DNA from: Bacillota bacterium
GTDB taxonomy: Bacteria; Bacillota; Limnochordia; Limnochordales; ZCTH02-B6
DNA length: 64,000 nucleotides
Assembly: GCA_017656145.1 (NCBI GenBank)
Contig: JACDOI010000001.1
Span: 60,226-124,225, forward strand
Direction: 5' to 3'
In this document: one piece after another, positions 1 to 64,000 of the stretch
Layout of the letters: each line of letters starts with the position of its first letter
Numbering within the stretch: the stretch's first letter is position 1
Program-made: the position numbers and the translations under genes
The notes under the pieces: generated by a model
Database searches by the model: none
What the model was told of the DNA's origin: nothing
The model's input: the letters and a program-made list of their open reading frames with translations, nothing else

Positions 1-98
1 CCTGGGTGTGCCCGCGCCCCCTGGGAGAAGATGCGTCCCTCCCCGCCCGCCAGGATTAGACGCGGGACAAGGCCCAAGCGCAGGCAGCCCCCCGCCCC

Positions 99-890
99 GT
101 GGGCAGCCACCACAACCAGTTCAACAACCAACCGCGGTGCTTCGCGCCGCTTTTGGATACGCCCATGGTCACCACCTTGCACGGTGCGGCGCTGCTTGAG
201 CCGGACACCCGGTTCGTCTACCGCCGATTCCGTCACCTGCCGTACGTGTCCATCAGCGACGCCGAGCGGTTGGGGTGTCCGGAGCTGAACTACGTGGCCA
301 CCGTCTACAACGGTGTCGACATCCGACAGTTCACCTTCCGCCCGGAAACCGGCGAGTACTTGATGTTCCTCGGGCGGGCGTCGGCCAAAAAAGGGCTTCA
401 CCTGGCCATTGAGGTGGCCGTGCGCTCGGGCGTGCCGCTCGTCATCGCAGCCCACATACCGCCCGGCGAGCGGGAGTTCTTTGACACCGTCGTCCGGCCG
501 CGCATTGACGGAAAGCTGATCCGGTTCGCCGGCGAGGTGGGACCTGACGAGCGAAACCGGCTCCTGGGCGGCGCCTTGGCCTTGTTGCACCTGGTCACCG
601 AGCCGGAGCCTTTCGGCCTGGTCTTGGCCGAAGCCCAGGCGTGCGGCACGCCCGTCATCGGTTTCGGACTCGGATCGGTCCCCGAGGTGGTGGCCCACGG
701 GGAGACCGGGTTCGTCGTCCGCAGCGTCGACGAGGCGGCCAAAGCCGTCGGCCAGGTGCACGCCCTGGACAGGCACGCCTGCCGGGCCCGGGTGGAAGCC
801 CGATTCACCATTGACCGCATGGTGGAAGGATACATCGAGGTCTACCGGCGTGTGCTGGAGGGGACAGGAACGGAAAACGGGCGGGTCTAG
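99..890 (+). CDS. Glycosyltransferase family 4 (N-terminally truncated at window edge)
   Basis: TPMVTTLHG, YNGVDIRQF, FLGRASAKKGLHLAIE, EPEPFGLVLAEAQACGTPVIGFGLGSVPEVV match GT4 glycosyltransferases; the usual N-terminal domain is missing. Confidence 0.8.
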   Translation: MGSHHNQFNNQPRCFAPLLDTPMVTTLHGAALLEPDTRFVYRRFRHLPYVSISDAERLGCPELNYVATVYNGVDIRQFTFRPETGEYLMFLGRASAKKGLHLAIEVAVRSGVPLVIAAHIPPGEREFFDTVVRPRIDGKLIRFAGEVGPDERNRLLGGALALLHLVTEPEPFGLVLAEAQACGTPVIGFGLGSVPEVVAHGETGFVVRSVDEAAKAVGQVHALDRHACRARVEARFTIDRMVEGYIEVYRRVLEGTGTENGRV

Positions 891-3800
891 GCGGGCCCAA
901 CTCCCCTCGCCGGCATCCTGACGGCCTGCCCCGCGGCCAGAAACACCACGTATGCTTCGCTGGCGTCCCGCCCGTATATCTCCCGGACCGCCCGGCAGTA
1001 GAGAGCCATTTGACCCTCGTACCGGCGGGCCGCGGCCGGTACCGCCCCGGGGCGGACGTCGTCGGTCTTGTAGTCGATTACGACCAGCTTTCCATCGTCC
1101 TGCAACAGGCAGTCGATGACGCCTTGCACCACGACGAATTCCCCGGCGGCCTCGGCCGGATCGAGCTCCGGATACACTTGCCCCGCGGGCAGGGACAAGG
1201 TAAACGGGATTTCCCGATGCACCCGGGCTGCTTTCGCCTGCAAGCGCCGGCCCAGGGGCGAGGCGAAAAACGCGGCCAGCATGCGGCAATCGATGGCTGC
1301 AGCCTGTTCCGGCGTGAGAACCTGTCGGGCCTTGAGTCGGTCTACCTGGGTGCGGATGCCGGCCTCTGTCAGCGGTTCCGACAAGTCCAGGTGCTGCAAG
1401 ACAAGGTGCACCGCGGATCCCCGCTCGGTCGGCGACAACGGGCGCTCGGCCTGCACAAACCGGGGGCGCCCCAAGGGGCGCAAGGGCGGTGCGACGGCCG
1501 GAGCGGCCTCCCCTTCCCCGCCGGAGTGAAACCGGCGCTTCAATTCGCTGACGCTTACCTTGGCCGGCCGGCTGGCTAGGGCTTTCCACGGGTAGCGCCA
1601 ATGGAGGCGGGGCTCAAGGGCTTCCCGGGCGGGACCGGCATCGACGCCGGGAAGGGGCCTCAGGCGGGCGACCGCGTCCCACGGCACGGAGGATTCGTCG
1701 TCCCGGACGTCCCCGGCCGCCAGCGCTAGAACGTTCGAAGCGTCCCAAACCCGCACCGCCCAGCGGGACGGGTCCCCGGCCACCGCCGGGTCGGCGGAGC
1801 CGAGATCGACACCGCCCAGCTGCCGCAAGGGGCTTCCGTCCCGATGGCGGGCCAGGGCCGGACCGAGCCAATCCAGCCAGCTTTTGGCGGAAAACAGCCG
1901 GGCCTCGTCCAGCGTCCAGCCAGGCTTTCTCGCCTCTTCCGACCACCTTCTGGCCAAACGTTCCACATCCCGCCCGGAGCCGATCAGGATAAGGCGCTCC
2001 CGCGCCCGGGTGAGCGCGACATACAGGATGCGCATTTCTTCCGCCAGCCCCTCCCGCTCCAGCCGGTGGAGGACCGCCGCGTGCAGCAGGGAAGGGCGGG
2101 CCACCCGCCGCTCGCCGTCCACCAGCGCCGCTCCGATCCCCAACTCCCGGTGGAAGGCGATGTGGGGCTGATCCGGGGGCCGGCGGAACGGGCGGCCCAA
2201 ATCCAAAACGAACACGATGGGAAACTCGAGCCCTTTGCTCCCGTGGACGCTCATCACCCGCACGACGTCCTCATGTTGCCCCAGTACCGGCGCAGGCCCA
2301 AGATCACCGGAGGCCTCCTGCAATCGCTCAACGAACCGCAAAAACCGGGCAAGGCCTTGGCGGGCGAACCGGTCGAACTGGCGAGCCCGCTCATAAAGAG
2401 CCCGGAGATTGGCCTGGCGCTGGCGGCCGCCGGGCATGGCACCGGCGTAATCCAGAAATCCCGTCTCGTCCAAAAGGCGCCAGACCAGCTCCGACAGGGG
2501 TCCCCGGCGGGCCGCGGTCCGCCACTCCTCAAGACGGGACAAAAACCGTCTCAGACGCCTGCCCAACTCATCCTCGTCGCCGGCGTTTTCCGCGAACGCC
2601 CGGACCGCGTCGTAAAACTCGCCCTCCTTGCACGCCGCCCGGATCCGGGCCAGCTCAGCCGCGGACAGCCCGCCGATGGGCGAGCGCAGCACCGCGGCGA
2701 GCGGGATGTCCTGGCGGGGATTGTCCAGCACCGAAAGGACGGCCAGCATGACCTCCACTTCCGTAGCGGCGAAATATCCGGTGCCGAGTTCCGCGTAAGC
2801 CGGAACGCCCAGGCGGGCGAACACGTCGACCAGGCAATTGGCCTTGTGGCGGGTCGCCCGGAGCAGCACCGCGACGTCGCCGTAGCGAGCCGGGCGGTAT
2901 CGCCCCTCGTCCCGATCCCAAACGACGGCTTGCCCGCCCTCCACGAGATCCCGAATTCGGCGGGCTGCAACAACCGCTTCCCGCTCAAAGGCCGTGAGAT
3001 CCGCGCCGTCTTCCTCGTCTTCGCCGGAAGCGCGTGCGGTTGTTGGGGCGCCTTCCGACACGGTCGCCGCGTCGGAAATCGCCTCGGGAGCCGGCGCCCA
3101 GGACGCGGGCACCTCTGTGTCGATGGCAGCCGCGGCTTCCGCCGCGGCCCGATGCCGCGCGGCTGCCAAAAGGCGCGGGTCCCGCTCCAGAATGTGAACT
3201 TCGACGGGCTCCTCGCCGGTTTCGGGTCCGTAGGATGCCGCGAATTTGAGCTCGGCGGCCGCGGAATAGGCCGTCTCACCGATGCCAGGCGTCATGATCT
3301 GCCGGAACACGAAATTGACCGCGTCCACCACCGACCGACGGCTGCGGAAGTTAGCCGAAAGATCGATCCGCCGCTCACCCGCCCCAGGCGCAGGCGAGGC
3401 CCGTTCGTAGCGGGCGAGAAACAGCCCCGGGTCCGCTTGGCGAAACCGGTAGATGCTCTGCTTCACATCCCCCACCAGAAACAACCGGCCGCCCTCGGTC
3501 CTAGGGCAGAGGCGCTCGAGGATCGCGTCCTGCACCCCATTGAGGTCCTGGCATTCGTCGACCAGCACCTCATCGAACGCGGCGCGGATCTCCTGGGCTG
3601 TCTCGGGATCTTCCAGCAGTTTGAGGCAGAAGTGTTCCAGATCCGGAAAATCCACCACGCCCCGTTCGGCTTTGACGGCGGCGTAGGCGGCGTCGAAGCG
3701 CAACACCTGCTCCACCAGGGCATCGATGATCGGAAACTGCCCGGCCACGTCGGCCAGATGTCGTTCTGGCGGGTTCCGGAACCAGCCGCCGGCGTCAGCC

Positions 3801-4735
3801 ACCAGGCGTTTCGCCTGCGAGCGCAGCTGCTGAACGGCCTTGCGGGTTTCGACATCGCCCTCGCCTTTTGCCGCCCGGGCAAGCGGGGGAAACGCCCACT
3901 CCTTCGCCCCTGCGAGCGAGGGCCAGCCCTGCTCGGCCGCCGATTCCAGGCGCTTCACCCGCTCGATATCCTCTTCAAGGGTTTGGGCGTGACCGGCCGC
4001 TCCGCCCGGTCCCAAAGCCAACGCCAGGGCAGATTCGAGCAGGCGCCGAGCCTCTCCTAGCCGGACCAGCGCCCGGTGAGCCAGCTCCCGAGCCCACGGT
4101 GTTTCGCCGAACCGCTCAGGCGCAAGATCCCGGTATGCCTGCCGGCACGTCTCAAGCCATACGCGGGGCTCGGGCAAGCTCCGGGCGTAGTCGTACATGT
4201 CGAGCACCAGTTGCCGCAGCCGGCCGTCGCCGTCCGGTCCCCCGTAAGCCACCACCAGCCGGGCAAAGGGGCTGTCGGAACTCGCCCGTTCGTAAGCCTG
4301 CTCCAGCACCTCGTCCAGCACTTCCAATCGCAACAGCTGGGCCTCTTGTTCATCGAGAACCCGGAAATCCGGATCGAGTTCCACCCGGTAAAAGTAGCGA
4401 CGCAAAAGACTCAGGCAGAACGCGTGCAAGGTGGAAATGGACGCCTTGGGCACAAGCAGGAGCTGGCGAAGGAGACGGCCGTTTTGCGGTTCGGCCCGCA
4501 GGCCGTTTTCCAGCGCCTGCACGATCCGGTGCCGCATTTCGGCCGCAGCGGCTTCCGTGAACGTAACCATTAAGAGCCGGTCGACGTCGACCCCTCCGGC
4601 CATGATCCGGCGAATGATCCGCTCCACCAGCACCGCCGTCTTGCCGGACCCGGCCGCGGCAGCCACCAGAACATGACCGCCTGCGGCATCGATGGCCGCC
4701 TGCTGTTCGGGCGTCCAGCGATGAGCCGAGCTCAT
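887..4735 (-). CDS. addA: Helicase-exonuclease AddAB subunit AddA
   Basis: UvrD-like Walker A (VLVAAAAGSGKTAVLVERI), ALTRARERL motif, C-terminal nuclease motif VIDYKTD; 1282 aa; overlaps addB. Confidence 0.93.
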   Translation of the reverse strand: MSSAHRWTPEQQAAIDAAGGHVLVAAAAGSGKTAVLVERIIRRIMAGGVDVDRLLMVTFTEAAAAEMRHRIVQALENGLRAEPQNGRLLRQLLLVPKASISTLHAFCLSLLRRYFYRVELDPDFRVLDEQEAQLLRLEVLDEVLEQAYERASSDSPFARLVVAYGGPDGDGRLRQLVLDMYDYARSLPEPRVWLETCRQAYRDLAPERFGETPWARELAHRALVRLGEARRLLESALALALGPGGAAGHAQTLEEDIERVKRLESAAEQGWPSLAGAKEWAFPPLARAAKGEGDVETRKAVQQLRSQAKRLVADAGGWFRNPPERHLADVAGQFPIIDALVEQVLRFDAAYAAVKAERGVVDFPDLEHFCLKLLEDPETAQEIRAAFDEVLVDECQDLNGVQDAILERLCPRTEGGRLFLVGDVKQSIYRFRQADPGLFLARYERASPAPGAGERRIDLSANFRSRRSVVDAVNFVFRQIMTPGIGETAYSAAAELKFAASYGPETGEEPVEVHILERDPRLLAAARHRAAAEAAAAIDTEVPASWAPAPEAISDAATVSEGAPTTARASGEDEEDGADLTAFEREAVVAARRIRDLVEGGQAVVWDRDEGRYRPARYGDVAVLLRATRHKANCLVDVFARLGVPAYAELGTGYFAATEVEVMLAVLSVLDNPRQDIPLAAVLRSPIGGLSAAELARIRAACKEGEFYDAVRAFAENAGDEDELGRRLRRFLSRLEEWRTAARRGPLSELVWRLLDETGFLDYAGAMPGGRQRQANLRALYERARQFDRFARQGLARFLRFVERLQEASGDLGPAPVLGQHEDVVRVMSVHGSKGLEFPIVFVLDLGRPFRRPPDQPHIAFHRELGIGAALVDGERRVARPSLLHAAVLHRLEREGLAEEMRILYVALTRARERLILIGSGRDVERLARRWSEEARKPGWTLDEARLFSAKSWLDWLGPALARHRDGSPLRQLGGVDLGSADPAVAGDPSRWAVRVWDASNVLALAAGDVRDDESSVPWDAVARLRPLPGVDAGPAREALEPRLHWRYPWKALASRPAKVSVSELKRRFHSGGEGEAAPAVAPPLRPLGRPRFVQAERPLSPTERGSAVHLVLQHLDLSEPLTEAGIRTQVDRLKARQVLTPEQAAAIDCRMLAAFFASPLGRRLQAKAARVHREIPFTLSLPAGQVYPELDPAEAAGEFVVVQGVIDCLLQDDGKLVVIDYKTDDVRPGAVPAAARRYEGQMALYCRAVREIYGRDASEAYVVFLAAGQAVRMPARGVGPA

Positions 4736-7700
4736 TCGGCGTCCTCCTCAATGACTTGCCAAGCGGCTTCCCGGGACAACGGCGGCAAGTCCCGGTACCC
4801 GTTGCCGGGCAAAAGCGGGTCAAATTGGCAGACGCTGTGGTACGGACAGTGGGAACACGGCCGCCGCCGGCTCAGGCGATACGGGCGCACGGAAACGTCG
4901 CCCGCCCGGATAGTCTCAGCCAGCTCTGCCGCCCGCCTGGCGGCAAATCGGGCCAACGTCGCAAATCCGTCCACCGGGAGCGCGTTGGTCGTCCGGGTAA
5001 CCCGGCCGTCCTTGGTCAGCCCGGCCGCCACCAGGTCGGACCCGCGATCTATCGTTGCGTCCATCAGCCGCAAGGCGTCAGGCTCGTCCACTACCATGCC
5101 CCGCATCCGCATCTCGCGCCGGAGAAGGGCATCGATATCCGCTTCGCCGGCCTCGCTGTCGTCCCGGACCATCGGTTCCCGCGCGGGAAAATACAGCATG
5201 CCGGCGGGTACCGCCTCCTGGCCGCCGGTCCAAGCTGTCCCGTGCTCAAGGGCCACCGCCATGTACACGGGCAACTGCAGGGAGAGGCCGTAAGCCACCT
5301 CGGCCATGTTCAAGTCCCGGGCCGAGCTCTTGTAATCCACGACCCTGATCCATACTCGCCCGTCGTCGCCTCGGGCCGCATCGATGCGGTCGATCTGCCC
5401 CACCACCCGCACAGGACCGCCCCTTGCCGTGATGACCCACGGCCCGACCGGGGCGCCGTGCTTGCCGAATGCGACCTCGACGGCCACCGGGCGGAAACGG
5501 CCTCGCCGGGCGTGCTCGGTGAGCGCCCAAACAGCCCGTCGCACCGTCCGCCGCAAGATCTCACCCAAGAAGGCGTGCCGGGCGGAGCTGAGCAAAATTT
5601 GATGGGCGATATTCGGGATGAGTTCGTCCGCAGACCGGTCGGCCAGGCGAACGGCGGTTTCATCGTCCAGCTCGCCCCAATCCCGGCCGCTCTCCCACAA
5701 AAGCTCGACAAACCGCCTCAAGGCCCCGTGGACGAAGATCCCGACCGCAAGCCGGTCCAACACCCGCCGGGGCCTTTCCCGAAGCTTGAGTCCGTACGCC
5801 GCGAAGTGGCGGAACGGGCATGCCGCCAACGTTTCCAGCCGGGTGACGCTCGTCCAAAGCTCGCGCCCAAACAGGGCTTCCGCCACCGGCGGCGGCAACG
5901 GAGGCACCAGGTTGCCGTGCTCAAGCCCGGCGAACACCGGCCGGCCCGCCTCTTTGAGGTCCGGCTCGGTGGCGACCCATTGGTAGATTTGCCACCACAC
6001 CTCGCCCGCCTGTTCGCCGGCACGGTGCCGCCGCAGCCGGGCAGCCAGGTGAGCGACCAGCCGCCGGCGATCCACCATCCGGTCGAGAAACCCCTGGTCG
6101 GTCTCGGGTTCGGCCGGCTCGGACACGACCGGCGCTTGGGGAAACAGCTCGGTCACCCGCCGGACGATGTACGACGGCGCCAGCGACCGCCCTTGCCCGT
6201 CCGCGGCCGGGTAGCTGAGCCACAAGTAGTCGCTGGCCCGGGTGAGGGAAATGTAGACCAGATACTGCTCATGCTCCAGCCGGGCCCGGCTCGTCGGGGA
6301 GAGTTCGAGGCGGGTTTGCGACAGCCGCTCCCGCTCCCGATCGGTGAAGATGACGTCCTCCGCCGGCGCTTGCGGCAACGTGCCGTCCAGCGCTCCCAAA
6401 ACGAGGGCCGCCTTAATGTCCGGCTGGCGGGAACGCTCCACCGAGCCGACGAGCACCTGGTCAAGGCCGGGCGGCACCAGGCCGATGGTCAAGTCTTCTA
6501 GTCCCGCTTCCACAACCTGGCGGAACTCGGCCGCGGAAAGCCAGTGATCTCCCATGGCGTCCACGAGCTCGTCGAGCAGCTGGACGACGCCGTGCCATAC
6601 CCCGGCATGCTCCTGCGCTTCCTCCGGGCGGCCGGACTGGCTGGCCGCCTCGATCCACTCCTCGATAGACGCGGCCGCCCCCACGTCCTCGAAAAACTCC
6701 CACAGCGCCGCGGCCAGAGCCCGGGCCGGGCCGCCTCGGCTCACCCGGGCGCCGAGCCGCCGAAGCGGAGCGACGACCCGCTCCCGAATCGCCTGAATCT
6801 CGTCTTCTTGGCGTTCGCGGCCCTGGAGCGAGGTCCCGCTCCCTCCGGCATCGAGATATGGCTTGCCGTCATCGTCTTCGTCCCGACCTAGACCGGCCAG
6901 CGGCTGAAACCGCCACGGCGCCGGGTCTACCCACGCGGCGCCTTCGATGCCGTGCTCCAAGGCGTAGTTTTCCAGCCGGTCGGCCTCATCCCGGCTGACC
7001 GGCATCAAGTCGGTCTTCAGACAGCGGATCACCGCCTCAGTCCGCCAGCCGCCGGAACACGCTTCAATGCTTGAGCGAACGAGCTCAACCAGGGGATGGT
7101 GGGCCACCCGCTTGCGACTGTCGATGAAGTGGGGAATCCCGTAACTGGTAAAGACGGCCTTGATCAGGTCCTGGTATGCGTCAAGCCTTCGGACGATGAC
7201 GGAAATGTCCCGAAACCGCCATCCCCGCTCCCGGCAAAGCCGCAAAATCTCCCGGGCCGCCGCCTCCACTTCGGCCCGGGCGTCGGCCGCGGCGACGATG
7301 CGCAAGGCAGCTTCCTGCTCCCTGGCGGAACCGGCAAAAACCTTCCCCGGCTGGACAAATGCTTCCCGCTCCAGGTGCGACAGCGCCGGGCGCCCTGCGA
7401 ACCGCCGCGCAGGCCCCCCCAGCACCCGCGGCGGTTCGATCGTCAACCCGTCTTCCCGGGCCATGGCCAACAGCCGGGCATACGTCTTGCGGGTCGGGGC
7501 GAACACGTCGGTCCCGGCCTCCCCTGGACTCGCCGGATCGAGGCACAAAGCGATCTCCATCGTTTCCGCAGACCGCCATAGCGACCGCAGCACCGCCAGT
7601 TCCTGGGGGGTGAAGCCGGAAAAGCCGTCAACCCATACCCAGGCACCGCGGGCGAGCCGGCTGGCCGGAAGCTCACCGGCGGCCAAGTCCAACAGCCCGT

Positions 7701-8256
7701 CGGGATCGGTAAATCGGTCCGCGGTGTGCTCCTCGAAGGCCTGCACGATCAGGGCCAAGTCGTGCAGCTTGGCGGCCAGCACCGGCTCTTCGCTTTCCAG
7801 CATTCGGCCGCGCCGGGCCAGCTCCTCGGGGCTGCACCGGTACGCCCGCAGCTCGGCCATGGTGTTGGCCAGCCGGGCGATGAACCCGGGACGCCCGGCC
7901 GCCCGGGAGAGCAGCCGCAACCGGCTCCGCTGATCATGGATCAGAGCCCGGAGCATCATGCGCTTGCCCATCGCTCCGAGGCGAGGCCGGGCGGCTCCAC
8001 CGGTTTCCTGCAGCACCCGGGCGGCCAGCCGTTGGAAGCTGAGCACGTGGGCCCGGTGGGTAGCCCGGACCGCCGCGTCCGACAACAGCGCCCGCTCCAT
8101 CTGAAACGTGGCCTGTTCGGGTACGAGCAAAATCAGCGGCGGGCCTTCCGGTTCGTCAACAAGCCGGCGGCGGATGGCCGAAAGGCATGTCCACGTTTTT
8201 CCGGTCCCTGCCCGCCCCAACAAGAACCGGAGCTTCACCGGACACTCTCCTCCCAC
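4732..8256 (-). CDS. addB: Helicase-exonuclease AddAB subunit AddB
   Basis: GRAGTGKT Walker A, C-terminal VVDYKSS nuclease motif and Cys cluster CSHCPYHSVCQFD; adjacent to addA. Confidence 0.9.
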   Translation of the reverse strand: MGGECPVKLRFLLGRAGTGKTWTCLSAIRRRLVDEPEGPPLILLVPEQATFQMERALLSDAAVRATHRAHVLSFQRLAARVLQETGGAARPRLGAMGKRMMLRALIHDQRSRLRLLSRAAGRPGFIARLANTMAELRAYRCSPEELARRGRMLESEEPVLAAKLHDLALIVQAFEEHTADRFTDPDGLLDLAAGELPASRLARGAWVWVDGFSGFTPQELAVLRSLWRSAETMEIALCLDPASPGEAGTDVFAPTRKTYARLLAMAREDGLTIEPPRVLGGPARRFAGRPALSHLEREAFVQPGKVFAGSAREQEAALRIVAAADARAEVEAAAREILRLCRERGWRFRDISVIVRRLDAYQDLIKAVFTSYGIPHFIDSRKRVAHHPLVELVRSSIEACSGGWRTEAVIRCLKTDLMPVSRDEADRLENYALEHGIEGAAWVDPAPWRFQPLAGLGRDEDDDGKPYLDAGGSGTSLQGRERQEDEIQAIRERVVAPLRRLGARVSRGGPARALAAALWEFFEDVGAAASIEEWIEAASQSGRPEEAQEHAGVWHGVVQLLDELVDAMGDHWLSAAEFRQVVEAGLEDLTIGLVPPGLDQVLVGSVERSRQPDIKAALVLGALDGTLPQAPAEDVIFTDRERERLSQTRLELSPTSRARLEHEQYLVYISLTRASDYLWLSYPAADGQGRSLAPSYIVRRVTELFPQAPVVSEPAEPETDQGFLDRMVDRRRLVAHLAARLRRHRAGEQAGEVWWQIYQWVATEPDLKEAGRPVFAGLEHGNLVPPLPPPVAEALFGRELWTSVTRLETLAACPFRHFAAYGLKLRERPRRVLDRLAVGIFVHGALRRFVELLWESGRDWGELDDETAVRLADRSADELIPNIAHQILLSSARHAFLGEILRRTVRRAVWALTEHARRGRFRPVAVEVAFGKHGAPVGPWVITARGGPVRVVGQIDRIDAARGDDGRVWIRVVDYKSSARDLNMAEVAYGLSLQLPVYMAVALEHGTAWTGGQEAVPAGMLYFPAREPMVRDDSEAGEADIDALLRREMRMRGMVVDEPDALRLMDATIDRGSDLVAAGLTKDGRVTRTTNALPVDGFATLARFAARRAAELAETIRAGDVSVRPYRLSRRRPCSHCPYHSVCQFDPLLPGNGYRDLPPLSREAAWQVIEEDAE

Positions 8257-11200
8257 ACCCGAGCTGGGCGCCCCCAGGCGGAAAGCTCCACCCGGTGGGC
8301 CACCAGCAAGATCTGCCGCTGCCTGGCGATAGACTCAAGGGCTTCCCGGATCCGCTCCAGACGGCCGGCGTCGCAGTTGACAAACGGATCGTCGAACAAA
8401 AGCGGCAGCGGGGCGTCCTCCGCCACCAGATCGGCGATGGCTAGTCGCAGCGCAAGATACAGCTGATCTCGGGTTCCCTGGCTCAGCTGGCCCACGGCGC
8501 ACCGTTGCCCGCTAGGTTCGCCGACGGATACCCGGAATTCCTCATCCAGCATGACCCGGACCGGCCGGCCGGTGAACCGAGCGAGATACCGGCCGGCCGA
8601 CTCGGCGAGGCGGCACCGGTGAGCGGCCTGGAATTCCCGAACGGCCGCCACAAGTTCTTGATGTGCCCTGGCCACCGCCGCCGCCTCCAGAGCCACCGCC
8701 TCGCGCCGGCGGATCAACTCCCGCAATTCTTCCTCGGCTTGGGCAATGTTGACGACCGGCCCGCCCGCAAGGCGGCTCTGCTCCTGCCACAGCGTCCGGA
8801 GCCGCTCCTCATCGGCCGCAAGTTCGGCCCGAAGCCGCTCCTGCTCCGTGGAAAGCCGCTCCAGCCGCTCTTCCGCCCTCGCTCCCGATTCGGCATCCTC
8901 CGGCTCGGGAAGCTCGGGATGGGCTTGACGGAGGCGCTCCATCTCCTGCAAGAAGGCGGCGGCCCCGTTGCCGGCAGCCGTCGCCAGTTCGTGCAGCTCC
9001 TCGGGGGTCTGGACGCCGTGGGCGGCCAAAAGCCCGGCCCGCTCCCCTTCCAGCCGGTCCAGCTCGTCCAATTCGAGCTGCCACTGCCGCACGCGCTCGC
9101 GCGCGGCGCTGGCGTCGCCGCCGACCGCGGCCAAAACAGGCCCCAGCTGCTCGCGCAACGACGCCGCCTCCGCCTGCCATTGCACAAGCTCGCCCCCGCT
9201 CTCCACATGCCGGACGGCCTCATCCCAGAACCCAACGGGAAGTTGATCCAAACGCTCGCCCACTTCCGCAGCAGTCGCCGCCGGGAAGCCCGCGGCCCGA
9301 AACAGCCCGGCCAGCTCGGCCCACGGGCCCGCAAGAGAGGCTGCGGGCACGCGTTCGGGAATTGCGTCGGCGCGGTTGAAGTGGCGCCGGCAAAACCCTT
9401 CGATGGAGCGGAGAAGCGCTTGAGCTTCTTCCCGGATCCGAACCCAGTCCCGGTACGCCTCTTCAACCTGCTGGCCGAACCGCTCCCGCGCCGGCCCGGT
9501 GGCCCGATCGAAGGCCGCCAGCGCTTCCCGCGCCCGGGCGGCCCGAATGGCCAACTCCCGTTCGGCTTCTTGACTGGGAACCGCCTGCCGCAGTTGCTCA
9601 AGGACAGCCGCCTGCTGCTGGCGGGCCAGGAGCCGTTCGCGCCAGGCGGCCAGCTCATGGGGCGCGGCCGTTGCCAGCGGTCCCCTGTATGATTCGTTCA
9701 TGGAGCTTTGGAGCCGGTTGGCTTCTTCCTCAAGCCCCCGCACCGTTCGGACCGCATCCCGGGGCAAGGTGCCTGCGCGCACCGCCCACCCGGCGGCCAG
9801 CGCCAGCACCGCCACGGCAGCTACGGCGGCCGCGGCCGGGCTGTAGACGCCGTAGACGCCCAGGCCGGCGATGACGGCCAAGACCGCGCCGGCCACTAGG
9901 ATGCCCGTCCGGCGGAGGGCCGACCGGCGCGCAGCGGCGTCCAAGCGGCGGCGAGCGTCCTTCAACTGTTCCTCGACTTGCCAGAGCCGTTCGAAGGCTT
10001 CCAGGCGGGCGTCTACCGCCTCCACGGGGTTCTCACCGAGCCCGGCCAAAGGCTCCACGTCGGCGAACGACCGGCGAAACCGGTCTTCCTCCGCCTGGTA
10101 AGTCGCCCGCTGTTCCCGGCAGCGGGCCAGTTCCAACTCCGCGGACTCGACCTCCTGCAAAAGCCGCTGGCGGGTCTTGGTGCAAGCTTGAAACAGGTGC
10201 AACTCTTCCGGAGCAGCCTGCTCGAATACGGCGTACTGGCCCGAAAGCCGCTCCTGAAGAAGCGCCAGGCGGTCCCGTTCCCCGCTGAACTCCCGCCATT
10301 CCCGGGCCAGCTGTTCGGCTTGCGCCCGCAGGCGATCGACGTCCCGTCGGGCTTGGTTCCGGGCGGCCGCGATGCGTTCCTCCAGCAACACAAGCTGCTC
10401 CAACAGCTCCCCGGTGCGCGGGTCCGCAAGGGCCATCTCCGGGAATTCCCGCTCAAGGCGCCGGCGGCCCGCATCCAGCTTGGCCTCCCGGTCCCGGACC
10501 CCCTCCCACGCCCGCAGCAGCTGAGCATACCTTTGCAGTTGATCCCGGCGCCGGGTCGCCAGCGCCCGCCACTGGCTGGCGGCGGCCAGAGCTTTCTCCA
10601 CCGCTGCAAGGCGCACCCGTTGCTCCCGGGCACGTTCCTCCAGTTCCCGCACTTGAACTTGGACGGCTTGAAGCGAATCGACAGCATGCCGGCTGCCATC
10701 AATGGCCGCCCGCAATTGGGCGATATCCCGATCGAGCTTCTCGAGCAGGCCGTCCTTGCGGGCGTTGGCCCCCGTCACGCCCAAGTCCCGGCTGGCCCGG
10801 GTCAGCTGGCGCAACTCGTCCACCAGGCGATCGAGCGCTTGGCGGTACGAGGCGGTGCCGGCACCCGATATGAGCTGCTGCACCTCGTGATCCAGCACCC
10901 GCTCTTCGGGCAAGGGCTGTGCGAGCACAAAGGCGCCCAGATACAGGTCCCGCGACGCGACGCCCAGCGTTTCCCGGAGAAACCGGTCGAAACGCCCGGC
11001 CCGCCGCCGGGCCGAAGGGTTGTGCTCTTCGGAGACGATGTCTTCCCAGGAGGTGCCGGAACGGCGGCTGACCCTCACCCAATGGGTTGCAAAGTTGCGG
11101 CGAATGAGATACACCGAGCCGCCGGCCGCAAACTCCAGCTCGCCCTCAAACCGCGACGGGCCGTCCCAGTTCTGGTAGCGGGCTTGACCGAACCGTTCCG

Positions 11201-11378
11201 GATCCGATGAAGCGGGCAGGCCGAACAGCACGGCCAGCAGGCCCGCCAAGAGGGTGGACTTCCCCCCCTCGTTGGGAGCCACGTGCACGTTGAGCCCGGG
11301 TTCAAGCTCAAGGCGTACCCGGCCGGCGAACCGACCGAATCCGGCCAGCTCCAGCCTCCGCCAAGCGACCGAACTCAC
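8235..11378 (-). CDS. AAA family SMC-like ATPase, YhaN/SbcC type
   Basis: N-terminal FGRFAGRVRLELEPGLNVHVAPNEGGKSTLL, long coiled coil, C-terminal LSQGTRDQLYLALRLAIAD and LLFDDPFVNCD; paired with a YhaO-like phosphoesterase. Confidence 0.8.
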   Translation of the reverse strand: MSSVAWRRLELAGFGRFAGRVRLELEPGLNVHVAPNEGGKSTLLAGLLAVLFGLPASSDPERFGQARYQNWDGPSRFEGELEFAAGGSVYLIRRNFATHWVRVSRRSGTSWEDIVSEEHNPSARRRAGRFDRFLRETLGVASRDLYLGAFVLAQPLPEERVLDHEVQQLISGAGTASYRQALDRLVDELRQLTRASRDLGVTGANARKDGLLEKLDRDIAQLRAAIDGSRHAVDSLQAVQVQVRELEERAREQRVRLAAVEKALAAASQWRALATRRRDQLQRYAQLLRAWEGVRDREAKLDAGRRRLEREFPEMALADPRTGELLEQLVLLEERIAAARNQARRDVDRLRAQAEQLAREWREFSGERDRLALLQERLSGQYAVFEQAAPEELHLFQACTKTRQRLLQEVESAELELARCREQRATYQAEEDRFRRSFADVEPLAGLGENPVEAVDARLEAFERLWQVEEQLKDARRRLDAAARRSALRRTGILVAGAVLAVIAGLGVYGVYSPAAAAVAAVAVLALAAGWAVRAGTLPRDAVRTVRGLEEEANRLQSSMNESYRGPLATAAPHELAAWRERLLARQQQAAVLEQLRQAVPSQEAERELAIRAARAREALAAFDRATGPARERFGQQVEEAYRDWVRIREEAQALLRSIEGFCRRHFNRADAIPERVPAASLAGPWAELAGLFRAAGFPAATAAEVGERLDQLPVGFWDEAVRHVESGGELVQWQAEAASLREQLGPVLAAVGGDASAARERVRQWQLELDELDRLEGERAGLLAAHGVQTPEELHELATAAGNGAAAFLQEMERLRQAHPELPEPEDAESGARAEERLERLSTEQERLRAELAADEERLRTLWQEQSRLAGGPVVNIAQAEEELRELIRRREAVALEAAAVARAHQELVAAVREFQAAHRCRLAESAGRYLARFTGRPVRVMLDEEFRVSVGEPSGQRCAVGQLSQGTRDQLYLALRLAIADLVAEDAPLPLLFDDPFVNCDAGRLERIREALESIARQRQILLVAHRVELSAWGRPARVWEESVR

Positions 11379-12502
11379 CGGGTCCGCTCCCCCAAGGCGG
11401 CCATGCCTCGCCGGAGGGCGAGCACGAGCATTTGCCGCTCGTCGGGATTCTTCGCCTGCTCGATGGCGGCCTTCATCCGGCGAACGAACTGGCCCCTCAC
11501 CGTCGGTTCGGCTGCCAATCCATCGAAGGCGGCCTCATCCAGAACGGTTGTTTCATCGACGATGTCCAGGTGGTAAAAGCAGCTCCGGAGCCGGTCGGCC
11601 AGCTCGTCTGCGGCGAGGCGGGCGGGGCTGGCGCCGACGAGCCGGACCCGGACGATAGCGGAAGAATCGCCCAGTTCGCGGATGCGACCCTCGACGTCCG
11701 TTTCGTCGCGGCAAGCGCTCACATCGAGCTCCACCGTGCGCACGGGCCGGCTTCCGGCGGGTTTCCGCTCAAGTCTGGCCTGCCCGTCGCCGAGTACGGC
11801 GACGGTGAAAAACCCGACGCCCGGGTCGTCGAACCCTTTACCTTCTACGGCGCCGGGGTACACCGCCAGGCCGTTGCCCAGCGTCCGAACCACGTGCTGG
11901 TGAATATGGCCCAAAGCGACGTAATCGTAGCTGGCGGCCGCCAGGGCATCTTCCGGCAAGGGCAAGCTTCTATCGCCGGCATTCCAGCCCAACGAGCCGT
12001 GGAACACCGCGACGTGCAGGCCGGGAACATGAAGGCGCGGGAACTCCTCCACCGGCGTCCGGGTCACGCCGCCCGTGTACGCGAGCCCGTAGATGTGGAT
12101 AGGCACCCCCCGCACCGAGAGTGTGCCCGCGTGAGCCGCGATGGGACTTGTCACAAGCAACCCGGGCCAGCGTAAGCCGTACTCCCGGTACACCGAGTCG
12201 TGGTATGTGATCTCATCATGATTGCCGGGAACGGTGACCACCGCCACGCCCGCTTCGACAAGGCGAGCCAAATCCGCAACGACTCGCCCCAGAAGACCAG
12301 GCTCAGGCCGGTGCGTTTCGAACAAGTCCCCGGCGATGACGACCATGTCGGCCGCGGATTCGGTCAGCACCCAGTCGACTGCCCGGGTGAGCAGGCCGTC
12401 CCGCTCCCGCTGCCGCTCGCCGGCCCGGGACCCGAGAAACCGGGGCGTCCATCCTAGATGCAGGTCGGCCAGGTGCAACACCCGCACCGGTCCGCCGGCC
12501 AT
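11375..12502 (-). CDS. DNA repair metallophosphoesterase, YhaO/SbcD type
   Basis: HLADLHLG, VIAGDLFE, VPGNHDE, GHIHQH metallophosphoesterase motifs. Confidence 0.85.
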   Translation of the reverse strand: MAGGPVRVLHLADLHLGWTPRFLGSRAGERQRERDGLLTRAVDWVLTESAADMVVIAGDLFETHRPEPGLLGRVVADLARLVEAGVAVVTVPGNHDEITYHDSVYREYGLRWPGLLVTSPIAAHAGTLSVRGVPIHIYGLAYTGGVTRTPVEEFPRLHVPGLHVAVFHGSLGWNAGDRSLPLPEDALAAASYDYVALGHIHQHVVRTLGNGLAVYPGAVEGKGFDDPGVGFFTVAVLGDGQARLERKPAGSRPVRTVELDVSACRDETDVEGRIRELGDSSAIVRVRLVGASPARLAADELADRLRSCFYHLDIVDETTVLDEAAFDGLAAEPTVRGQFVRRMKAAIEQAKNPDERQMLVLALRRGMAALGERTR

Positions 12503-12546
12503 TGCGGTTCTCCCTCCACCCGCCGCCCCGGCCCGGCGGCTGCCCG

Positions 12547-12798
12547 TTAGTCCTCCAGCAGTTCCAGCTGGCCCCCATCGACAAGGGCCAGGACGACTTG
12601 CTCAGCCCGCTCGGCCCGGGAACCGCCCGCGGCCCGGGCGCCGTAGCGCTCAGCGACGACGCGCTCCAGATGGGCCAGGTAGTCGTCGTCCTCCCCGCCC
12701 CCTTCCGAAGCGAGGAAGCCCATCTCCTTCAACGCGTCCACGATCTCCTCCGGCGTGTTGCCCAAAAGATTAGGATTGCCGGGTACCACGACCTTCAC
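12547..12798 (-). CDS. Small acidic protein of unknown function
   Basis: GTG start at 12798 gives MKVVVPGNPNLLGNTPEEIVDALKEMGFLASEGG; the longer ORF start at 12966 overlaps the neighbouring gene. Confidence 0.5.
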   Translation of the reverse strand: MKVVVPGNPNLLGNTPEEIVDALKEMGFLASEGGGEDDDYLAHLERVVAERYGARAAGGSRAERAEQVVLALVDGGQLELLED

Positions 12799-12832
12799 GG
12801 GCGAACCTCCTCTGCCGGCTCCGGCCGGCCCC

Positions 12833-13182
12833 TCAGGCTTTCGGGGCAGCGCCGGCGTCAGCCGTCTGGGACGACGCCGCGATGAGCTCGTCCAGTACCG
12901 TTGCGACCAAATCCCGGCCTTCCTCGACCGCCCGGCGCAAGCCTTCGTCGCCGAAGCCGTCAACAAACATCTTCTTTAAGTAGATGTCGATTTCGTCCAT
13001 GATCAGCGCCCGCACCGTCCGGAGTTCCATTTCCGGCTTGTAGCGGTTTTGGTCCAAGACCCAGACGGCCATGGACATGACCCGGTGGAGGCCCTTCCGG
13101 ACGACGGGATCGTCGCTGTTGCGGCGCCGCTCATCCAGGGCCCCTACGACTCGAGCCCGCAGACCGGCATAATCCACCGCGC

Positions 13183-13186
<4 letters not shown>
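12833..13186 (-). CDS. Hypothetical protein (117 aa)
   Basis: Open frame with protein-like composition, overlapping the fumC stop region. Confidence 0.55.
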
Positions 13187-14574
<1,388 letters not shown>

Positions 14575-14663
14575 TGCTCGCCGCCTCCTCCCGGATGCTG
14601 ACAGCTTGTCCAAATGGTAGTTATTCACCGGGGCACGTTCTCATCCTGCCCATAAGCCGCCCA

Positions 14664-15182
14664 TCACGTCAACCGCCGGGCCCGGAACCGCCGACCGGCC
14701 GCCAGCCGCTGGGCCAGCTCCACCAGCCAGTCCAGGTGGCCCTTGCGGGCGGCGTACTCGTAGTCCGTGCGGTACCGGTACCAAACGGTGATCACATATC
14801 CGGTCGGGGTTTGATCAGTCTGGAAGCGGTAGTCGGTGCCTTCAAGAAGTTCCTCCAGGTGGGCGGCGGCCACCAGCTTGTGGAGCGGAAACTCGATCTT
14901 GACCGAAGCCTCTTCCTCGACCGGGGGAGCCTCTCCGAGCCGGCCCAAATCCAGCTCAGTCCGGTGGTCCGTCAAGATGTCCGCCGCCCTCAGCAAGACG
15001 TCCACCGTTTCCTCACCGGAGTCGGGGATGTTCAAAAGCCATTCGTCCCGGATGGAAAAGGCCGCAAGCTCAGGGTCGTACACGAACGGCATCCGGCGCC
15101 AACCGTCGGTCAACGTTTCCAAGACGTCGAGATCGGTCCGGCTCATGTGCCTAACCAGCAACTGCCGTACCGGTTCGTCCAA
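14664..15182 (-). CDS. Hypothetical protein (172 aa)
   Basis: Open frame with protein-like composition; family not recognised. Confidence 0.5.
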   Translation of the reverse strand: MDEPVRQLLVRHMSRTDLDVLETLTDGWRRMPFVYDPELAAFSIRDEWLLNIPDSGEETVDVLLRAADILTDHRTELDLGRLGEAPPVEEEASVKIEFPLHKLVAAAHLEELLEGTDYRFQTDQTPTGYVITVWYRYRTDYEYAARKGHLDWLVELAQRLAAGRRFRARRLT

Positions 15183-15333
15183 CGCCAGTCCCCCTCCGGC
15201 CCGGCCAGCCGGGCGGAAAGCGGCTTTCAGGTTACCGATCTTAGTGTAGCCCTAGGCGGTCCGGGTGTCGAGGGGTGCCAAACGACCCGGCGGCCACCGG
15301 CGATTGCCGCTGGGATCTATCTGAACAATCCGT

Positions 15334-15339
15334 TATAAT
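15334..15339 (+). promoter_or_regulatory. Candidate -10 element TATAAT upstream of the HNH gene
   Basis: Exact TATAAT, but no convincing -35 at 16-18 nt spacing. Confidence 0.35.
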
Positions 15340-15390
15340 GACGAGGTGGACATCGGGCGCCGGCCGGCGCCCGTGGGGAGGCCTTCTGTG

Positions 15391-16899
15391 TTGAGCGTGC
15401 ACGTGCTTTTGGACGAAATTTTCTTCGCCACCTCGTGGCCCGTTGGCGACCAGCAGCGGGTTCTCCTGTTGCCGACCAACCGGGGATTGCATGTGGGCGA
15501 CACGGTCTTTTTGCGCAATGACGACGGCGAGCTGACATGGGTGTGCGACGTGCTGGCCACCGGTGAGGTGGACGGCACCGGAGCCTGGAACGGCGAGGAC
15601 CAGCCGCCGCGCCAGCGCCACGCCTTGCTGGGGTATTTGGCCCGCATCCATCCCGGGGTCGTTCCTCGAGGCTCGTCTCGTCTTGTGGCACGCTGGGTGA
15701 CGCTCAACCGGCGAACCGTTCAAAGTGCCCTTCCATGGTGGGAAAAAGGCCTGCTCGTGTATCACTCCACTTTGAGATTGATCGAAGGCGTGTTGTCGCC
15801 GGAGCATGTGCACAAGGCCGCCGAACTGGGCTACCTCAACCGCCATCCCAGTGGCCACTGGGTCATCCCCCACGGCGAGGCCCGTAAGCGAATCCTCGTC
15901 CACGTCCTGGGCGCCGACCTCACCTGTGGCTTGTGCGGTGGTCCCATTTCCGCGGTTGAGGAGGCCACCCAAGATCACGTGATCCCCGTCAGCCAGGGCG
16001 GGCCCGACGCACTGGCCAACGTTCAGCTGGCTCACCGGTCGTGCAACGAGCTGAAGGGCAATGCCTTGCCGGAACAGTATCCCCCGTTTTTCCCTCGGCC
16101 CGGCGACGAAGTGGCCAGGTGGTACGATCGGGCGGCCCGCCGGGCCCGGGGCGGGCGCAACGGGCGCAACCATCGCACCCGGCTCGTCCCGGCCGCCGCG
16201 TTCCAGGTGCAACCCCGGGACGTGCCGCTGGCCGTGCTGGCCCCGGCCTCCCGGCCTTCACAGGCTGCCGCCTCGTCCCATCCCGAACCCGGCGAGCCGG
16301 AACCGGACAACCTGGCCCTGCCCGCGTTCGGCTCCGGGGAACCACCGGAACGGGCTGACCACAAGCCAGCGGTGGCCGGCGGGCAGGAAGAATCCGCCCC
16401 CGGCGCCGGGGAGCAGGAATGGCTGACGACCGTTCGAGAGGCCTGCCTGAAGGATTTGATGGCCCTTTCCCGCGAACCGAACTGGGCGGCCCGCACGGCG
16501 ACCCTGCGGACGCTGGAACAGCTCCCGCGCTCCCGGGCGACCCTCGCCAAGGAGCAAGGCACGCTGCTCGCGGAAGCCCAGGGTCCCAAGGGCCGGTTCC
16601 AGCTCCTGGAATGGCAGGGCGAACACGTCCTCGTCGAAGAGCGGGGCCGCCGCCAGGCGTTGCACCTCGTCAAGATGATCTACGCCCTCTCGCCCCGCGC
16701 ATACGTCTGGTACCTCAGCCGGTTCGGGCGGACAAGCCCCCTTGCGGTAGCCATGGCGCTGTCGCCCTTGTGGCAAAAGGGCACGCCCGACGAGCACGGC
16801 CGCATGCAGGTGAAAAAGAGCGGCATCCAGTTCGTGCTGGTCGTTCAGGACGAACGAGTCACCGATTGCGTCGAAGAACTGTCTCTGGCTGCGTCGTGA
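15391..16899 (+). CDS. HNH endonuclease-domain protein, large, multidomain
   Basis: CGLCGGPI...DHVIPVSQGGPDALANVQLAHRSCNELKG is a clear HNH motif; TTG start at 15391 follows GGGGAG (alternative GTG start at 15346). Confidence 0.7.
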   Translation: MSVHVLLDEIFFATSWPVGDQQRVLLLPTNRGLHVGDTVFLRNDDGELTWVCDVLATGEVDGTGAWNGEDQPPRQRHALLGYLARIHPGVVPRGSSRLVARWVTLNRRTVQSALPWWEKGLLVYHSTLRLIEGVLSPEHVHKAAELGYLNRHPSGHWVIPHGEARKRILVHVLGADLTCGLCGGPISAVEEATQDHVIPVSQGGPDALANVQLAHRSCNELKGNALPEQYPPFFPRPGDEVARWYDRAARRARGGRNGRNHRTRLVPAAAFQVQPRDVPLAVLAPASRPSQAAASSHPEPGEPEPDNLALPAFGSGEPPERADHKPAVAGGQEESAPGAGEQEWLTTVREACLKDLMALSREPNWAARTATLRTLEQLPRSRATLAKEQGTLLAEAQGPKGRFQLLEWQGEHVLVEERGRRQALHLVKMIYALSPRAYVWYLSRFGRTSPLAVAMALSPLWQKGTPDEHGRMQVKKSGIQFVLVVQDERVTDCVEELSLAAS

Positions 16900-16986
16900 A
16901 CGCGCCGGAACGATTCAGAAGGACACAGCAGCTGCTTGTGGAATTGTTGAAGATGGTGCATTCCCGCGGGAAGGCGAGGACCAGAT

Positions 16987-17883
16987 ATGCTCAGTGCCCA
17001 TCCTGTTTCTAACCGCTCGCCGTGGCGAGCGCTTCACGACTTTTGGTTGCTGACTAAGCCGAGCATCATGCTGCTCATTCTCATCACAGGGTTCACCACC
17101 TTGCTTGTGGCATCCGAAGGCATCCCCCCCGTTTCCCTGACGCTGGCGGCGATGATCGGCATGGCGCTGGCCTCGGGCTCGGCCAACGCCCTCAACTGTT
17201 ACATTGATCGGGACATCGATGCGATCATGACCCGGACCCGCAACCGGCCGCTGCCTGCCGGTCGCCTCGCGCCCTCCCAGGCGCTGGTGTTCGGCATCGT
17301 CCTGGGAATCGGAGCGTTCGCCGTTTTGGCGGCCCACGCGAACTTGCTGAGCGCGTCCATCGCCTTGGGAGGCATTTTGTTTTACGTGCTGGTGTACACT
17401 CTCGGGCTCAAGCGGCGGACACCGCAAAACATCGTTATCGGCGGAGCGGCGGGGGCTGTTCCTCCCCTCATCGCCTGGGCGGCGGTAACCGGCACGGTGG
17501 AGTGGCCGGCGGTGCTGCTTTTCGCCATCATCTTTCTCTGGACTCCTCCCCACTTCTGGTCGCTGGCGCTGCTCAGCTCGGCGGACTACGATCGGGCCGG
17601 CGTGCCCATGATGCCCGTTGTTCGGGGCGAGGAGGAAACCCGCCGGCAGATCGTTGCGTATGCAGCCCTGCTCATTCCGGCCACCGCCGGCATGTACCTG
17701 GTCGGATTTTCGGGGCTGTTCTTCCTCATCTCCGGGCTCGCTCTCGGCTTCGTGTTCCTGTGGAAGTCGTGGAATCTCCTGCGGACCCGGACCCGGGAAG
17801 CCGCGAAAGACGTCTTCCTGTTTTCCGTGTACTACTTGGGCCTGGTGTTTCTCGCCCTAGTCATTGATCGTCTTGTCCTGTGA
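16987..17883 (+). CDS. ctaB: Protoheme IX farnesyltransferase
   Basis: [24 protein letters not shown] UbiA-family heme O synthase signature. Confidence 0.93.
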
Positions 17884-17914
17884 CACCCTGTCCTCTGGAG
17901 GCGAACCGTTTCCC

Positions 17915-19906
17915 ATGTCCATCTTGACCGCCGTCGCCCATACGGTCCGGGCTCTCGCCGCGGATGCCGTGGAACAAGCCCGCTCGGGCCATCCCGGCCT
18001 GCCCTTGGGGTGTGCGGAGATCGGCGCGGTGTTGTTTGGCCAAGTGTTGCGCCACGACCCGTCCTCGCCCCGCTGGCCTAATCGGGACCGGTTTATTCTG
18101 TCCGCAGGCCATGGCTCCATGTTGCTCTACGCGTTGTTGCACCTCTCCGGCTACGACGTGCCGATGGAGGAGTTGCGCCGCTTTCGCCAGCTGGGATCTA
18201 GAACCCCCGGGCATCCCGAGTACGGCGTTACGCCGGGCGTTGAGACGACCACCGGGCCCCTGGGACAAGGATTGGGCAACGCGGTGGGTATGGCGCTGGC
18301 CGAGGCGTTGTTGGCCCAGCGGTTCAACCGGCCGGGATATCCCATCGTCGACCATCACACGTTCGTGCTGGCTAGCGACGGAGACATGATGGAGGGCGTC
18401 GCGGCCGAAGCGGCTTCCCTGGCCGGCCACTTGCGCCTTGGGAAGCTTATCGTCATCTACGACGCCAACCGGATCAGCATCGACGGGTCCACGGATCTGA
18501 CGTTTACCGAGTCGGTAGCCGACCGCTTCCGTGCCTACGGATGGGCAGTGGAGACCGTGGACGGCCACGACGCCCAGGCTGTCGCGGCGAGCCTCTCGCG
18601 GGCCCGCAATACCCAGGACCGTCCTACCCTCATCGTGGCCCACACCCGCATCGCGCGCCACAGCCCCAAGGAAGGCAGCGCGGAGTCCCACGGAGCACCG
18701 TTGGGCGAAGAGGCGGTCCGGGCGTTGAAAGAAGCCATTGGCTTTCCGCCTCAGCCGTTTTACGTGCCGCCGGAGGTCGCTGCCTACTTCGCCGGCAAGC
18801 GTCGGGCATGGCAGCGGGCCCGCCGGGAGTGGGAGGAGATGTTCGCCGCCTGGTCCCAGGAATACCCGGACTTGCGCCGGCAGTGGGATGAAGCCCACGA
18901 GTTGCTCTTGCCCAACGGGCTTGAGCAAGAGCTGGCCGAGCTGGACGCGGACAAGCCGATGGCGACCCGGCAAGCCAGCGGCCGGGCGCTGCAGGTGGTG
19001 GCCGCCCGGGTTCCGTACCTGGTGGGCGGTTCGGCGGACCTCACCCCTTCCAACAACTCGGACATCAAAGGGGCCCGCGCCGTTGCGGCGGGCCAGTGGG
19101 ACGGCCGTAACATCCACTTCGGCGTCCGGGAGCACGGGATGGGCGCCATCGCGAACGGCATGGCCCTTCACGGAGGCGTAAGGCCGTATGCGGCCACATT
19201 CCTCGTCTTCTCAGACTACATGCGTCCCGCGGTGCGCATGAGCGCGCTGATGAAGCTGCCGGTCATTTATCTGTTCACCCACGACTCGGTGTACCTCGGG
19301 GAGGATGGCCCCACCCATCAGCCCATCGAACAGCTCGAATCGTTGCGGCTCATTCCCAACCTCCGGGTGTACCGGCCCGCAACCGCCAAGGAGACAGCCC
19401 TGGCCTGGTGGCACGCATTGCGCCGCCTCGACGGCCCGACGGCGCTGGCCTTAAGCCGCCAAAAGCTTCCCCCGCTTCCCGGCGCCGCTACCGACGAAGC
19501 GTCCTTTGCCCGCGGCGGGTACGTCATCCGTCCCGAATCGGGCGGAGCAGCGGTCCGATTGGTGTTGGTAGCTACCGGGAGCGAGGTGGCCACCGCCTGG
19601 ACTGTGGCTGAGCGGCTAGAGGAACAAGGATACCCGGTGAGGGTCGTTTCCGTGCCGTGCCGGGAAGTGTTCCTTGAGCAGCCCGAGTCGTACCGGGACG
19701 CGGTGCTCGGGGGCGACGGCGCCCGCCGGCTTATCGTCGAGGCAGGCGCTGGGGCGGGATGGTATCGCCTTGCCCGGCCAGGTGACCGAGTTGTTTCGCT
19801 GGAGCGGTTCGGAGAAAGCGGGCCCGGGTCGCAAGTCGCGGAAAAGTTGGGCATCGGCATCGAAGGGGTGCTGGCCGCGGCCAAAGCGCTGCTCGCGGCC
19901 AAGTGA
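17915..19906 (+). CDS. tkt: Transketolase
   Basis: [69 protein letters not shown]. Confidence 0.95.
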
Positions 19907-19915
19907 CAACCAGGG

Positions 19916-19946
19916 TCCGGCACGGTTCGAAGGAAACCGTGCCGGA
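19916..19946. terminator. Bidirectional stem-loop between convergent tkt and purK
   Basis: Perfect 12-bp arms TCCGGCACGGTT / AACCGTGCCGGA with a 7-nt loop; no long U tract. Confidence 0.65.
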
Positions 19947-19949
19947 TCG

Positions 19950-21230
19950 CTAAAGCAAACCGCCCCGGCTGTCTCCGGCTACGGCCGGCGGGTCACCCGG
20001 TCCGCGGATGATCTCCCAGGCCCGCTGGGCCCGTTCGAAGGCAGCGGATAGCGACCGGCCGACAGTCGTGATGTGGCCCATCTTCCGATCGCGCCGGGCG
20101 CCCTTTTTTCCGTACAGGTGCAAATGGACGCCGTCGATGGCCAGCAGCTTGTCCGTCGCAGCCAAGAGCGGGCCTACGTGCTGTCCCAGCACGTTGATCA
20201 TGACCGCCGGATGAAGGAGTTCCACCGACCCCAGCGGCAAGTTGCATACGGTGCGCACGTGCTGCTCGAACTGGGAGGTGGCGCACGCGTCGAGCGTATA
20301 ATGCCCCGAGTTATGGGGACGCGGGGCAAACTCGTTGACGAACAGCCGGCCGTCACCGGTCAAGAACATCTCTACTCCCAGCACGCCCACCGCCTGCAAT
20401 TCCTCGGCCAATCGCACCGCCAGGCGGCGGGCTTCGTCCGCATGGGCCTCGTCCACCCGGGCGGGAACGATGGACGCGTGCAAAATGTGGCGATGGTGCA
20501 CGTTTTCTGTGACGGGAAAGGCCGCGATGGCCCCGCGGGCATTGCGAGCCACGATGACCGACAATTCCTTGACAAAGGGCACGGCTGCCTCCAGAATGAG
20601 CCGGCCGGTGCCAGGCCCAGCCGGCGTTCCCAGCCGCTCCCATGCCCGGTCCAGATCGCCGGGGCCCTCAATCCAATGCTGTCCTTTGCCGTCATAGCCT
20701 CCCGTAGCCGTCTTCAGCACGCACGGAAAGCCGATGACCTCCACCGCCTGTACGAGCTCCGGCCACGTCTCGACCGGGTAAAAATCCGTTACCGGCAATC
20801 CCAGCGCGCGAAACGTCTGCTTCTCCCGAATCCGGTCCTGGGCCGCGCGGAGCACCGAAGACGCTGGCCGCACGACGGTCTCCCGCTCCAGCGCGTGCGC
20901 GACAGCAGCGGCCACATTCTCAAACTCGTACGTCACAACGTCCGCCTGGGAGGCGAGCTTTCGGGCCGCGGTGACGTCGTCGAACGCGGCGACTACAGCC
21001 GAGTCGGCGACTTGCGCGGCCGGCGAGTCCGGCGTTGGGTCCAGCACCGCAATCCGGTAGCCCATGCGCCGCGCGGCCATCGCGGTCATTCGACCCAGCT
21101 GTCCTCCGCCCAAAATGCCGATGGTGCTGCCAGGCCCAAAAAATGCGGCAGTCTCCGCCCGCGCTGCCCGGCGAGCTCGGCCGTCGGATCCGGCAGCCCC
21201 GGCGTCTGCGGCAGCGGGCCGCCCTGTCAT
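19950..21230 (-). CDS. purK: 5-(carboxyamino)imidazole ribonucleotide synthase
   Basis: [50 protein letters not shown]. Confidence 0.93.
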
Positions 21231-21715
21231 AGGAGCTCGCCGCCTTCCAGGACGTCCTGCCGCATCTTCTCCCGCCGCGCGCGCAACCTGTCCCGGATCT
21301 CCGGATACTTGTTCGCGAGAATGCTCGCGGCCAGCAATCCCGCATTGATCGCGCCGGCCCGCCCGATGGCTACGGTGGCCACGGGTACACCAGCGGGCAT
21401 CTGCACGATGGAGAGCAGCGAATCGAGCCCCCGCAGCGCCTTCGATTCGACCGGCACGCCGATGACCGGCAACGTCGTCTTGGCAGCGGTCATGCCGGGC
21501 AGGTGGGCGGCCCCACCTGCACCGGCGATGATCACTTCCAATCCTCGCCCCTCGGCCGTGGCGGCGTACTCGAACATCCGGTCCGGCGTCCGATGAGCCG
21601 ACACCACCGCCGTTTCATACGGAATGCCCAGCTCCTGCAGCACTTCCGCCGCGGCCCGCATCGTTTCCCAGTCGGACCGGCTGCCCATGATCACCCCCAC
21701 CAGCGGGTTGGTCAT
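21227..21715 (-). CDS. purE: 5-(carboxyamino)imidazole ribonucleotide mutase
   Basis: [37 protein letters not shown]. Confidence 0.95.
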
Positions 21716-21972
21716 CGGTGCCCTCCTCCCCGAAGCTTGAGGTAAAACCGCGCGCGAATGTCGTCCGTCGACGGGACATCCTGCTCCGTTTGCTGCCAAA
21801 CGTCCTGCTCTTCATGCATCAGGTACAGGGCGAAATGGGATGCATAGTCGTAGTCCACATACACTTCCCCATCCCGTACGAGCTGCCGGGCCAGCTGGGG
21901 AAAGACCCGTGTCCAAAGCGTGCGCCCGTCCAGCGACGCCCATCCCTTTCCCGCCGGCGAGGTGTCCTGAGT
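21712..21972 (-). other. 86-codon open frame directly after and in frame with the ychF stop; its stop overlaps the purE ATG (ATGA)
   Basis: Translation [86 protein letters not shown]; no ATG near its 5' end; absent from the supplied ORF track. Confidence 0.5.
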
Positions 21973-23052
21973 TCACACGTTGAACCGGAAGTGGACGATC
22001 TCGCCGTCCTGAATGAGATAATCCTTTCCCTCGATCCGCAGCAAGCCCTTCTCTTTCAGCGCGGTTAAGCTTCCTTCCCGCACCACATCGTCGAAGCAAG
22101 CCACTTCGGCCCGGATGAAGCCCCGCTCGATATCGGAGTGGATGACGCCGGCCGCTTCCCGCGCGGTGGCGCCCCGCCGAACGGTCCACGCCCGCACCTC
22201 GTCGCTGCCGACGGTGAAAAACGAGATCAGATCCAACGCTTCGTAAGCCGACCGGGCCAGGCGGGCGATGCCCGGCTCGGCCAGGCCGATGTCCTCCAGG
22301 AACTCCGCGCGCTCTTCCGGCGGCAGCTCCTCGATCTCCGCCTCGATGAGCGCCGCCACCTCGACCAAGGGCGCTTCCTGCTCCGAGGCCCAAGCTGAGA
22401 GCTCCTCGCGGCCGGCATACGTTCCGGCCCGCAACTGATCGTCGTCCACGTTGACGGCTATCGCGACGGGCTTGGCCGTCAGGAAGGAGTAGGGCTTGAG
22501 CAACGCCCGCTCACCGGGGGAAAAGTCCATGGACCGGACCGGACGCCCCGCCTCCAGGTGGGGCCGCATCCGTTCAAACAACCGGACTTCCTCATCGTGG
22601 CGGAGGCCCTTCTTGCGGGCTTCGGCCAGCCGCTCCAGCCGGGTTTCCACAAGCGACCAGTCCATCAGCAAAAATTCTTCCCACAAAAGCTGCGCATCCC
22701 GCAGCGGGTCGACGCTTCCGAGCGGGTGGGGCACGTGGGGCGCCTCAAAGGCCCGCACCACTTGCACGATCGCTTCGAGGGGACGCAAGGCTTCGGCCAG
22801 CTCCCGGGCCGCTTGGTTCCCGCCGCCCGGAGCGTGCTTGGCCGGGGTGAGCCCCGGCAGTTCGGTGCACTCCAGCTGCGCGTACACCGTGCGCCGCGGT
22901 TGGAAAATGGCGCTCAGCTGGTCGACCCGGGAGTCGGGCACCGGCGCTGCCCCGATGCGCGCCTTACCCGGACCACCGGCCTGACCTCGGGTCAAAAGGC
23001 GCAATAAGGTCGACTTGCCGGATCCGGGCAAGCCGATGAGACCGATCTTCAT
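21973..23052 (-). CDS. ychF: YchF-family GTPase/ATPase
   Basis: MKIGLIGLPGSGKSTLL start, C-terminal FFTVGSDEVRAWTVRRGATAREAAGVIHSDIERGFIRAEV; ATG at 23052. Confidence 0.88.
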   Translation of the reverse strand: MKIGLIGLPGSGKSTLLRLLTRGQAGGPGKARIGAAPVPDSRVDQLSAIFQPRRTVYAQLECTELPGLTPAKHAPGGGNQAARELAEALRPLEAIVQVVRAFEAPHVPHPLGSVDPLRDAQLLWEEFLLMDWSLVETRLERLAEARKKGLRHDEEVRLFERMRPHLEAGRPVRSMDFSPGERALLKPYSFLTAKPVAIAVNVDDDQLRAGTYAGREELSAWASEQEAPLVEVAALIEAEIEELPPEERAEFLEDIGLAEPGIARLARSAYEALDLISFFTVGSDEVRAWTVRRGATAREAAGVIHSDIERGFIRAEVACFDDVVREGSLTALKEKGLLRIEGKDYLIQDGEIVHFRFNV

Positions 23053-23402
23053 CGATTCGCCGGCTCCTCCGGGTCGGCCGAATCGAGGAACGCTGTAAAC
23101 GTCTCCAACTTGTTGGGCCCTCGAAACGCCTCCCGCGGCAGCGTGCCCGACCGGGCATGACCTTTCTGAAAGGCGTCGGACCGGGTCCACGCCTCGAACG
23201 CCTCGCGAGACTCCCACATGGTCAACACGACGTACGGGTCTTCGGGCCGGTCGGGCCGCAAGACCAAGTTTCGGATGAATCCCGGCATTTTGTCCACCTC
23301 ACCCGCCCTGCTCCGGAAGCGCTCTTCAAACGCTTGCGCGAACTCGGGCTGGACGGGGATACGGTTCATGACTACATACACAGCTCCCACCTCCAACGGC
23401 AT
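23049..23402 (-). CDS. Antibiotic biosynthesis monooxygenase / haem-degrading monooxygenase-like protein
   Basis: NRIPVQPEFAQAFEERFRSRAGEVDKMPGFIRNLVLRP...YVVLTMWESREAFEAW, typical ABM/HmoB-like fold sequence. Confidence 0.75.
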   Translation of the reverse strand: MPLEVGAVYVVMNRIPVQPEFAQAFEERFRSRAGEVDKMPGFIRNLVLRPDRPEDPYVVLTMWESREAFEAWTRSDAFQKGHARSGTLPREAFRGPNKLETFTAFLDSADPEEPANR

Positions 23403-23599
23403 TGGCCAAGGGATCTTCGGCTCAGGACCCGGCGAGTCCTGTTCGGGTAGGACGCTGGCGACGGAAGTTCCCTTGTTGCCGGGGCTTGAGCCAACCCCGC
23501 TACGCCCCGTTGAGCGACCCGGGCTGCGTATGCCGCCGTCGGAAATGGTGTGCCAGGAAGCGGAACGCCATGCGCCGCCGGGTTTCGACGGGCCGTCCC

Positions 23600-24496
23600 C
23601 TATTGCCGCTCGACGCGGCCGCGGACGATGAGGGCCGCCTCAAACCCGAGCCGGATCTCAGGTCCTGTAGCGGTCATCGACGCCCGGAACGTCACGGCCC
23701 GCCGGGCTTCACCGTCAAGCCAGTGTTGGACACCCACGGCGACAGTAGTTGCAGGAAAGGCGCGCCCGTCAGGCCAAAACACGTGAGCCGCCTCGGCAGT
23801 CAAACTCGATCGGTCGTTTGCGACAAACCCAGCCGATAGGGCCACCCCCGTCCCGAGCCGTTCATTGCGGTCCGCCAGCACAGACAGTTCGGCTGCAAGC
23901 ACCAGCGGGTCGCGCACGCGACTGACCGACAGCCGGGCGTCGATTCGAGGCACCGCACCTCCTACCCAGTCGAGCTCCAAACGAGGATCCCAGCCGCTGC
24001 CAGGAGCGAGGCGCCAGCCGGCTCCCACGCTCCCGGCTGTTCGGGCACTACTCCATTCCCACCGGCCTCCGGGCCCATCGGCAGCCGCGATCCGGTATGA
24101 TGATATCGCTTGGGTCTGTCCCACTCGCACCGATAATCGGCTCGTAAGACCGTAACGAAGCAGAAGTTCGGCTGAAAAGTCATATTGGGAATGAAGGGCC
24201 GGTCCCCGATCGCCAGGAAGCGCTATCGGCCATCCGGCCGGCACGGCGGCCAAGGAAAGCTCCAATGTGTACTGTCCCGGGGCGTCGTTGTGCCGCTGGA
24301 GGGGATCCAGCGGCGGAGGGTGCTGAGCAACAGCATGGCCCCCGGCCACTGTCACGATGATGGCCGCCACGAGCGCGGGAAAAAGAGCGTCTCCGGTCAA
24401 CCCCAGGAGTCCATGAAGCTTCGCGCGGCAACTGGAGCGAATCACGGCCACATCCTCCCGAGGAAGTCCAGCTGGGCCAAGCGGGCGTTGGCCCAT
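23600..24496 (-). CDS. Putative beta-barrel transporter-like protein
   Basis: Signal peptide-like N-terminus, then alternating amphipathic strands (YDFSAELLLRYGLTSRLSVRVGQT, RLELDWVGG, DARLSVSRV) resembling outer-membrane barrel proteins. Confidence 0.45.
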   Translation of the reverse strand: MGQRPLGPAGLPREDVAVIRSSCRAKLHGLLGLTGDALFPALVAAIIVTVAGGHAVAQHPPPLDPLQRHNDAPGQYTLELSLAAVPAGWPIALPGDRGPALHSQYDFSAELLLRYGLTSRLSVRVGQTQAISSYRIAAADGPGGRWEWSSARTAGSVGAGWRLAPGSGWDPRLELDWVGGAVPRIDARLSVSRVRDPLVLAAELSVLADRNERLGTGVALSAGFVANDRSSLTAEAAHVFWPDGRAFPATTVAVGVQHWLDGEARRAVTFRASMTATGPEIRLGFEAALIVRGRVERQ

Positions 24497-25158
24497 GCGA
24501 CGACTTCGGCCTGGCGGGCCCGGGCCGTCGCCTCCTGGTCGCCGGCCGGAAGCGGAACAAGAATTACGCCGTCAAATCCTTTGTCCGCGATCAGCTCGTG
24601 CCAGCGCACGACCCGGCGCCCCCAGGACGGATCGGCCACCACGGCGTAGTCGCCCGTGGATCCGACGATCACGATGTAATGCAGCTCGGGAGCGGTCACG
24701 TGCGCGATAACCGGCAGCCCGCCCCGGAGGAAATACTCCCGCAGCCCGGGGACCGACACCCGGTACCCTCGAACCGGTAACCCGAAAGTCTCCATAGCGC
24801 GCTGAAGGGCGAGGGCTGAGATGCCCTCCTCCGGATCCCGCCCGCTGGCCCGCATGGCCCCCGCGGCCAGCCGGAGCACGTCTGCCTCCGTCACGGGCAT
24901 GGCAAAAAACTGAGACAATAACGTCGCCACCGCGGCCGGCCCGCACGTGTACCAGGCGGTCTGAGCGATCACACCCGTATAGCGCAACGCCCGGTAGTTA
25001 AGCGGCGCTGCCTGTATCGCTCCGCTAGAGAAAAGCAGCAGGATGGGCAATGACCAGCCGACCATCAGGCGCCGACACCACGCACTCCATTGCACACGAT
25101 CCCCAATGAGCTGAACCGTGTCCCGTCCCTGCTGAGCTGTGCTGCTCGTCATCATCAT
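24442..25158 (-). CDS. Peptidase C39-like protein
   Basis: IAQTAWYTCGPAAVATLL, ELHYIVIVG, VVADPSWG: intact Gln/Cys/His/Asp pattern of C39 peptidases. Confidence 0.7.
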   Translation of the reverse strand: MMMTSSTAQQGRDTVQLIGDRVQWSAWCRRLMVGWSLPILLLFSSGAIQAAPLNYRALRYTGVIAQTAWYTCGPAAVATLLSQFFAMPVTEADVLRLAAGAMRASGRDPEEGISALALQRAMETFGLPVRGYRVSVPGLREYFLRGGLPVIAHVTAPELHYIVIVGSTGDYAVVADPSWGRRVVRWHELIADKGFDGVILVPLPAGDQEATARARQAEVVAWANARLAQLDFLGRMWP

Positions 25159-25405
25159 CACCCTCCGGTTACACGCGGTCCCTGTGCCTCGGTTATACCG
25201 TTCCGGTGGCCAGAGGGCGAACCGCAAAGCGCGGTATGTTCTCCTCCCAACCTACATGCACTTCGTCCGAACCGAGGTCCAGGCAATACTTCGCCTGCAG
25301 GCCCCACCGGGGCAGGAATTTGGGTACAACAGGGAAAACTCAACACAACGGAATACCGGGTACACCTGCCATCGGTGAAACGTGACGGAGGGACGGGACT
25401 AGCAG

Positions 25406-26080
25406 ATGACACCCACATCCAGTGTGTTCGTGCACTACACCGTATTTCGCCGCAAGGAGAACCGTCTGCCGCTAGGTGAGCGGTTCACGCAGGCCTGCAC
25501 GGAGTGGGAGCAGATCCTGGCCGCTGCCCAACCCGAGGTGCAGGTGAGGGGTATCTACTCCACGGTCGGGTTTCGGGCGGACAGCGATCTGATGTTATGG
25601 ACGATCTCGAAATCGCCAGATGCGCTACAACGACTAACGGTGCGCCTGCGCGCGAGTGAACTGGGGCAGGGCCTAGACATGAGCTGGGCCTTCATGGGGG
25701 TGCACCGGCCGGCCGAGTTTGCCCCGGATCACATCCCAGCTTTCATCAAGGGCACACCGCCAGCGCGCTACATCTCTGTATACCCCTTCGTGCGCAGGGA
25801 GGAGTGGTATTTGTTGCCACCGGCCGAACGCGGCCGGCTGCTGCGGGAGCACGGCGCACTGGGTAAGGACTTCGGCGATGTGCTCACCAACACGACGCAA
25901 GCCTTTGGCCTCGGCGATTTTGAATGGTTGCTCGCGTTCGAATCGGACCGTCTCGAACGCATCGTCGACATGATCCGCCACCTCCGGGCCGCCGAGGCTC
26001 GCCGATACACGAAGGTCGAGATCCCATTCATTACCGGTATCCGCAAGCCTTTAACTGAGGTCGTGGCAGACCTGGCCTAG
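25406..26080 (+). CDS. chdC: Chlorite dismutase family protein, likely coproheme decarboxylase
   Basis: SVYPFVRREEWYLLPPAERGRLLREHGALGKDFGDVLTNTTQAFGLGDFEWLLAFE...IVDMIRHLRAAEARRY, characteristic of HemQ/ChdC. Confidence 0.85.
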   Translation: MTPTSSVFVHYTVFRRKENRLPLGERFTQACTEWEQILAAAQPEVQVRGIYSTVGFRADSDLMLWTISKSPDALQRLTVRLRASELGQGLDMSWAFMGVHRPAEFAPDHIPAFIKGTPPARYISVYPFVRREEWYLLPPAERGRLLREHGALGKDFGDVLTNTTQAFGLGDFEWLLAFESDRLERIVDMIRHLRAAEARRYTKVEIPFITGIRKPLTEVVADLA

Positions 26081-26101
26081 AACGAACCCGAAGCGCCGAC
26101 C

Positions 26102-26150
26102 GAATGGGCACCGGAGAGCGGAGTTGGTCGCCGCTCCCCGGTGCCCATTT
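26102..26150. terminator. Strong bidirectional stem-loop between convergent genes
   Basis: GAATGGGCACCGGAGAGCGG / CCGCTCCCCGGTGCCCATTT, about 18 of 20 bp paired, 9-nt loop. Confidence 0.75.
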
Positions 26151-26181
26151 AACTGCTACTTCAAACACGCTTGACCGTTTC

Positions 26182-27234
26182 TCACAACCCGAGCAATGTT
26201 CGGCCCTGCTCCAACTCAGCGAGCAACCCGTCAAACTCCTCAGTGTCCGCCTCTGCTTCCTCAAAGCCCTCAAGTAGGCTCTCCAACGCTTCGCTGATCC
26301 GCCCATGCACATCGGGCACAATCAGCTCAAATAGCCGCCGCAGGTTCTCATGATAGTAAAAATCTGCCAGCATCACCCGCTCCCAGGCAAGGTCGACCTG
26401 ACCGGCCTCATAGGCGGCCTGCGCTTTCCGAACAGCAGACGTGACCACGTCGGCAACCCGGCCAAGTTCACGCTCGGGATAAAGATACGCGTTTGCTACG
26501 ACCTCCAGGGTAGAGACCAGCTGGCGCCCGGGATCCTCACCGGCCTCCGGATCCGCCCCTTCGAGGTCAGGGGGCACAGGGCTGGGGAACAACTCCGCCA
26601 GGCGCTGCAAGGCGTCCTCAATTTCAAAAGCCTGTTCGGTCGATGCCAATGGCCTGAGCTGTTGCCACAGCTCCCGAACACGCTGCAGGGCCGCCCAACC
26701 GTTGGGATACTCCCACAGTTCTTCCTCGACCGCGTCCTCATACGCCTCGGCCACGCCGTCATCGTTCAGCACTAGCTTCGCCACTACGGCCGCCACGAAC
26801 TCGGGCCGCGCCGCCATCTCACCGGGCACCAACGCCGCGTCGGCTCGCCAAGTCAACTCCCGGGCACGGGCAATGGCTTCCTTAAGCGCGTCGCTGTCGT
26901 CAGTTTCGGCCACCTCGATCACTTCCTCGAGGGCTTCTTCCAAAGCATGGGCCAACGGGGCATCGGACGCGGCCAGACTCCCCTTGAAGCGAGGTAAGTC
27001 CTCTTCCACGAGATCCTCCGCTTCCTCCAGCAGCTCTTCCGGAACGTCGTCAAAAGCGGCCAACGCGGCCAGGCGGACGTTCATGATTTCAATGGCATAC
27101 GTGTGCCAAAGCTCGACTGTATGGTCGAAAAAGGGGTTGTGCGCGTATTGGGCATGAGCGACCGTACCGCTCAGCGCGAAAATAGCCAACAATGCTCCGG
27201 TCAGCCACGGGTGCTTGATGATCGTTTTAATCAT
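26182..27234 (-). CDS. Secreted, highly acidic alpha-helical protein of unknown function
   Basis: Signal peptide (WLTGALLAIFALSGTVAHA), then Glu/Asp-rich helices; start at 27234 overlaps the stop of the upstream propeller gene. Confidence 0.6.
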   Translation of the reverse strand: MIKTIIKHPWLTGALLAIFALSGTVAHAQYAHNPFFDHTVELWHTYAIEIMNVRLAALAAFDDVPEELLEEAEDLVEEDLPRFKGSLAASDAPLAHALEEALEEVIEVAETDDSDALKEAIARARELTWRADAALVPGEMAARPEFVAAVVAKLVLNDDGVAEAYEDAVEEELWEYPNGWAALQRVRELWQQLRPLASTEQAFEIEDALQRLAELFPSPVPPDLEGADPEAGEDPGRQLVSTLEVVANAYLYPERELGRVADVVTSAVRKAQAAYEAGQVDLAWERVMLADFYYHENLRRLFELIVPDVHGRISEALESLLEGFEEAEADTEEFDGLLAELEQGRTLLGL

Positions 27235-28246
27235 TGGGAACAACCCCAACCTCCACCGAGTGCGGACCGCGTCCGACGCTAATGTTATTGACTACACACA
27301 GGCAGCTCACGTCGATGACCGAGACGCTGTCCGACAGACCGTTGGCCGTATACACCTTCTTCCCGTCGGGCGACACCGTAATTCCCCACGGGCGCCGCCC
27401 CATCCGCTCCTTGATCACGTGAATGACCTGGTTGGTCTCGGTATCGATGACGTACACCGCGCTCGTTCCACCGCCGGCCACAAAGAGAAGCTTGCCATCA
27501 GGAGTCAACTCCAACTCCACGGGCCGGGAATCAAGGCCGAGCGAAATTGTGTCAATCACCTGGTGACTGGACACATCAACGACGGACACCGTGCCTCCGA
27601 TCTCCGCCGAAACGTAGGCCCGCCGGCCGTCCGGGGAAAAGATTAGGTCACGAGGTCGGTTACCGACGAGGAAGTATCGCACAAGCCGCCGCTCCTGGGC
27701 GTCGATGACAGCGACGGTGTGGCTTGTCTCAGCGGTCACGTATACCCAACGACCGTCAGGGCTCACGCCGACACCTTCGGGTTCGACGCCCACCCGCCAC
27801 TCGCCGATCATTTCCCCGCTCGTCAAGTCATACCCCGTCGCCATGGCAGCATTCTCGTTTGCCGCCCAAACCTGGGTCCCATCAGGGCTGATATCGACCC
27901 GCTCCGGGTTGGTACCGACCCAGTACTCGGCAACGACCGAGTTCGTCGATACGTCGATGGCGATAATGCGATCATCGGGCGTTTCCAAGACCGGGAAGAA
28001 GTCACTCTGGGCGACGTAAATGATCCGACCGTCCGGGCTGACGGCCATGCCGCGCGGGCGTACGTCTCCCGGACGACCGTTGAGGGGAATCGTGTCGATT
28101 ACCTGTTCGGTGGCAGCATCGATGACGGTGACATCGGCACCGTATTCATTCGACACATAGATTCTGTACGATTCCTCAGCGGAAACGGGCAGTGCGCCGA
28201 ACAAGAGGGCCAGCCCGGCAAGGGCAGCCACAAGACCGCGCATCAT
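27227..28246 (-). CDS. YVTN-type beta-propeller, PQQ-dependent catabolism-associated
   Basis: Signal peptide and repeated IYVSNEYGADVTVIDAATEQVIDTI / GVSPDGRWVYVTAE / FSPDGRRAYVSAEIGGTVSVVDVSSHQVIDTI blades; neighbours are PQQ-system genes. Confidence 0.8.
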   Translation of the reverse strand: MMRGLVAALAGLALLFGALPVSAEESYRIYVSNEYGADVTVIDAATEQVIDTIPLNGRPGDVRPRGMAVSPDGRIIYVAQSDFFPVLETPDDRIIAIDVSTNSVVAEYWVGTNPERVDISPDGTQVWAANENAAMATGYDLTSGEMIGEWRVGVEPEGVGVSPDGRWVYVTAETSHTVAVIDAQERRLVRYFLVGNRPRDLIFSPDGRRAYVSAEIGGTVSVVDVSSHQVIDTISLGLDSRPVELELTPDGKLLFVAGGGTSAVYVIDTETNQVIHVIKERMGRRPWGITVSPDGKKVYTANGLSDSVSVIDVSCLCVVNNISVGRGPHSVEVGVVPND

Positions 28247-28430
28247 GGCTCGCGCCACGTCCTCCCATCCTCTCCATCTCGACAGAATATCGAACAGAAA
28301 CGATCGACCATGAGTCCCCGAGTCATGCGGCAGATGTGTATGCACCTGTATTCTCGTGCATCACCTCCCTTACGCCTGTCGCTTCAGACAACGGTACGGG
28401 AAGTCGTTCCGGAGGCCAGCGCGGGTATCC

Positions 28431-29771
28431 TTAGTTCGCCCGCGAAAATCGACAGGCGCTGTCGTTCTGCAAATCGCCCAACTGGTCCAGCCGCTCGACG
28501 GGGTCCGTGCCGGGCATGTAGATGGCGGGCAGCTCACCGACGAGGGATGCCAGCTCCACCTCATCTCTGACTGCATGTCCGAGCTCCCGTTCCTGGTCGA
28601 CGCGCACGAGATACAGCGACTGGCGCAGCTGATGATCCCAAGGGCGAAAGGAGGTCCCGATCCCTTTCCAGACATCGAACACCGCGTGCGGACTTTCCAG
28701 ATACCGGCGCAGAGAGTCGACCGCCGTCGCACCGCCGAACATGGCGCTCTCAAACAAGATCTTGAGGCTCGCGTAGGCGGCCCATGCAGGAGGATCCATC
28801 GGTGCCCGCCACTGCTCGATGAATCTGGCATTAAGCTCGCGCGCCCCGTATCGATCTAAGGTGGTTTCCCACAACGTAGCCCGGTAGCCGGCGTCCACCC
28901 TCTGGGCCCGCTCCTGCAATATTCGAAAAAACAACCGGGTTTGGGTGGCCGGATGGGGAAACCCGGTGACACGGGCGCTGAGTCCGGTCGCGTCGTACTG
29001 CTGCACGAAGGACAGCTGATCCCCGGCGCTGGTCAACAACACGACGACATCCGGGTTAGCGCGCTGGATCGAATCGAACACAGTCCCGTAATCGGCTTGG
29101 TACGGCTCAACGGCCGATCTGCCCACTTCGCGCACCCCGAAATGTCGTTCGGTGATGGCTTTGCGCGCTCGTCGATACAGCATGCGGCCCTCATCGGAAT
29201 CCTCGTGGACGAGGAACCACCGGCGGTGGGCTGCTCTGACCAACCAGCCCGCCAGGGCGTCCAGGTACATCGCCGCGCTGGCCTCCACATGGAACGTGTT
29301 GGGATGACACTCCGCTCCCCGTAACGCGTCGCTGGCAGAACCGATGTTGAAGAATACCACGCCCTGGTCCGCGGCGGCCCGCATGAGCGCCCGAGCTTGT
29401 TCATCGCCAAAGCCGCCGACAATGGCGTACACACCTTCCTCCCTCACCAGCCGGTGTACCGCTTGTCTGGCGGCTGCCGCATCGGGCACAGTGATGGTGA
29501 CCGCACGGAAATCCATCCCGAGCATCTCGGCGTTGAAGCCGATCTCGTCGCTAGCCATCTGGGCGCCCCGCTCGGCGGAGCGGCTGACCGCGTCCGACAA
29601 GACATGCTCAAGCTCCGTGGCACCCGTAGGCTCGGGCAAAACAACGCCCACGCGCATCGGTTCGGTGAAAACACCCTGGCCCACTGCCTTCCGGGCTACT
29701 CCCAATTGGGCCAGCAGCGCCGCTCCGCTCAAGGCGAGGAACCGTCGACGGGTCCAACGCACCTGTTGCAT
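28431..29771 (-). CDS. Type-I ABC substrate-binding protein of the PQQ-dependent alcohol dehydrogenase system (Tat signal)
   Basis: Twin-arginine signal TRRRFLALSG; MRVGVVLPEPTGATE...DEIGFNAEMLGMDF...YAIVGGFGDEQA; co-linear with the C-terminal half of the 34523-36586 product. Confidence 0.75.
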   Translation of the reverse strand: MQQVRWTRRRFLALSGAALLAQLGVARKAVGQGVFTEPMRVGVVLPEPTGATELEHVLSDAVSRSAERGAQMASDEIGFNAEMLGMDFRAVTITVPDAAAARQAVHRLVREEGVYAIVGGFGDEQARALMRAAADQGVVFFNIGSASDALRGAECHPNTFHVEASAAMYLDALAGWLVRAAHRRWFLVHEDSDEGRMLYRRARKAITERHFGVREVGRSAVEPYQADYGTVFDSIQRANPDVVVLLTSAGDQLSFVQQYDATGLSARVTGFPHPATQTRLFFRILQERAQRVDAGYRATLWETTLDRYGARELNARFIEQWRAPMDPPAWAAYASLKILFESAMFGGATAVDSLRRYLESPHAVFDVWKGIGTSFRPWDHQLRQSLYLVRVDQERELGHAVRDEVELASLVGELPAIYMPGTDPVERLDQLGDLQNDSACRFSRAN

Positions 29772-29813
29772 CTCATCCTCACTCCCAGCCCCGATGCAAC
29801 GATCTCTTGTCAC

Positions 29814-30701
29814 CTACTTGATCCGCGTCGCCCCCATGGCACGGGAAGCGGCCACCACTCCGACGACAGGCAGCACCACTGCTATAGCCAAATCGGCCAA
29901 CAGCGGCAACTGCTGAAACCGGAGTAGGACGCAGCGAAGCAGATCCAGTTCGTAGCTTATTGGGTTTAGATACACTAGTGCCTGGATCCAGCCCGGCAGC
30001 TGCACGACCCAGCCTCCACCAACCGCGTGGATTCCGAGCCGTCGCAGCTCGGCCCGCAACGCGTCGGGTATATCCAGGAATCCAACGCCACCGATAATGC
30101 CCTTCAGGGGAAAAATGGAACCGGACAGGAAATACAACGGCTGAATGATGCCGTTGGAAATGCTGCCAAACCCCTCAAACGTCTTCATGCGGGACGCGAT
30201 AATAACCCCCAAAGCGGTGACCAGTAGCCCCATGGAAAACATGACGAGCCACGCCAGCAGTACACTGATCAGGGTCAAGCGGACTCCCACGATGGGAGCG
30301 AACAGCAATGGAATCGTTCCCTGAACGAGGGCCACTGATGCCCCTCCCAGCAGCTTGCCCAAGGCCACTGACAGCATCGGCGCAGGCGATACTAGAACCT
30401 CCCGGAGAACGCCCACTTCACGATCCCACACTAGGGCGATGGCCGACTGCAACGAGGCAAACAGCACGTTGAGCGTAATAACCCCGGGCAGAATGTATTG
30501 GGCATAGGTGTAACCTTCAATCTCGCGCAACGCCGCTCCCAAGCCGAAACCTAAGATGAGCAGCCACAGCACTGTCCTGGACAATGCGCCAAAGGGCTGG
30601 GAACGGTCCCGTACGTACCGGCGCATTTCCCGGCGCCACATGATCGCGATCACCCCGGCGTCCAGTACAGGCTGCCGCTTCGCCGTCTTAAGGCTCGTCA
30701 T
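29814..30701 (-). CDS. ABC-2 type permease (PQQ alcohol system type)
   Basis: Six-helix ABC-2 permease: MWRREMRRYVRDRSQPFGALSRTVLWLLILGFGLGAAL, YILPGVITLNVLFASLQS; overlaps ATPase gene. Confidence 0.85.
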   Translation of the reverse strand: MTSLKTAKRQPVLDAGVIAIMWRREMRRYVRDRSQPFGALSRTVLWLLILGFGLGAALREIEGYTYAQYILPGVITLNVLFASLQSAIALVWDREVGVLREVLVSPAPMLSVALGKLLGGASVALVQGTIPLLFAPIVGVRLTLISVLLAWLVMFSMGLLVTALGVIIASRMKTFEGFGSISNGIIQPLYFLSGSIFPLKGIIGGVGFLDIPDALRAELRRLGIHAVGGGWVVQLPGWIQALVYLNPISYELDLLRCVLLRFQQLPLLADLAIAVVLPVVGVVAASRAMGATRIK

Positions 30702-31501
30702 CGCGTCATTTCCCCTCCCCGCCGGGCGAAGCCGAGTAGCCGATCGCGGGGTGTTGCCGAATCATCTCGCAGCTGGCGTCCGGTCAGCTCCAGAAACACG
30801 TCCTCCAGGCTGCACTCGGTCGTTCCCAACACTCGATCTTTCAAAACGTGCGGCTCACCGATGGCGACGAGCTTGCCCGCATCGATGATGCCGACCCGAT
30901 CACTGGACTCGGCCTCCTCAAGATAGTGGGTGGTCATGAACACCGTCAGACCCTCTCGCCGCAACCCCGTAATCCTGTCCCACAAGTGGCGGCGACCCTG
31001 GGGATCGAGTCCCAATGTCGGTTCGTCGAGAAACAATACCCGGGGGGCGTGCATCAACGCCCGCGCCAATTCGAGCCTGCGCTTCATGCCGCCCGAGAAG
31101 GTTCGTACGGCGCGATGCGCACTACGGTCGAGGCCGGCCCAAGCAAGGGCCTGATCGATTCGGCGCCGCATCTCGGACCGGGGAATGCGGTACAACACCG
31201 CGTGAAACTCCAGGTTCTCCCATGCCGTAAGGCGATCGTCCAAGGCCGGCTCCTGAAAGACGACACCGATTTTGGCGCGTACTTCAGATTGTTGGGCGAT
31301 CACGTCATAGCCGAGTACGCGGGCCCGGCCCGCGGACGGCTTAATCAACGTCGTAAGGATGTTAAAGGTGGTCGTCTTGCCCGCTCCGTTTGGCCCCAGG
31401 AGGGCAAACAGCTCCCCTCGTTGGACCTGAAACGAAACTTCGTCCACGGCCCGCACAGTGCCAAAAAGATGGACCAACGCTTCACATTCGATAACGGTCA
31501 T
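30698..31501 (-). CDS. ABC transporter ATP-binding protein partnered with ABC-2 permease
   Basis: GPNGAGKTTTFNILTTLIKPSAG, FSGGMKRRLELARALMHAPRVLFLDEPTLGLDP. Confidence 0.92.
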   Translation of the reverse strand: MTVIECEALVHLFGTVRAVDEVSFQVQRGELFALLGPNGAGKTTTFNILTTLIKPSAGRARVLGYDVIAQQSEVRAKIGVVFQEPALDDRLTAWENLEFHAVLYRIPRSEMRRRIDQALAWAGLDRSAHRAVRTFSGGMKRRLELARALMHAPRVLFLDEPTLGLDPQGRRHLWDRITGLRREGLTVFMTTHYLEEAESSDRVGIIDAGKLVAIGEPHVLKDRVLGTTECSLEDVFLELTGRQLRDDSATPRDRLLGFARRGGEMTR

Positions 31502-32301
31502 CCATCGATCGCCTTCTTCGCTACCGCATTCTCAAGTAGCTGCACCGCTTTGCGGGACAGAGCCCAGACGCGGGCGTCTTCCAAATCGCGGGGCCGGGAG
31601 AGCAGCTCGTTGACCCGCAACTCCGCAACAATTTGCCCCGGGCTCGACGTCATAACGACCACCCGATCCGCCAAATAAACGGCTTCCAGCGGATTATGGG
31701 TCACAAACAATACGGTACAGGCCCGCTCCATCCATAGACGGACGAGCTCATCCCGCATCCGCATCGCGGTCAACTCGTCAAGGGCACTGAGCGGCTCGTC
31801 CATGAGCAAGACCTCAGGTTCTATGATCAACGCCCGCGCCAACCCGACGCGCTGCTGCATACCGACGGAGAGCTGCCCTGGGTAATAATTCTCAAACCCG
31901 GCCAACCCGACCCGTTCGATCCACTGGGCGATGCGCTGCCCCAACTGGGATTCGCTCAAATTCCCCCGGTCCAACACAAAGCGCAGGTTTTGCCAAACGG
32001 TCAGCCACGGAAGCAGGCGCGCCTCCTGGAACACATACCCGATCCGTGGTCGTTCGGTGCTCGCTACCAACGCTCCTGATCGAACAAAGCTCAGGTCGCC
32101 TTCGTACTCGCCGTCCAGTCCGCTGACAATGTTTAGCAACGTGGTCTTGCCGCATCCCGACGGGCCTAGCAGACACACAAATTCGCCATCCTCGACCTCG
32201 AGGTTCACCGACTGTAAAGCAACCTGCCGTCCCGTTCCATGAGGTAACGGATACGATTTGGTAATCCCCCGGGAAACGATGCGTGCCACGCTTCGCCTCA
32301 T
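31498..32301 (-). CDS. NitT/TauT-type ABC transporter ATP-binding protein
   Basis: GPSGCGKTTLLNIVSGLDG, LSVGMQQRVGLARALIIEPEVLLMDEPLSALDELTA; ATG at 32301 overlaps the permease stop as ATGA. Confidence 0.9.
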   Translation of the reverse strand: MRRSVARIVSRGITKSYPLPHGTGRQVALQSVNLEVEDGEFVCLLGPSGCGKTTLLNIVSGLDGEYEGDLSFVRSGALVASTERPRIGYVFQEARLLPWLTVWQNLRFVLDRGNLSESQLGQRIAQWIERVGLAGFENYYPGQLSVGMQQRVGLARALIIEPEVLLMDEPLSALDELTAMRMRDELVRLWMERACTVLFVTHNPLEAVYLADRVVVMTSSPGQIVAELRVNELLSRPRDLEDARVWALSRKAVQLLENAVAKKAIDG

Positions 32302-33227
32302 CCGATCCAAGTCATAGGAGTGCGACGCCAACGAAAGGCGTACCGCTCCCACGCTGCCATGATTACGTAGTCCACCACGGCGAGCACCACGATCATTACG
32401 AGGCCATACGCGAGAATCCCCCGCATATCAAACATCTGAAAGTAGAACGAGATCTGGTAGCCCACGCCGTTGGTGCGCCCCATCAACTCAGCGAAGACAA
32501 CCATTTTCCATGCAAGGGACATCGCAGCTCGCCCGGTACCCGCCAGGTAGGGGAACAGTTGTGGCGCCACCACCTTTTGAACGATCACAGCCGCCGGGCG
32601 TCGAAACGCCCGGGCCATCTCGACCAGCTTCGGATCGAGCGCTCGGGCTCCTTCTCGCACCTGTGCTACCACCGTTGGTACAACGACAGCGGCAATGGCA
32701 GTAATGGCGGCCGTTTCGTTTAACCCGATTAGGATGTACGCTCCTACGATGACCACAATGCGGGGAATGGACAGGCCTGACACCAGCCACGCACCTAGCA
32801 GCCGATCGGCTGCGCGTGAGACTCCCATCAAGAGTCCGACAGCGACGCCAATTCCCATAGCAAGGGCAAAGGAAACCAACACCCGTTGGATGGTGGCAGA
32901 CACATGCATGAGGAGGCGGCCGCGCTCCCACTCCTGCCACAGAAACTGCAATGTCTCGCTCGGTCCTGGCAAGACACGCGCCGGCAGAACGCAGGAAGCA
33001 AGCAACCACGCCCCCAACAGCGACAGCAGCGATATCGCGCTCAGAACCGTGGCGTTGGGCCCCGTTGCCCGACGCCACGGCACGGCGACTTGTACCGCTC
33101 GAACGCTGTCTACCGGTGTGCCAGTCGTCCGTTCCGTTTGCAACACGCCATACACATCCCCAGACACCCGGCACGCCTGCCGAACTGCTCCGAGCCCGGC
33201 GCTGCCACTCACCGCTTGTGCGGGCAT
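32298..33227 (-). CDS. NitT/TauT-type ABC transporter permease
   Basis: BPD-type permease: TIQRVLVSFALAMGIGVAVGLLMGVSRAADRLLGAWLVSGLSIPRIVVI, ALDPKLVEMARAFRRP. Confidence 0.88.
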   Translation of the reverse strand: MPAQAVSGSAGLGAVRQACRVSGDVYGVLQTERTTGTPVDSVRAVQVAVPWRRATGPNATVLSAISLLSLLGAWLLASCVLPARVLPGPSETLQFLWQEWERGRLLMHVSATIQRVLVSFALAMGIGVAVGLLMGVSRAADRLLGAWLVSGLSIPRIVVIVGAYILIGLNETAAITAIAAVVVPTVVAQVREGARALDPKLVEMARAFRRPAAVIVQKVVAPQLFPYLAGTGRAAMSLAWKMVVFAELMGRTNGVGYQISFYFQMFDMRGILAYGLVMIVVLAVVDYVIMAAWERYAFRWRRTPMTWIG

Positions 33228-33306
33228 TCATGGCGCCGCAGAGGCGACACCCATTGGTCTACCAAAATCGGTACAGGCTGCGTGAAAACGTCGCCCAGCT
33301 GCAGTG

Positions 33307-34317
33307 TTAAAAAGCGAACTCCGTGCTGTACGCATCCGGATCCAACCGCTCGATCCCGACCAGATCGGAACCGGCTACGGCCACCAGTTGCTCGACGAGT
33401 TCCACAAGGCCCCGGACGATCTCGGAATTCCACTGGCTGGGCAAAGACAGCTCCCACCGTTGCCGGACAGCAGCCATCAACGACGGATCCGGCAGCGAGT
33501 ACAGCCCCTCATCCAGGATGATTTCCCAAATGCCATCGTCCGTCTTCATCCGCGCCACTGCCATGTCCATTGCTCTGAGAAACTTGGCCACCGCCTGCCG
33601 GTCTGCGCCGTCGTGTGCAAGAATGATGAGATTTGGCAATTCCGATGACATGCCCAGTTCGCGCAGCATCTCGTGGACGGATATCACCTCACGAAACTCT
33701 CCGCTGCCCACCATCCGGGCGACAAAGTGCCAAAACGGCAAGGCGGCATCCATCTCTCCACGCAGGAGAAGCTGCGTCATCAACGGTGGCGCAGCTGAGA
33801 TGGTCTGGCTGTCAAACTGCGGGTCAAAACCATACTTCGCCTTCGCCAAAGCTCTCAGCACCAAAAGGCTCTTGTCGGACATGCTCGATGCGCCTATGAC
33901 TCGGCCTCGAAGGTCGGCAACGCTTCGAATATCGCTGTCGGCCCTTACGACCAGTCCGCCTAACGCCAGGCTATACGGGTACACGGCCTTGACGGGGACG
34001 CCATTGGAGCGCATCAAGACAACGTTCACAAAATCGTCGACGGTAACATCGACTTCGCCGGCCATCAGGGCCAATTCCGTGGCCTGCTTCGTAGCATAGG
34101 TCGTTGCTTCGATGTTCAGCCCGACTTGTTCGTCGATGCCAAAGTAGTCGATCGCCCGGATTATCCAGCTAAAGGTGCCTGACGCCTGAAGGCCGGCGCG
34201 GATCGTGTCCGCGGCCAACGCGGGAGCCGAACCGGCCAGGAAAGCGACAGTGGTCACCATTGCGATCAAAGTGCGTCCGCAGCTCCACAACATGGCCAGC
34301 ACCCCTTTCTCTCCCAT
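33307..34317 (-). CDS. NitT/TauT-type ABC transporter substrate-binding protein
   Basis: Signal peptide; IRAGLQASGTFSWIIRAIDYFGIDEQVGLNIEATTYATKQATELALMAGEVDVTVDDFVNVV; adjacent cognate permease and ATPase. Confidence 0.85.
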   Translation of the reverse strand: MGEKGVLAMLWSCGRTLIAMVTTVAFLAGSAPALAADTIRAGLQASGTFSWIIRAIDYFGIDEQVGLNIEATTYATKQATELALMAGEVDVTVDDFVNVVLMRSNGVPVKAVYPYSLALGGLVVRADSDIRSVADLRGRVIGASSMSDKSLLVLRALAKAKYGFDPQFDSQTISAAPPLMTQLLLRGEMDAALPFWHFVARMVGSGEFREVISVHEMLRELGMSSELPNLIILAHDGADRQAVAKFLRAMDMAVARMKTDDGIWEIILDEGLYSLPDPSLMAAVRQRWELSLPSQWNSEIVRGLVELVEQLVAVAGSDLVGIERLDPDAYSTEFAF

Positions 34318-34522
34318 CGCTCACCAGCCACCCGACCATAACAGAAGAAACGTCAGGCAGGAAAACATGTCGATCACCACTCCCGCCGTTTCACCCGCAT
34401 CATCTGGCTGACCAGTGATTCTGGAGGTTGATCGGCCCAGGTTCAGGTTGCCTATACCACAGGTCATGCGTCCACCCCCGCCCACCTGTGAAAGCTTGTT
34501 GCAACTGGCGCTCAGTCACCTG

Positions 34523-36586
34523 CTACCGGGTCCTGTCGGCTTCAATCCCGCCGTAAGCCCCGTCCTGTCCAGGCATTTCCGCTACCAGACTCGCGAAACC
34601 TACTTGACTCGAGACATTGAGACCCCACTCAGCATCCGGATTGACTCGCACCACGTAAAGCGGCTGACGGAGCTGGTGGTCGGCGGCATCGAACGAAAGA
34701 GGTTGACCCTTCGCTACGTCAAAGACGGTTGCCGGATCCTCCAGGTAGGCTACGAGGCTCTCAGCGTCCAGGGCGCCGGTCGCCTGCGCGGCCTGGTGCA
34801 ACATTCGAACCGCCTGATACGCTGCCCAAGCCGACGGATCCATCGGCTTGCCCCAGCGGGCAACGAAGCGCTCATTCAGTTCTCGAGCTCCCTCCCCCTC
34901 CAGCGTCGTTTCCCAAAGCGCGACCCGCTCCGACAATCCCTGCGCGTCGTAGCGGATGTGAGCGGACGCAAGGAAGTCGCGCGTCTGCGTCACCGGATCG
35001 GGATAAGGCGCCACGCCGATGCCAAGATCGAGGGAGCTCATCTGTGAAAGGAAAACAACTTGGTCGAGGGCTCGGACCAGGAGAAGTATTACATCGGCGC
35101 CGGCGTCCCGAGCTGCAAACAGCTCGTTCAAATACGTCGGTTGCTCTACGGCAACCGCCGCCTCGCCCACCACCTCAGCCAAAGGCGCCCTGGCCGCGAG
35201 CGCATCGAGCGCCCGCTCACGGAGGGCTCTCCCTTCGGCGGTCGCCTCGTACACGATGAACCAGCGCCGCTTGTCCAGGCTCACATGCCAATCCACCAGG
35301 GCATCCACATACATGCCCCCGCTCGCCTCCACATGAAACACGTACCGGCTCTTGGACTGCCGCAGAAGGAGATCCGGAGAGCCGATGTTTATGAAAGGAA
35401 TATGGTGCGCCTCGGCGACGGCCGCCAATGCTTCGGCCTGGCCCTCTCCGATTCCGCCGATGAAGGCGTGGACGTTTTCCGTCGCCAGTAGCCGTTCAGC
35501 CGCGCGTTTGGCTGCGGACGCGGTGGGGGCACTCGCCAACAACAATCGCACTTCCGGACCCGGCGCCTCGGTGGAGCCGGTGAGGTGGCCCTCGGCGAGC
35601 AACGCGCCCATCCGGGCTGCTTCACCCACAATGTCGTAGAGGGAAGCCGGCACCCAACTGTGTCCCGTTTGCGTCGGTATGACGACGCCGATTCGGAGCG
35701 TCTCCTCTGCACCCATGGCAGTGGGGGTACCGCCCACGGTGATCGCCGGCCGCGGCAGGGGGTCGAGGGGAACGCCGTACTCCTGCAGGACTGCTTGAAT
35801 CTCATCCCATCGGTTAGCGATCGCGATATTGAGCCGGTCGCGCAAGGCGTCGTCACCGGGACGCACAGCGATAGTCATGGGCACGCTCATGAAAATGGCT
35901 GGCGGCTCAAATTCGGGCGTCACCGGCGTCAACTTGAGCTCGACCGCTTGACGCTGGGCGAAATACGCCGCAACTGGCCCCCAGACGATGCCCACGTCCA
36001 CTTCACCGGCGGCAACCGCATCGACGAGATCCGAGAGGCGATCCGCACTCCCTGTCCGCTGACCAAAGGCTGCGGTCACGTTCTCCGTAATCCCGCGATT
36101 GATCAAAGCGTTGTGCGGCGGGATACCTGGACTTTGCAAGCCAATCCTGAGCGTTCTCAGATCCTCGTCGTCGAGAGAATCGATGTCAAATCCCCGGTCA
36201 GCGCGGTAGACGAAAACGTAGGGAGTGCGATAGTAGGCAACGGTGGTCAGCAGTTCGCGAAATCCGTCCGGGACTCCGAGCAACACGTCGCACTCGCCCT
36301 GTCGCAGCCGCAGATTGATCATATCGGAATTGAATATGTGCCAGTCATATGTGATGAAGGCATTCAGCTCATCGGCCAAGATCTCAACGATCCGGTTCTC
36401 AAAACCGGTCTGCTCAGCGTCCGAAAACGGCAGGCTGATCGGATCCGCACACACTTTCAGCTCCCAGGCGCCGTCAGACGCCGCTGCCCCCACCGGGCTC
36501 GCCAGAATGAGCGCAACTAGCAATACCCAGCCCGCGCGGATCACCGCTCCTTTTCTCCAGCGCCCCCGTCCCGGCCCATGCGACAT
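34523..36586 (-). CDS. Dual-module periplasmic protein: MoxJ/XoxJ-like (SBP_bac_3 type) N-terminus fused to type-I PQQ-system binding protein
   Basis: N-half: WELKVCADPISLPFSDAEQTGFENRIVEILADELNAFITYDW...RQGECDVLLGVPDG. C-half starts LRIGVVIPTQTGHSWVP and parallels the 28431-29771 product to the C-terminus. Confidence 0.75.
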   Translation of the reverse strand: MSHGPGRGRWRKGAVIRAGWVLLVALILASPVGAAASDGAWELKVCADPISLPFSDAEQTGFENRIVEILADELNAFITYDWHIFNSDMINLRLRQGECDVLLGVPDGFRELLTTVAYYRTPYVFVYRADRGFDIDSLDDEDLRTLRIGLQSPGIPPHNALINRGITENVTAAFGQRTGSADRLSDLVDAVAAGEVDVGIVWGPVAAYFAQRQAVELKLTPVTPEFEPPAIFMSVPMTIAVRPGDDALRDRLNIAIANRWDEIQAVLQEYGVPLDPLPRPAITVGGTPTAMGAEETLRIGVVIPTQTGHSWVPASLYDIVGEAARMGALLAEGHLTGSTEAPGPEVRLLLASAPTASAAKRAAERLLATENVHAFIGGIGEGQAEALAAVAEAHHIPFINIGSPDLLLRQSKSRYVFHVEASGGMYVDALVDWHVSLDKRRWFIVYEATAEGRALRERALDALAARAPLAEVVGEAAVAVEQPTYLNELFAARDAGADVILLLVRALDQVVFLSQMSSLDLGIGVAPYPDPVTQTRDFLASAHIRYDAQGLSERVALWETTLEGEGARELNERFVARWGKPMDPSAWAAYQAVRMLHQAAQATGALDAESLVAYLEDPATVFDVAKGQPLSFDAADHQLRQPLYVVRVNPDAEWGLNVSSQVGFASLVAEMPGQDGAYGGIEADRTR

Positions 36587-36645
36587 GAGCGAGCCCTCCT
36601 AATATAACCCCTACACCCGAACAAATCCAAACGGAGATGTGGAAA

Positions 36646-36681
36646 GGGGCAAGGAGCGGGAGCGCCCCCGCGCCTTGCCCC
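36646..36681 (-). terminator. Intrinsic terminator/attenuator downstream of the PQQ dehydrogenase gene
   Basis: GGGGCAAGGAGCGGG / CCCGCGCCTTGCCCC (14 of 15 bp); short T run on the minus strand past the stem. Confidence 0.65.
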
Positions 36682-36695
36682 CACCGACCTGAGAC

Positions 36696-38510
36696 TCAGG
36701 GCAACCCGAAGACGTACAGCGTCGTACCAGTCCTCCGATACCGGGCCGCTGCGTCCGGTGCCACATCGGGGTTGACGGGCTCGTTATTCGGGGCCCGACT
36801 CGTGATCACCGCGACGTATTGCCGGCCATCCGGCCCGAGGTAGCTGATGGGCGAGTTGCGGAAGTCACCGCCGGTCCGGAATGTCCAGAGCACCTCACCC
36901 GTACGCGCGTCCACGGCGCGGAACACACCTTGATCCGTGCCACCAAAGATCAAGTTCCCAGCCGTGGCAAGGACAGGTTTGTTATCCCTGGACGAGTACG
37001 ACTTAAGGCCCCACACCTTTTCGCCGGTCACCGGGTTCCAGGCCTGGAGCTCGCCTTGCCAACCGCCGGGACCGGTTTGCGTCTCGGTCGCCCTGTACAG
37101 GGTGTAGCTCTCACCAGGCACGTACTCGCCCTCAAGCCCCTCAAACCTCGTGCACCGGTTTTCAGCTTGGAAGTAAATCAGGCCCGTTACAGGCGAGTAG
37201 GCGTCATTGAACCAGTTGTTGCCAGCGATGAAGGGGCAGACGAGATCCTCGGTAGGAATGCCCGTGTAGACGAGCGCCTTTTCGTTGAATATAGGCCGCC
37301 CCGTCTCCATGTCGATGCCGTGCGCCCACGTCACGTTCGTATATGCCACCGGCTCGGTCAGGAGTTCGCCCGTGAGGCGGTCATGGACATAGAGGAAGCC
37401 GTTGCGCCCAGGCTTGACGAGCGCCTTGCGCATCTCGCCGTTGATCTCGAGATCGATGACGAACGCCTGGCCGGGTTCATCGAAGTCCCACTGGTCCTGC
37501 GGGGTGTAAGAATACGCCCAGATCATCTCGCCGGTCGTCGCATCTCGGGCGATCAGCGAGGCGCAGTACTTATTTGTGTACTGGTCAAGCCCCGGAGCGG
37601 TGGCCGGGTCGCGCCGGTAGTCCGGGTTCCACGGGCCGCAGTTAGCCGTGCCGTAGAAGAACAGGTTCGACTCCGGATCGTAGGTAAAATAGCCCCAGGT
37701 TGTGCCGCCGCCGGTCTTCCAGGAGTCCCCGTACCACGTAGACACCCCGGGGTTAGGAACCTGGTCATCCGGGTAAAACGGCTTAAACCGCGGCCCAATA
37801 CCCATCTCCTCGTCGGGACCCATATTGTAGTACTTCCACACGAGCTCGCCAGTGTCAATATGGTAGGCCGCGACCCAGCCGCGCACGCCGCGCTCGCCGC
37901 CCTCGTTGCCGATGATGACGTTGTCACCGACGACCAGCGGTGCGGTAGTCGTGGTCTCCGAGATGCTGAGGTCCACGACGTCGGTGCGCCAAATCGGCTC
38001 TCCGGTTTCGGCGTCCACAGCAAACAGTTGCCCGTCGAGGGTGTTGAAAAAGATCTTCCCCTCGGCGTAGGTCAAGCCGCGGGTTTGCGCGCCGCAGCAC
38101 GCCGTTGCTTGCTCAAGGCCCGGCATCTCGGGCTGGAACTCCCATTTGATGTAGCCATCCCGCGTCAGGTCGAGCGCGATGAGCGTGTTCGGCTTCGGCG
38201 TCAGAATGTACATGGTATTGTTTACCACAAGCGGCGGCGCCTCGAGCGAGTCGGTCACACCGATCTGGAAGGTCCACTTGACCTGCAGATCTTTTACGTT
38301 TTCGGTGTTGATGCGATCCAAAGGACTGAAATTCCAGCCGGCGTAGTTCCCGTTGGCCATGGGCCATGTGCCCGGCTCCTTCTCCAGGACGAGCAGGTCG
38401 TTATTGGCCAGGGCGGCTTGCGCCATCAAAAGGAAGCCGACGAGCAGTGCGAGGCTGCCGACGAAAGCCTTACCCGAACGTTGCCCGTTTGTCTTCGACT
38501 TGTGGCTCAT
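36696..38510 (-). CDS. xoxF: PQQ-dependent methanol/alcohol dehydrogenase, XoxF-type (putative lanthanide-dependent)
   Basis: Signal peptide; vicinal Cys ATACCGAQTRGL; TPQDQWDFDEPGQ with D-x-D; repeated PQQ-propeller strands (DGQLFAVDAETGEPIW, GVFRAVDARTGEVLWTFRTG). Confidence 0.85.
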   Translation of the reverse strand: MSHKSKTNGQRSGKAFVGSLALLVGFLLMAQAALANNDLLVLEKEPGTWPMANGNYAGWNFSPLDRINTENVKDLQVKWTFQIGVTDSLEAPPLVVNNTMYILTPKPNTLIALDLTRDGYIKWEFQPEMPGLEQATACCGAQTRGLTYAEGKIFFNTLDGQLFAVDAETGEPIWRTDVVDLSISETTTTAPLVVGDNVIIGNEGGERGVRGWVAAYHIDTGELVWKYYNMGPDEEMGIGPRFKPFYPDDQVPNPGVSTWYGDSWKTGGGTTWGYFTYDPESNLFFYGTANCGPWNPDYRRDPATAPGLDQYTNKYCASLIARDATTGEMIWAYSYTPQDQWDFDEPGQAFVIDLEINGEMRKALVKPGRNGFLYVHDRLTGELLTEPVAYTNVTWAHGIDMETGRPIFNEKALVYTGIPTEDLVCPFIAGNNWFNDAYSPVTGLIYFQAENRCTRFEGLEGEYVPGESYTLYRATETQTGPGGWQGELQAWNPVTGEKVWGLKSYSSRDNKPVLATAGNLIFGGTDQGVFRAVDARTGEVLWTFRTGGDFRNSPISYLGPDGRQYVAVITSRAPNNEPVNPDVAPDAAARYRRTGTTLYVFGLP

Positions 38511-38590
38511 CGCATGGCACCTGCCTTTTGGTTAGCATGATCGTCCATTGACCCATACCTCACACCGTTACGCCTCGCTCGCTTCTCCGC

Positions 38591-39358
38591 TTATCGCATC
38601 GCTGACACCTCCTCCTCCGTCACTGGCCCAAATTCGTTCGACCAGGAGTTTCGAATGAACGTGGCGACGGAAGCGATCTCCCAATCCGAGAGTACGTCGC
38701 GCCACGGAGGCATTCCGTGTTCGACAAAGCCATTGAGAATCATCGGCACCACATAATCGGTACGGGCCAACGCGCTGTTTCCAGCAAAGGCCGGACCGAC
38801 GAGTCCCTGGCCCCGGTTACCATGGCAAGCTGCACACCTAGATGAGAAAATCTGCTCGCCGTTCGACATGAGGGCGGATAGAGTCGCGGGGTCAACCTCG
38901 ACAACGCGTTGACGTTCTTCCTCGACAGGCGTTCCTTCCGGCGAGATCAGGAAGAAGGCACCCCCGAGCCGCTGGCCCCGGACATCGCCTGGATTTCTAT
39001 CCCGGGCGAAACGGTAAAGAGGCCATCCGTTGTATGTCACCTGCGTGGTACCATCCTCCCGCTCGATCGTTCCGAGCAGACCCGCATCTACACCTTCACC
39101 GGCCTTCAGCTCTCCGTCAGCCAATAGAGGCGGCCAGTTTCTCGTACACGCGCCAGTGCAGTTACTTACACTCCCGGAGGGACCAACGGTGTCATTCGTG
39201 TAGATATAGAGACTGCGGCCCTCGCCGTCGGTGAGGATCGGGCCGAACCTTTCACTCTCAGCCACTTTGAGCACATACCGGTCCGCCCCCTCAAGCCGAG
39301 CCGTCAACGAGATCAGCAAGAGCATCAACACTGCTGGTACTGCCAACCGTCGTCCCAT
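38591..39358 (-). CDS. Cytochrome c with N-terminal secreted-repeat (COG4315/PF03640-like) domain
   Basis: GRSLYIYTNDTVGPSGSVSNCTGACTRNWPPLLADGE and TYNGWPLYRFARDRNPGDVRGQ repeats, then SSRCAACHGNRGQG haem site and HGMPPW possible Met ligand. Confidence 0.82.
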   Translation of the reverse strand: MGRRLAVPAVLMLLLISLTARLEGADRYVLKVAESERFGPILTDGEGRSLYIYTNDTVGPSGSVSNCTGACTRNWPPLLADGELKAGEGVDAGLLGTIEREDGTTQVTYNGWPLYRFARDRNPGDVRGQRLGGAFFLISPEGTPVEEERQRVVEVDPATLSALMSNGEQIFSSRCAACHGNRGQGLVGPAFAGNSALARTDYVVPMILNGFVEHGMPPWRDVLSDWEIASVATFIRNSWSNEFGPVTEEEVSAMR

Positions 39359-40284
39359 AGCTGCCTCCCAAATCGTCTCGCTGTAAGGATATCCTGTGGT
39401 TCCATGATTGCTTCGTTTCCCTCGGTAAGGTGCAAGGGTGCCGCCTACGCGCTGTTCTACAAGCTTGTCTACCGCTCTGCCCCCACCACCTTCTTCCGCA
39501 GCTCGGCACACTCATCCCCGCGCCGGCGGCCACTCCCTTAACCACCCTCCCCGCGCGACGGCCGTCGCGCCCGTTGAGCGCGGAGATGTCCCCGGCGTCA
39601 CGTCAGCGCCGTCACCGCCTCGGCCGGATTGCAGATGCCTTATCTTCGTGTCAGACTCTTCGTGTTGCGCGACACAAATAGTACAATCCGTCAATTATCC
39701 TGTGCACATCGCCGATAGCGACGAAACACAACGGATCAACACGCGCTACCTCGCCACCCTTATGCCCGCGAAGACTACCCGCTGACAAACAGCAGGCCCA
39801 TCAACTCCAACCCGACTGCCGCCCCCCTCCGACTGTTGTCGGAATTCTCTACTGAAGTCACACCCCGTGTTTGCACACCTTACCAAGTTCATTACTACAA
39901 CATGAGTCCCCATTTTCCTCCTCGCAGACCAGTGCTGACATACGCTCCATGAATTTCGTCCTAGACGTCATCTTCAGATGGACTTACACCACGGACATTG
40001 GCTGGACGACTTCGTGACCCAAATCGCCAAGTTACCGAATTGCCATCCTTCACGTCCTTATTCCGAGCCTTCACACACGCGTATACGACTCGGTGATGAG
40101 CGTAGGATCGCGCGCGCAACGACAGCCATTCTCGGCCTTTCTGCTTCTGAGCATCGGCCCAAACTCTCGGATCAAAGTCAAGGGGGTTCGCCACCGGATT
40201 CGTCGATACCGCCGCTCGACAGCCCACAGATCCGGGTCGCCGCAAGCGCATCCGAGCCAGGCAATCCATATTTTCAGCTTTCCC

Positions 40285-41133
40285 CTATCCCGCGTGGCTC
40301 CCGCCCAAGCCTTTCGAATGCGGCGCAGGGCCCAATTCCCGCCGGTCCTCCTGCACCCACCGGATGAAGGCTCGCCCCATGTAGCTCAACATCACGATCA
40401 TTCCGCCCAGCTTCATCACCACACCGGCCAATTGCTGATCGGCAAGCGGCGACAATCCCCACACGGACGGCGCTTGGGCGTAGAACTCATAGAACACCGA
40501 ATCGGCAAAGGTGATACCGGCGAACACCGGCAGCTGCACCAGCAAAATGAGAAAGATGTAAACCACCTGGGCTCCGTACGACAGCGCCGGCAACTCGCGA
40601 CTGGAGCTGACCAGGGGCCACCACATCATCAGCGCCGTGATCACCATCAGCGCGTGCTGAACCGGATGCAGCCAGTGCGTCAAAAGCGGCGCCTCGTAAA
40701 AGTAGGGAAGATGCCACGCCGCGTTCACGATATTGAACGCCAGCAGGGCGACGACCGGCCGGGTGAGGGCGGTCAAAACCCGCCTCATCCCCGGCCAGCG
40801 CAGGATGTAACTCACGAGCCAGTCCGGCAACCCCGCGATAAAAAGCGGGGGCATTACCATAGTCAACAGCACATGCTGCAACATGTGCACACTGAACAAG
40901 TAATCCTCCGACAGTCCGTGAAGCGGCGTGGCCTCGGCCAGTGCCATCACCGCCATCGCCGCGGTAAAGAAGATCATCGGGCGCCGCTCAATCCGGTCCG
41001 CCAGGCCCAGCCGCTCCCGCACGGGCCCAACGAGGTAAAAGTAAACCGTACAGAACCCGAAGATGACTGCCAGAACTTCCGGGTACCACCAGCGCAATGC
41101 CCCGGCCTGCGCATGGGCAAGGACACCAGGCAA
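40285..41133 (-). CDS. ctaG: Cytochrome c oxidase assembly factor CtaG (caa3 type)
   Basis: FSVHMLQHVLLTMVMPPLFIAGLP and multiple TM helices; next to ctaCDEF. Confidence 0.9.
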   Translation of the reverse strand: MPGVLAHAQAGALRWWYPEVLAVIFGFCTVYFYLVGPVRERLGLADRIERRPMIFFTAAMAVMALAEATPLHGLSEDYLFSVHMLQHVLLTMVMPPLFIAGLPDWLVSYILRWPGMRRVLTALTRPVVALLAFNIVNAAWHLPYFYEAPLLTHWLHPVQHALMVITALMMWWPLVSSSRELPALSYGAQVVYIFLILLVQLPVFAGITFADSVFYEFYAQAPSVWGLSPLADQQLAGVVMKLGGMIVMLSYMGRAFIRWVQEDRRELGPAPHSKGLGGSHAG

Positions 41134-41148
41134 AGTCCCTAGGCCTCC

Positions 41149-41451
41149 TTAGGCCAGAATGGCCGTCACCGCCAGCGCGATCAGGATCGCCAGAACGACG
41201 CCTACCGCAAAGAAACCGGAGTAGACCCGGCTATCGTACTTCAAATGCATGAACACCGAGGCCACCAAGAGAAACTTCCACGCGGAAAGCCCAACGAGCA
41301 CCGGCGCCAGCACCGGGCGCAGGGCCTCCAGGTAAATGACCGCCACCTCGACTACGGTCAGCACAAAGAGCATGACGCCGACCTTAAGATACTCCCGCGT
41401 GCCCGCGTGGGCGTGACCGGCGTGAGCCCTATCCATCGCTCGCTCGCCCAT
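41149..41451 (-). CDS. ctaF: Cytochrome c oxidase subunit IV
   Basis: VLTVVEVAVIYLEAL...WKFLLVASVFMHLKYDSRVYSGFF. Confidence 0.88.
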   Translation of the reverse strand: MGERAMDRAHAGHAHAGTREYLKVGVMLFVLTVVEVAVIYLEALRPVLAPVLVGLSAWKFLLVASVFMHLKYDSRVYSGFFAVGVVLAILIALAVTAILA

Positions 41452-41454
41452 TGA

Positions 41455-42093
41455 TTACACCCCCGCCTCCGTCAGCAAGAAGACAACCGTGAAGATCACG
41501 ATCCACACCACATCTACAAAGTGCCAGTACAGCCCCGCCACGTCCACGTGAACCGCGTGCTCGCGCCGCAAAGTGCCCCGGAAAGCGCTCACAGCCAGTA
41601 CGGCCAACCATATCATGCCGAAGATGACGTGCGCCTTGTGAAACCCGGTGAGAATGTAGAAGATGCTGCCGAAGATGTTGGTGTTCCACGTAAGTCCGTA
41701 GTGGTGAGCCAGGTGCCACCACTCGTAGAACTGAATAACCAGGAAACCAATCCCACCGAGAATCGTGAACAACAGAAACCGCCCGACGGCCTTGCTCTCG
41801 CCCCGCTGCGCTGCCGATACGCCCAGGGCCATGGTCAGGCTGCTCATCAGCAAGATGAACGTGCTGACCGTGGTCAGCGGGATGTTGACCACCTCGTCGG
41901 GATGCGGACCGACCACGCTCCGGTACCGGAACACCATGTACGTCGTGATCAGCGCCGCGAAGAACATCGACTCGGATGCGATGAACAGCCACGTCGCCAG
42001 CTTATGATTGGGAATACCCAACGAAGTATGATGCTCGTGCCCGTGGGCCGCTGCTCCTGCGGGCATACTCGCCGCGTGGGACGAGTGGCTCAT
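41455..42093 (-). CDS. ctaE: Cytochrome c oxidase subunit III
   Basis: FIASESMFFAALITTYMVFRYRS, GFHKAHVIFGMIWLA, YWHFVDVVWIVIFTVVFL. Confidence 0.93.
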   Translation of the reverse strand: MSHSSHAASMPAGAAAHGHEHHTSLGIPNHKLATWLFIASESMFFAALITTYMVFRYRSVVGPHPDEVVNIPLTTVSTFILLMSSLTMALGVSAAQRGESKAVGRFLLFTILGGIGFLVIQFYEWWHLAHHYGLTWNTNIFGSIFYILTGFHKAHVIFGMIWLAVLAVSAFRGTLRREHAVHVDVAGLYWHFVDVVWIVIFTVVFLLTEAGV

Positions 42094-43967
42094 TACTGCT
42101 CGCCTCCAGGTTGAATGATCCGCATGTTGTCGCCCTCAAAGCCCCAGCCTATCAGGCCGAGGAGGGAAAGCACAATGCCGCCGACGAAGACGGGCATGCT
42201 GTAGAGCAACCCGTAACCGGCAATGAACAGCCCCAACGAGACCAGAAGGGGCATATAGCTCCCACCGGGCATGGCGATGGGCTCCGCCGGGCCGTCGGAT
42301 TCGGCCGAGGCCGCCACCGCAGCACCCTCAGCCAGTTGCGGATGCTTCCGAACCCAGAGCTCGTCCCGGCTTGACACGTTCGGCAAGCGGGCAAAGTTGT
42401 ACTCAGGGGCCGGCGACGGAATCGCCCACTCCAGCGTCCGGCCGTCCCAAGGGTCAGCCGGCGCCCGCTCGCCGTTGCGAAGACTCGTTACCAGGTTGTA
42501 CAGCGTGATCAAGATGCTGACGGCCATAATCAGCGCGCCCAGGGTCGACGTAGCGTTCAAGCCGTCCCAGCCCATGCCGGCCGAGTACGTGTAAATCCGC
42601 CGGGGCATGCCCATGACGCCCAGAATGTTCATCGGGAAGAACGTCAAGTTGAACCCGACAAACAGCGTCCAGAACGCAACCTTCCCCAAGCGCTCGTCGA
42701 GCATCCTGCCGAACATCTTGGGACCCCAGTAGTGCAGCGCCGACATCAGCGAGAACAGAGCACCGCCGATCATCACGTAGTGGAAATGCCCGACCACAAA
42801 GTACGTGTGATGGATCTGCGTGTTGGACGGCGCCGCCGACAGCATGACCCCGGTAAGGCCGCCGATGAGGAACAGCGCCAGGAAGCCCAGCGAGTACAAC
42901 ATCGCTGCGGTAAACCGGAGGCGGCCGCCGAACAGCGTTCCGATCCAGTTGAACATCTTAATGCCCGTCGGGACCGCGATGATCATTGTCGCCAAGGAAA
43001 AGATGGTGTTCACCACAGGTCCCATACCGACGGTGAACAAGTGGTGAGACCAGACACCGAAGCCGACAAAGCCGATGAGCATCGTGGAAAACACCATGAC
43101 CGAATATCCAAAGAGCGGCTTGCGGGAAAAGACCGGCAGCACTTCGGATACGATGCCCATGGCCGGGAGGACGATGATGTATACCTCCGGGTGGCCAAAC
43201 ACCCAGAACAGGTGGTGGTAGAGCGTCAGGTCCGCTCCAGAGAACACGTCGAAGAACACAGTGCCGAACACACGGTCGAACAACAGGAGGAGCAGTGCGA
43301 CGGTGATGACCGGGAACGAGAAGACGATCAGGAACGACGTCACCAGCGTCGCCCAGGCGAACATGGGCATGCGCATCAGACTCATGCCCGGAGCCCGCAT
43401 ATTAAGGATGGTCACGATGAAATTGAACCCAGACACCAAAGTGCCGATACCCGCAAGGAGCAACCCGATGATCCAGAAGTCGACACCGAGGCCCGGATTG
43501 AACTCAGACAAGCTGTAGTTGGGATAACCGAACCAACCGGCGTCCGATGGGCCACCCAGCACCCAGCTGGAATTCAGGAAGATGCCGCCGGCGAGGAACA
43601 TCCAGTAACTGAGGGCGTTCAACTTCGGAAACGCCACGTCCCTGGCGCCGACCAGCAACGGGATAAAGTAGTTGAAAAACGCAGCCGTCAGCGGCATGAT
43701 GGCCAGGAAAATCATCGTCGTGGCGTGCATCGTGAACAGCTGGTTGAACAAGTCCGGCGCCACCAAATCTTGCTCGGGCCGGGCCAGCTGCAGGCGAATG
43801 AGCAGCGCCTCCACGCCGCCGATGAGAAAGAACGCCAGCGCAGTCCAAAAGTACAGGATGCCGATGCGCTTGTGGTCAACGGTCGTGACCCAGCTCCAGA
43901 AACCAGTCCGAGCTCTGGGTTTGGGCAACGCCTGCCAGAAGGAGCGTTCCAAAGTCGTTGTTGCCAT
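42093..43967 (-). CDS. ctaD: Cytochrome c oxidase subunit I
   Basis: WVTTVDHKRIGILYF, HHLFWVFGHPEVYI, GVWSHHLFTVG, THHTYFVVGHFHYVM-like haem/Cu ligands. Confidence 0.96.
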   Translation of the reverse strand: MATTTLERSFWQALPKPRARTGFWSWVTTVDHKRIGILYFWTALAFFLIGGVEALLIRLQLARPEQDLVAPDLFNQLFTMHATTMIFLAIMPLTAAFFNYFIPLLVGARDVAFPKLNALSYWMFLAGGIFLNSSWVLGGPSDAGWFGYPNYSLSEFNPGLGVDFWIIGLLLAGIGTLVSGFNFIVTILNMRAPGMSLMRMPMFAWATLVTSFLIVFSFPVITVALLLLLFDRVFGTVFFDVFSGADLTLYHHLFWVFGHPEVYIIVLPAMGIVSEVLPVFSRKPLFGYSVMVFSTMLIGFVGFGVWSHHLFTVGMGPVVNTIFSLATMIIAVPTGIKMFNWIGTLFGGRLRFTAAMLYSLGFLALFLIGGLTGVMLSAAPSNTQIHHTYFVVGHFHYVMIGGALFSLMSALHYWGPKMFGRMLDERLGKVAFWTLFVGFNLTFFPMNILGVMGMPRRIYTYSAGMGWDGLNATSTLGALIMAVSILITLYNLVTSLRNGERAPADPWDGRTLEWAIPSPAPEYNFARLPNVSSRDELWVRKHPQLAEGAAVAASAESDGPAEPIAMPGGSYMPLLVSLGLFIAGYGLLYSMPVFVGGIVLSLLGLIGWGFEGDNMRIIQPGGEQ

Positions 43968-44044
43968 GGCCGATCTCCTCTTCTCCCAAACGATTTCCCA
44001 CAGTCTCCCCGAGCGAGCCGCCCGATCGGCTCATCCCCGGCGGA

Positions 44045-45151
44045 CTAGCGCAAGCTGCGCAAGTAGGCTACGACATCGTTGAGTTCACTGTCCGTCAGCC
44101 CGACCCGCGGCATAAGCGCCCCGGGTTTCACAGACTGCGGATCGTCGATCCATCGAGCCAGGTTTTCCGGGGTGTTCTCCAGGATGCCGGCCGCGAGAGT
44201 CGTCCGCAGGCCGATGTCGGTCAGATTGGGACCCGCCACTCCCCGGGCCGCCGTGCCTTCAATGCTGTGGCACCCAAAGCACGCCCGGGTCTCAAACACT
44301 TGCCGCCCCCGTTCGACGGCCTGGCGCTCCGCCTCGCTGGTCACTACGGGCCCCCGGCCCCAGTTGTCCGCCCACTGCTCGAACTCCGCAGGCGGCAGCG
44401 CTACAACCCGCAGGCGCATGTTGGCATGGTGGGTGCCGCACATTTCCGCGCACTGGCCGTAGTAGACGCCGGGCTCATCCGCCTGGAACCACATGCGATT
44501 CACCCGGCCCGGGATGGCATCCATCTTGCCGGCAAGCTTCGGGACCCAGAATTTGTGGATGACATCGTCCGACTCGATCACCAGCTCGACCGGCCGGCCC
44601 ACCGGAATGCGCATTTCATTTCCTGTGACGATGCCGAGCTCGGGGTATTGGAATTCCCACCACCACTGATGGCCGACGACCCGCACTTTAATGGGGTCGC
44701 CCTCCGGGTCGGCAGCGAGGGCAAACGAGTATCGCACCGTCGGAATCGCGATCACGATAAGGAGCAAGAAGGGGATAAGCGTCCACACCAGCTCGAGCTT
44801 GTGACTGCCTTCGATCTGCGGCGGCAGATCCTGCTCGCCAGCGGCGGCGCTTTCCCGCCGGGCGGCCGCTCCGCCCGGCGCGCTCCCGGCGGCCGCGGCT
44901 CCTTTCGCCCGGAACCGCACAAGCGTATACACCAGGACACCAGAAACGGTGACAAAGATCCCGATCATGATCCACAGAGTGAGCAAGAACAGCCGCCCTT
45001 GCATCTCTGCGACCGGTCCTGCCGGATCAAGCCAGTATTGCGGCGCGGCCATCGCTGCCTGTGAGGGCAAAAAGGCCAACAACAGCCCCCCCAAAATCAA
45101 CCCGCGCCACATCGCCGACTTCACGCTACACATGTCCCACGCCTCACCCAC
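44045..45151 (-). CDS. ctaC: Cytochrome c oxidase subunit II with fused cytochrome c domain
   Basis: CuA motif YGQCAEMCGTHHANM; C-terminal ACFGCHSIEGT haem c site. Confidence 0.94.
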   Translation of the reverse strand: MGEAWDMCSVKSAMWRGLILGGLLLAFLPSQAAMAAPQYWLDPAGPVAEMQGRLFLLTLWIMIGIFVTVSGVLVYTLVRFRAKGAAAAGSAPGGAAARRESAAAGEQDLPPQIEGSHKLELVWTLIPFLLLIVIAIPTVRYSFALAADPEGDPIKVRVVGHQWWWEFQYPELGIVTGNEMRIPVGRPVELVIESDDVIHKFWVPKLAGKMDAIPGRVNRMWFQADEPGVYYGQCAEMCGTHHANMRLRVVALPPAEFEQWADNWGRGPVVTSEAERQAVERGRQVFETRACFGCHSIEGTAARGVAGPNLTDIGLRTTLAAGILENTPENLARWIDDPQSVKPGALMPRVGLTDSELNDVVAYLRSLR

Positions 45152-45318
45152 ATTTGTCCAGTGTGATTAATGACGACCGTCCCCATGTGCGAGGGACAAA
45201 CACCCGTATCATTCTCGACAAAGTGCCAATTTCCTTCCGGCGAGTCCTCGGTCTCACCGCGCGGTACAGATCATTCCGCAAGCCCGACGATGAGCCCAGC
45301 GCCGGCGCAACGCCCCCC

Positions 45319-46473
45319 TCACTCCCAATGCTCCGGATTCAATCCCTCAAGATCCGGCGTCACGAACCGGCCGTCCTCCCGGACAAGCTCGCCGTCGAAG
45401 TAGATCCGGCCCCCGCCCCACTCGGGACGCTGGATGCACACCAGGTCCCAATGAATCGCCGACCGGTTGCCGTTGTCGGCTTCATTGTATGCGCTGCCTG
45501 GCGTCAGGTGGAAACTGCCGGCAATCTTCTCGTCAAACAGCGTATCCTTCATGGGCCAAAGGATCCGGGGATTGACGCCGATCGCGAATTCCCCCACGTA
45601 CCGGGAGCCCTCATCGGTGTCCAAGATCCGAAACATCCGATCCGAGTCGCTCGCGACCCCGTCCACGATTCTTCCGTCGCGAAACGTGAGGCGCACGTTC
45701 TCGAACGTGAACCCGCCGTAGACCGACGGCACGTTGAAGGTCACGGTACCGTTGACGGAATCCCGCACCGGCGCCGTAAACACTTCTCCATCGGGGATAT
45801 TGCGGCGTCCCGCGCACAATACGGCTGGCATCCCCCGAACCGAGAAACGCAAGTCCGTGCCCGGCCCGGTGATGCGGACCTCGTCGGCCTGCTCCAGGCG
45901 TCGGGCGAGCGCCTCCATCGCGGCACCCAGGCGCTCGTAATCCAACAAGCACGCGTTAAAGTAGAAGTCGGTGAACGCCGGCACGCTCATGTTGGCGCTA
46001 AAAGCCATCGCCGCGGTCGGATACCGCAGAACGCACCATTTCGTGCGGGGTACCCGCACCCGGCCGTGGACCGGTTCCCACCAGTGTTTCTGGTACAGGG
46101 TCATCCGGTCCGCCGGCACCTCAGACAGTTCGGCCGGATTGCGCCAGCCCCGAATGGCCACGTAGGCGTCCATCTGCTCCATGAACGCGGCCTCGTGGGC
46201 GCCGATGGCCGCCAGCTGTTCCCGAGAAGCTCCGGTCAGGAGCGCACCGAGCAGACTGTAATCCTTAACCCAGAGGAACGGCACCGCCCCCGCGGCATAC
46301 GCCTCGGCGATCAGCGCTCGGGCCAGCGGTTCCCCCTCGTCGACAAGTTCGATCAGCACCTTTTCGCCCGGTTGCAGCTTTGTTGAATACCGGATCAACG
46401 TACGGGCCAGCCGCAAAAGCCGTGGGTCCCTCGCATCAGCCGGCACCCGCTGTCTCCCTCGCTTCCCCCGCAA
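45319..46473 (-). CDS. Aminopeptidase, M29 (thermophilic/AmpS-like) family
   Basis: YSTKLQPGEKVLIELVDEGEPLARALIAEAYAAGAVPFL; GEFAIGVNPRI, SAIHWDLVCIQRPEWGGGRIYFDGELVREDGRFV. Confidence 0.9.
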   Translation of the reverse strand: MRGKRGRQRVPADARDPRLLRLARTLIRYSTKLQPGEKVLIELVDEGEPLARALIAEAYAAGAVPFLWVKDYSLLGALLTGASREQLAAIGAHEAAFMEQMDAYVAIRGWRNPAELSEVPADRMTLYQKHWWEPVHGRVRVPRTKWCVLRYPTAAMAFSANMSVPAFTDFYFNACLLDYERLGAAMEALARRLEQADEVRITGPGTDLRFSVRGMPAVLCAGRRNIPDGEVFTAPVRDSVNGTVTFNVPSVYGGFTFENVRLTFRDGRIVDGVASDSDRMFRILDTDEGSRYVGEFAIGVNPRILWPMKDTLFDEKIAGSFHLTPGSAYNEADNGNRSAIHWDLVCIQRPEWGGGRIYFDGELVREDGRFVTPDLEGLNPEHWE

Positions 46474-46764
46474 TGTTACCCGTATTATCTGTACACCAAT
46501 CTTTCGGGTGCGGCAACCCTTCTTTCAACCAGGCCGTGGCCGGGTGGGTGGGCGGCGTGCTGATGTTTGCCGCATTGCCTTGGGATAAGCTGGCCGTCGG
46601 GCTGGTCGCCCTGACGGGCGGCATGAATCGCTTCTTTCTGCTGCCCGCGCCGAAGCGGCCCGCTAAGGATCTGCCCGGAGTTTTGCGGTTTTGGACATTC
46701 CGGTCCCCGTGGACGGAGCCCGGGAACTGTTGCGCCTGGCTGATGCGGCGATGAACCGGCCGGT

Positions 46765-47367
46765 TTAGCGCCCCCCAGGCATCGTAGAGCCGGGGGCCGG
46801 TCTTGAGGGTTCGCCGGAACCGCTTCCGTACGTGTAGAATCCCCTTCCCGTCTTGCGTCCCAAAGCCCCGCTGTACACCAGGTTGCGATGGGTGGCCGTG
46901 GTCTGAAACCGCTCTCCCAAATGCCCGCGCAAACTCTCCAAAATGGCGTACGCGACGTTTAACCCGGACCAATCGGCCGTCTCCAACGGTCCCATGGAAT
47001 GGCCCAGCCCTAACCGGCACGCCTTATCGATGTCGCCGGCGCCGGCCACTCCTTCCTCGAGTATGCGCATGGCCTCCGCCCACAAGGCGGCGATGAGCCG
47101 GGTCGTGATGAACGCCGGGCTGTCCTTGCACGTCACCGCTTCCTTGCCCATCCGCCGGGCGGCCTCCTCGACCCGCCGGTGGGTTTCGTCGGAGGTGATC
47201 CGGCCCCGGACGATTTCCACAAGATTCATCAATACCGGCGGGTTGAAAACATGCATGCCGCACACCCGATCGGGCCTTTGGGTAGCCGCGGCCAGGCGGG
47301 TGATGCTGAACTGGGACGTGTTGCTGGCCACGCCCGCACCCACCACCGCGATGCGCTCGCCCTCCAC
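46765..47367 (-). pseudogene. 3-hydroxyacyl-CoA dehydrogenase remnant, internally deleted
   Basis: ERIAVVGAG joins directly to VASNTSQFSITRLAAATQRPDRVCGMHVFNPPVLMNLVEIV; most of the Rossmann NAD-binding region is missing. Confidence 0.75.
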
Positions 47368-47394
47368 CGCAACGCCCCCCTCCCGGCGCCGGGT

Positions 47395-49134
47395 TCAACC
47401 CCCGCCGTACACTTCCACTTCCGCGATCCACATCAGATCCGGCCGCCCGGCCGGTCCCCCTCCCGCCGGCTGTCGAATGCGCAACCGGTCTGTGACGACC
47501 GGAAGAAAAGACGCGGAGTGCCTGGCCACGTTGCTCCTGCCGTCCGGATCCAGGTGGTGGAACACCGCCTGCCACCCCAGATCGGTCCATACCTCCACGA
47601 CATACTCCCGGGAGCTGCGATACTTGTCCCGGTCCCGGGCCCAGTACATGTCCACCCGATCGATCGGGTGCGGATTGTCCCAAGCCAGCTCAATCCAATG
47701 GTCTTGCGGGATCTCGGCCGACGCCCACGCGACTTTGGTCCAACGGCCGATCTCGAGCTCGTCGTTGAGGCGCCCGTCCGTCAGCGGCCCGGGCCCGTAC
47801 CCGGGAAACGACGAATCGACAGCCACCCGGGCCCAACGCGCCAGGTTGGGCCGGGACGGGCGGTCGTACGCCGGGCCGGTCGCAAAAACCGGCGGCGCCC
47901 TCGGCGGTATGACCTGGTCGGGGAGATGGGGCCGGGCGAACCCGCCGGATGAGTCCCGACCCGGAATCGTTGCGGCGGCGGCGAAAGGCCCATGCTGGAG
48001 GAGGGCAAAATGCTCGTCGAGCAAGTAGTCTGCCGCAAACAGCGCCACCCCGCCCCACGGGGAAGACCGAACCGTTTCGATCTGCGCGAGAAATTGCTCG
48101 GGACTGCCCGCCGACACCAACAACCCCGGGACGATGCGGGAGCGGCGCGGTCCGAGGTCCTCTATCGACGCCAGCATCTCGCGCAAGAGCGGAAGGTGAG
48201 ACGCATACGCCATTGGAACCGCGAAGTCGATCCAGCCGTTGACCAGCCAATGCTCCCAGTTTTGCCGGACCCGGTGGCGGGCCTCCCGAATTTCCGGGAT
48301 GACCGCCGCAGAAACGATCAAGTCCGGGCTGACCGCCCGAACCGCCAAAGCCAGATCCCGGACGAACGCGGTCACTTGCGCTTCCTGCCACAGTTGCCAG
48401 TCCGCCGCGGCGCTGCTCGTCCCGGCCGCCGGCGCGTCCATGCCGGTTTCGTCGCGATACCGGGCGGCAGAGGCGGACACGCCTCGACAAGAACCGTCGC
48501 CGTACCGCACGTAATCCAGATGGATTCCTTGCACGGGGTAGCGGCTGAGAATGCTGAGAAACTCTTCCATTAGGAACTTCCGGACGGCGGGCAAGGCGGG
48601 GCTGAGCCACAGCGACCGGCCACTGGCGGCGCCCGAGCCGCCAAGTTCATCCGGGCATTCGGCCCATCCTGGATGGGCGGCCAACACCGGTCCGGGGGAA
48701 CCGAGACCGCCGGCGAACACCCACACCCAAGGATGGACCTCCATCCCGCGGCGACCGGCCTCGCGGGCGATAAGCTCCAGCGGATCTTCGGGCCAGGCGG
48801 CAAAGCGCGGGTCCTGGTAGGGCCCCGGATAAAGGGTCAACCCCCGGAACACCGCTTCGGGAAAAACCACGTTGACGTTGGCCACCTGCAGCCGATCCAG
48901 CAGGCGGACCACACCTCCGGGCCCAGCCCGACCCAAAAAGGCGTTGGAGATCCAAACCGCCCGTACTTCCGACCCGACCGGGGATCCGGTTCCTCCTCCA
49001 TCCCCTGTTGCTGCCGCCGGTCTGGCTGCGCGAGCCGCCGGGGTTCCCGCAACGACAAGCCCAGCCACCGCGCCGGACGCGATGAGAGCGACGGCAAGCG
49101 CGAGCCTGGACGCGAAGGCTTTCCGGGGTCTCAT
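47395..49134 (-). CDS. GHL10-like (COG1649) glycoside hydrolase family protein with C-terminal discoidin-like domain
   Basis: [55 protein letters not shown]-terminal [18 protein letters not shown]. Confidence 0.82.
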
Positions 49135-50390
49135 GGCCTGTCGGCCAGCGCTCGGGTCGGGCGGGCGAACCGGGCCGCTACATAGTCTTCCAGGATGGTG
49201 ATGAACTCCGACACGATGTTGTCCCCGCGCAAAGTGGTGAGCAAGCGGCCGTCGACGTACACCGGCGCCTTCGGTTCTTCGAACGTTCCCGGCAGCGAGA
49301 TGCCGATGTCAGCATGCTTGCTTTCCCCGGGACCGTTGACGACGCAGCCCATGACCGCGACCTTAAGCCCCTCCACACCGGGGTATTGCTGGCGCCAGAC
49401 GGGCATGCGACCCTGGATGTGGCGCTGCACCGCGTCTGCCAACTCCTGGAAAAAGGTGCTGGACGTCCTGCCGCATCCGGGACAAGCGGTTACCTGCGGT
49501 GCGAACGACCGCAGCTCGAGCGACTGCAAGATCTGCTGGCATACCCGGACTTCTTCGGCCCGGTCGCCCCCAGGCCGGGGCGTCAGCGACACCCGGATCG
49601 TGTCGCCAATCCCTTCATGTAGAAGGACGGCCAAAGCGGCGGTGCTGGCGATGATGCCTTTCACGCCCATACCGGCCTCGGTGAGGCCAAGATGCAACGG
49701 GTAATCGCACAGCGACGCCAGGCGCCTGTAGACCTTGACGAGGTCCCGCACCCCTGACACCTTGGCGCTGATGACGATCCGATCGTGGGGCAACCCGCAC
49801 TCCTCCGCGTAGGCGGCGGACTGCAAGGCGCTTTGGACCATGGCCTCCATGGTCACCGACTTGGCATCCAGCGGTTCGGGCCGCCGGGCGTTTTCGTCCA
49901 TTAGGCGGGTCAGGAGAGCCTGATCCAGAGAACCCCAGTTGACACCGATGCGCACGGGCTTGTCGAAGCGAATGGCCTGCTCAATGATGGTGCGGAAATG
50001 GTCGTCCCGGCGGCGGGTGCCGACGTTGCCCGGATTGATCCGATACTTGTCCAGCGCCCGGGCCATGTCGGGAAACCGGGTCAACAGGAGATGGCCGTTG
50101 TAATGGAAGTCGCCGACGATAGGCGTGGTGCACCCACTCTTCCGTAACCGCTCGACGATGTGCGGAACGGCCCGGGCAGCGTCTTCGTTGTTGACTGTGA
50201 TTCGAACGATTTCACTGCCCGCTTCCGCCAGCTCCCGCACCTGGGCGACGGTCGCGTCCACATCGGCGGTGTCGGTGTTGGTCATCGACTGCACCACGAC
50301 AGGGTGTCCACCGCCGATGGGAACCCCTCCTACCCGGACCGTCACCGACCGCCGGCGAGCCCCGCTTGGCGGCGACTCCGCGACTTCCAT
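49131..50390 (-). CDS. ispG: 4-hydroxy-3-methylbut-2-enyl diphosphate synthase
   Basis: [57 protein letters not shown] at 50390 follows GGAGGG. Confidence 0.94.
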
Positions 50391-50428
50391 CAACGGACTT
50401 CCCTCCGTCTGCGGCATGTGACATTCCG

Positions 50429-50456
50429 ATTATACCACAGGCCGGTTGGGGGGCAA
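50429..50456 (-). promoter_or_regulatory. Sigma-A-like promoter for ispG: TTGCCC-N16-TATAAT
   Basis: Minus strand TTGCCC (50456-50451), 16-nt spacer, TATAAT (50434-50429), about 40 nt upstream of the ispG start. Confidence 0.7.
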
Positions 50457-50592
50457 TCGACCCCGGAAGGTACTCCGCGGTCGAATGTCGTAGTAGCGGT
50501 GGTGCTCAGTCGGCGCATGAAAGACTGAGCCGTAGGATACACCAGTCCGGGCGCTGGCGATTCCCCGCGAGAGGAGAGTCGCACAAAGAGCG

Positions 50593-51660
50593 ATGGAACT
50601 GGGCATTTATACGTTTGTCGAAAACACTTCGGAGTTCACGCTGGACTCGCCCATCGGCGACGATGAGCGCATGCGCCGTCTCCTTGAGGAAGTCCAGCTG
50701 GCGGACGAGGTGGGCCTAGACGTATTCGGCATCGGCGAGCATCACCGGCCCGAGTACTTGTCCTCCGCGCCGGCCGTCATCCTGGCCGCCGCGGCGACCC
50801 GCACCCGGCGCATCCGGCTTACCAGCGCGGTGACGGTGCTGAGTTCCGACGATCCCGTCCGGGTGTTTCAGCAATTCGCGACTCTTGACCTTTTGTCGGG
50901 AGGGCGGGCGGAAATCATGGTGGGGCGCGGCTCGTTCATCGAGTCGTTTCCCCTGTTCGGCTACGATCTCGCCGAGTACGACGAGCTGTTCGACGAGAAG
51001 CTCGGGCTCCTGCTCCAGATCCGGGACAACCCCGCCGCCGTGCGCTGGTCCGGCCGGCACCGGCCCGCCATTGACGGCCTGGGCGTCCATCCCCGTCCCG
51101 TGCAACACCCGCTGCCCGTCTGGGTGGCGGTGGGCGGCACCCCCCGTTCGGCCGTCCGTGCGGGGCAGCTCGGCCTTCCCATGGCGCTGGCCATCATCGG
51201 CGGGCTGCCTGAGCGGTTTCGAGCGTTTGTCGACCTTCACCGGAACGCTGCCCGAACGGCCGGTGGCAGCCCCCCGCGCCTGAGCATCAACTCCCATGGG
51301 TTCATTGCGGACACGTCCCAAAAAGCCAGAGATCTGGCGTTTCCCGCCTTCAAGCACGTCATGGACCGGCTGGGCCAAGAGCGGGGCTGGCCGCCCATGA
51401 CCCGCAGCCAGTTCGACGCGTCGTGCACGTTGCGGGGCGCCAACTTCGTCGGCAGCCCCCAGCAGATCGCAGAGAAGATTCTTTACCAGCACGAAATCTT
51501 CGGACACGACCGGTTCCTGCTGCAGTTCACGGTGGGAACCCTTCCCCACCGCGATGTGCTCCGGTCCATCGAGCTGTTCGGCACCGAGGTCGCCCCGGCG
51601 GTGCGGCGGCACATCACTTCCCGAAAGGATGATCGCCGGTGTGCGCCCGATACACCTTGA
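50593..51660 (+). CDS. LLM-class flavin-dependent oxidoreductase
   Basis: [67 protein letters not shown]. Confidence 0.9.
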
Positions 51661-52319
51661 CGGATCCGGGCGAACTCTTGGTGCGCCAGTTTCGTTTGAC
51701 GGCATTGCCGCCGAACTATCGGCCCCGCTACAACATCGCTCCGACCCAACCGGTTACGGTGGTCCTCAACGGCTCCCGCCGCCGGGCGGCCACATTCCGG
51801 TGGGGGCTCATCCCTGCCTGGGCCAAAGATCCCTCCATCGGTCGCCGGCTCATCAACGCCCGGGCCGAGACGGTAGCGGTCAAACCGTCTTTTCGCCACA
51901 GCCTCCGGCGCCGGCGCTGCCTCATTCCAGCCGACGGATTCTACGAGTGGCGCGACGCGGGCGGGCGGAAGCAGCCGGTGCGGGTCGTGCCAGCGCGGCG
52001 GGAACTGATGGCCTTTGCCGGTCTTTGGGATCGGTGGCAGTCGCCGGACGGGGAGGAAATTTACAGCTGCGTCATCATCACCACCGGCGCGAACGAGCTG
52101 TTGCGCCCGATCCATGACCGGATGCCCGTTATCTTGCGGCCCCAAGACTACGACCTGTGGCTGGACGAGGGAGTGCAAGAGCCGGAGGCGGTGCTCCCGC
52201 TGTTGCGACCGTGCCCGTCACCGGAGCTTCGGGCGTACCCTGTCTCGACGTACGTCAACTCGCCCCGCAACGACGGGCCTGCGTGCATCGCCCCGTTGGC
52301 TGGCGGCGCCCCGCGGTGA
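51639..52319 (+). CDS. SOS response-associated peptidase (SRAP/YedK/HMCES family)
   Basis: [10 protein letters not shown] with Cys2, [51 protein letters not shown]. Confidence 0.95.
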
Positions 52320-52353
52320 CCCCGGCGATGCGAGCGGTTACGGAGGGAACACG

Positions 52354-53319
52354 ATGGCTTCGTCCAAACGCGTGACCTTGCTCATCTATCACCCGGCCCG
52401 CGAGCAGGCCCTTCAAATCCGCGACGTGGTGGCGGCCCGATTTCCCCAGCTTTGCATCGGAGTCGCCGCGACGGCTGAGCAAGCCCGGCCGCTGGTGGCC
52501 GGGGCGGACATCATCGCCGGATGGGGCTTTCCGCCGGAACTTTTGGCCGGGGCCCGCCGCCTGCGATGGTTCCACAAGCTGGGAGCCGGGGTGGACGATC
52601 TGGTCCTCTCCGACCGGCTCCCGGCCGAGGTCGTCCTGACCCGCACAAACGGCCGGGTGTTCGCGCGCCGCATGGCCGAATACGTCATGGCCTACATCCT
52701 GGCCTTTTGCCAGGACATCCGCCGCGTCGTGCGCCAGCAGCAAGCCCGCCGGTGGCAACCGTTCTTACCGAAGACGGCCGCGGGACGGACCGTCGGGGTG
52801 GCGGGCCTTGGCGACATCGGCACCGAAGTGGCCCAGCTTGCCACAGCGATGGGCATGCGGGTCGTCGGATGGCGCCGTTCCCCGGCCGCCGTGGGGGGCG
52901 TCGAGCGGGTCTATGCGGGGCGGAAGGAGCTCGTTCCGTTTTTGGCCGAATCGGAGTTCGTCGTCATCGTCCTGCCGCTCACGCGGGAGACCCGCGGCCT
53001 GTTGGGCCGCCAGGAGCTTTCGGCCATGCGCCAAGGGGCGTACCTGATCAACGTCGGCCGCGGCCCGATCGTCGACGAAGCGGCGCTCCTCGAGGCGCTG
53101 CAGTCGGGCCGCCTGGCCGGCGCCGCGCTGGACGTGTTCGCGCGCGAGCCGCTGCCTGAAGGGCATCCGCTCTGGGAGCTCGACAATGTCTACATTACGC
53201 CCCACATCTCGGGCCCCGGACTGCCGGAAGAGCTGGGCGAGGAGCTGTGCGCCAACCTGGCGCGGTACATGCGGGGCGAGCCGCTGGCCAAGCAAGTCCC
53301 GAAAAACCGCGGCTACTGA
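52354..53319 (+). CDS. D-2-hydroxyacid dehydrogenase
   Basis: GRTVGVAGLGDIGTEVAQLATAMGMRVVGWRR, GAYLINVGRGPIVDEAALLEAL, ALDVFAREPLPEGHPLWELDNVYITPHISG. Confidence 0.92.
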   Translation: MASSKRVTLLIYHPAREQALQIRDVVAARFPQLCIGVAATAEQARPLVAGADIIAGWGFPPELLAGARRLRWFHKLGAGVDDLVLSDRLPAEVVLTRTNGRVFARRMAEYVMAYILAFCQDIRRVVRQQQARRWQPFLPKTAAGRTVGVAGLGDIGTEVAQLATAMGMRVVGWRRSPAAVGGVERVYAGRKELVPFLAESEFVVIVLPLTRETRGLLGRQELSAMRQGAYLINVGRGPIVDEAALLEALQSGRLAGAALDVFAREPLPEGHPLWELDNVYITPHISGPGLPEELGEELCANLARYMRGEPLAKQVPKNRGY

Positions 53320-53346
53320 GGGACCCCGGAATTCCAGCGCGGGCGA

Positions 53347-53925
53347 TCAAGGCGGGCCCATGAGCACCAGCCGGTCGCCGGGCGCGATACCCAGCTGGGC
53401 GGATCGGCCCCCGGGAATTTCAAGCACCATGGTGACCGGCTCCGGCGACGGGTATGACGGGCACGGGCCTTGCCGCGGGCACGGCTCGACGCCGGCGACG
53501 ATGGATGCGATGGTCCCGTCGTCCCGGGCAAATACGAAGTCCAACGGAATGAGGGTGTTTTTCATCCACATAGCCACCGGCTGAGGCAGCGGCCACATGA
53601 ACAGCATCCCCCGGTCCGGCGCCAGTTCGGTCCGGCCCATGAGGCCGATGGCTTGCGCTTGGGGGGTGAGTGCCAGTTCGACGACAAACCGGGCCAGCTC
53701 CTCCCCGGCCCGCTCGATGGCGAGCACCCGCTCGGGGAGACCTGTGTTGACAGGAATGGCTTGTGCACCTGCCGGGCGGGTCCAACCGAGCCCCACCGCC
53801 GCGGCTGCCGCCAGGAAGATGAGCCAGGTTGCCGCCCGGCACCGATGCCGCCAGCCGTTCACCGGCACCGCCGCCACTCCTTTCCCTGCCGCCTGCCGTC
53901 GCTTTACGCAAAGCCGCCCAGCCAC
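53347..53925 (-). CDS. DUF192 family secreted protein
   Basis: QAIGLMGRTELAPDRGMLFMWPLPQPVAMWMKNTLIPLDFVFARDDGTIASI. Confidence 0.88.
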   Translation of the reverse strand: MAGRLCVKRRQAAGKGVAAVPVNGWRHRCRAATWLIFLAAAAAVGLGWTRPAGAQAIPVNTGLPERVLAIERAGEELARFVVELALTPQAQAIGLMGRTELAPDRGMLFMWPLPQPVAMWMKNTLIPLDFVFARDDGTIASIVAGVEPCPRQGPCPSYPSPEPVTMVLEIPGGRSAQLGIAPGDRLVLMGPP

Positions 53926-53937
53926 CGGGCTCCGGAT

Positions 53938-55119
53938 TTAGGCCGCCGGGTTTTCAAACACGGCCGCCAAGCCTTGACCGCCGCCGATGCACAGCGTCAC
54001 CAAGCCGAACCGGGCGCCCCGGCGCTCCATCTCATACATCAGCTTTACGGTCAAAATGGCCCCCGTCGCGCCAACCGGATGGCCGTGGGCGATGGCGCCG
54101 CCGTTCACGTTCACCCGTTCCCAGTCCAAACCGAGGTCCCGCACGACCGCCTCGGCTTGGGCGGCGAACGCCTCGTTGAGCTCGATGAGCTCGATATCGG
54201 ATAACGACAGACCGGCCTTCTGCAGCGCCTTTCGCACCGCGGGAACCGGACCGATGCCCATGTAGGCCGGGTCGACCCCCGCGGTAGCCGCCGCTCGCAG
54301 CATCAACCGGGGCCGCAGGCCCAGCTCCTGAGCTTTCTCCGCCGACATGACCACGACCGCGGCCGCCCCGTCGTTGATGCCCGAGGCGTTGCCCGCGGTG
54401 ACGGTGCCGCCTTCCTTGAAGGCCGGTTTCATGGCAGCCAAAGCGTCCAAGGTCGTGTCGGGCCGGGGATGCTCGTCGGTGTCCACGATCCGCTCTCCCC
54501 GCCGGTCCCACACGGTTACCGGCACAATCTGCTCGCGAAACAGCCCGGCCCGCATCGCGGCCGCCATGCGGGTCTGGCTTTGGAGTGCAACCCGATCCTG
54601 AGTCTCGCGATCAATGCCCCATTTCTCGGCCACATTCTCAGCGGTGATCCCCATGTGATACCGGTGAAACGGGTCGCTGAGCATGGTGATGAGCCCGTCT
54701 TCCAGCGTGTCGTGCCCCATCCGGCGGCCCCACCGGGCATGGCGGACGTAGAATGGGATATTGGACATGGACTCGGTGCCCCCAGCGACCGCGACATCGG
54801 CCTCCCCAAGCTGCACGGCCTGGGCGGCGGAGACGATGGCCTGCAATCCCGAGGAGCACAGCCGGTTGACGGTCATGGCCGGAACGCTTTTGGCTAGGCC
54901 GGCCTTGAGGCTGGCAGTCCGGGCGACGTAGGCGTCTTCGCCGATTTGCCCCACACAGCCGAGAACGACCTCGTCGACGCCGTCGGGCGACAGCCCAGCG
55001 CGCCGAACCGCCTCCCGGATCGCTAGGGCCGCGAGATCGCTTGCGGAAACGTCCTTAAGCGCCCCGCCGAACCGTCCGACGGGCGTGCGCACCCCTTCTA
55101 CGAGCACCGCACGGCGCAT
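53938..55119 (-). CDS. Acetyl-CoA acetyltransferase (thiolase)
   Basis: [70 protein letters not shown] at 55119. Confidence 0.94.
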
Positions 55120-55399
55120 CCCTCTGTCGCCCCCTTTGTCCGGCGTCCTCCGCCTGCCTGGCGGCGCCGTCCAAGCGGGCCCGGAGGCCGATATCCGGGT
55201 CCGGAAACGGACAATTTCAATGTTTCGGTACAACGCGTGGAAAACCTTCCGATGGGGCCGTCCCGTCCCTCCCTTTTGCCCGGACGTTTCATTGGTCACC
55301 AGTATTCTTGCCAGGAGAAAAATGAACCGGGACGCGCATTCGCGTCCCGGCCCACCGCGGTCTTCCCGCAATAGACGTGCACCCTCACCCCGGGGCGGG

Positions 55400-55807
55400 C
55401 TAGCCCTCCGGATTGCGGGAACGCCCGTCCCACTCCTCGATGTCGCCTTCGTCTATGCAGGCTCCCAGGCCCATCCTCATCTTCAGGAAGCGGGCGTTCA
55501 GCGGCGGCACCCGCACGTGGGCCGCGAAGTGCTGGCGCTCCTTGCGGGGCAACTTCAGCACATCGGCCGCAGCCGCATGGATGACGCCCGCGTCGTCAAC
55601 GATGCCGAAGTCCAGCCGCCATCCTTCCGGCGACTGAACCCGCCCGGAGCTGCGGGTGCGGATGAAGGTACACCCGGCCTCCCGGTACTTCTCCAAAACC
55701 CCAATGTCGAAACAGATGGGCAACTGGCCCGGGTCCTTGGCAACCAGCGCCTGCTCGACGTACCGGATGACCAGCTCTGGAGAATAGACGGGCGTCGTCT
55801 CCGCCAC
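55400..55807 (-). CDS. Hypothetical protein (135 aa), next to the rhodanese gene
   Basis: Protein-like ORF ([43 protein letters not shown]); family not recognised. Confidence 0.6.
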
Positions 55808-55810
55808 CGT

Positions 55811-56674
55811 TTACCGCGCCTCCTGGGCGGCACGGCTTGGGTTTTCGATCGGCGTGCCGACCATGCTGCCCCATTCGGTCCATGAGCCGTCGTAGTTGCG
55901 CACGTCCCGAAAGCCCAACAGCTCCTTCAGGACGAACCAGGTGTGGCTTGAGCGCTCGCCGATGCGGCAGTAGGTGATAACATCCTTGTCGGGGGTGACG
56001 CCCACTTCTTCGTACAGGCGCCGCAGCTCGTCGGCGGACTTGAACGTGCCGTCCTCGTTGACCGCCTTGGACCAGGGCACGTTGACCGCCGTCGGGATGT
56101 GGCCGGCCCGCTGAGCCGTCTCCTGCATGCCCGGCGGGGCCAAAATCTCGCCGTTGAACTCCTGCGGAGAACGCACATCCACCAGCGCCCGGCGGCCCAG
56201 GCTCTCCAGCACAAACGGCTGCTTGGCCCGGAGATCCTCATTCACTTGCGTAACCCGGTAGTCGCTGGGCGCAGGCGCGGGGATTTCGTTGCTGAGGGGC
56301 CGGCCCTCGGCGACCCACTTTTTGCGGCCGCCGTTCATCAAGCGGACATCGTCGTGCCCGTACAGCTTGAGCTGCCAGTAGGCGTAGGCGGCGAACCAGT
56401 TGTTGTTGTCGCCGTACAAAACGATCGTATCCTCGTTGGCGATGCCCGACCGCCGCAGCAAGGCCTCCATCTGCTCGCGGCTTAAAATGTCCCGGCGCAC
56501 CGGATCTTGCAAGTCGGTGCCCCAATTCCAGCAAATCGCGCCCGGGATGTGGCCGTCCTCATAGTACGCCTCTGTCTCCACGTCCACCTCGACCAGCTTG
56601 ACCCGGGGATCCTGCAAATGATCCGCTACCCACTGCGTCGAAACCAATGCCCTCGGATTGGCGTACTCAGCCAC
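55811..56674 (-). CDS. Two-domain sulfurtransferase (rhodanese)
   Basis: VSTQWVADHLQDPRVKLVEVDVE, HIPGAICWNW, active-site loop YCRIGERSSHTWFVL. Confidence 0.93.
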   Translation of the reverse strand: MAEYANPRALVSTQWVADHLQDPRVKLVEVDVETEAYYEDGHIPGAICWNWGTDLQDPVRRDILSREQMEALLRRSGIANEDTIVLYGDNNNWFAAYAYWQLKLYGHDDVRLMNGGRKKWVAEGRPLSNEIPAPAPSDYRVTQVNEDLRAKQPFVLESLGRRALVDVRSPQEFNGEILAPPGMQETAQRAGHIPTAVNVPWSKAVNEDGTFKSADELRRLYEEVGVTPDKDVITYCRIGERSSHTWFVLKELLGFRDVRNYDGSWTEWGSMVGTPIENPSRAAQEAR

Positions 56675-56725
56675 GGGCAGCGCCCTCCTTCCACGGAATC
56701 GGACCGGCGTGTTCAGCCGGGACTA

Positions 56726-56754
56726 ATTATACAAATTCCGCGCGGAATGGTCAA
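56726..56754 (-). promoter_or_regulatory. Sigma-A-like promoter for the rhodanese gene: TTGACC-N17-TATAAT
   Basis: Minus strand TTGACC (56754-56749), 17-nt spacer, TATAAT (56731-56726), about 50 nt upstream of the GTG start. Confidence 0.8.
56735..56748. promoter_or_regulatory. Perfect palindrome ATTCCGCGCGGAAT inside the promoter spacer (candidate operator)
   Basis: 14-bp perfect dyad lying entirely between the -35 and -10 elements. Confidence 0.6.
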
Positions 56755-56806
56755 GTATGGACGACAGCGCGCTGGCCAAAAGCGGCCCCAGCGCCATCCC
56801 GGACGT

Positions 56807-57289
56807 TCAGAGATCGGCCAGCGCCTTCAGCACCTCGTCCACATGCCCGCCCACCTTGACCTTGCGGAAGACGCGACGCACAATGCCCTCTGAGTCGATG
56901 ATGAACGTGGACCGCTCGATGCCCCGGTATCGCCGGCCGAACAAGCTTTTCTCCTTCCAGGCGCCGTACAAGGCCGCGGTCTGGCCGCCCTCATCCGATA
57001 GCAGCGGAAACGGGAAGTGGTGCCGGGCTTTGAAGCGCCGGTGGGACTCGACGCTGTCGGGACTCAGCCCAAGCACCGCCGCACCCGCTTCTTGAAGCCG
57101 GTCGAAATTGTCTCGAAACGAGCACGCTTCCAGCGTGCACCCAGGTGTGTTGTCCTTCGGGTACATGAACAGGACCACCGGCCTTCCCCGGAAATCGGAC
57201 AGGCGCACGATCCGGCCCTGATCGTCCGGCAGTGCGAAGTCAGGTGCCGCTTCGCCCACGTTCACCCGCTGGTCTTCCGCTTCCGGCAT
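56807..57289 (-). CDS. bcp: Thioredoxin-dependent peroxiredoxin, Bcp type
   Basis: APDFALPDDQGRIVRLSDFRGRPVVLFMYPKDNTPGCTLEACSFRDN. Confidence 0.93.
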   Translation of the reverse strand: MPEAEDQRVNVGEAAPDFALPDDQGRIVRLSDFRGRPVVLFMYPKDNTPGCTLEACSFRDNFDRLQEAGAAVLGLSPDSVESHRRFKARHHFPFPLLSDEGGQTAALYGAWKEKSLFGRRYRGIERSTFIIDSEGIVRRVFRKVKVGGHVDEVLKALADL

Positions 57290-57342
57290 CGCAAAACCCC
57301 TCCTTCCAGGCCAAAGGCGTACGCCTGTCCGACGACGGCCGG

Positions 57343-58041
57343 CTAAAGCAGCGCGCCCGCCACCCGGGCCACCGCCTCATGGGCGACGATGACGGGACAG
57401 CCGGCGATCGGGCGAATCTCTTCCTTCATGGCTGCGGTGTATCCCATGCAGTCCAAGACGACCAGAGTCGCTCCCGCAGCCCGCAATGCCTGAGCCGCCC
57501 GGAGGCGTTCTCCGGTGGAACCGTAGGGAGAGCCGGCAGCGACCGCGACGTCTATCCCTAGCTCTTGCCAGCGGTTGCGGACAGTGTCGATTTGCTCCTC
57601 CAGAGGCACCATCACCCCAAGTAGCCCGTCCCGATGCACCCCCAAGACGACGTGCCGCAAAATCCGGTCCGGCTCAAGCACCAGCGCGCCGGATCCCATC
57701 CGGGGAAACGTGCCGGTACACAGGAGGACAATAAGACTCACGCCCTCCTTCTCCAACCGGGCGACGCTATCTTTCATCCGGGACAGGACCAGATCCTTGT
57801 CGACACGCACCGATGATCCGTCCCGCAAGCGGGTGACCAAAACCCGGTGCGGGTCCTGGGGCTCCAGGAGGGCCAGATCCTGGGGCCCCAGGCCGTCCAG
57901 CGCGCCGGCTTCGATCACTTCAACCGCGCCCAGGTGGGGCAGCATTCGCGGGACCACATCGCTGCGGGGCGATTGGCCGATGGTCACCAGCCCGATTCGC
58001 CTCGGCCGGTCTTCACCTGGCACCGGATTCCGGAAAGGCAT
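57343..58041 (-). CDS. AroM family protein
   Basis: RIGLVTIGQSPRSDVVPRML, LIVLLCTGTFP, LVVLDCMGYTAAMKEEI; ATG at 58041. Confidence 0.85.
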   Translation of the reverse strand: MPFRNPVPGEDRPRRIGLVTIGQSPRSDVVPRMLPHLGAVEVIEAGALDGLGPQDLALLEPQDPHRVLVTRLRDGSSVRVDKDLVLSRMKDSVARLEKEGVSLIVLLCTGTFPRMGSGALVLEPDRILRHVVLGVHRDGLLGVMVPLEEQIDTVRNRWQELGIDVAVAAGSPYGSTGERLRAAQALRAAGATLVVLDCMGYTAAMKEEIRPIAGCPVIVAHEAVARVAGALL

Positions 58042-59116
58042 ACGATACAACCTCCTGGCCGATGACCTCTTCGACGGCGCGGAACAGCTCCGGGTCCCGC
58101 ATGCCCGCACCGAGCGGGAGGGAACCTGCCGGGATGTAGACGATAACGACGTCCATGCCTTCCCGGATGTCCGCGCCGGAAACGGGCAACCCGCTGTCGG
58201 CGGCAATGGTCGCCAGCAAGTCGGGAAACGTTCCCAGGCGCTGGCCGCTGCTTTCCAGGGTCATGTACTCGTTCCAAAAGCTCAACTCGTACTCATCGTC
58301 CCCCGCCTGCACTGCCACTTGGCCGTAGTCGAATCCGCCCTCGGTCACCAGGCGGAACCGGGAAACCCGCCCTTGGGCTACCACGTTCCCGTTCAAGATG
58401 CCCGCGGCGGCGGCCGCCACCGCCGGACCGCCTCCGGACATGGCTTCCCTCATGGCCCGGCCGACCCGGGCGGCCAAGCCAATGGCACCGACCGCAGCGT
58501 GTTCCCGGACGTAGGAAACAGTCACTGGGTTGCGGGCGACCGCCACCAATCCCCCGGCGTCCACCGCCGCCCGCCGGATCGCAGCGGCCGCCACGTTCAT
58601 TGATCCTTCGACCACCATCCGAATCCGGCGACCCTTGTCCGGGTCGCCGCCTACGGCGGTCTGGACGGAGCGGTAACCGGGTTTCCGATGCAGCCCCATA
58701 GCCCCCATCAGTCCCGTCGGGTGGGCCCGGCCGTTGCACGGGGCATCCACCACCGGAATGCCCAGGATGGCCGCTTGAAACCAGCCGTTGACCGTCGAGG
58801 ACCCGCCGTTTTCGCTAGTGATCAAGCCGGCCAGCGGCACCCTGGCCGACTCCTGCAACAAGCGGACGGCCTCCACGTAATCCACCGGTTGCACAAATCG
58901 TTCCGTGGCCGCGGGGGCACCGACCGACGATACCGTTGCCAGCACGTCATCCGCTGCCAGCTCGTCGACGGATACCAGTTTGATCGGGCCCACATCCAGG
59001 GCCAGCAAGCCTTCCCGCAATCCCTCATCCATTGAGCCGCCGCCACCGCCGCCCAACAGGGCGCCGCCAATAACGGCATCGTGCAAAAACTCCCGGTCCA
59101 CGTTCAATCTCATCAT
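58013..59116 (-). CDS. DUF917 family protein
   Basis: GGALLGGGGGGSMDEGLREGLLAL, VVDAPCNGRAHPTGLMGAMGLHRKPGY. Confidence 0.85.
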   Translation of the reverse strand: MMRLNVDREFLHDAVIGGALLGGGGGGSMDEGLREGLLALDVGPIKLVSVDELAADDVLATVSSVGAPAATERFVQPVDYVEAVRLLQESARVPLAGLITSENGGSSTVNGWFQAAILGIPVVDAPCNGRAHPTGLMGAMGLHRKPGYRSVQTAVGGDPDKGRRIRMVVEGSMNVAAAAIRRAAVDAGGLVAVARNPVTVSYVREHAAVGAIGLAARVGRAMREAMSGGGPAVAAAAAGILNGNVVAQGRVSRFRLVTEGGFDYGQVAVQAGDDEYELSFWNEYMTLESSGQRLGTFPDLLATIAADSGLPVSGADIREGMDVVIVYIPAGSLPLGAGMRDPELFRAVEEVIGQEVVSYAFPESGAR

Positions 59117-59149
59117 CCCTCTCCTGCCACGGCTCCGGATCCGAACAGC

Positions 59150-59974
59150 TCATCCCTGGACGGGCGGGTGGCCGCCGGGAACCGGTTCATAATCGTATCG
59201 CTTGCTGATGGAAAGTCCCGTCTTGCACCGCAAATCCGCCAACATTTCCGCCAGCTTAAATCCGGCCACGACCGGATCGACGACGGGTACCCCCAGGTCC
59301 CGGGCAAGGCGCGGGGCCGTATCTTCCATGGCGGCACACCCGAGGACGATGACCTCGGCCAAGTCATTTTCCACGGCCTTGAGCGCCTGCCCCTTGATGG
59401 CATCGTAGGCCGCCTTTGGGTCGGCGTGCAGCTCGGCCACACCCATCCCGGCCGGCCGCCACGACGCGATGCGGTGTTTGAACCCGTAAACGAGGGCGTT
59501 GTCGGACATCCGGGGAATCCACTTGGCCCGCCCGACGATGACGGAAAATCGGGACCCCAAAAGGCTGGCCAGATGCAGGGATGCCTGGCCTACGCCGACT
59601 ACGGGCATGTCGAGGGTTTCTCGCAACTCCCGCAGCCCCGGGTCGTAAAAGCACGCGACGACGACCGCGTCGAACGCCTCTTGCCAGTGGGGCGCCCGCT
59701 TCAGCATCAACGACAGCGCGTGGTGGTCAGCGACGTGGTATTCGAGGTCCGGCGGTCCCCCCGGGAGGCTGGTCACCGCCACCCTGGTTCCCGGGTGCGC
59801 GATGCTCTCTAACCGCCGCTTTACCCGCAAAGTCCGGGATTCAGGAGCATCTACCGGGATGACGTGCAACACCCGGGGACCGTCGTCACTCCCTGTACGG
59901 TCAGCTCGCGGCCGGGACGCCACGCCCGGGATCCCCCTCGCTGTGGAGATGGCAGCTGACCCGCAAATTCCCAT
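59150..59974 (-). CDS. Asp/Glu/hydantoin racemase family protein
   Basis: DAVVVACFYDPGLRELRETLDMPVVGVGQASLHLASLLGSRFSVIVGR and EVIVLGCAAMEDTAPRLARDLGVPVVDPVVA carry the paired Cys motifs. Confidence 0.85.
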   Translation of the reverse strand: MGICGSAAISTARGIPGVASRPRADRTGSDDGPRVLHVIPVDAPESRTLRVKRRLESIAHPGTRVAVTSLPGGPPDLEYHVADHHALSLMLKRAPHWQEAFDAVVVACFYDPGLRELRETLDMPVVGVGQASLHLASLLGSRFSVIVGRAKWIPRMSDNALVYGFKHRIASWRPAGMGVAELHADPKAAYDAIKGQALKAVENDLAEVIVLGCAAMEDTAPRLARDLGVPVVDPVVAGFKLAEMLADLRCKTGLSISKRYDYEPVPGGHPPVQG

Positions 59975-60959
59975 CCAAGGCTACGAAACTAGGCGGAATG
60001 TGCCGGCAAACGTCCATGACCTTGGGGCACCGGGGATGGAACGGGCATCCGGCCGGCACCCGGGCCGGACTTGGGGTTTCCCCGGTCAGCGGGATCTTTT
60101 CGGGGATCAACGCCAATTCTTCTTCATCCACCGTGGGGATGCAGGAAAGCAGCGCGTTGGTGTACGGGTGCTCGGGACGTTCGAAGATCCGTCTTGCCGG
60201 ACCCTGCTCTACCAGCCGCCCCAAGTACATGACGCCCACGTGATCGGCCATGTTGCGCACCAGGCTCAGATCGTGGGTTATGAACAGATACGTCAGGCCC
60301 AATTGGGTCTGCAACCGCTTCAACAATGCCACGATTTTCGCCTGCACCGAAACGTCCAGCGCCGATGTGGGCTCGTCGAGGACAATAAACTTCGGCTCCA
60401 GCGCCAGCGCCCGCGCGATGCCGACCCGCTGCTTCTGTCCCCCGCTCAGGTGGCTGGGATACCGGTACAGAAACTCCCGGGGCAATTCCACCAAATCCAG
60501 AAGTTCTTGCACTCGTTGCGCTCGCTGCCGTGCGTCTCCAAACCCATGGATGACCAACGGGTCCTCCAGAATTTCCTTGACCCGGCGACGGGGATTGAGC
60601 GACGATGTCGGGTCTTGGAAGACGACTTGGATCTGGCGGCGCAGGCGGCGCAGCTCGCCTTCATGAAGCCGGGTGATGTCTTGCCCGTCAAACAGGATTG
60701 TACCCCCGGTCGGTTCGTAGAGCCGGGCCAACACTTTGCCCAGCGTGGTTTTGCCCGATCCCGACTCCCCCACCAAGGCAAACGTCTCTCCCGGCCGGAT
60801 GTCGATGTCTACCGAATCGACCGCCTTCACGACCCCCACTTGCTGTCTGAAAAGCCCCCGGGTGATGGGGAAATACTTTTTTACCCCCCGGGCCACGACC
60901 AAGGGTTCGACTTGAGAACGCCCCGGCTCCCCGGCTGCCGTTGGGGTATGCTGGGTCAC
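59901..60959 (-). CDS. Peptide ABC transporter ATP-binding protein (Opp/Dpp F type)
   Basis: GESGSGKTTLGKVLARL, LSGGQKQRVGIARALALEPKFIVLDEPTSALDVSVQA, oligopeptide C-terminal Cys-containing motif. Confidence 0.93.
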   Translation of the reverse strand: MTQHTPTAAGEPGRSQVEPLVVARGVKKYFPITRGLFRQQVGVVKAVDSVDIDIRPGETFALVGESGSGKTTLGKVLARLYEPTGGTILFDGQDITRLHEGELRRLRRQIQVVFQDPTSSLNPRRRVKEILEDPLVIHGFGDARQRAQRVQELLDLVELPREFLYRYPSHLSGGQKQRVGIARALALEPKFIVLDEPTSALDVSVQAKIVALLKRLQTQLGLTYLFITHDLSLVRNMADHVGVMYLGRLVEQGPARRIFERPEHPYTNALLSCIPTVDEEELALIPEKIPLTGETPSPARVPAGCPFHPRCPKVMDVCRHIPPSFVALDGNLRVSCHLHSEGDPGRGVPAAS

Positions 60960-61993
60960 GCTATCCGCCCCCTTTCAGAGCGCCCGGCCGGCGCGTATAG
61001 ATGACAAGCCACCTGATGTCCTTGGTCCATCACCGCCACCGGCGGCTGCTGTTCCCTGCAGGCGTCAAGCCGCGCCGGGCACCGATCGTAAAAACGGCAA
61101 CCGCGCGGGGGATTCACGTAGTCGGGAATCCGGCCGTCAATCCCCTCCCCCATTTGTCCAGTAAGCTTGGGTATCGATTGCAACAGGCCCTGGGTGTACG
61201 GGTGGTACTGGTGACGGAACACCAGATCGGTGGGCGCTGTTTCGGCGACGCCGCCGGCGTACATGACATAAATGCGATCGCTAACTTGCCGCGCCACGCC
61301 CAAGTTGTGGGTGATGAGCAAGATCGCGGTACCTTGTTCCCGAGCCAGCTCCTTCATGAGAGCGAGAACCTGATCTTGAACGGACACATCAAGGGCGGTT
61401 CCCGGCTCATCGGCGATCAAGAGCTCCGGCTCGTTGATCAACGCCAGCGCGATCAATACCCGCTGCCGCATTCCCCCGCTGAGTTCGACGGGGTAACGGT
61501 CGATGGTCCGGGCCGGGTCCGGGATGCGAACCCGGCGCAACATCTCAATGGCCTTCTCACGGGCGTGTTCCCGTTCCCGCCGGTTGAAGCGACGGGCCGC
61601 GTAATTCAGCCACCCAGCTCGGGGTCTGCCCTGCCACAACACGACGTCCATCAACTGTTCGCCGATGGTGAAGACGGGATTCAGGGCGGTCATGGGGTCT
61701 TGGAATACCATCGATATCCCTGCTCCCCGAATCTGCTGCCACTCCGCCTCCGGCAAGTTCAACAAGCTCCGACCCCGGAACCGGATGTCCCCGCGGACGA
61801 TCCGGGCCGGTCCCGGCAAGAGGCCCAAAATGGCCTTGCTGGTCACCGACTTGCCGCACCCGGTTTCGCCGACCAGCGCCACCATTTCGCCCCGGCGAAT
61901 CTCGACGTTGACCCCGTTCACCACCTTGGCGATGCCGTCGTACGTGCGGAAGTGGATGTGCAAATCCTCCACGACCAGGAGCGGTTCACCCAT
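60956..61993 (-). CDS. Peptide ABC transporter ATP-binding protein (Opp/Dpp D type)
   Basis: GETGCGKSVTSKAILGLLPG, LSGGMRQRVLIALALINEPELLIADEPGTALDVSVQD; ATG at 61993, longer ORF N-terminus is out-of-frame readthrough. Confidence 0.93.
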   Translation of the reverse strand: MGEPLLVVEDLHIHFRTYDGIAKVVNGVNVEIRRGEMVALVGETGCGKSVTSKAILGLLPGPARIVRGDIRFRGRSLLNLPEAEWQQIRGAGISMVFQDPMTALNPVFTIGEQLMDVVLWQGRPRAGWLNYAARRFNRREREHAREKAIEMLRRVRIPDPARTIDRYPVELSGGMRQRVLIALALINEPELLIADEPGTALDVSVQDQVLALMKELAREQGTAILLITHNLGVARQVSDRIYVMYAGGVAETAPTDLVFRHQYHPYTQGLLQSIPKLTGQMGEGIDGRIPDYVNPPRGCRFYDRCPARLDACREQQPPVAVMDQGHQVACHLYAPAGRSERGRIA

Positions 61994-62004
61994 GAACGTT
62001 CCTC

Positions 62005-62883
62005 CTAGTTCCACCGGTCCAAGTCGACATCGAAGACGTCCCGCAGCCCGTCCCCGAGCAGGTTGAATCCAAGGACCGTGATGAAGATGGCCAAACCCGG
62101 AAACGTCGCGATCCACCACGAGTCCGGGAGATAGAGGCGTCCCTCGGCGATCATCGTGCCCCAAGCAGGCGTGGGTGGCTGAGCACCGAGACCGAGGAAA
62201 CTGAGCGATGCGCCGATCAAGATTACGAAGCCCATGTCCAAGGTAGCCTTGACGATCAGGGGCGATAGGACGTTTGGCAAGACTTCCTTGAACGCGATGC
62301 GCCATTTGCTCGCCCCCAGGGAGCGGCTCGCTTCGACGAACACCTCTTCTTTGACCTTGAGCACTTCTCCCTGCACCAGGCGGGTAAACCACGGCCACCA
62401 GCCAAACGCGATGGCGAACATCGCGTTGGTCAGGTTGTAGCTCAGTGCGGAAGCGACCGCCAGAGCCAGCAGCGTGGGGGGAATGGCGAGAAAAATATCC
62501 GTAAGACGCATGATGACGGTGTTGACCCAGCCTCCCCACAGGCCAGCCACCAATCCCAACGGCACGCCGATCGCGATCGCGATGCCCAGCACGACAAAGC
62601 CCAACATTAAGGAAATCCGGGCGCCGAACATGAGGCGGCTCAAAATGTCCCGCCCGATATGATCCGTCCCAAACGGGTGTTCCGAGCTGGGCGGCTGGTG
62701 GGCTTGCCAAAACTTGACACCCCGGCCCACGTCTTCCGGATATGGAGCCATCCACGGCGCAAACACGGCGGTGACGATCACCATGAACACCAGCCCCAGA
62801 CCCAACAACGACGTACTGCTGCGCTTCAAGCGGTACCATACCCGGCGGAACTCGTCGGCAAAGGCGGCGGTTCCAGGATTCAT
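62005..62883 (-). CDS. Peptide ABC transporter permease (DppC type)
   Basis: HPFGTDHIGRDILSRLMFGARISL, VFVEASRSLGASKWRIAFKEVLPNVLSPLIV. Confidence 0.93.
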   Translation of the reverse strand: MNPGTAAFADEFRRVWYRLKRSSTSLLGLGLVFMVIVTAVFAPWMAPYPEDVGRGVKFWQAHQPPSSEHPFGTDHIGRDILSRLMFGARISLMLGFVVLGIAIAIGVPLGLVAGLWGGWVNTVIMRLTDIFLAIPPTLLALAVASALSYNLTNAMFAIAFGWWPWFTRLVQGEVLKVKEEVFVEASRSLGASKWRIAFKEVLPNVLSPLIVKATLDMGFVILIGASLSFLGLGAQPPTPAWGTMIAEGRLYLPDSWWIATFPGLAIFITVLGFNLLGDGLRDVFDVDLDRWN

Positions 62884-63893
62884 CGGGATTCACCTCCGTA
62901 CTTGATACGGGGGTCCAGGTAACCGTACAGGAGATCGATGACAAGGTTGGCGAGGACGTAGGCAACGCCTACCACCATCGTCACCGCAACAATCGCGTTG
63001 AAATCTTTGTAGATGATCGCCTGCACGCCGTACTGGGCCATGCCCGGCCAGGCGAAGACCGCCTCCACCAAGAACGCGTTTCCCAGTAAGAATCCATAGG
63101 TGAGACCGATGATGGTCAAGGCGGACGTAAACGCATTTTTCAACATATGCTTGGCCGTAATCAGGTTCGCGGGCAGCCCGTACGCCCGAGCGGCCATGAT
63201 GTAGTCCCGCCGCATCTGCTCGATCATGCTGGCGCGAACCAACCGCATAATCTGCCCCAGGGTCGCCAAAGACAATGTGAACGCCGGCAGCAGAATATGC
63301 CGGAGGGAATCCCAAAACGCCGGCCAGTCCCCCGTCAAGATGCTGTCCAGCAAGTACAATCCGGTGACGGATTCAGGCGGGCTCGCGGCCCGTCCGATGG
63401 TCGGCAGCCAGCCCAGGTAGAATGCGAAGATAAGTTGAAGCAAAAGTCCCAGCCAAAAGCGCGGCAAGGCCACCCCCGACAAGGCCACAACGCGCGAGAG
63501 TTGATCTTCCCACCCGTCCTTGTGAACTGCCGATCGGACTCCCAACGGAACGCCGAGCCCGATGGCCAACACCATGGCCACCGTCGTCAGCTCGATGGTC
63601 GCCGGGAGAAACTCCCGCACATCATCGGCCACATTGCGGTTGGTTCGGAGCGATTGGCCGAAATCGCCCTGAAAAACGCCGGTCAACCAGCGGATGTACT
63701 GAATGTGCAACGGTTGGTCAAGTCCCATTTGTTCCCGCAACCGTTCGATCTGGGCCTGGGTGGCTTCGGGCCCCAGGGCCATGCGCACGGGATCGCCCGG
63801 CATCACCCGGGCGATGACGAACACCAGCACGGAAAGGCCGAACAAGACGGGGATGACGTGCAGCGTCCGCCTGAGCAGGAAATCCTTCGTCAT
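62880..63893 (-). CDS. Peptide ABC transporter permease (DppB type)
   Basis: RVMPGDPVRMALGPEATQAQIERLREQMGLDQPLHIQYIRWL, VRASMIEQMRRDYIMAARAYGLP. Confidence 0.93.
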   Translation of the reverse strand: MTKDFLLRRTLHVIPVLFGLSVLVFVIARVMPGDPVRMALGPEATQAQIERLREQMGLDQPLHIQYIRWLTGVFQGDFGQSLRTNRNVADDVREFLPATIELTTVAMVLAIGLGVPLGVRSAVHKDGWEDQLSRVVALSGVALPRFWLGLLLQLIFAFYLGWLPTIGRAASPPESVTGLYLLDSILTGDWPAFWDSLRHILLPAFTLSLATLGQIMRLVRASMIEQMRRDYIMAARAYGLPANLITAKHMLKNAFTSALTIIGLTYGFLLGNAFLVEAVFAWPGMAQYGVQAIIYKDFNAIVAVTMVVGVAYVLANLVIDLLYGYLDPRIKYGGESR

Positions 63894-64000
63894 GGCGTTA
63901 CCTCCCGCGGGAAGCCGGGGCGCCCATAACCCAGGCCCCCGGCTACGCGCCCCCCCCCCAAAAAACCAAATCTTGGAAGGGGAAATTGTATAAAGCCACC

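Follow-up and report, generated by a model that had tools for sequence, protein, structure and literature searches.

The genome of a Bacillota bacterium of the class Limnochordia has, beside the gene for a PQQ dehydrogenase, a gene in which two different periplasmic binding-protein folds appear to be joined. Such an arrangement raises the questions of whether the fusion is genuine, where its two halves came from, and what the joined protein may do for the adjoining enzyme. In the 64,000-nucleotide stretch of DNA that was analyzed (the window), the gene occupies positions 34523–36586. The first-pass annotation had these coordinates right; the strand is corrected here to minus, where the ORF is one intact, uninterrupted gene, and the plus strand has stops in this region. 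The ORF starts with ATG, has AGGAGG 5′ of the start, and encodes 687 amino acids. A Sec-type signal peptide (about residues 1–37, by inspection) is followed by a type-II binding domain (residues 42–274; 35765–36463), a linker (about residues 275–294; 35705–35764), and a type-I binding domain (about residues 295–672; 34571–35704). At the junction of the halves, GC3 is even and stops are abundant in the remaining frames. An AlphaFold model, computed from a 42-row alignment, has two well-formed domains and low confidence in the linker, at about residues 288–292 (mean pLDDT 87, pTM 0.79). The earlier proposal of two binding-protein folds in one protein is thus borne out by the single ORF and by domain profiles on each half, and the E-values rule out chance as an explanation of these matches.

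The N-terminal half is of the XoxJ/MxaJ type by profile, sequence, and fold, as had been proposed. It scores 217 bits against TIGR03871 (ABC_peri_MoxJ_2), above the cut-off of 212.15, whereas the ordinary amino-acid model SBP_bac_3 gives 20.3 bits, under its cut-off of 26.4; an ordinary amino-acid binding protein is thereby ruled out. The nearest solved structures in PDB are XoxJ and MxaJ, both by sequence (XoxJ 6onp, 1.4e-32; MxaJ 5sv6 and 9ism) and by fold, the Foldseek matches including MxaJ 5sv6, the MxaF/MxaJ complex 9ism_B, and XoxJ 6onp (TM 0.83–0.89 by target length). The fold and the adjoining PQQ dehydrogenase are shared with the XoxJ/MxaJ/PedG proteins (TIGR03870, TIGR03871), but most of the relatives surveyed are stand-alone proteins of about 280–330 amino acids and lack the second binding domain found here.

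The C-terminal half had been described as a type-I binding protein of PQQ alcohol dehydrogenase systems. This description holds for the fold (PF13458, Peripla_BP_6, residues 315–651, 135.8 bits), the homology, and the gene context; the half misses the curated threshold of TIGR03863 (PQQ_ABC_bind), scoring 87.2 bits, far under the cut-off of 413.6, on a scale where proteobacterial members reach 457–480 bits. By homology and gene context, it is accordingly best regarded as a relative of PedA1/LutA, which serves the lanthanide ABC transporter PedA1A2BC/Lut as its binding protein. It retains the C-terminal family signature KG...DHQLRQP (KG...QLRQP being shared with PedA1/LutA) and, in the model, an intact two-lobe fold with pLDDT mostly >90. 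Several residues that are invariant in seven stand-alone paralogues are absent. Unlike PedA1/LutA, this half is fused and stands as a duplicate beside a stand-alone copy.

The same joining of domains is present in four more genomes: G003, of the same family as the window genome (67% identity); G288, the MAG Bu80, labelled Bacillota (L041/L044; 43–44%); and two Deinococcota MAGs, namely KLAP159 and a Trueperaceae bin (L043 and L045; 47–48%). The identical architecture in four other genomes excludes misassembly, and the chance that an assembly artefact joined two genes is negligible. The search for the fusion in other genomes suggested by the first-pass annotation was therefore answered in the affirmative. 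Of 41 named loci with the N-domain, 38 (from Pseudomonadota, Gemmatimonadota, Acidobacteriota, and other groups) encode it in an ORF that lacks a type-I domain, in agreement with the earlier statement that the two halves are normally separate genes. Matches to either half at E ≤ 1e-20 were found in 4 of 73 genomes of the window's class and, in a sample of 400 genomes from its phylum, in 5. The KLAP159 MAG has another TIGR03871 match (G457:C90:7226-7921) in a 701-aa open frame, which is probably a second fusion copy or the product of strain mixture. A literature search, with subscription papers outside its reach, found no published fusion of XoxJ with a binding protein. It also found no report of XoxF in Trueperaceae or Limnochordia; PMC11456536 mentions neither XoxF nor PQQ.

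Phylogenies of the two domains indicate a single fusion origin. In the N-domain tree, all five fused copies fall into one clade (100/99), and their closest kin are the N domains of two genomes without the fusion, G005 and G006. The C domains of the five fusions likewise group together in their tree (87/82; 100/99 without Bu80). The stand-alone PedA1-like proteins of these genomes fall outside this group, which sits within the PedA1-like clade, beside proteobacterial PedA1-like proteins; the fused and the stand-alone copies are all distant from the proteobacterial members. These placements indicate that the C-terminal half is probably a diverged duplicate of the stand-alone PedA1. Independent recent fusions in each phylum are unsupported, since each half gives one clade. 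All five fusion genomes retain a stand-alone PedA1, so that the fusion is not the sole PedA1 in any of them. In the unfused G005 and G006, the only PedA1-like gene is a separate one directly after the XoxJ gene, so that the two neighbors have the order of the fusion halves. Based on the five-copy clades and this arrangement, the simplest history would be that PedA1 was duplicated and one copy became fused to XoxJ; the presence in both Bacillota and Deinococcota would then be explained by transfer or common descent.

The fusion gene is part of a module on the minus strand, in which most genes overlap or are separated by short gaps. In the order of transcription, a gene for a Lipoprotein_15 and cytochrome c protein (38591–39511) is followed by the dehydrogenase gene (36696–38510), then, after 109 bases, by the fusion gene, and then by an NMT1/SsuA-like ABC importer comprising a binding protein (33307–34317), a permease (32298–33227), and an ATPase (31498–32352). 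Next are genes for a PedB/LutE-like ATPase (30698–31501; TIGR03864, 230.8 bits, cut-off 302), a PedC/LutF-like permease (29814–30701; TIGR03861, 115 bits, cut-off 241), the stand-alone PedA1/LutA-like binding protein (28431–29813; 42% identical to the fusion C-terminal half, its paralogue), a PedA2/LutB-like beta-propeller (27227–28345; TIGR03866, 246.9 bits, cut-off 287), and an uncharacterized exported protein (26182–27249) without a match in Pfam, NCBIfam, or PHROG. The C-terminal half is thus linked to PedA2, PedB, and PedC genes (27227–31501), which all score under their NCBIfam cut-offs. A cytochrome oxidase cluster with CtaG (40285–45151) lies directly upstream of the module. The module is kept in G003; in the Deinococcota MAGs it is split over two nearby clusters, with the transporter genes several kb off in a separate one. 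The combination of a DxD dehydrogenase, XoxJ, a cytochrome, and cox/ctaG genes resembles XoxF3-type clusters with cox/ctaG (PMC10875860).

The first protein of the module, in which a Lipoprotein_15 repeat is joined to cytochrome c, accompanies both the fusion and the dehydrogenase, and it is possible that it takes over from cytochrome cL as the electron acceptor. The exported protein follows the propeller gene in the fusion genomes, with 59% identity in G003 and about 33% in the Deinococcota. The second importer is likewise kept close to the module in the compared genomes (the Bu80 contig is too short to show it), and a role in cofactor or chelate uptake is possible. In relatives, PedA1A2BC and LutAEF carry lanthanide to the cytoplasm, and growth that depends on XoxF requires XoxJ. 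Pseudomonas putida requires PedA1A2BC to grow at low lanthanum, and this system has been read as a lanthanide importer (PMC6839425). In Methylorubrum, La builds up in the periplasm of lutA, lutE, and lutF mutants, and loss of xoxJ equals loss of xoxF for lanthanide growth (PMC7391723).

The neighboring dehydrogenase belongs to the methanol/ethanol PQQ family (TIGR03075, 509 bits, cut-off 480), and its best solved relative is XoxF 4mae (43% identity). It retains the lanthanide ligands, with D301, E172, N256, and D299 of XoxF corresponding to D344, E206, N290, and D342 here, and the lanthanide Asp is present at position 305 in MxaF numbering. In the same numbering, E55, R109, T159, E177, N261, W243, D303, R331, N394, and the Cys-Cys pair are kept, and four positions are altered (S174 to E, W245 to Y, H299 to Q, and W476 to D). 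Unlike XoxF and MxaF, the enzyme has an insert at 300–311, an extra conserved Cys pair at 291/316, and an altered catalytic loop (PQDQWDFDEPGQ). In a tree built with a quick method from a sample without named XoxF1-5 references, the four fusion-adjacent dehydrogenases form one deep clade (branch 1.32) outside the 32 others sampled, and they do not fall within XoxF clades. To judge from its sequence, the enzyme is likely a lanthanide-type dehydrogenase of a separate deep clade that has retained its lanthanide and most of its PQQ ligands, and not a canonical XoxF. This clade is present in all four fusion loci with a visible neighbor, the Bu80 contig ending before any dehydrogenase, whereas the XoxF motifs in the dehydrogenases of G005 and G006 are canonical. 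The fusion is therefore associated with a particular dehydrogenase clade.

A further feature of the fusion genomes, overlooked by the earlier annotation, is the absence of PQQ biosynthesis genes. In a profile search, pqqB, pqqC, and pqqE were over the cut-off in both unfused relatives (G005 and G006) but not in any of the five genomes with the fusion. The window genome is rated 98.95% complete, and incompleteness is an unlikely cause of three genes missing from five genomes. The association of the fusion with missing pqq genes counts few independent lineages or events and comes from draft assemblies, several of them derived from metagenomes; what lies behind it may be a transfer of the module into bacteria that do not produce PQQ rather than a functional cause.

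XoxJ-like domains are also joined to other partners. In the G005/G006 pair, two minus-strand ORFs (L040:9052-10350 and L039:9195-10412) have a XoxJ-like domain with a C-terminal cytochrome cL-like domain (TIGR03872 under the cut-off in the former). In an Azospirillum locus (L083:7827-9212), the partner of the XoxJ-like domain is a PQQ_CXXCW/rhodanese protein (TIGR03865), and both parts score over the cut-off; in a Beijerinckiaceae MAG (L070:260-2113), a single open frame encodes the domain and, after it, ankyrin repeats. A XoxJ-type domain is likewise joined to a part of the XoxF system in the XoxG-XoxJ fusion published for Methylacidiphilum (PMC8498564), where the partner is the cytochrome XoxG, whereas the partner here is a type-I binding domain. 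That XoxJ has been joined repeatedly, for the most part to components of a single system, agrees with a role of the XoxJ domain as a docking platform for the dehydrogenase.

What, then, might the fusion do? The reading that we tentatively favor, with a chance somewhat short of even, is that it is a periplasmic cofactor-loading factor for the adjoining dehydrogenase. This reading is based on the XoxJ/MxaJ-type N-terminal half, the cryo-EM complex of MxaF with bound MxaJ (PDB 9ism), the PedA1-like C-terminal half, and the conserved module. The XoxJ half would dock on the immature apo-dehydrogenase, in the way known from MxaJ. The half derived from PedA1, as a duplicated domain for ligand capture, would hold a cofactor component near the enzyme and release it locally, the cargo being a lanthanide, a lanthanide chelate, or external PQQ or PQQ-lanthanide. 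A lanthanide is suggested by the family of the C-terminal half, and PQQ by the missing biosynthesis genes. Because the hosts are without pqqB, pqqC, and pqqE and the PQQ/lanthanide site of the dehydrogenase is essentially complete, the cargo could plausibly be scarce PQQ that is scavenged, either as such or complexed with lanthanide. These features hint that capture of the cofactor and its insertion are joined in one molecule. A more specific form of the idea, which we consider doubtful, is that the duplicate of a lanthanide-transporter binding domain turned to the capture of external PQQ or PQQ-lanthanide and was fused to XoxJ; if true, such a PQQ-scavenging loader would serve a previously unrecognized clade of lanthanide dehydrogenases. 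The first-pass annotation had envisaged a XoxJ-like factor joined to an ABC-linked binding protein and cooperating physically at XoxF. The domains hold, but the transporter keeps its own stand-alone PedA1 (28431–29813), so that the fused half is an additional, diverged copy and not simply the binding protein of the transporter. Physical cooperation would be supported by the 9ism complex and the other XoxJ fusions, with a partner that is not an ordinary XoxF.

Three observations weigh against cofactor loading: the invariant residues lost from the C-terminal half, which may therefore bind another ligand or none; the altered positions of the dehydrogenase, which may bear on its substrate and even on its use of the cofactor; and the few lineages behind the pqq association, together with possible transfer of the module without pqq genes. 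Nor is the joining of two domains in itself proof of hand-over. If the C-terminal half is free of ligand, it could instead dock on PedBC or PedA2 and thereby hold the XoxJ-dehydrogenase pair at the membrane by the lanthanide importer. The overall fold, with its mostly high pLDDT, would permit this, and the genes for PedA1, A2, B, and C are clustered in the window, in G003, and in relatives. Such tethering is nonetheless unlikely: every fusion genome has a separate PedA1 that would be a competitor for the docking site, and in the Deinococcota the transporter genes lie at a distance. A relic without ligand binding, retained for structure or stability (e.g., shielding the dehydrogenase or aiding its encounter with the cytochrome), would account for the lost residues and for the faster divergence of the fusion than of the dehydrogenase (67% vs. 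84% identity to G003). We hold this to be similarly improbable, given that the whole domain is kept in five genomes of two phyla with its signature and two-lobe fold intact.

The adjacency and shared order of both genes in the unfused relatives would also agree with a simple co-expression fusion of neighbors, whose halves act as in other bacteria and have no special function. However, those relatives have a single PedA1, whereas the fusion genomes keep a second, fused copy in its own clade, and the fusion is associated with a different dehydrogenase clade and with absent pqq genes; a co-expression fusion is thus quite improbable.

The cofactor-loading reading bears on how PQQ and lanthanide enter apo-XoxF and on what the XoxJ and PedA1/LutA proteins bind. 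In hosts seemingly unable to make PQQ, the fusion offers one expressible protein in which docking, ligand, and hand-over may be studied together. Finally, the dehydrogenases beside it would represent a separate lanthanide-type clade in Limnochordia-like Bacillota and Deinococcota, beyond the usual proteobacterial methylotrophs.
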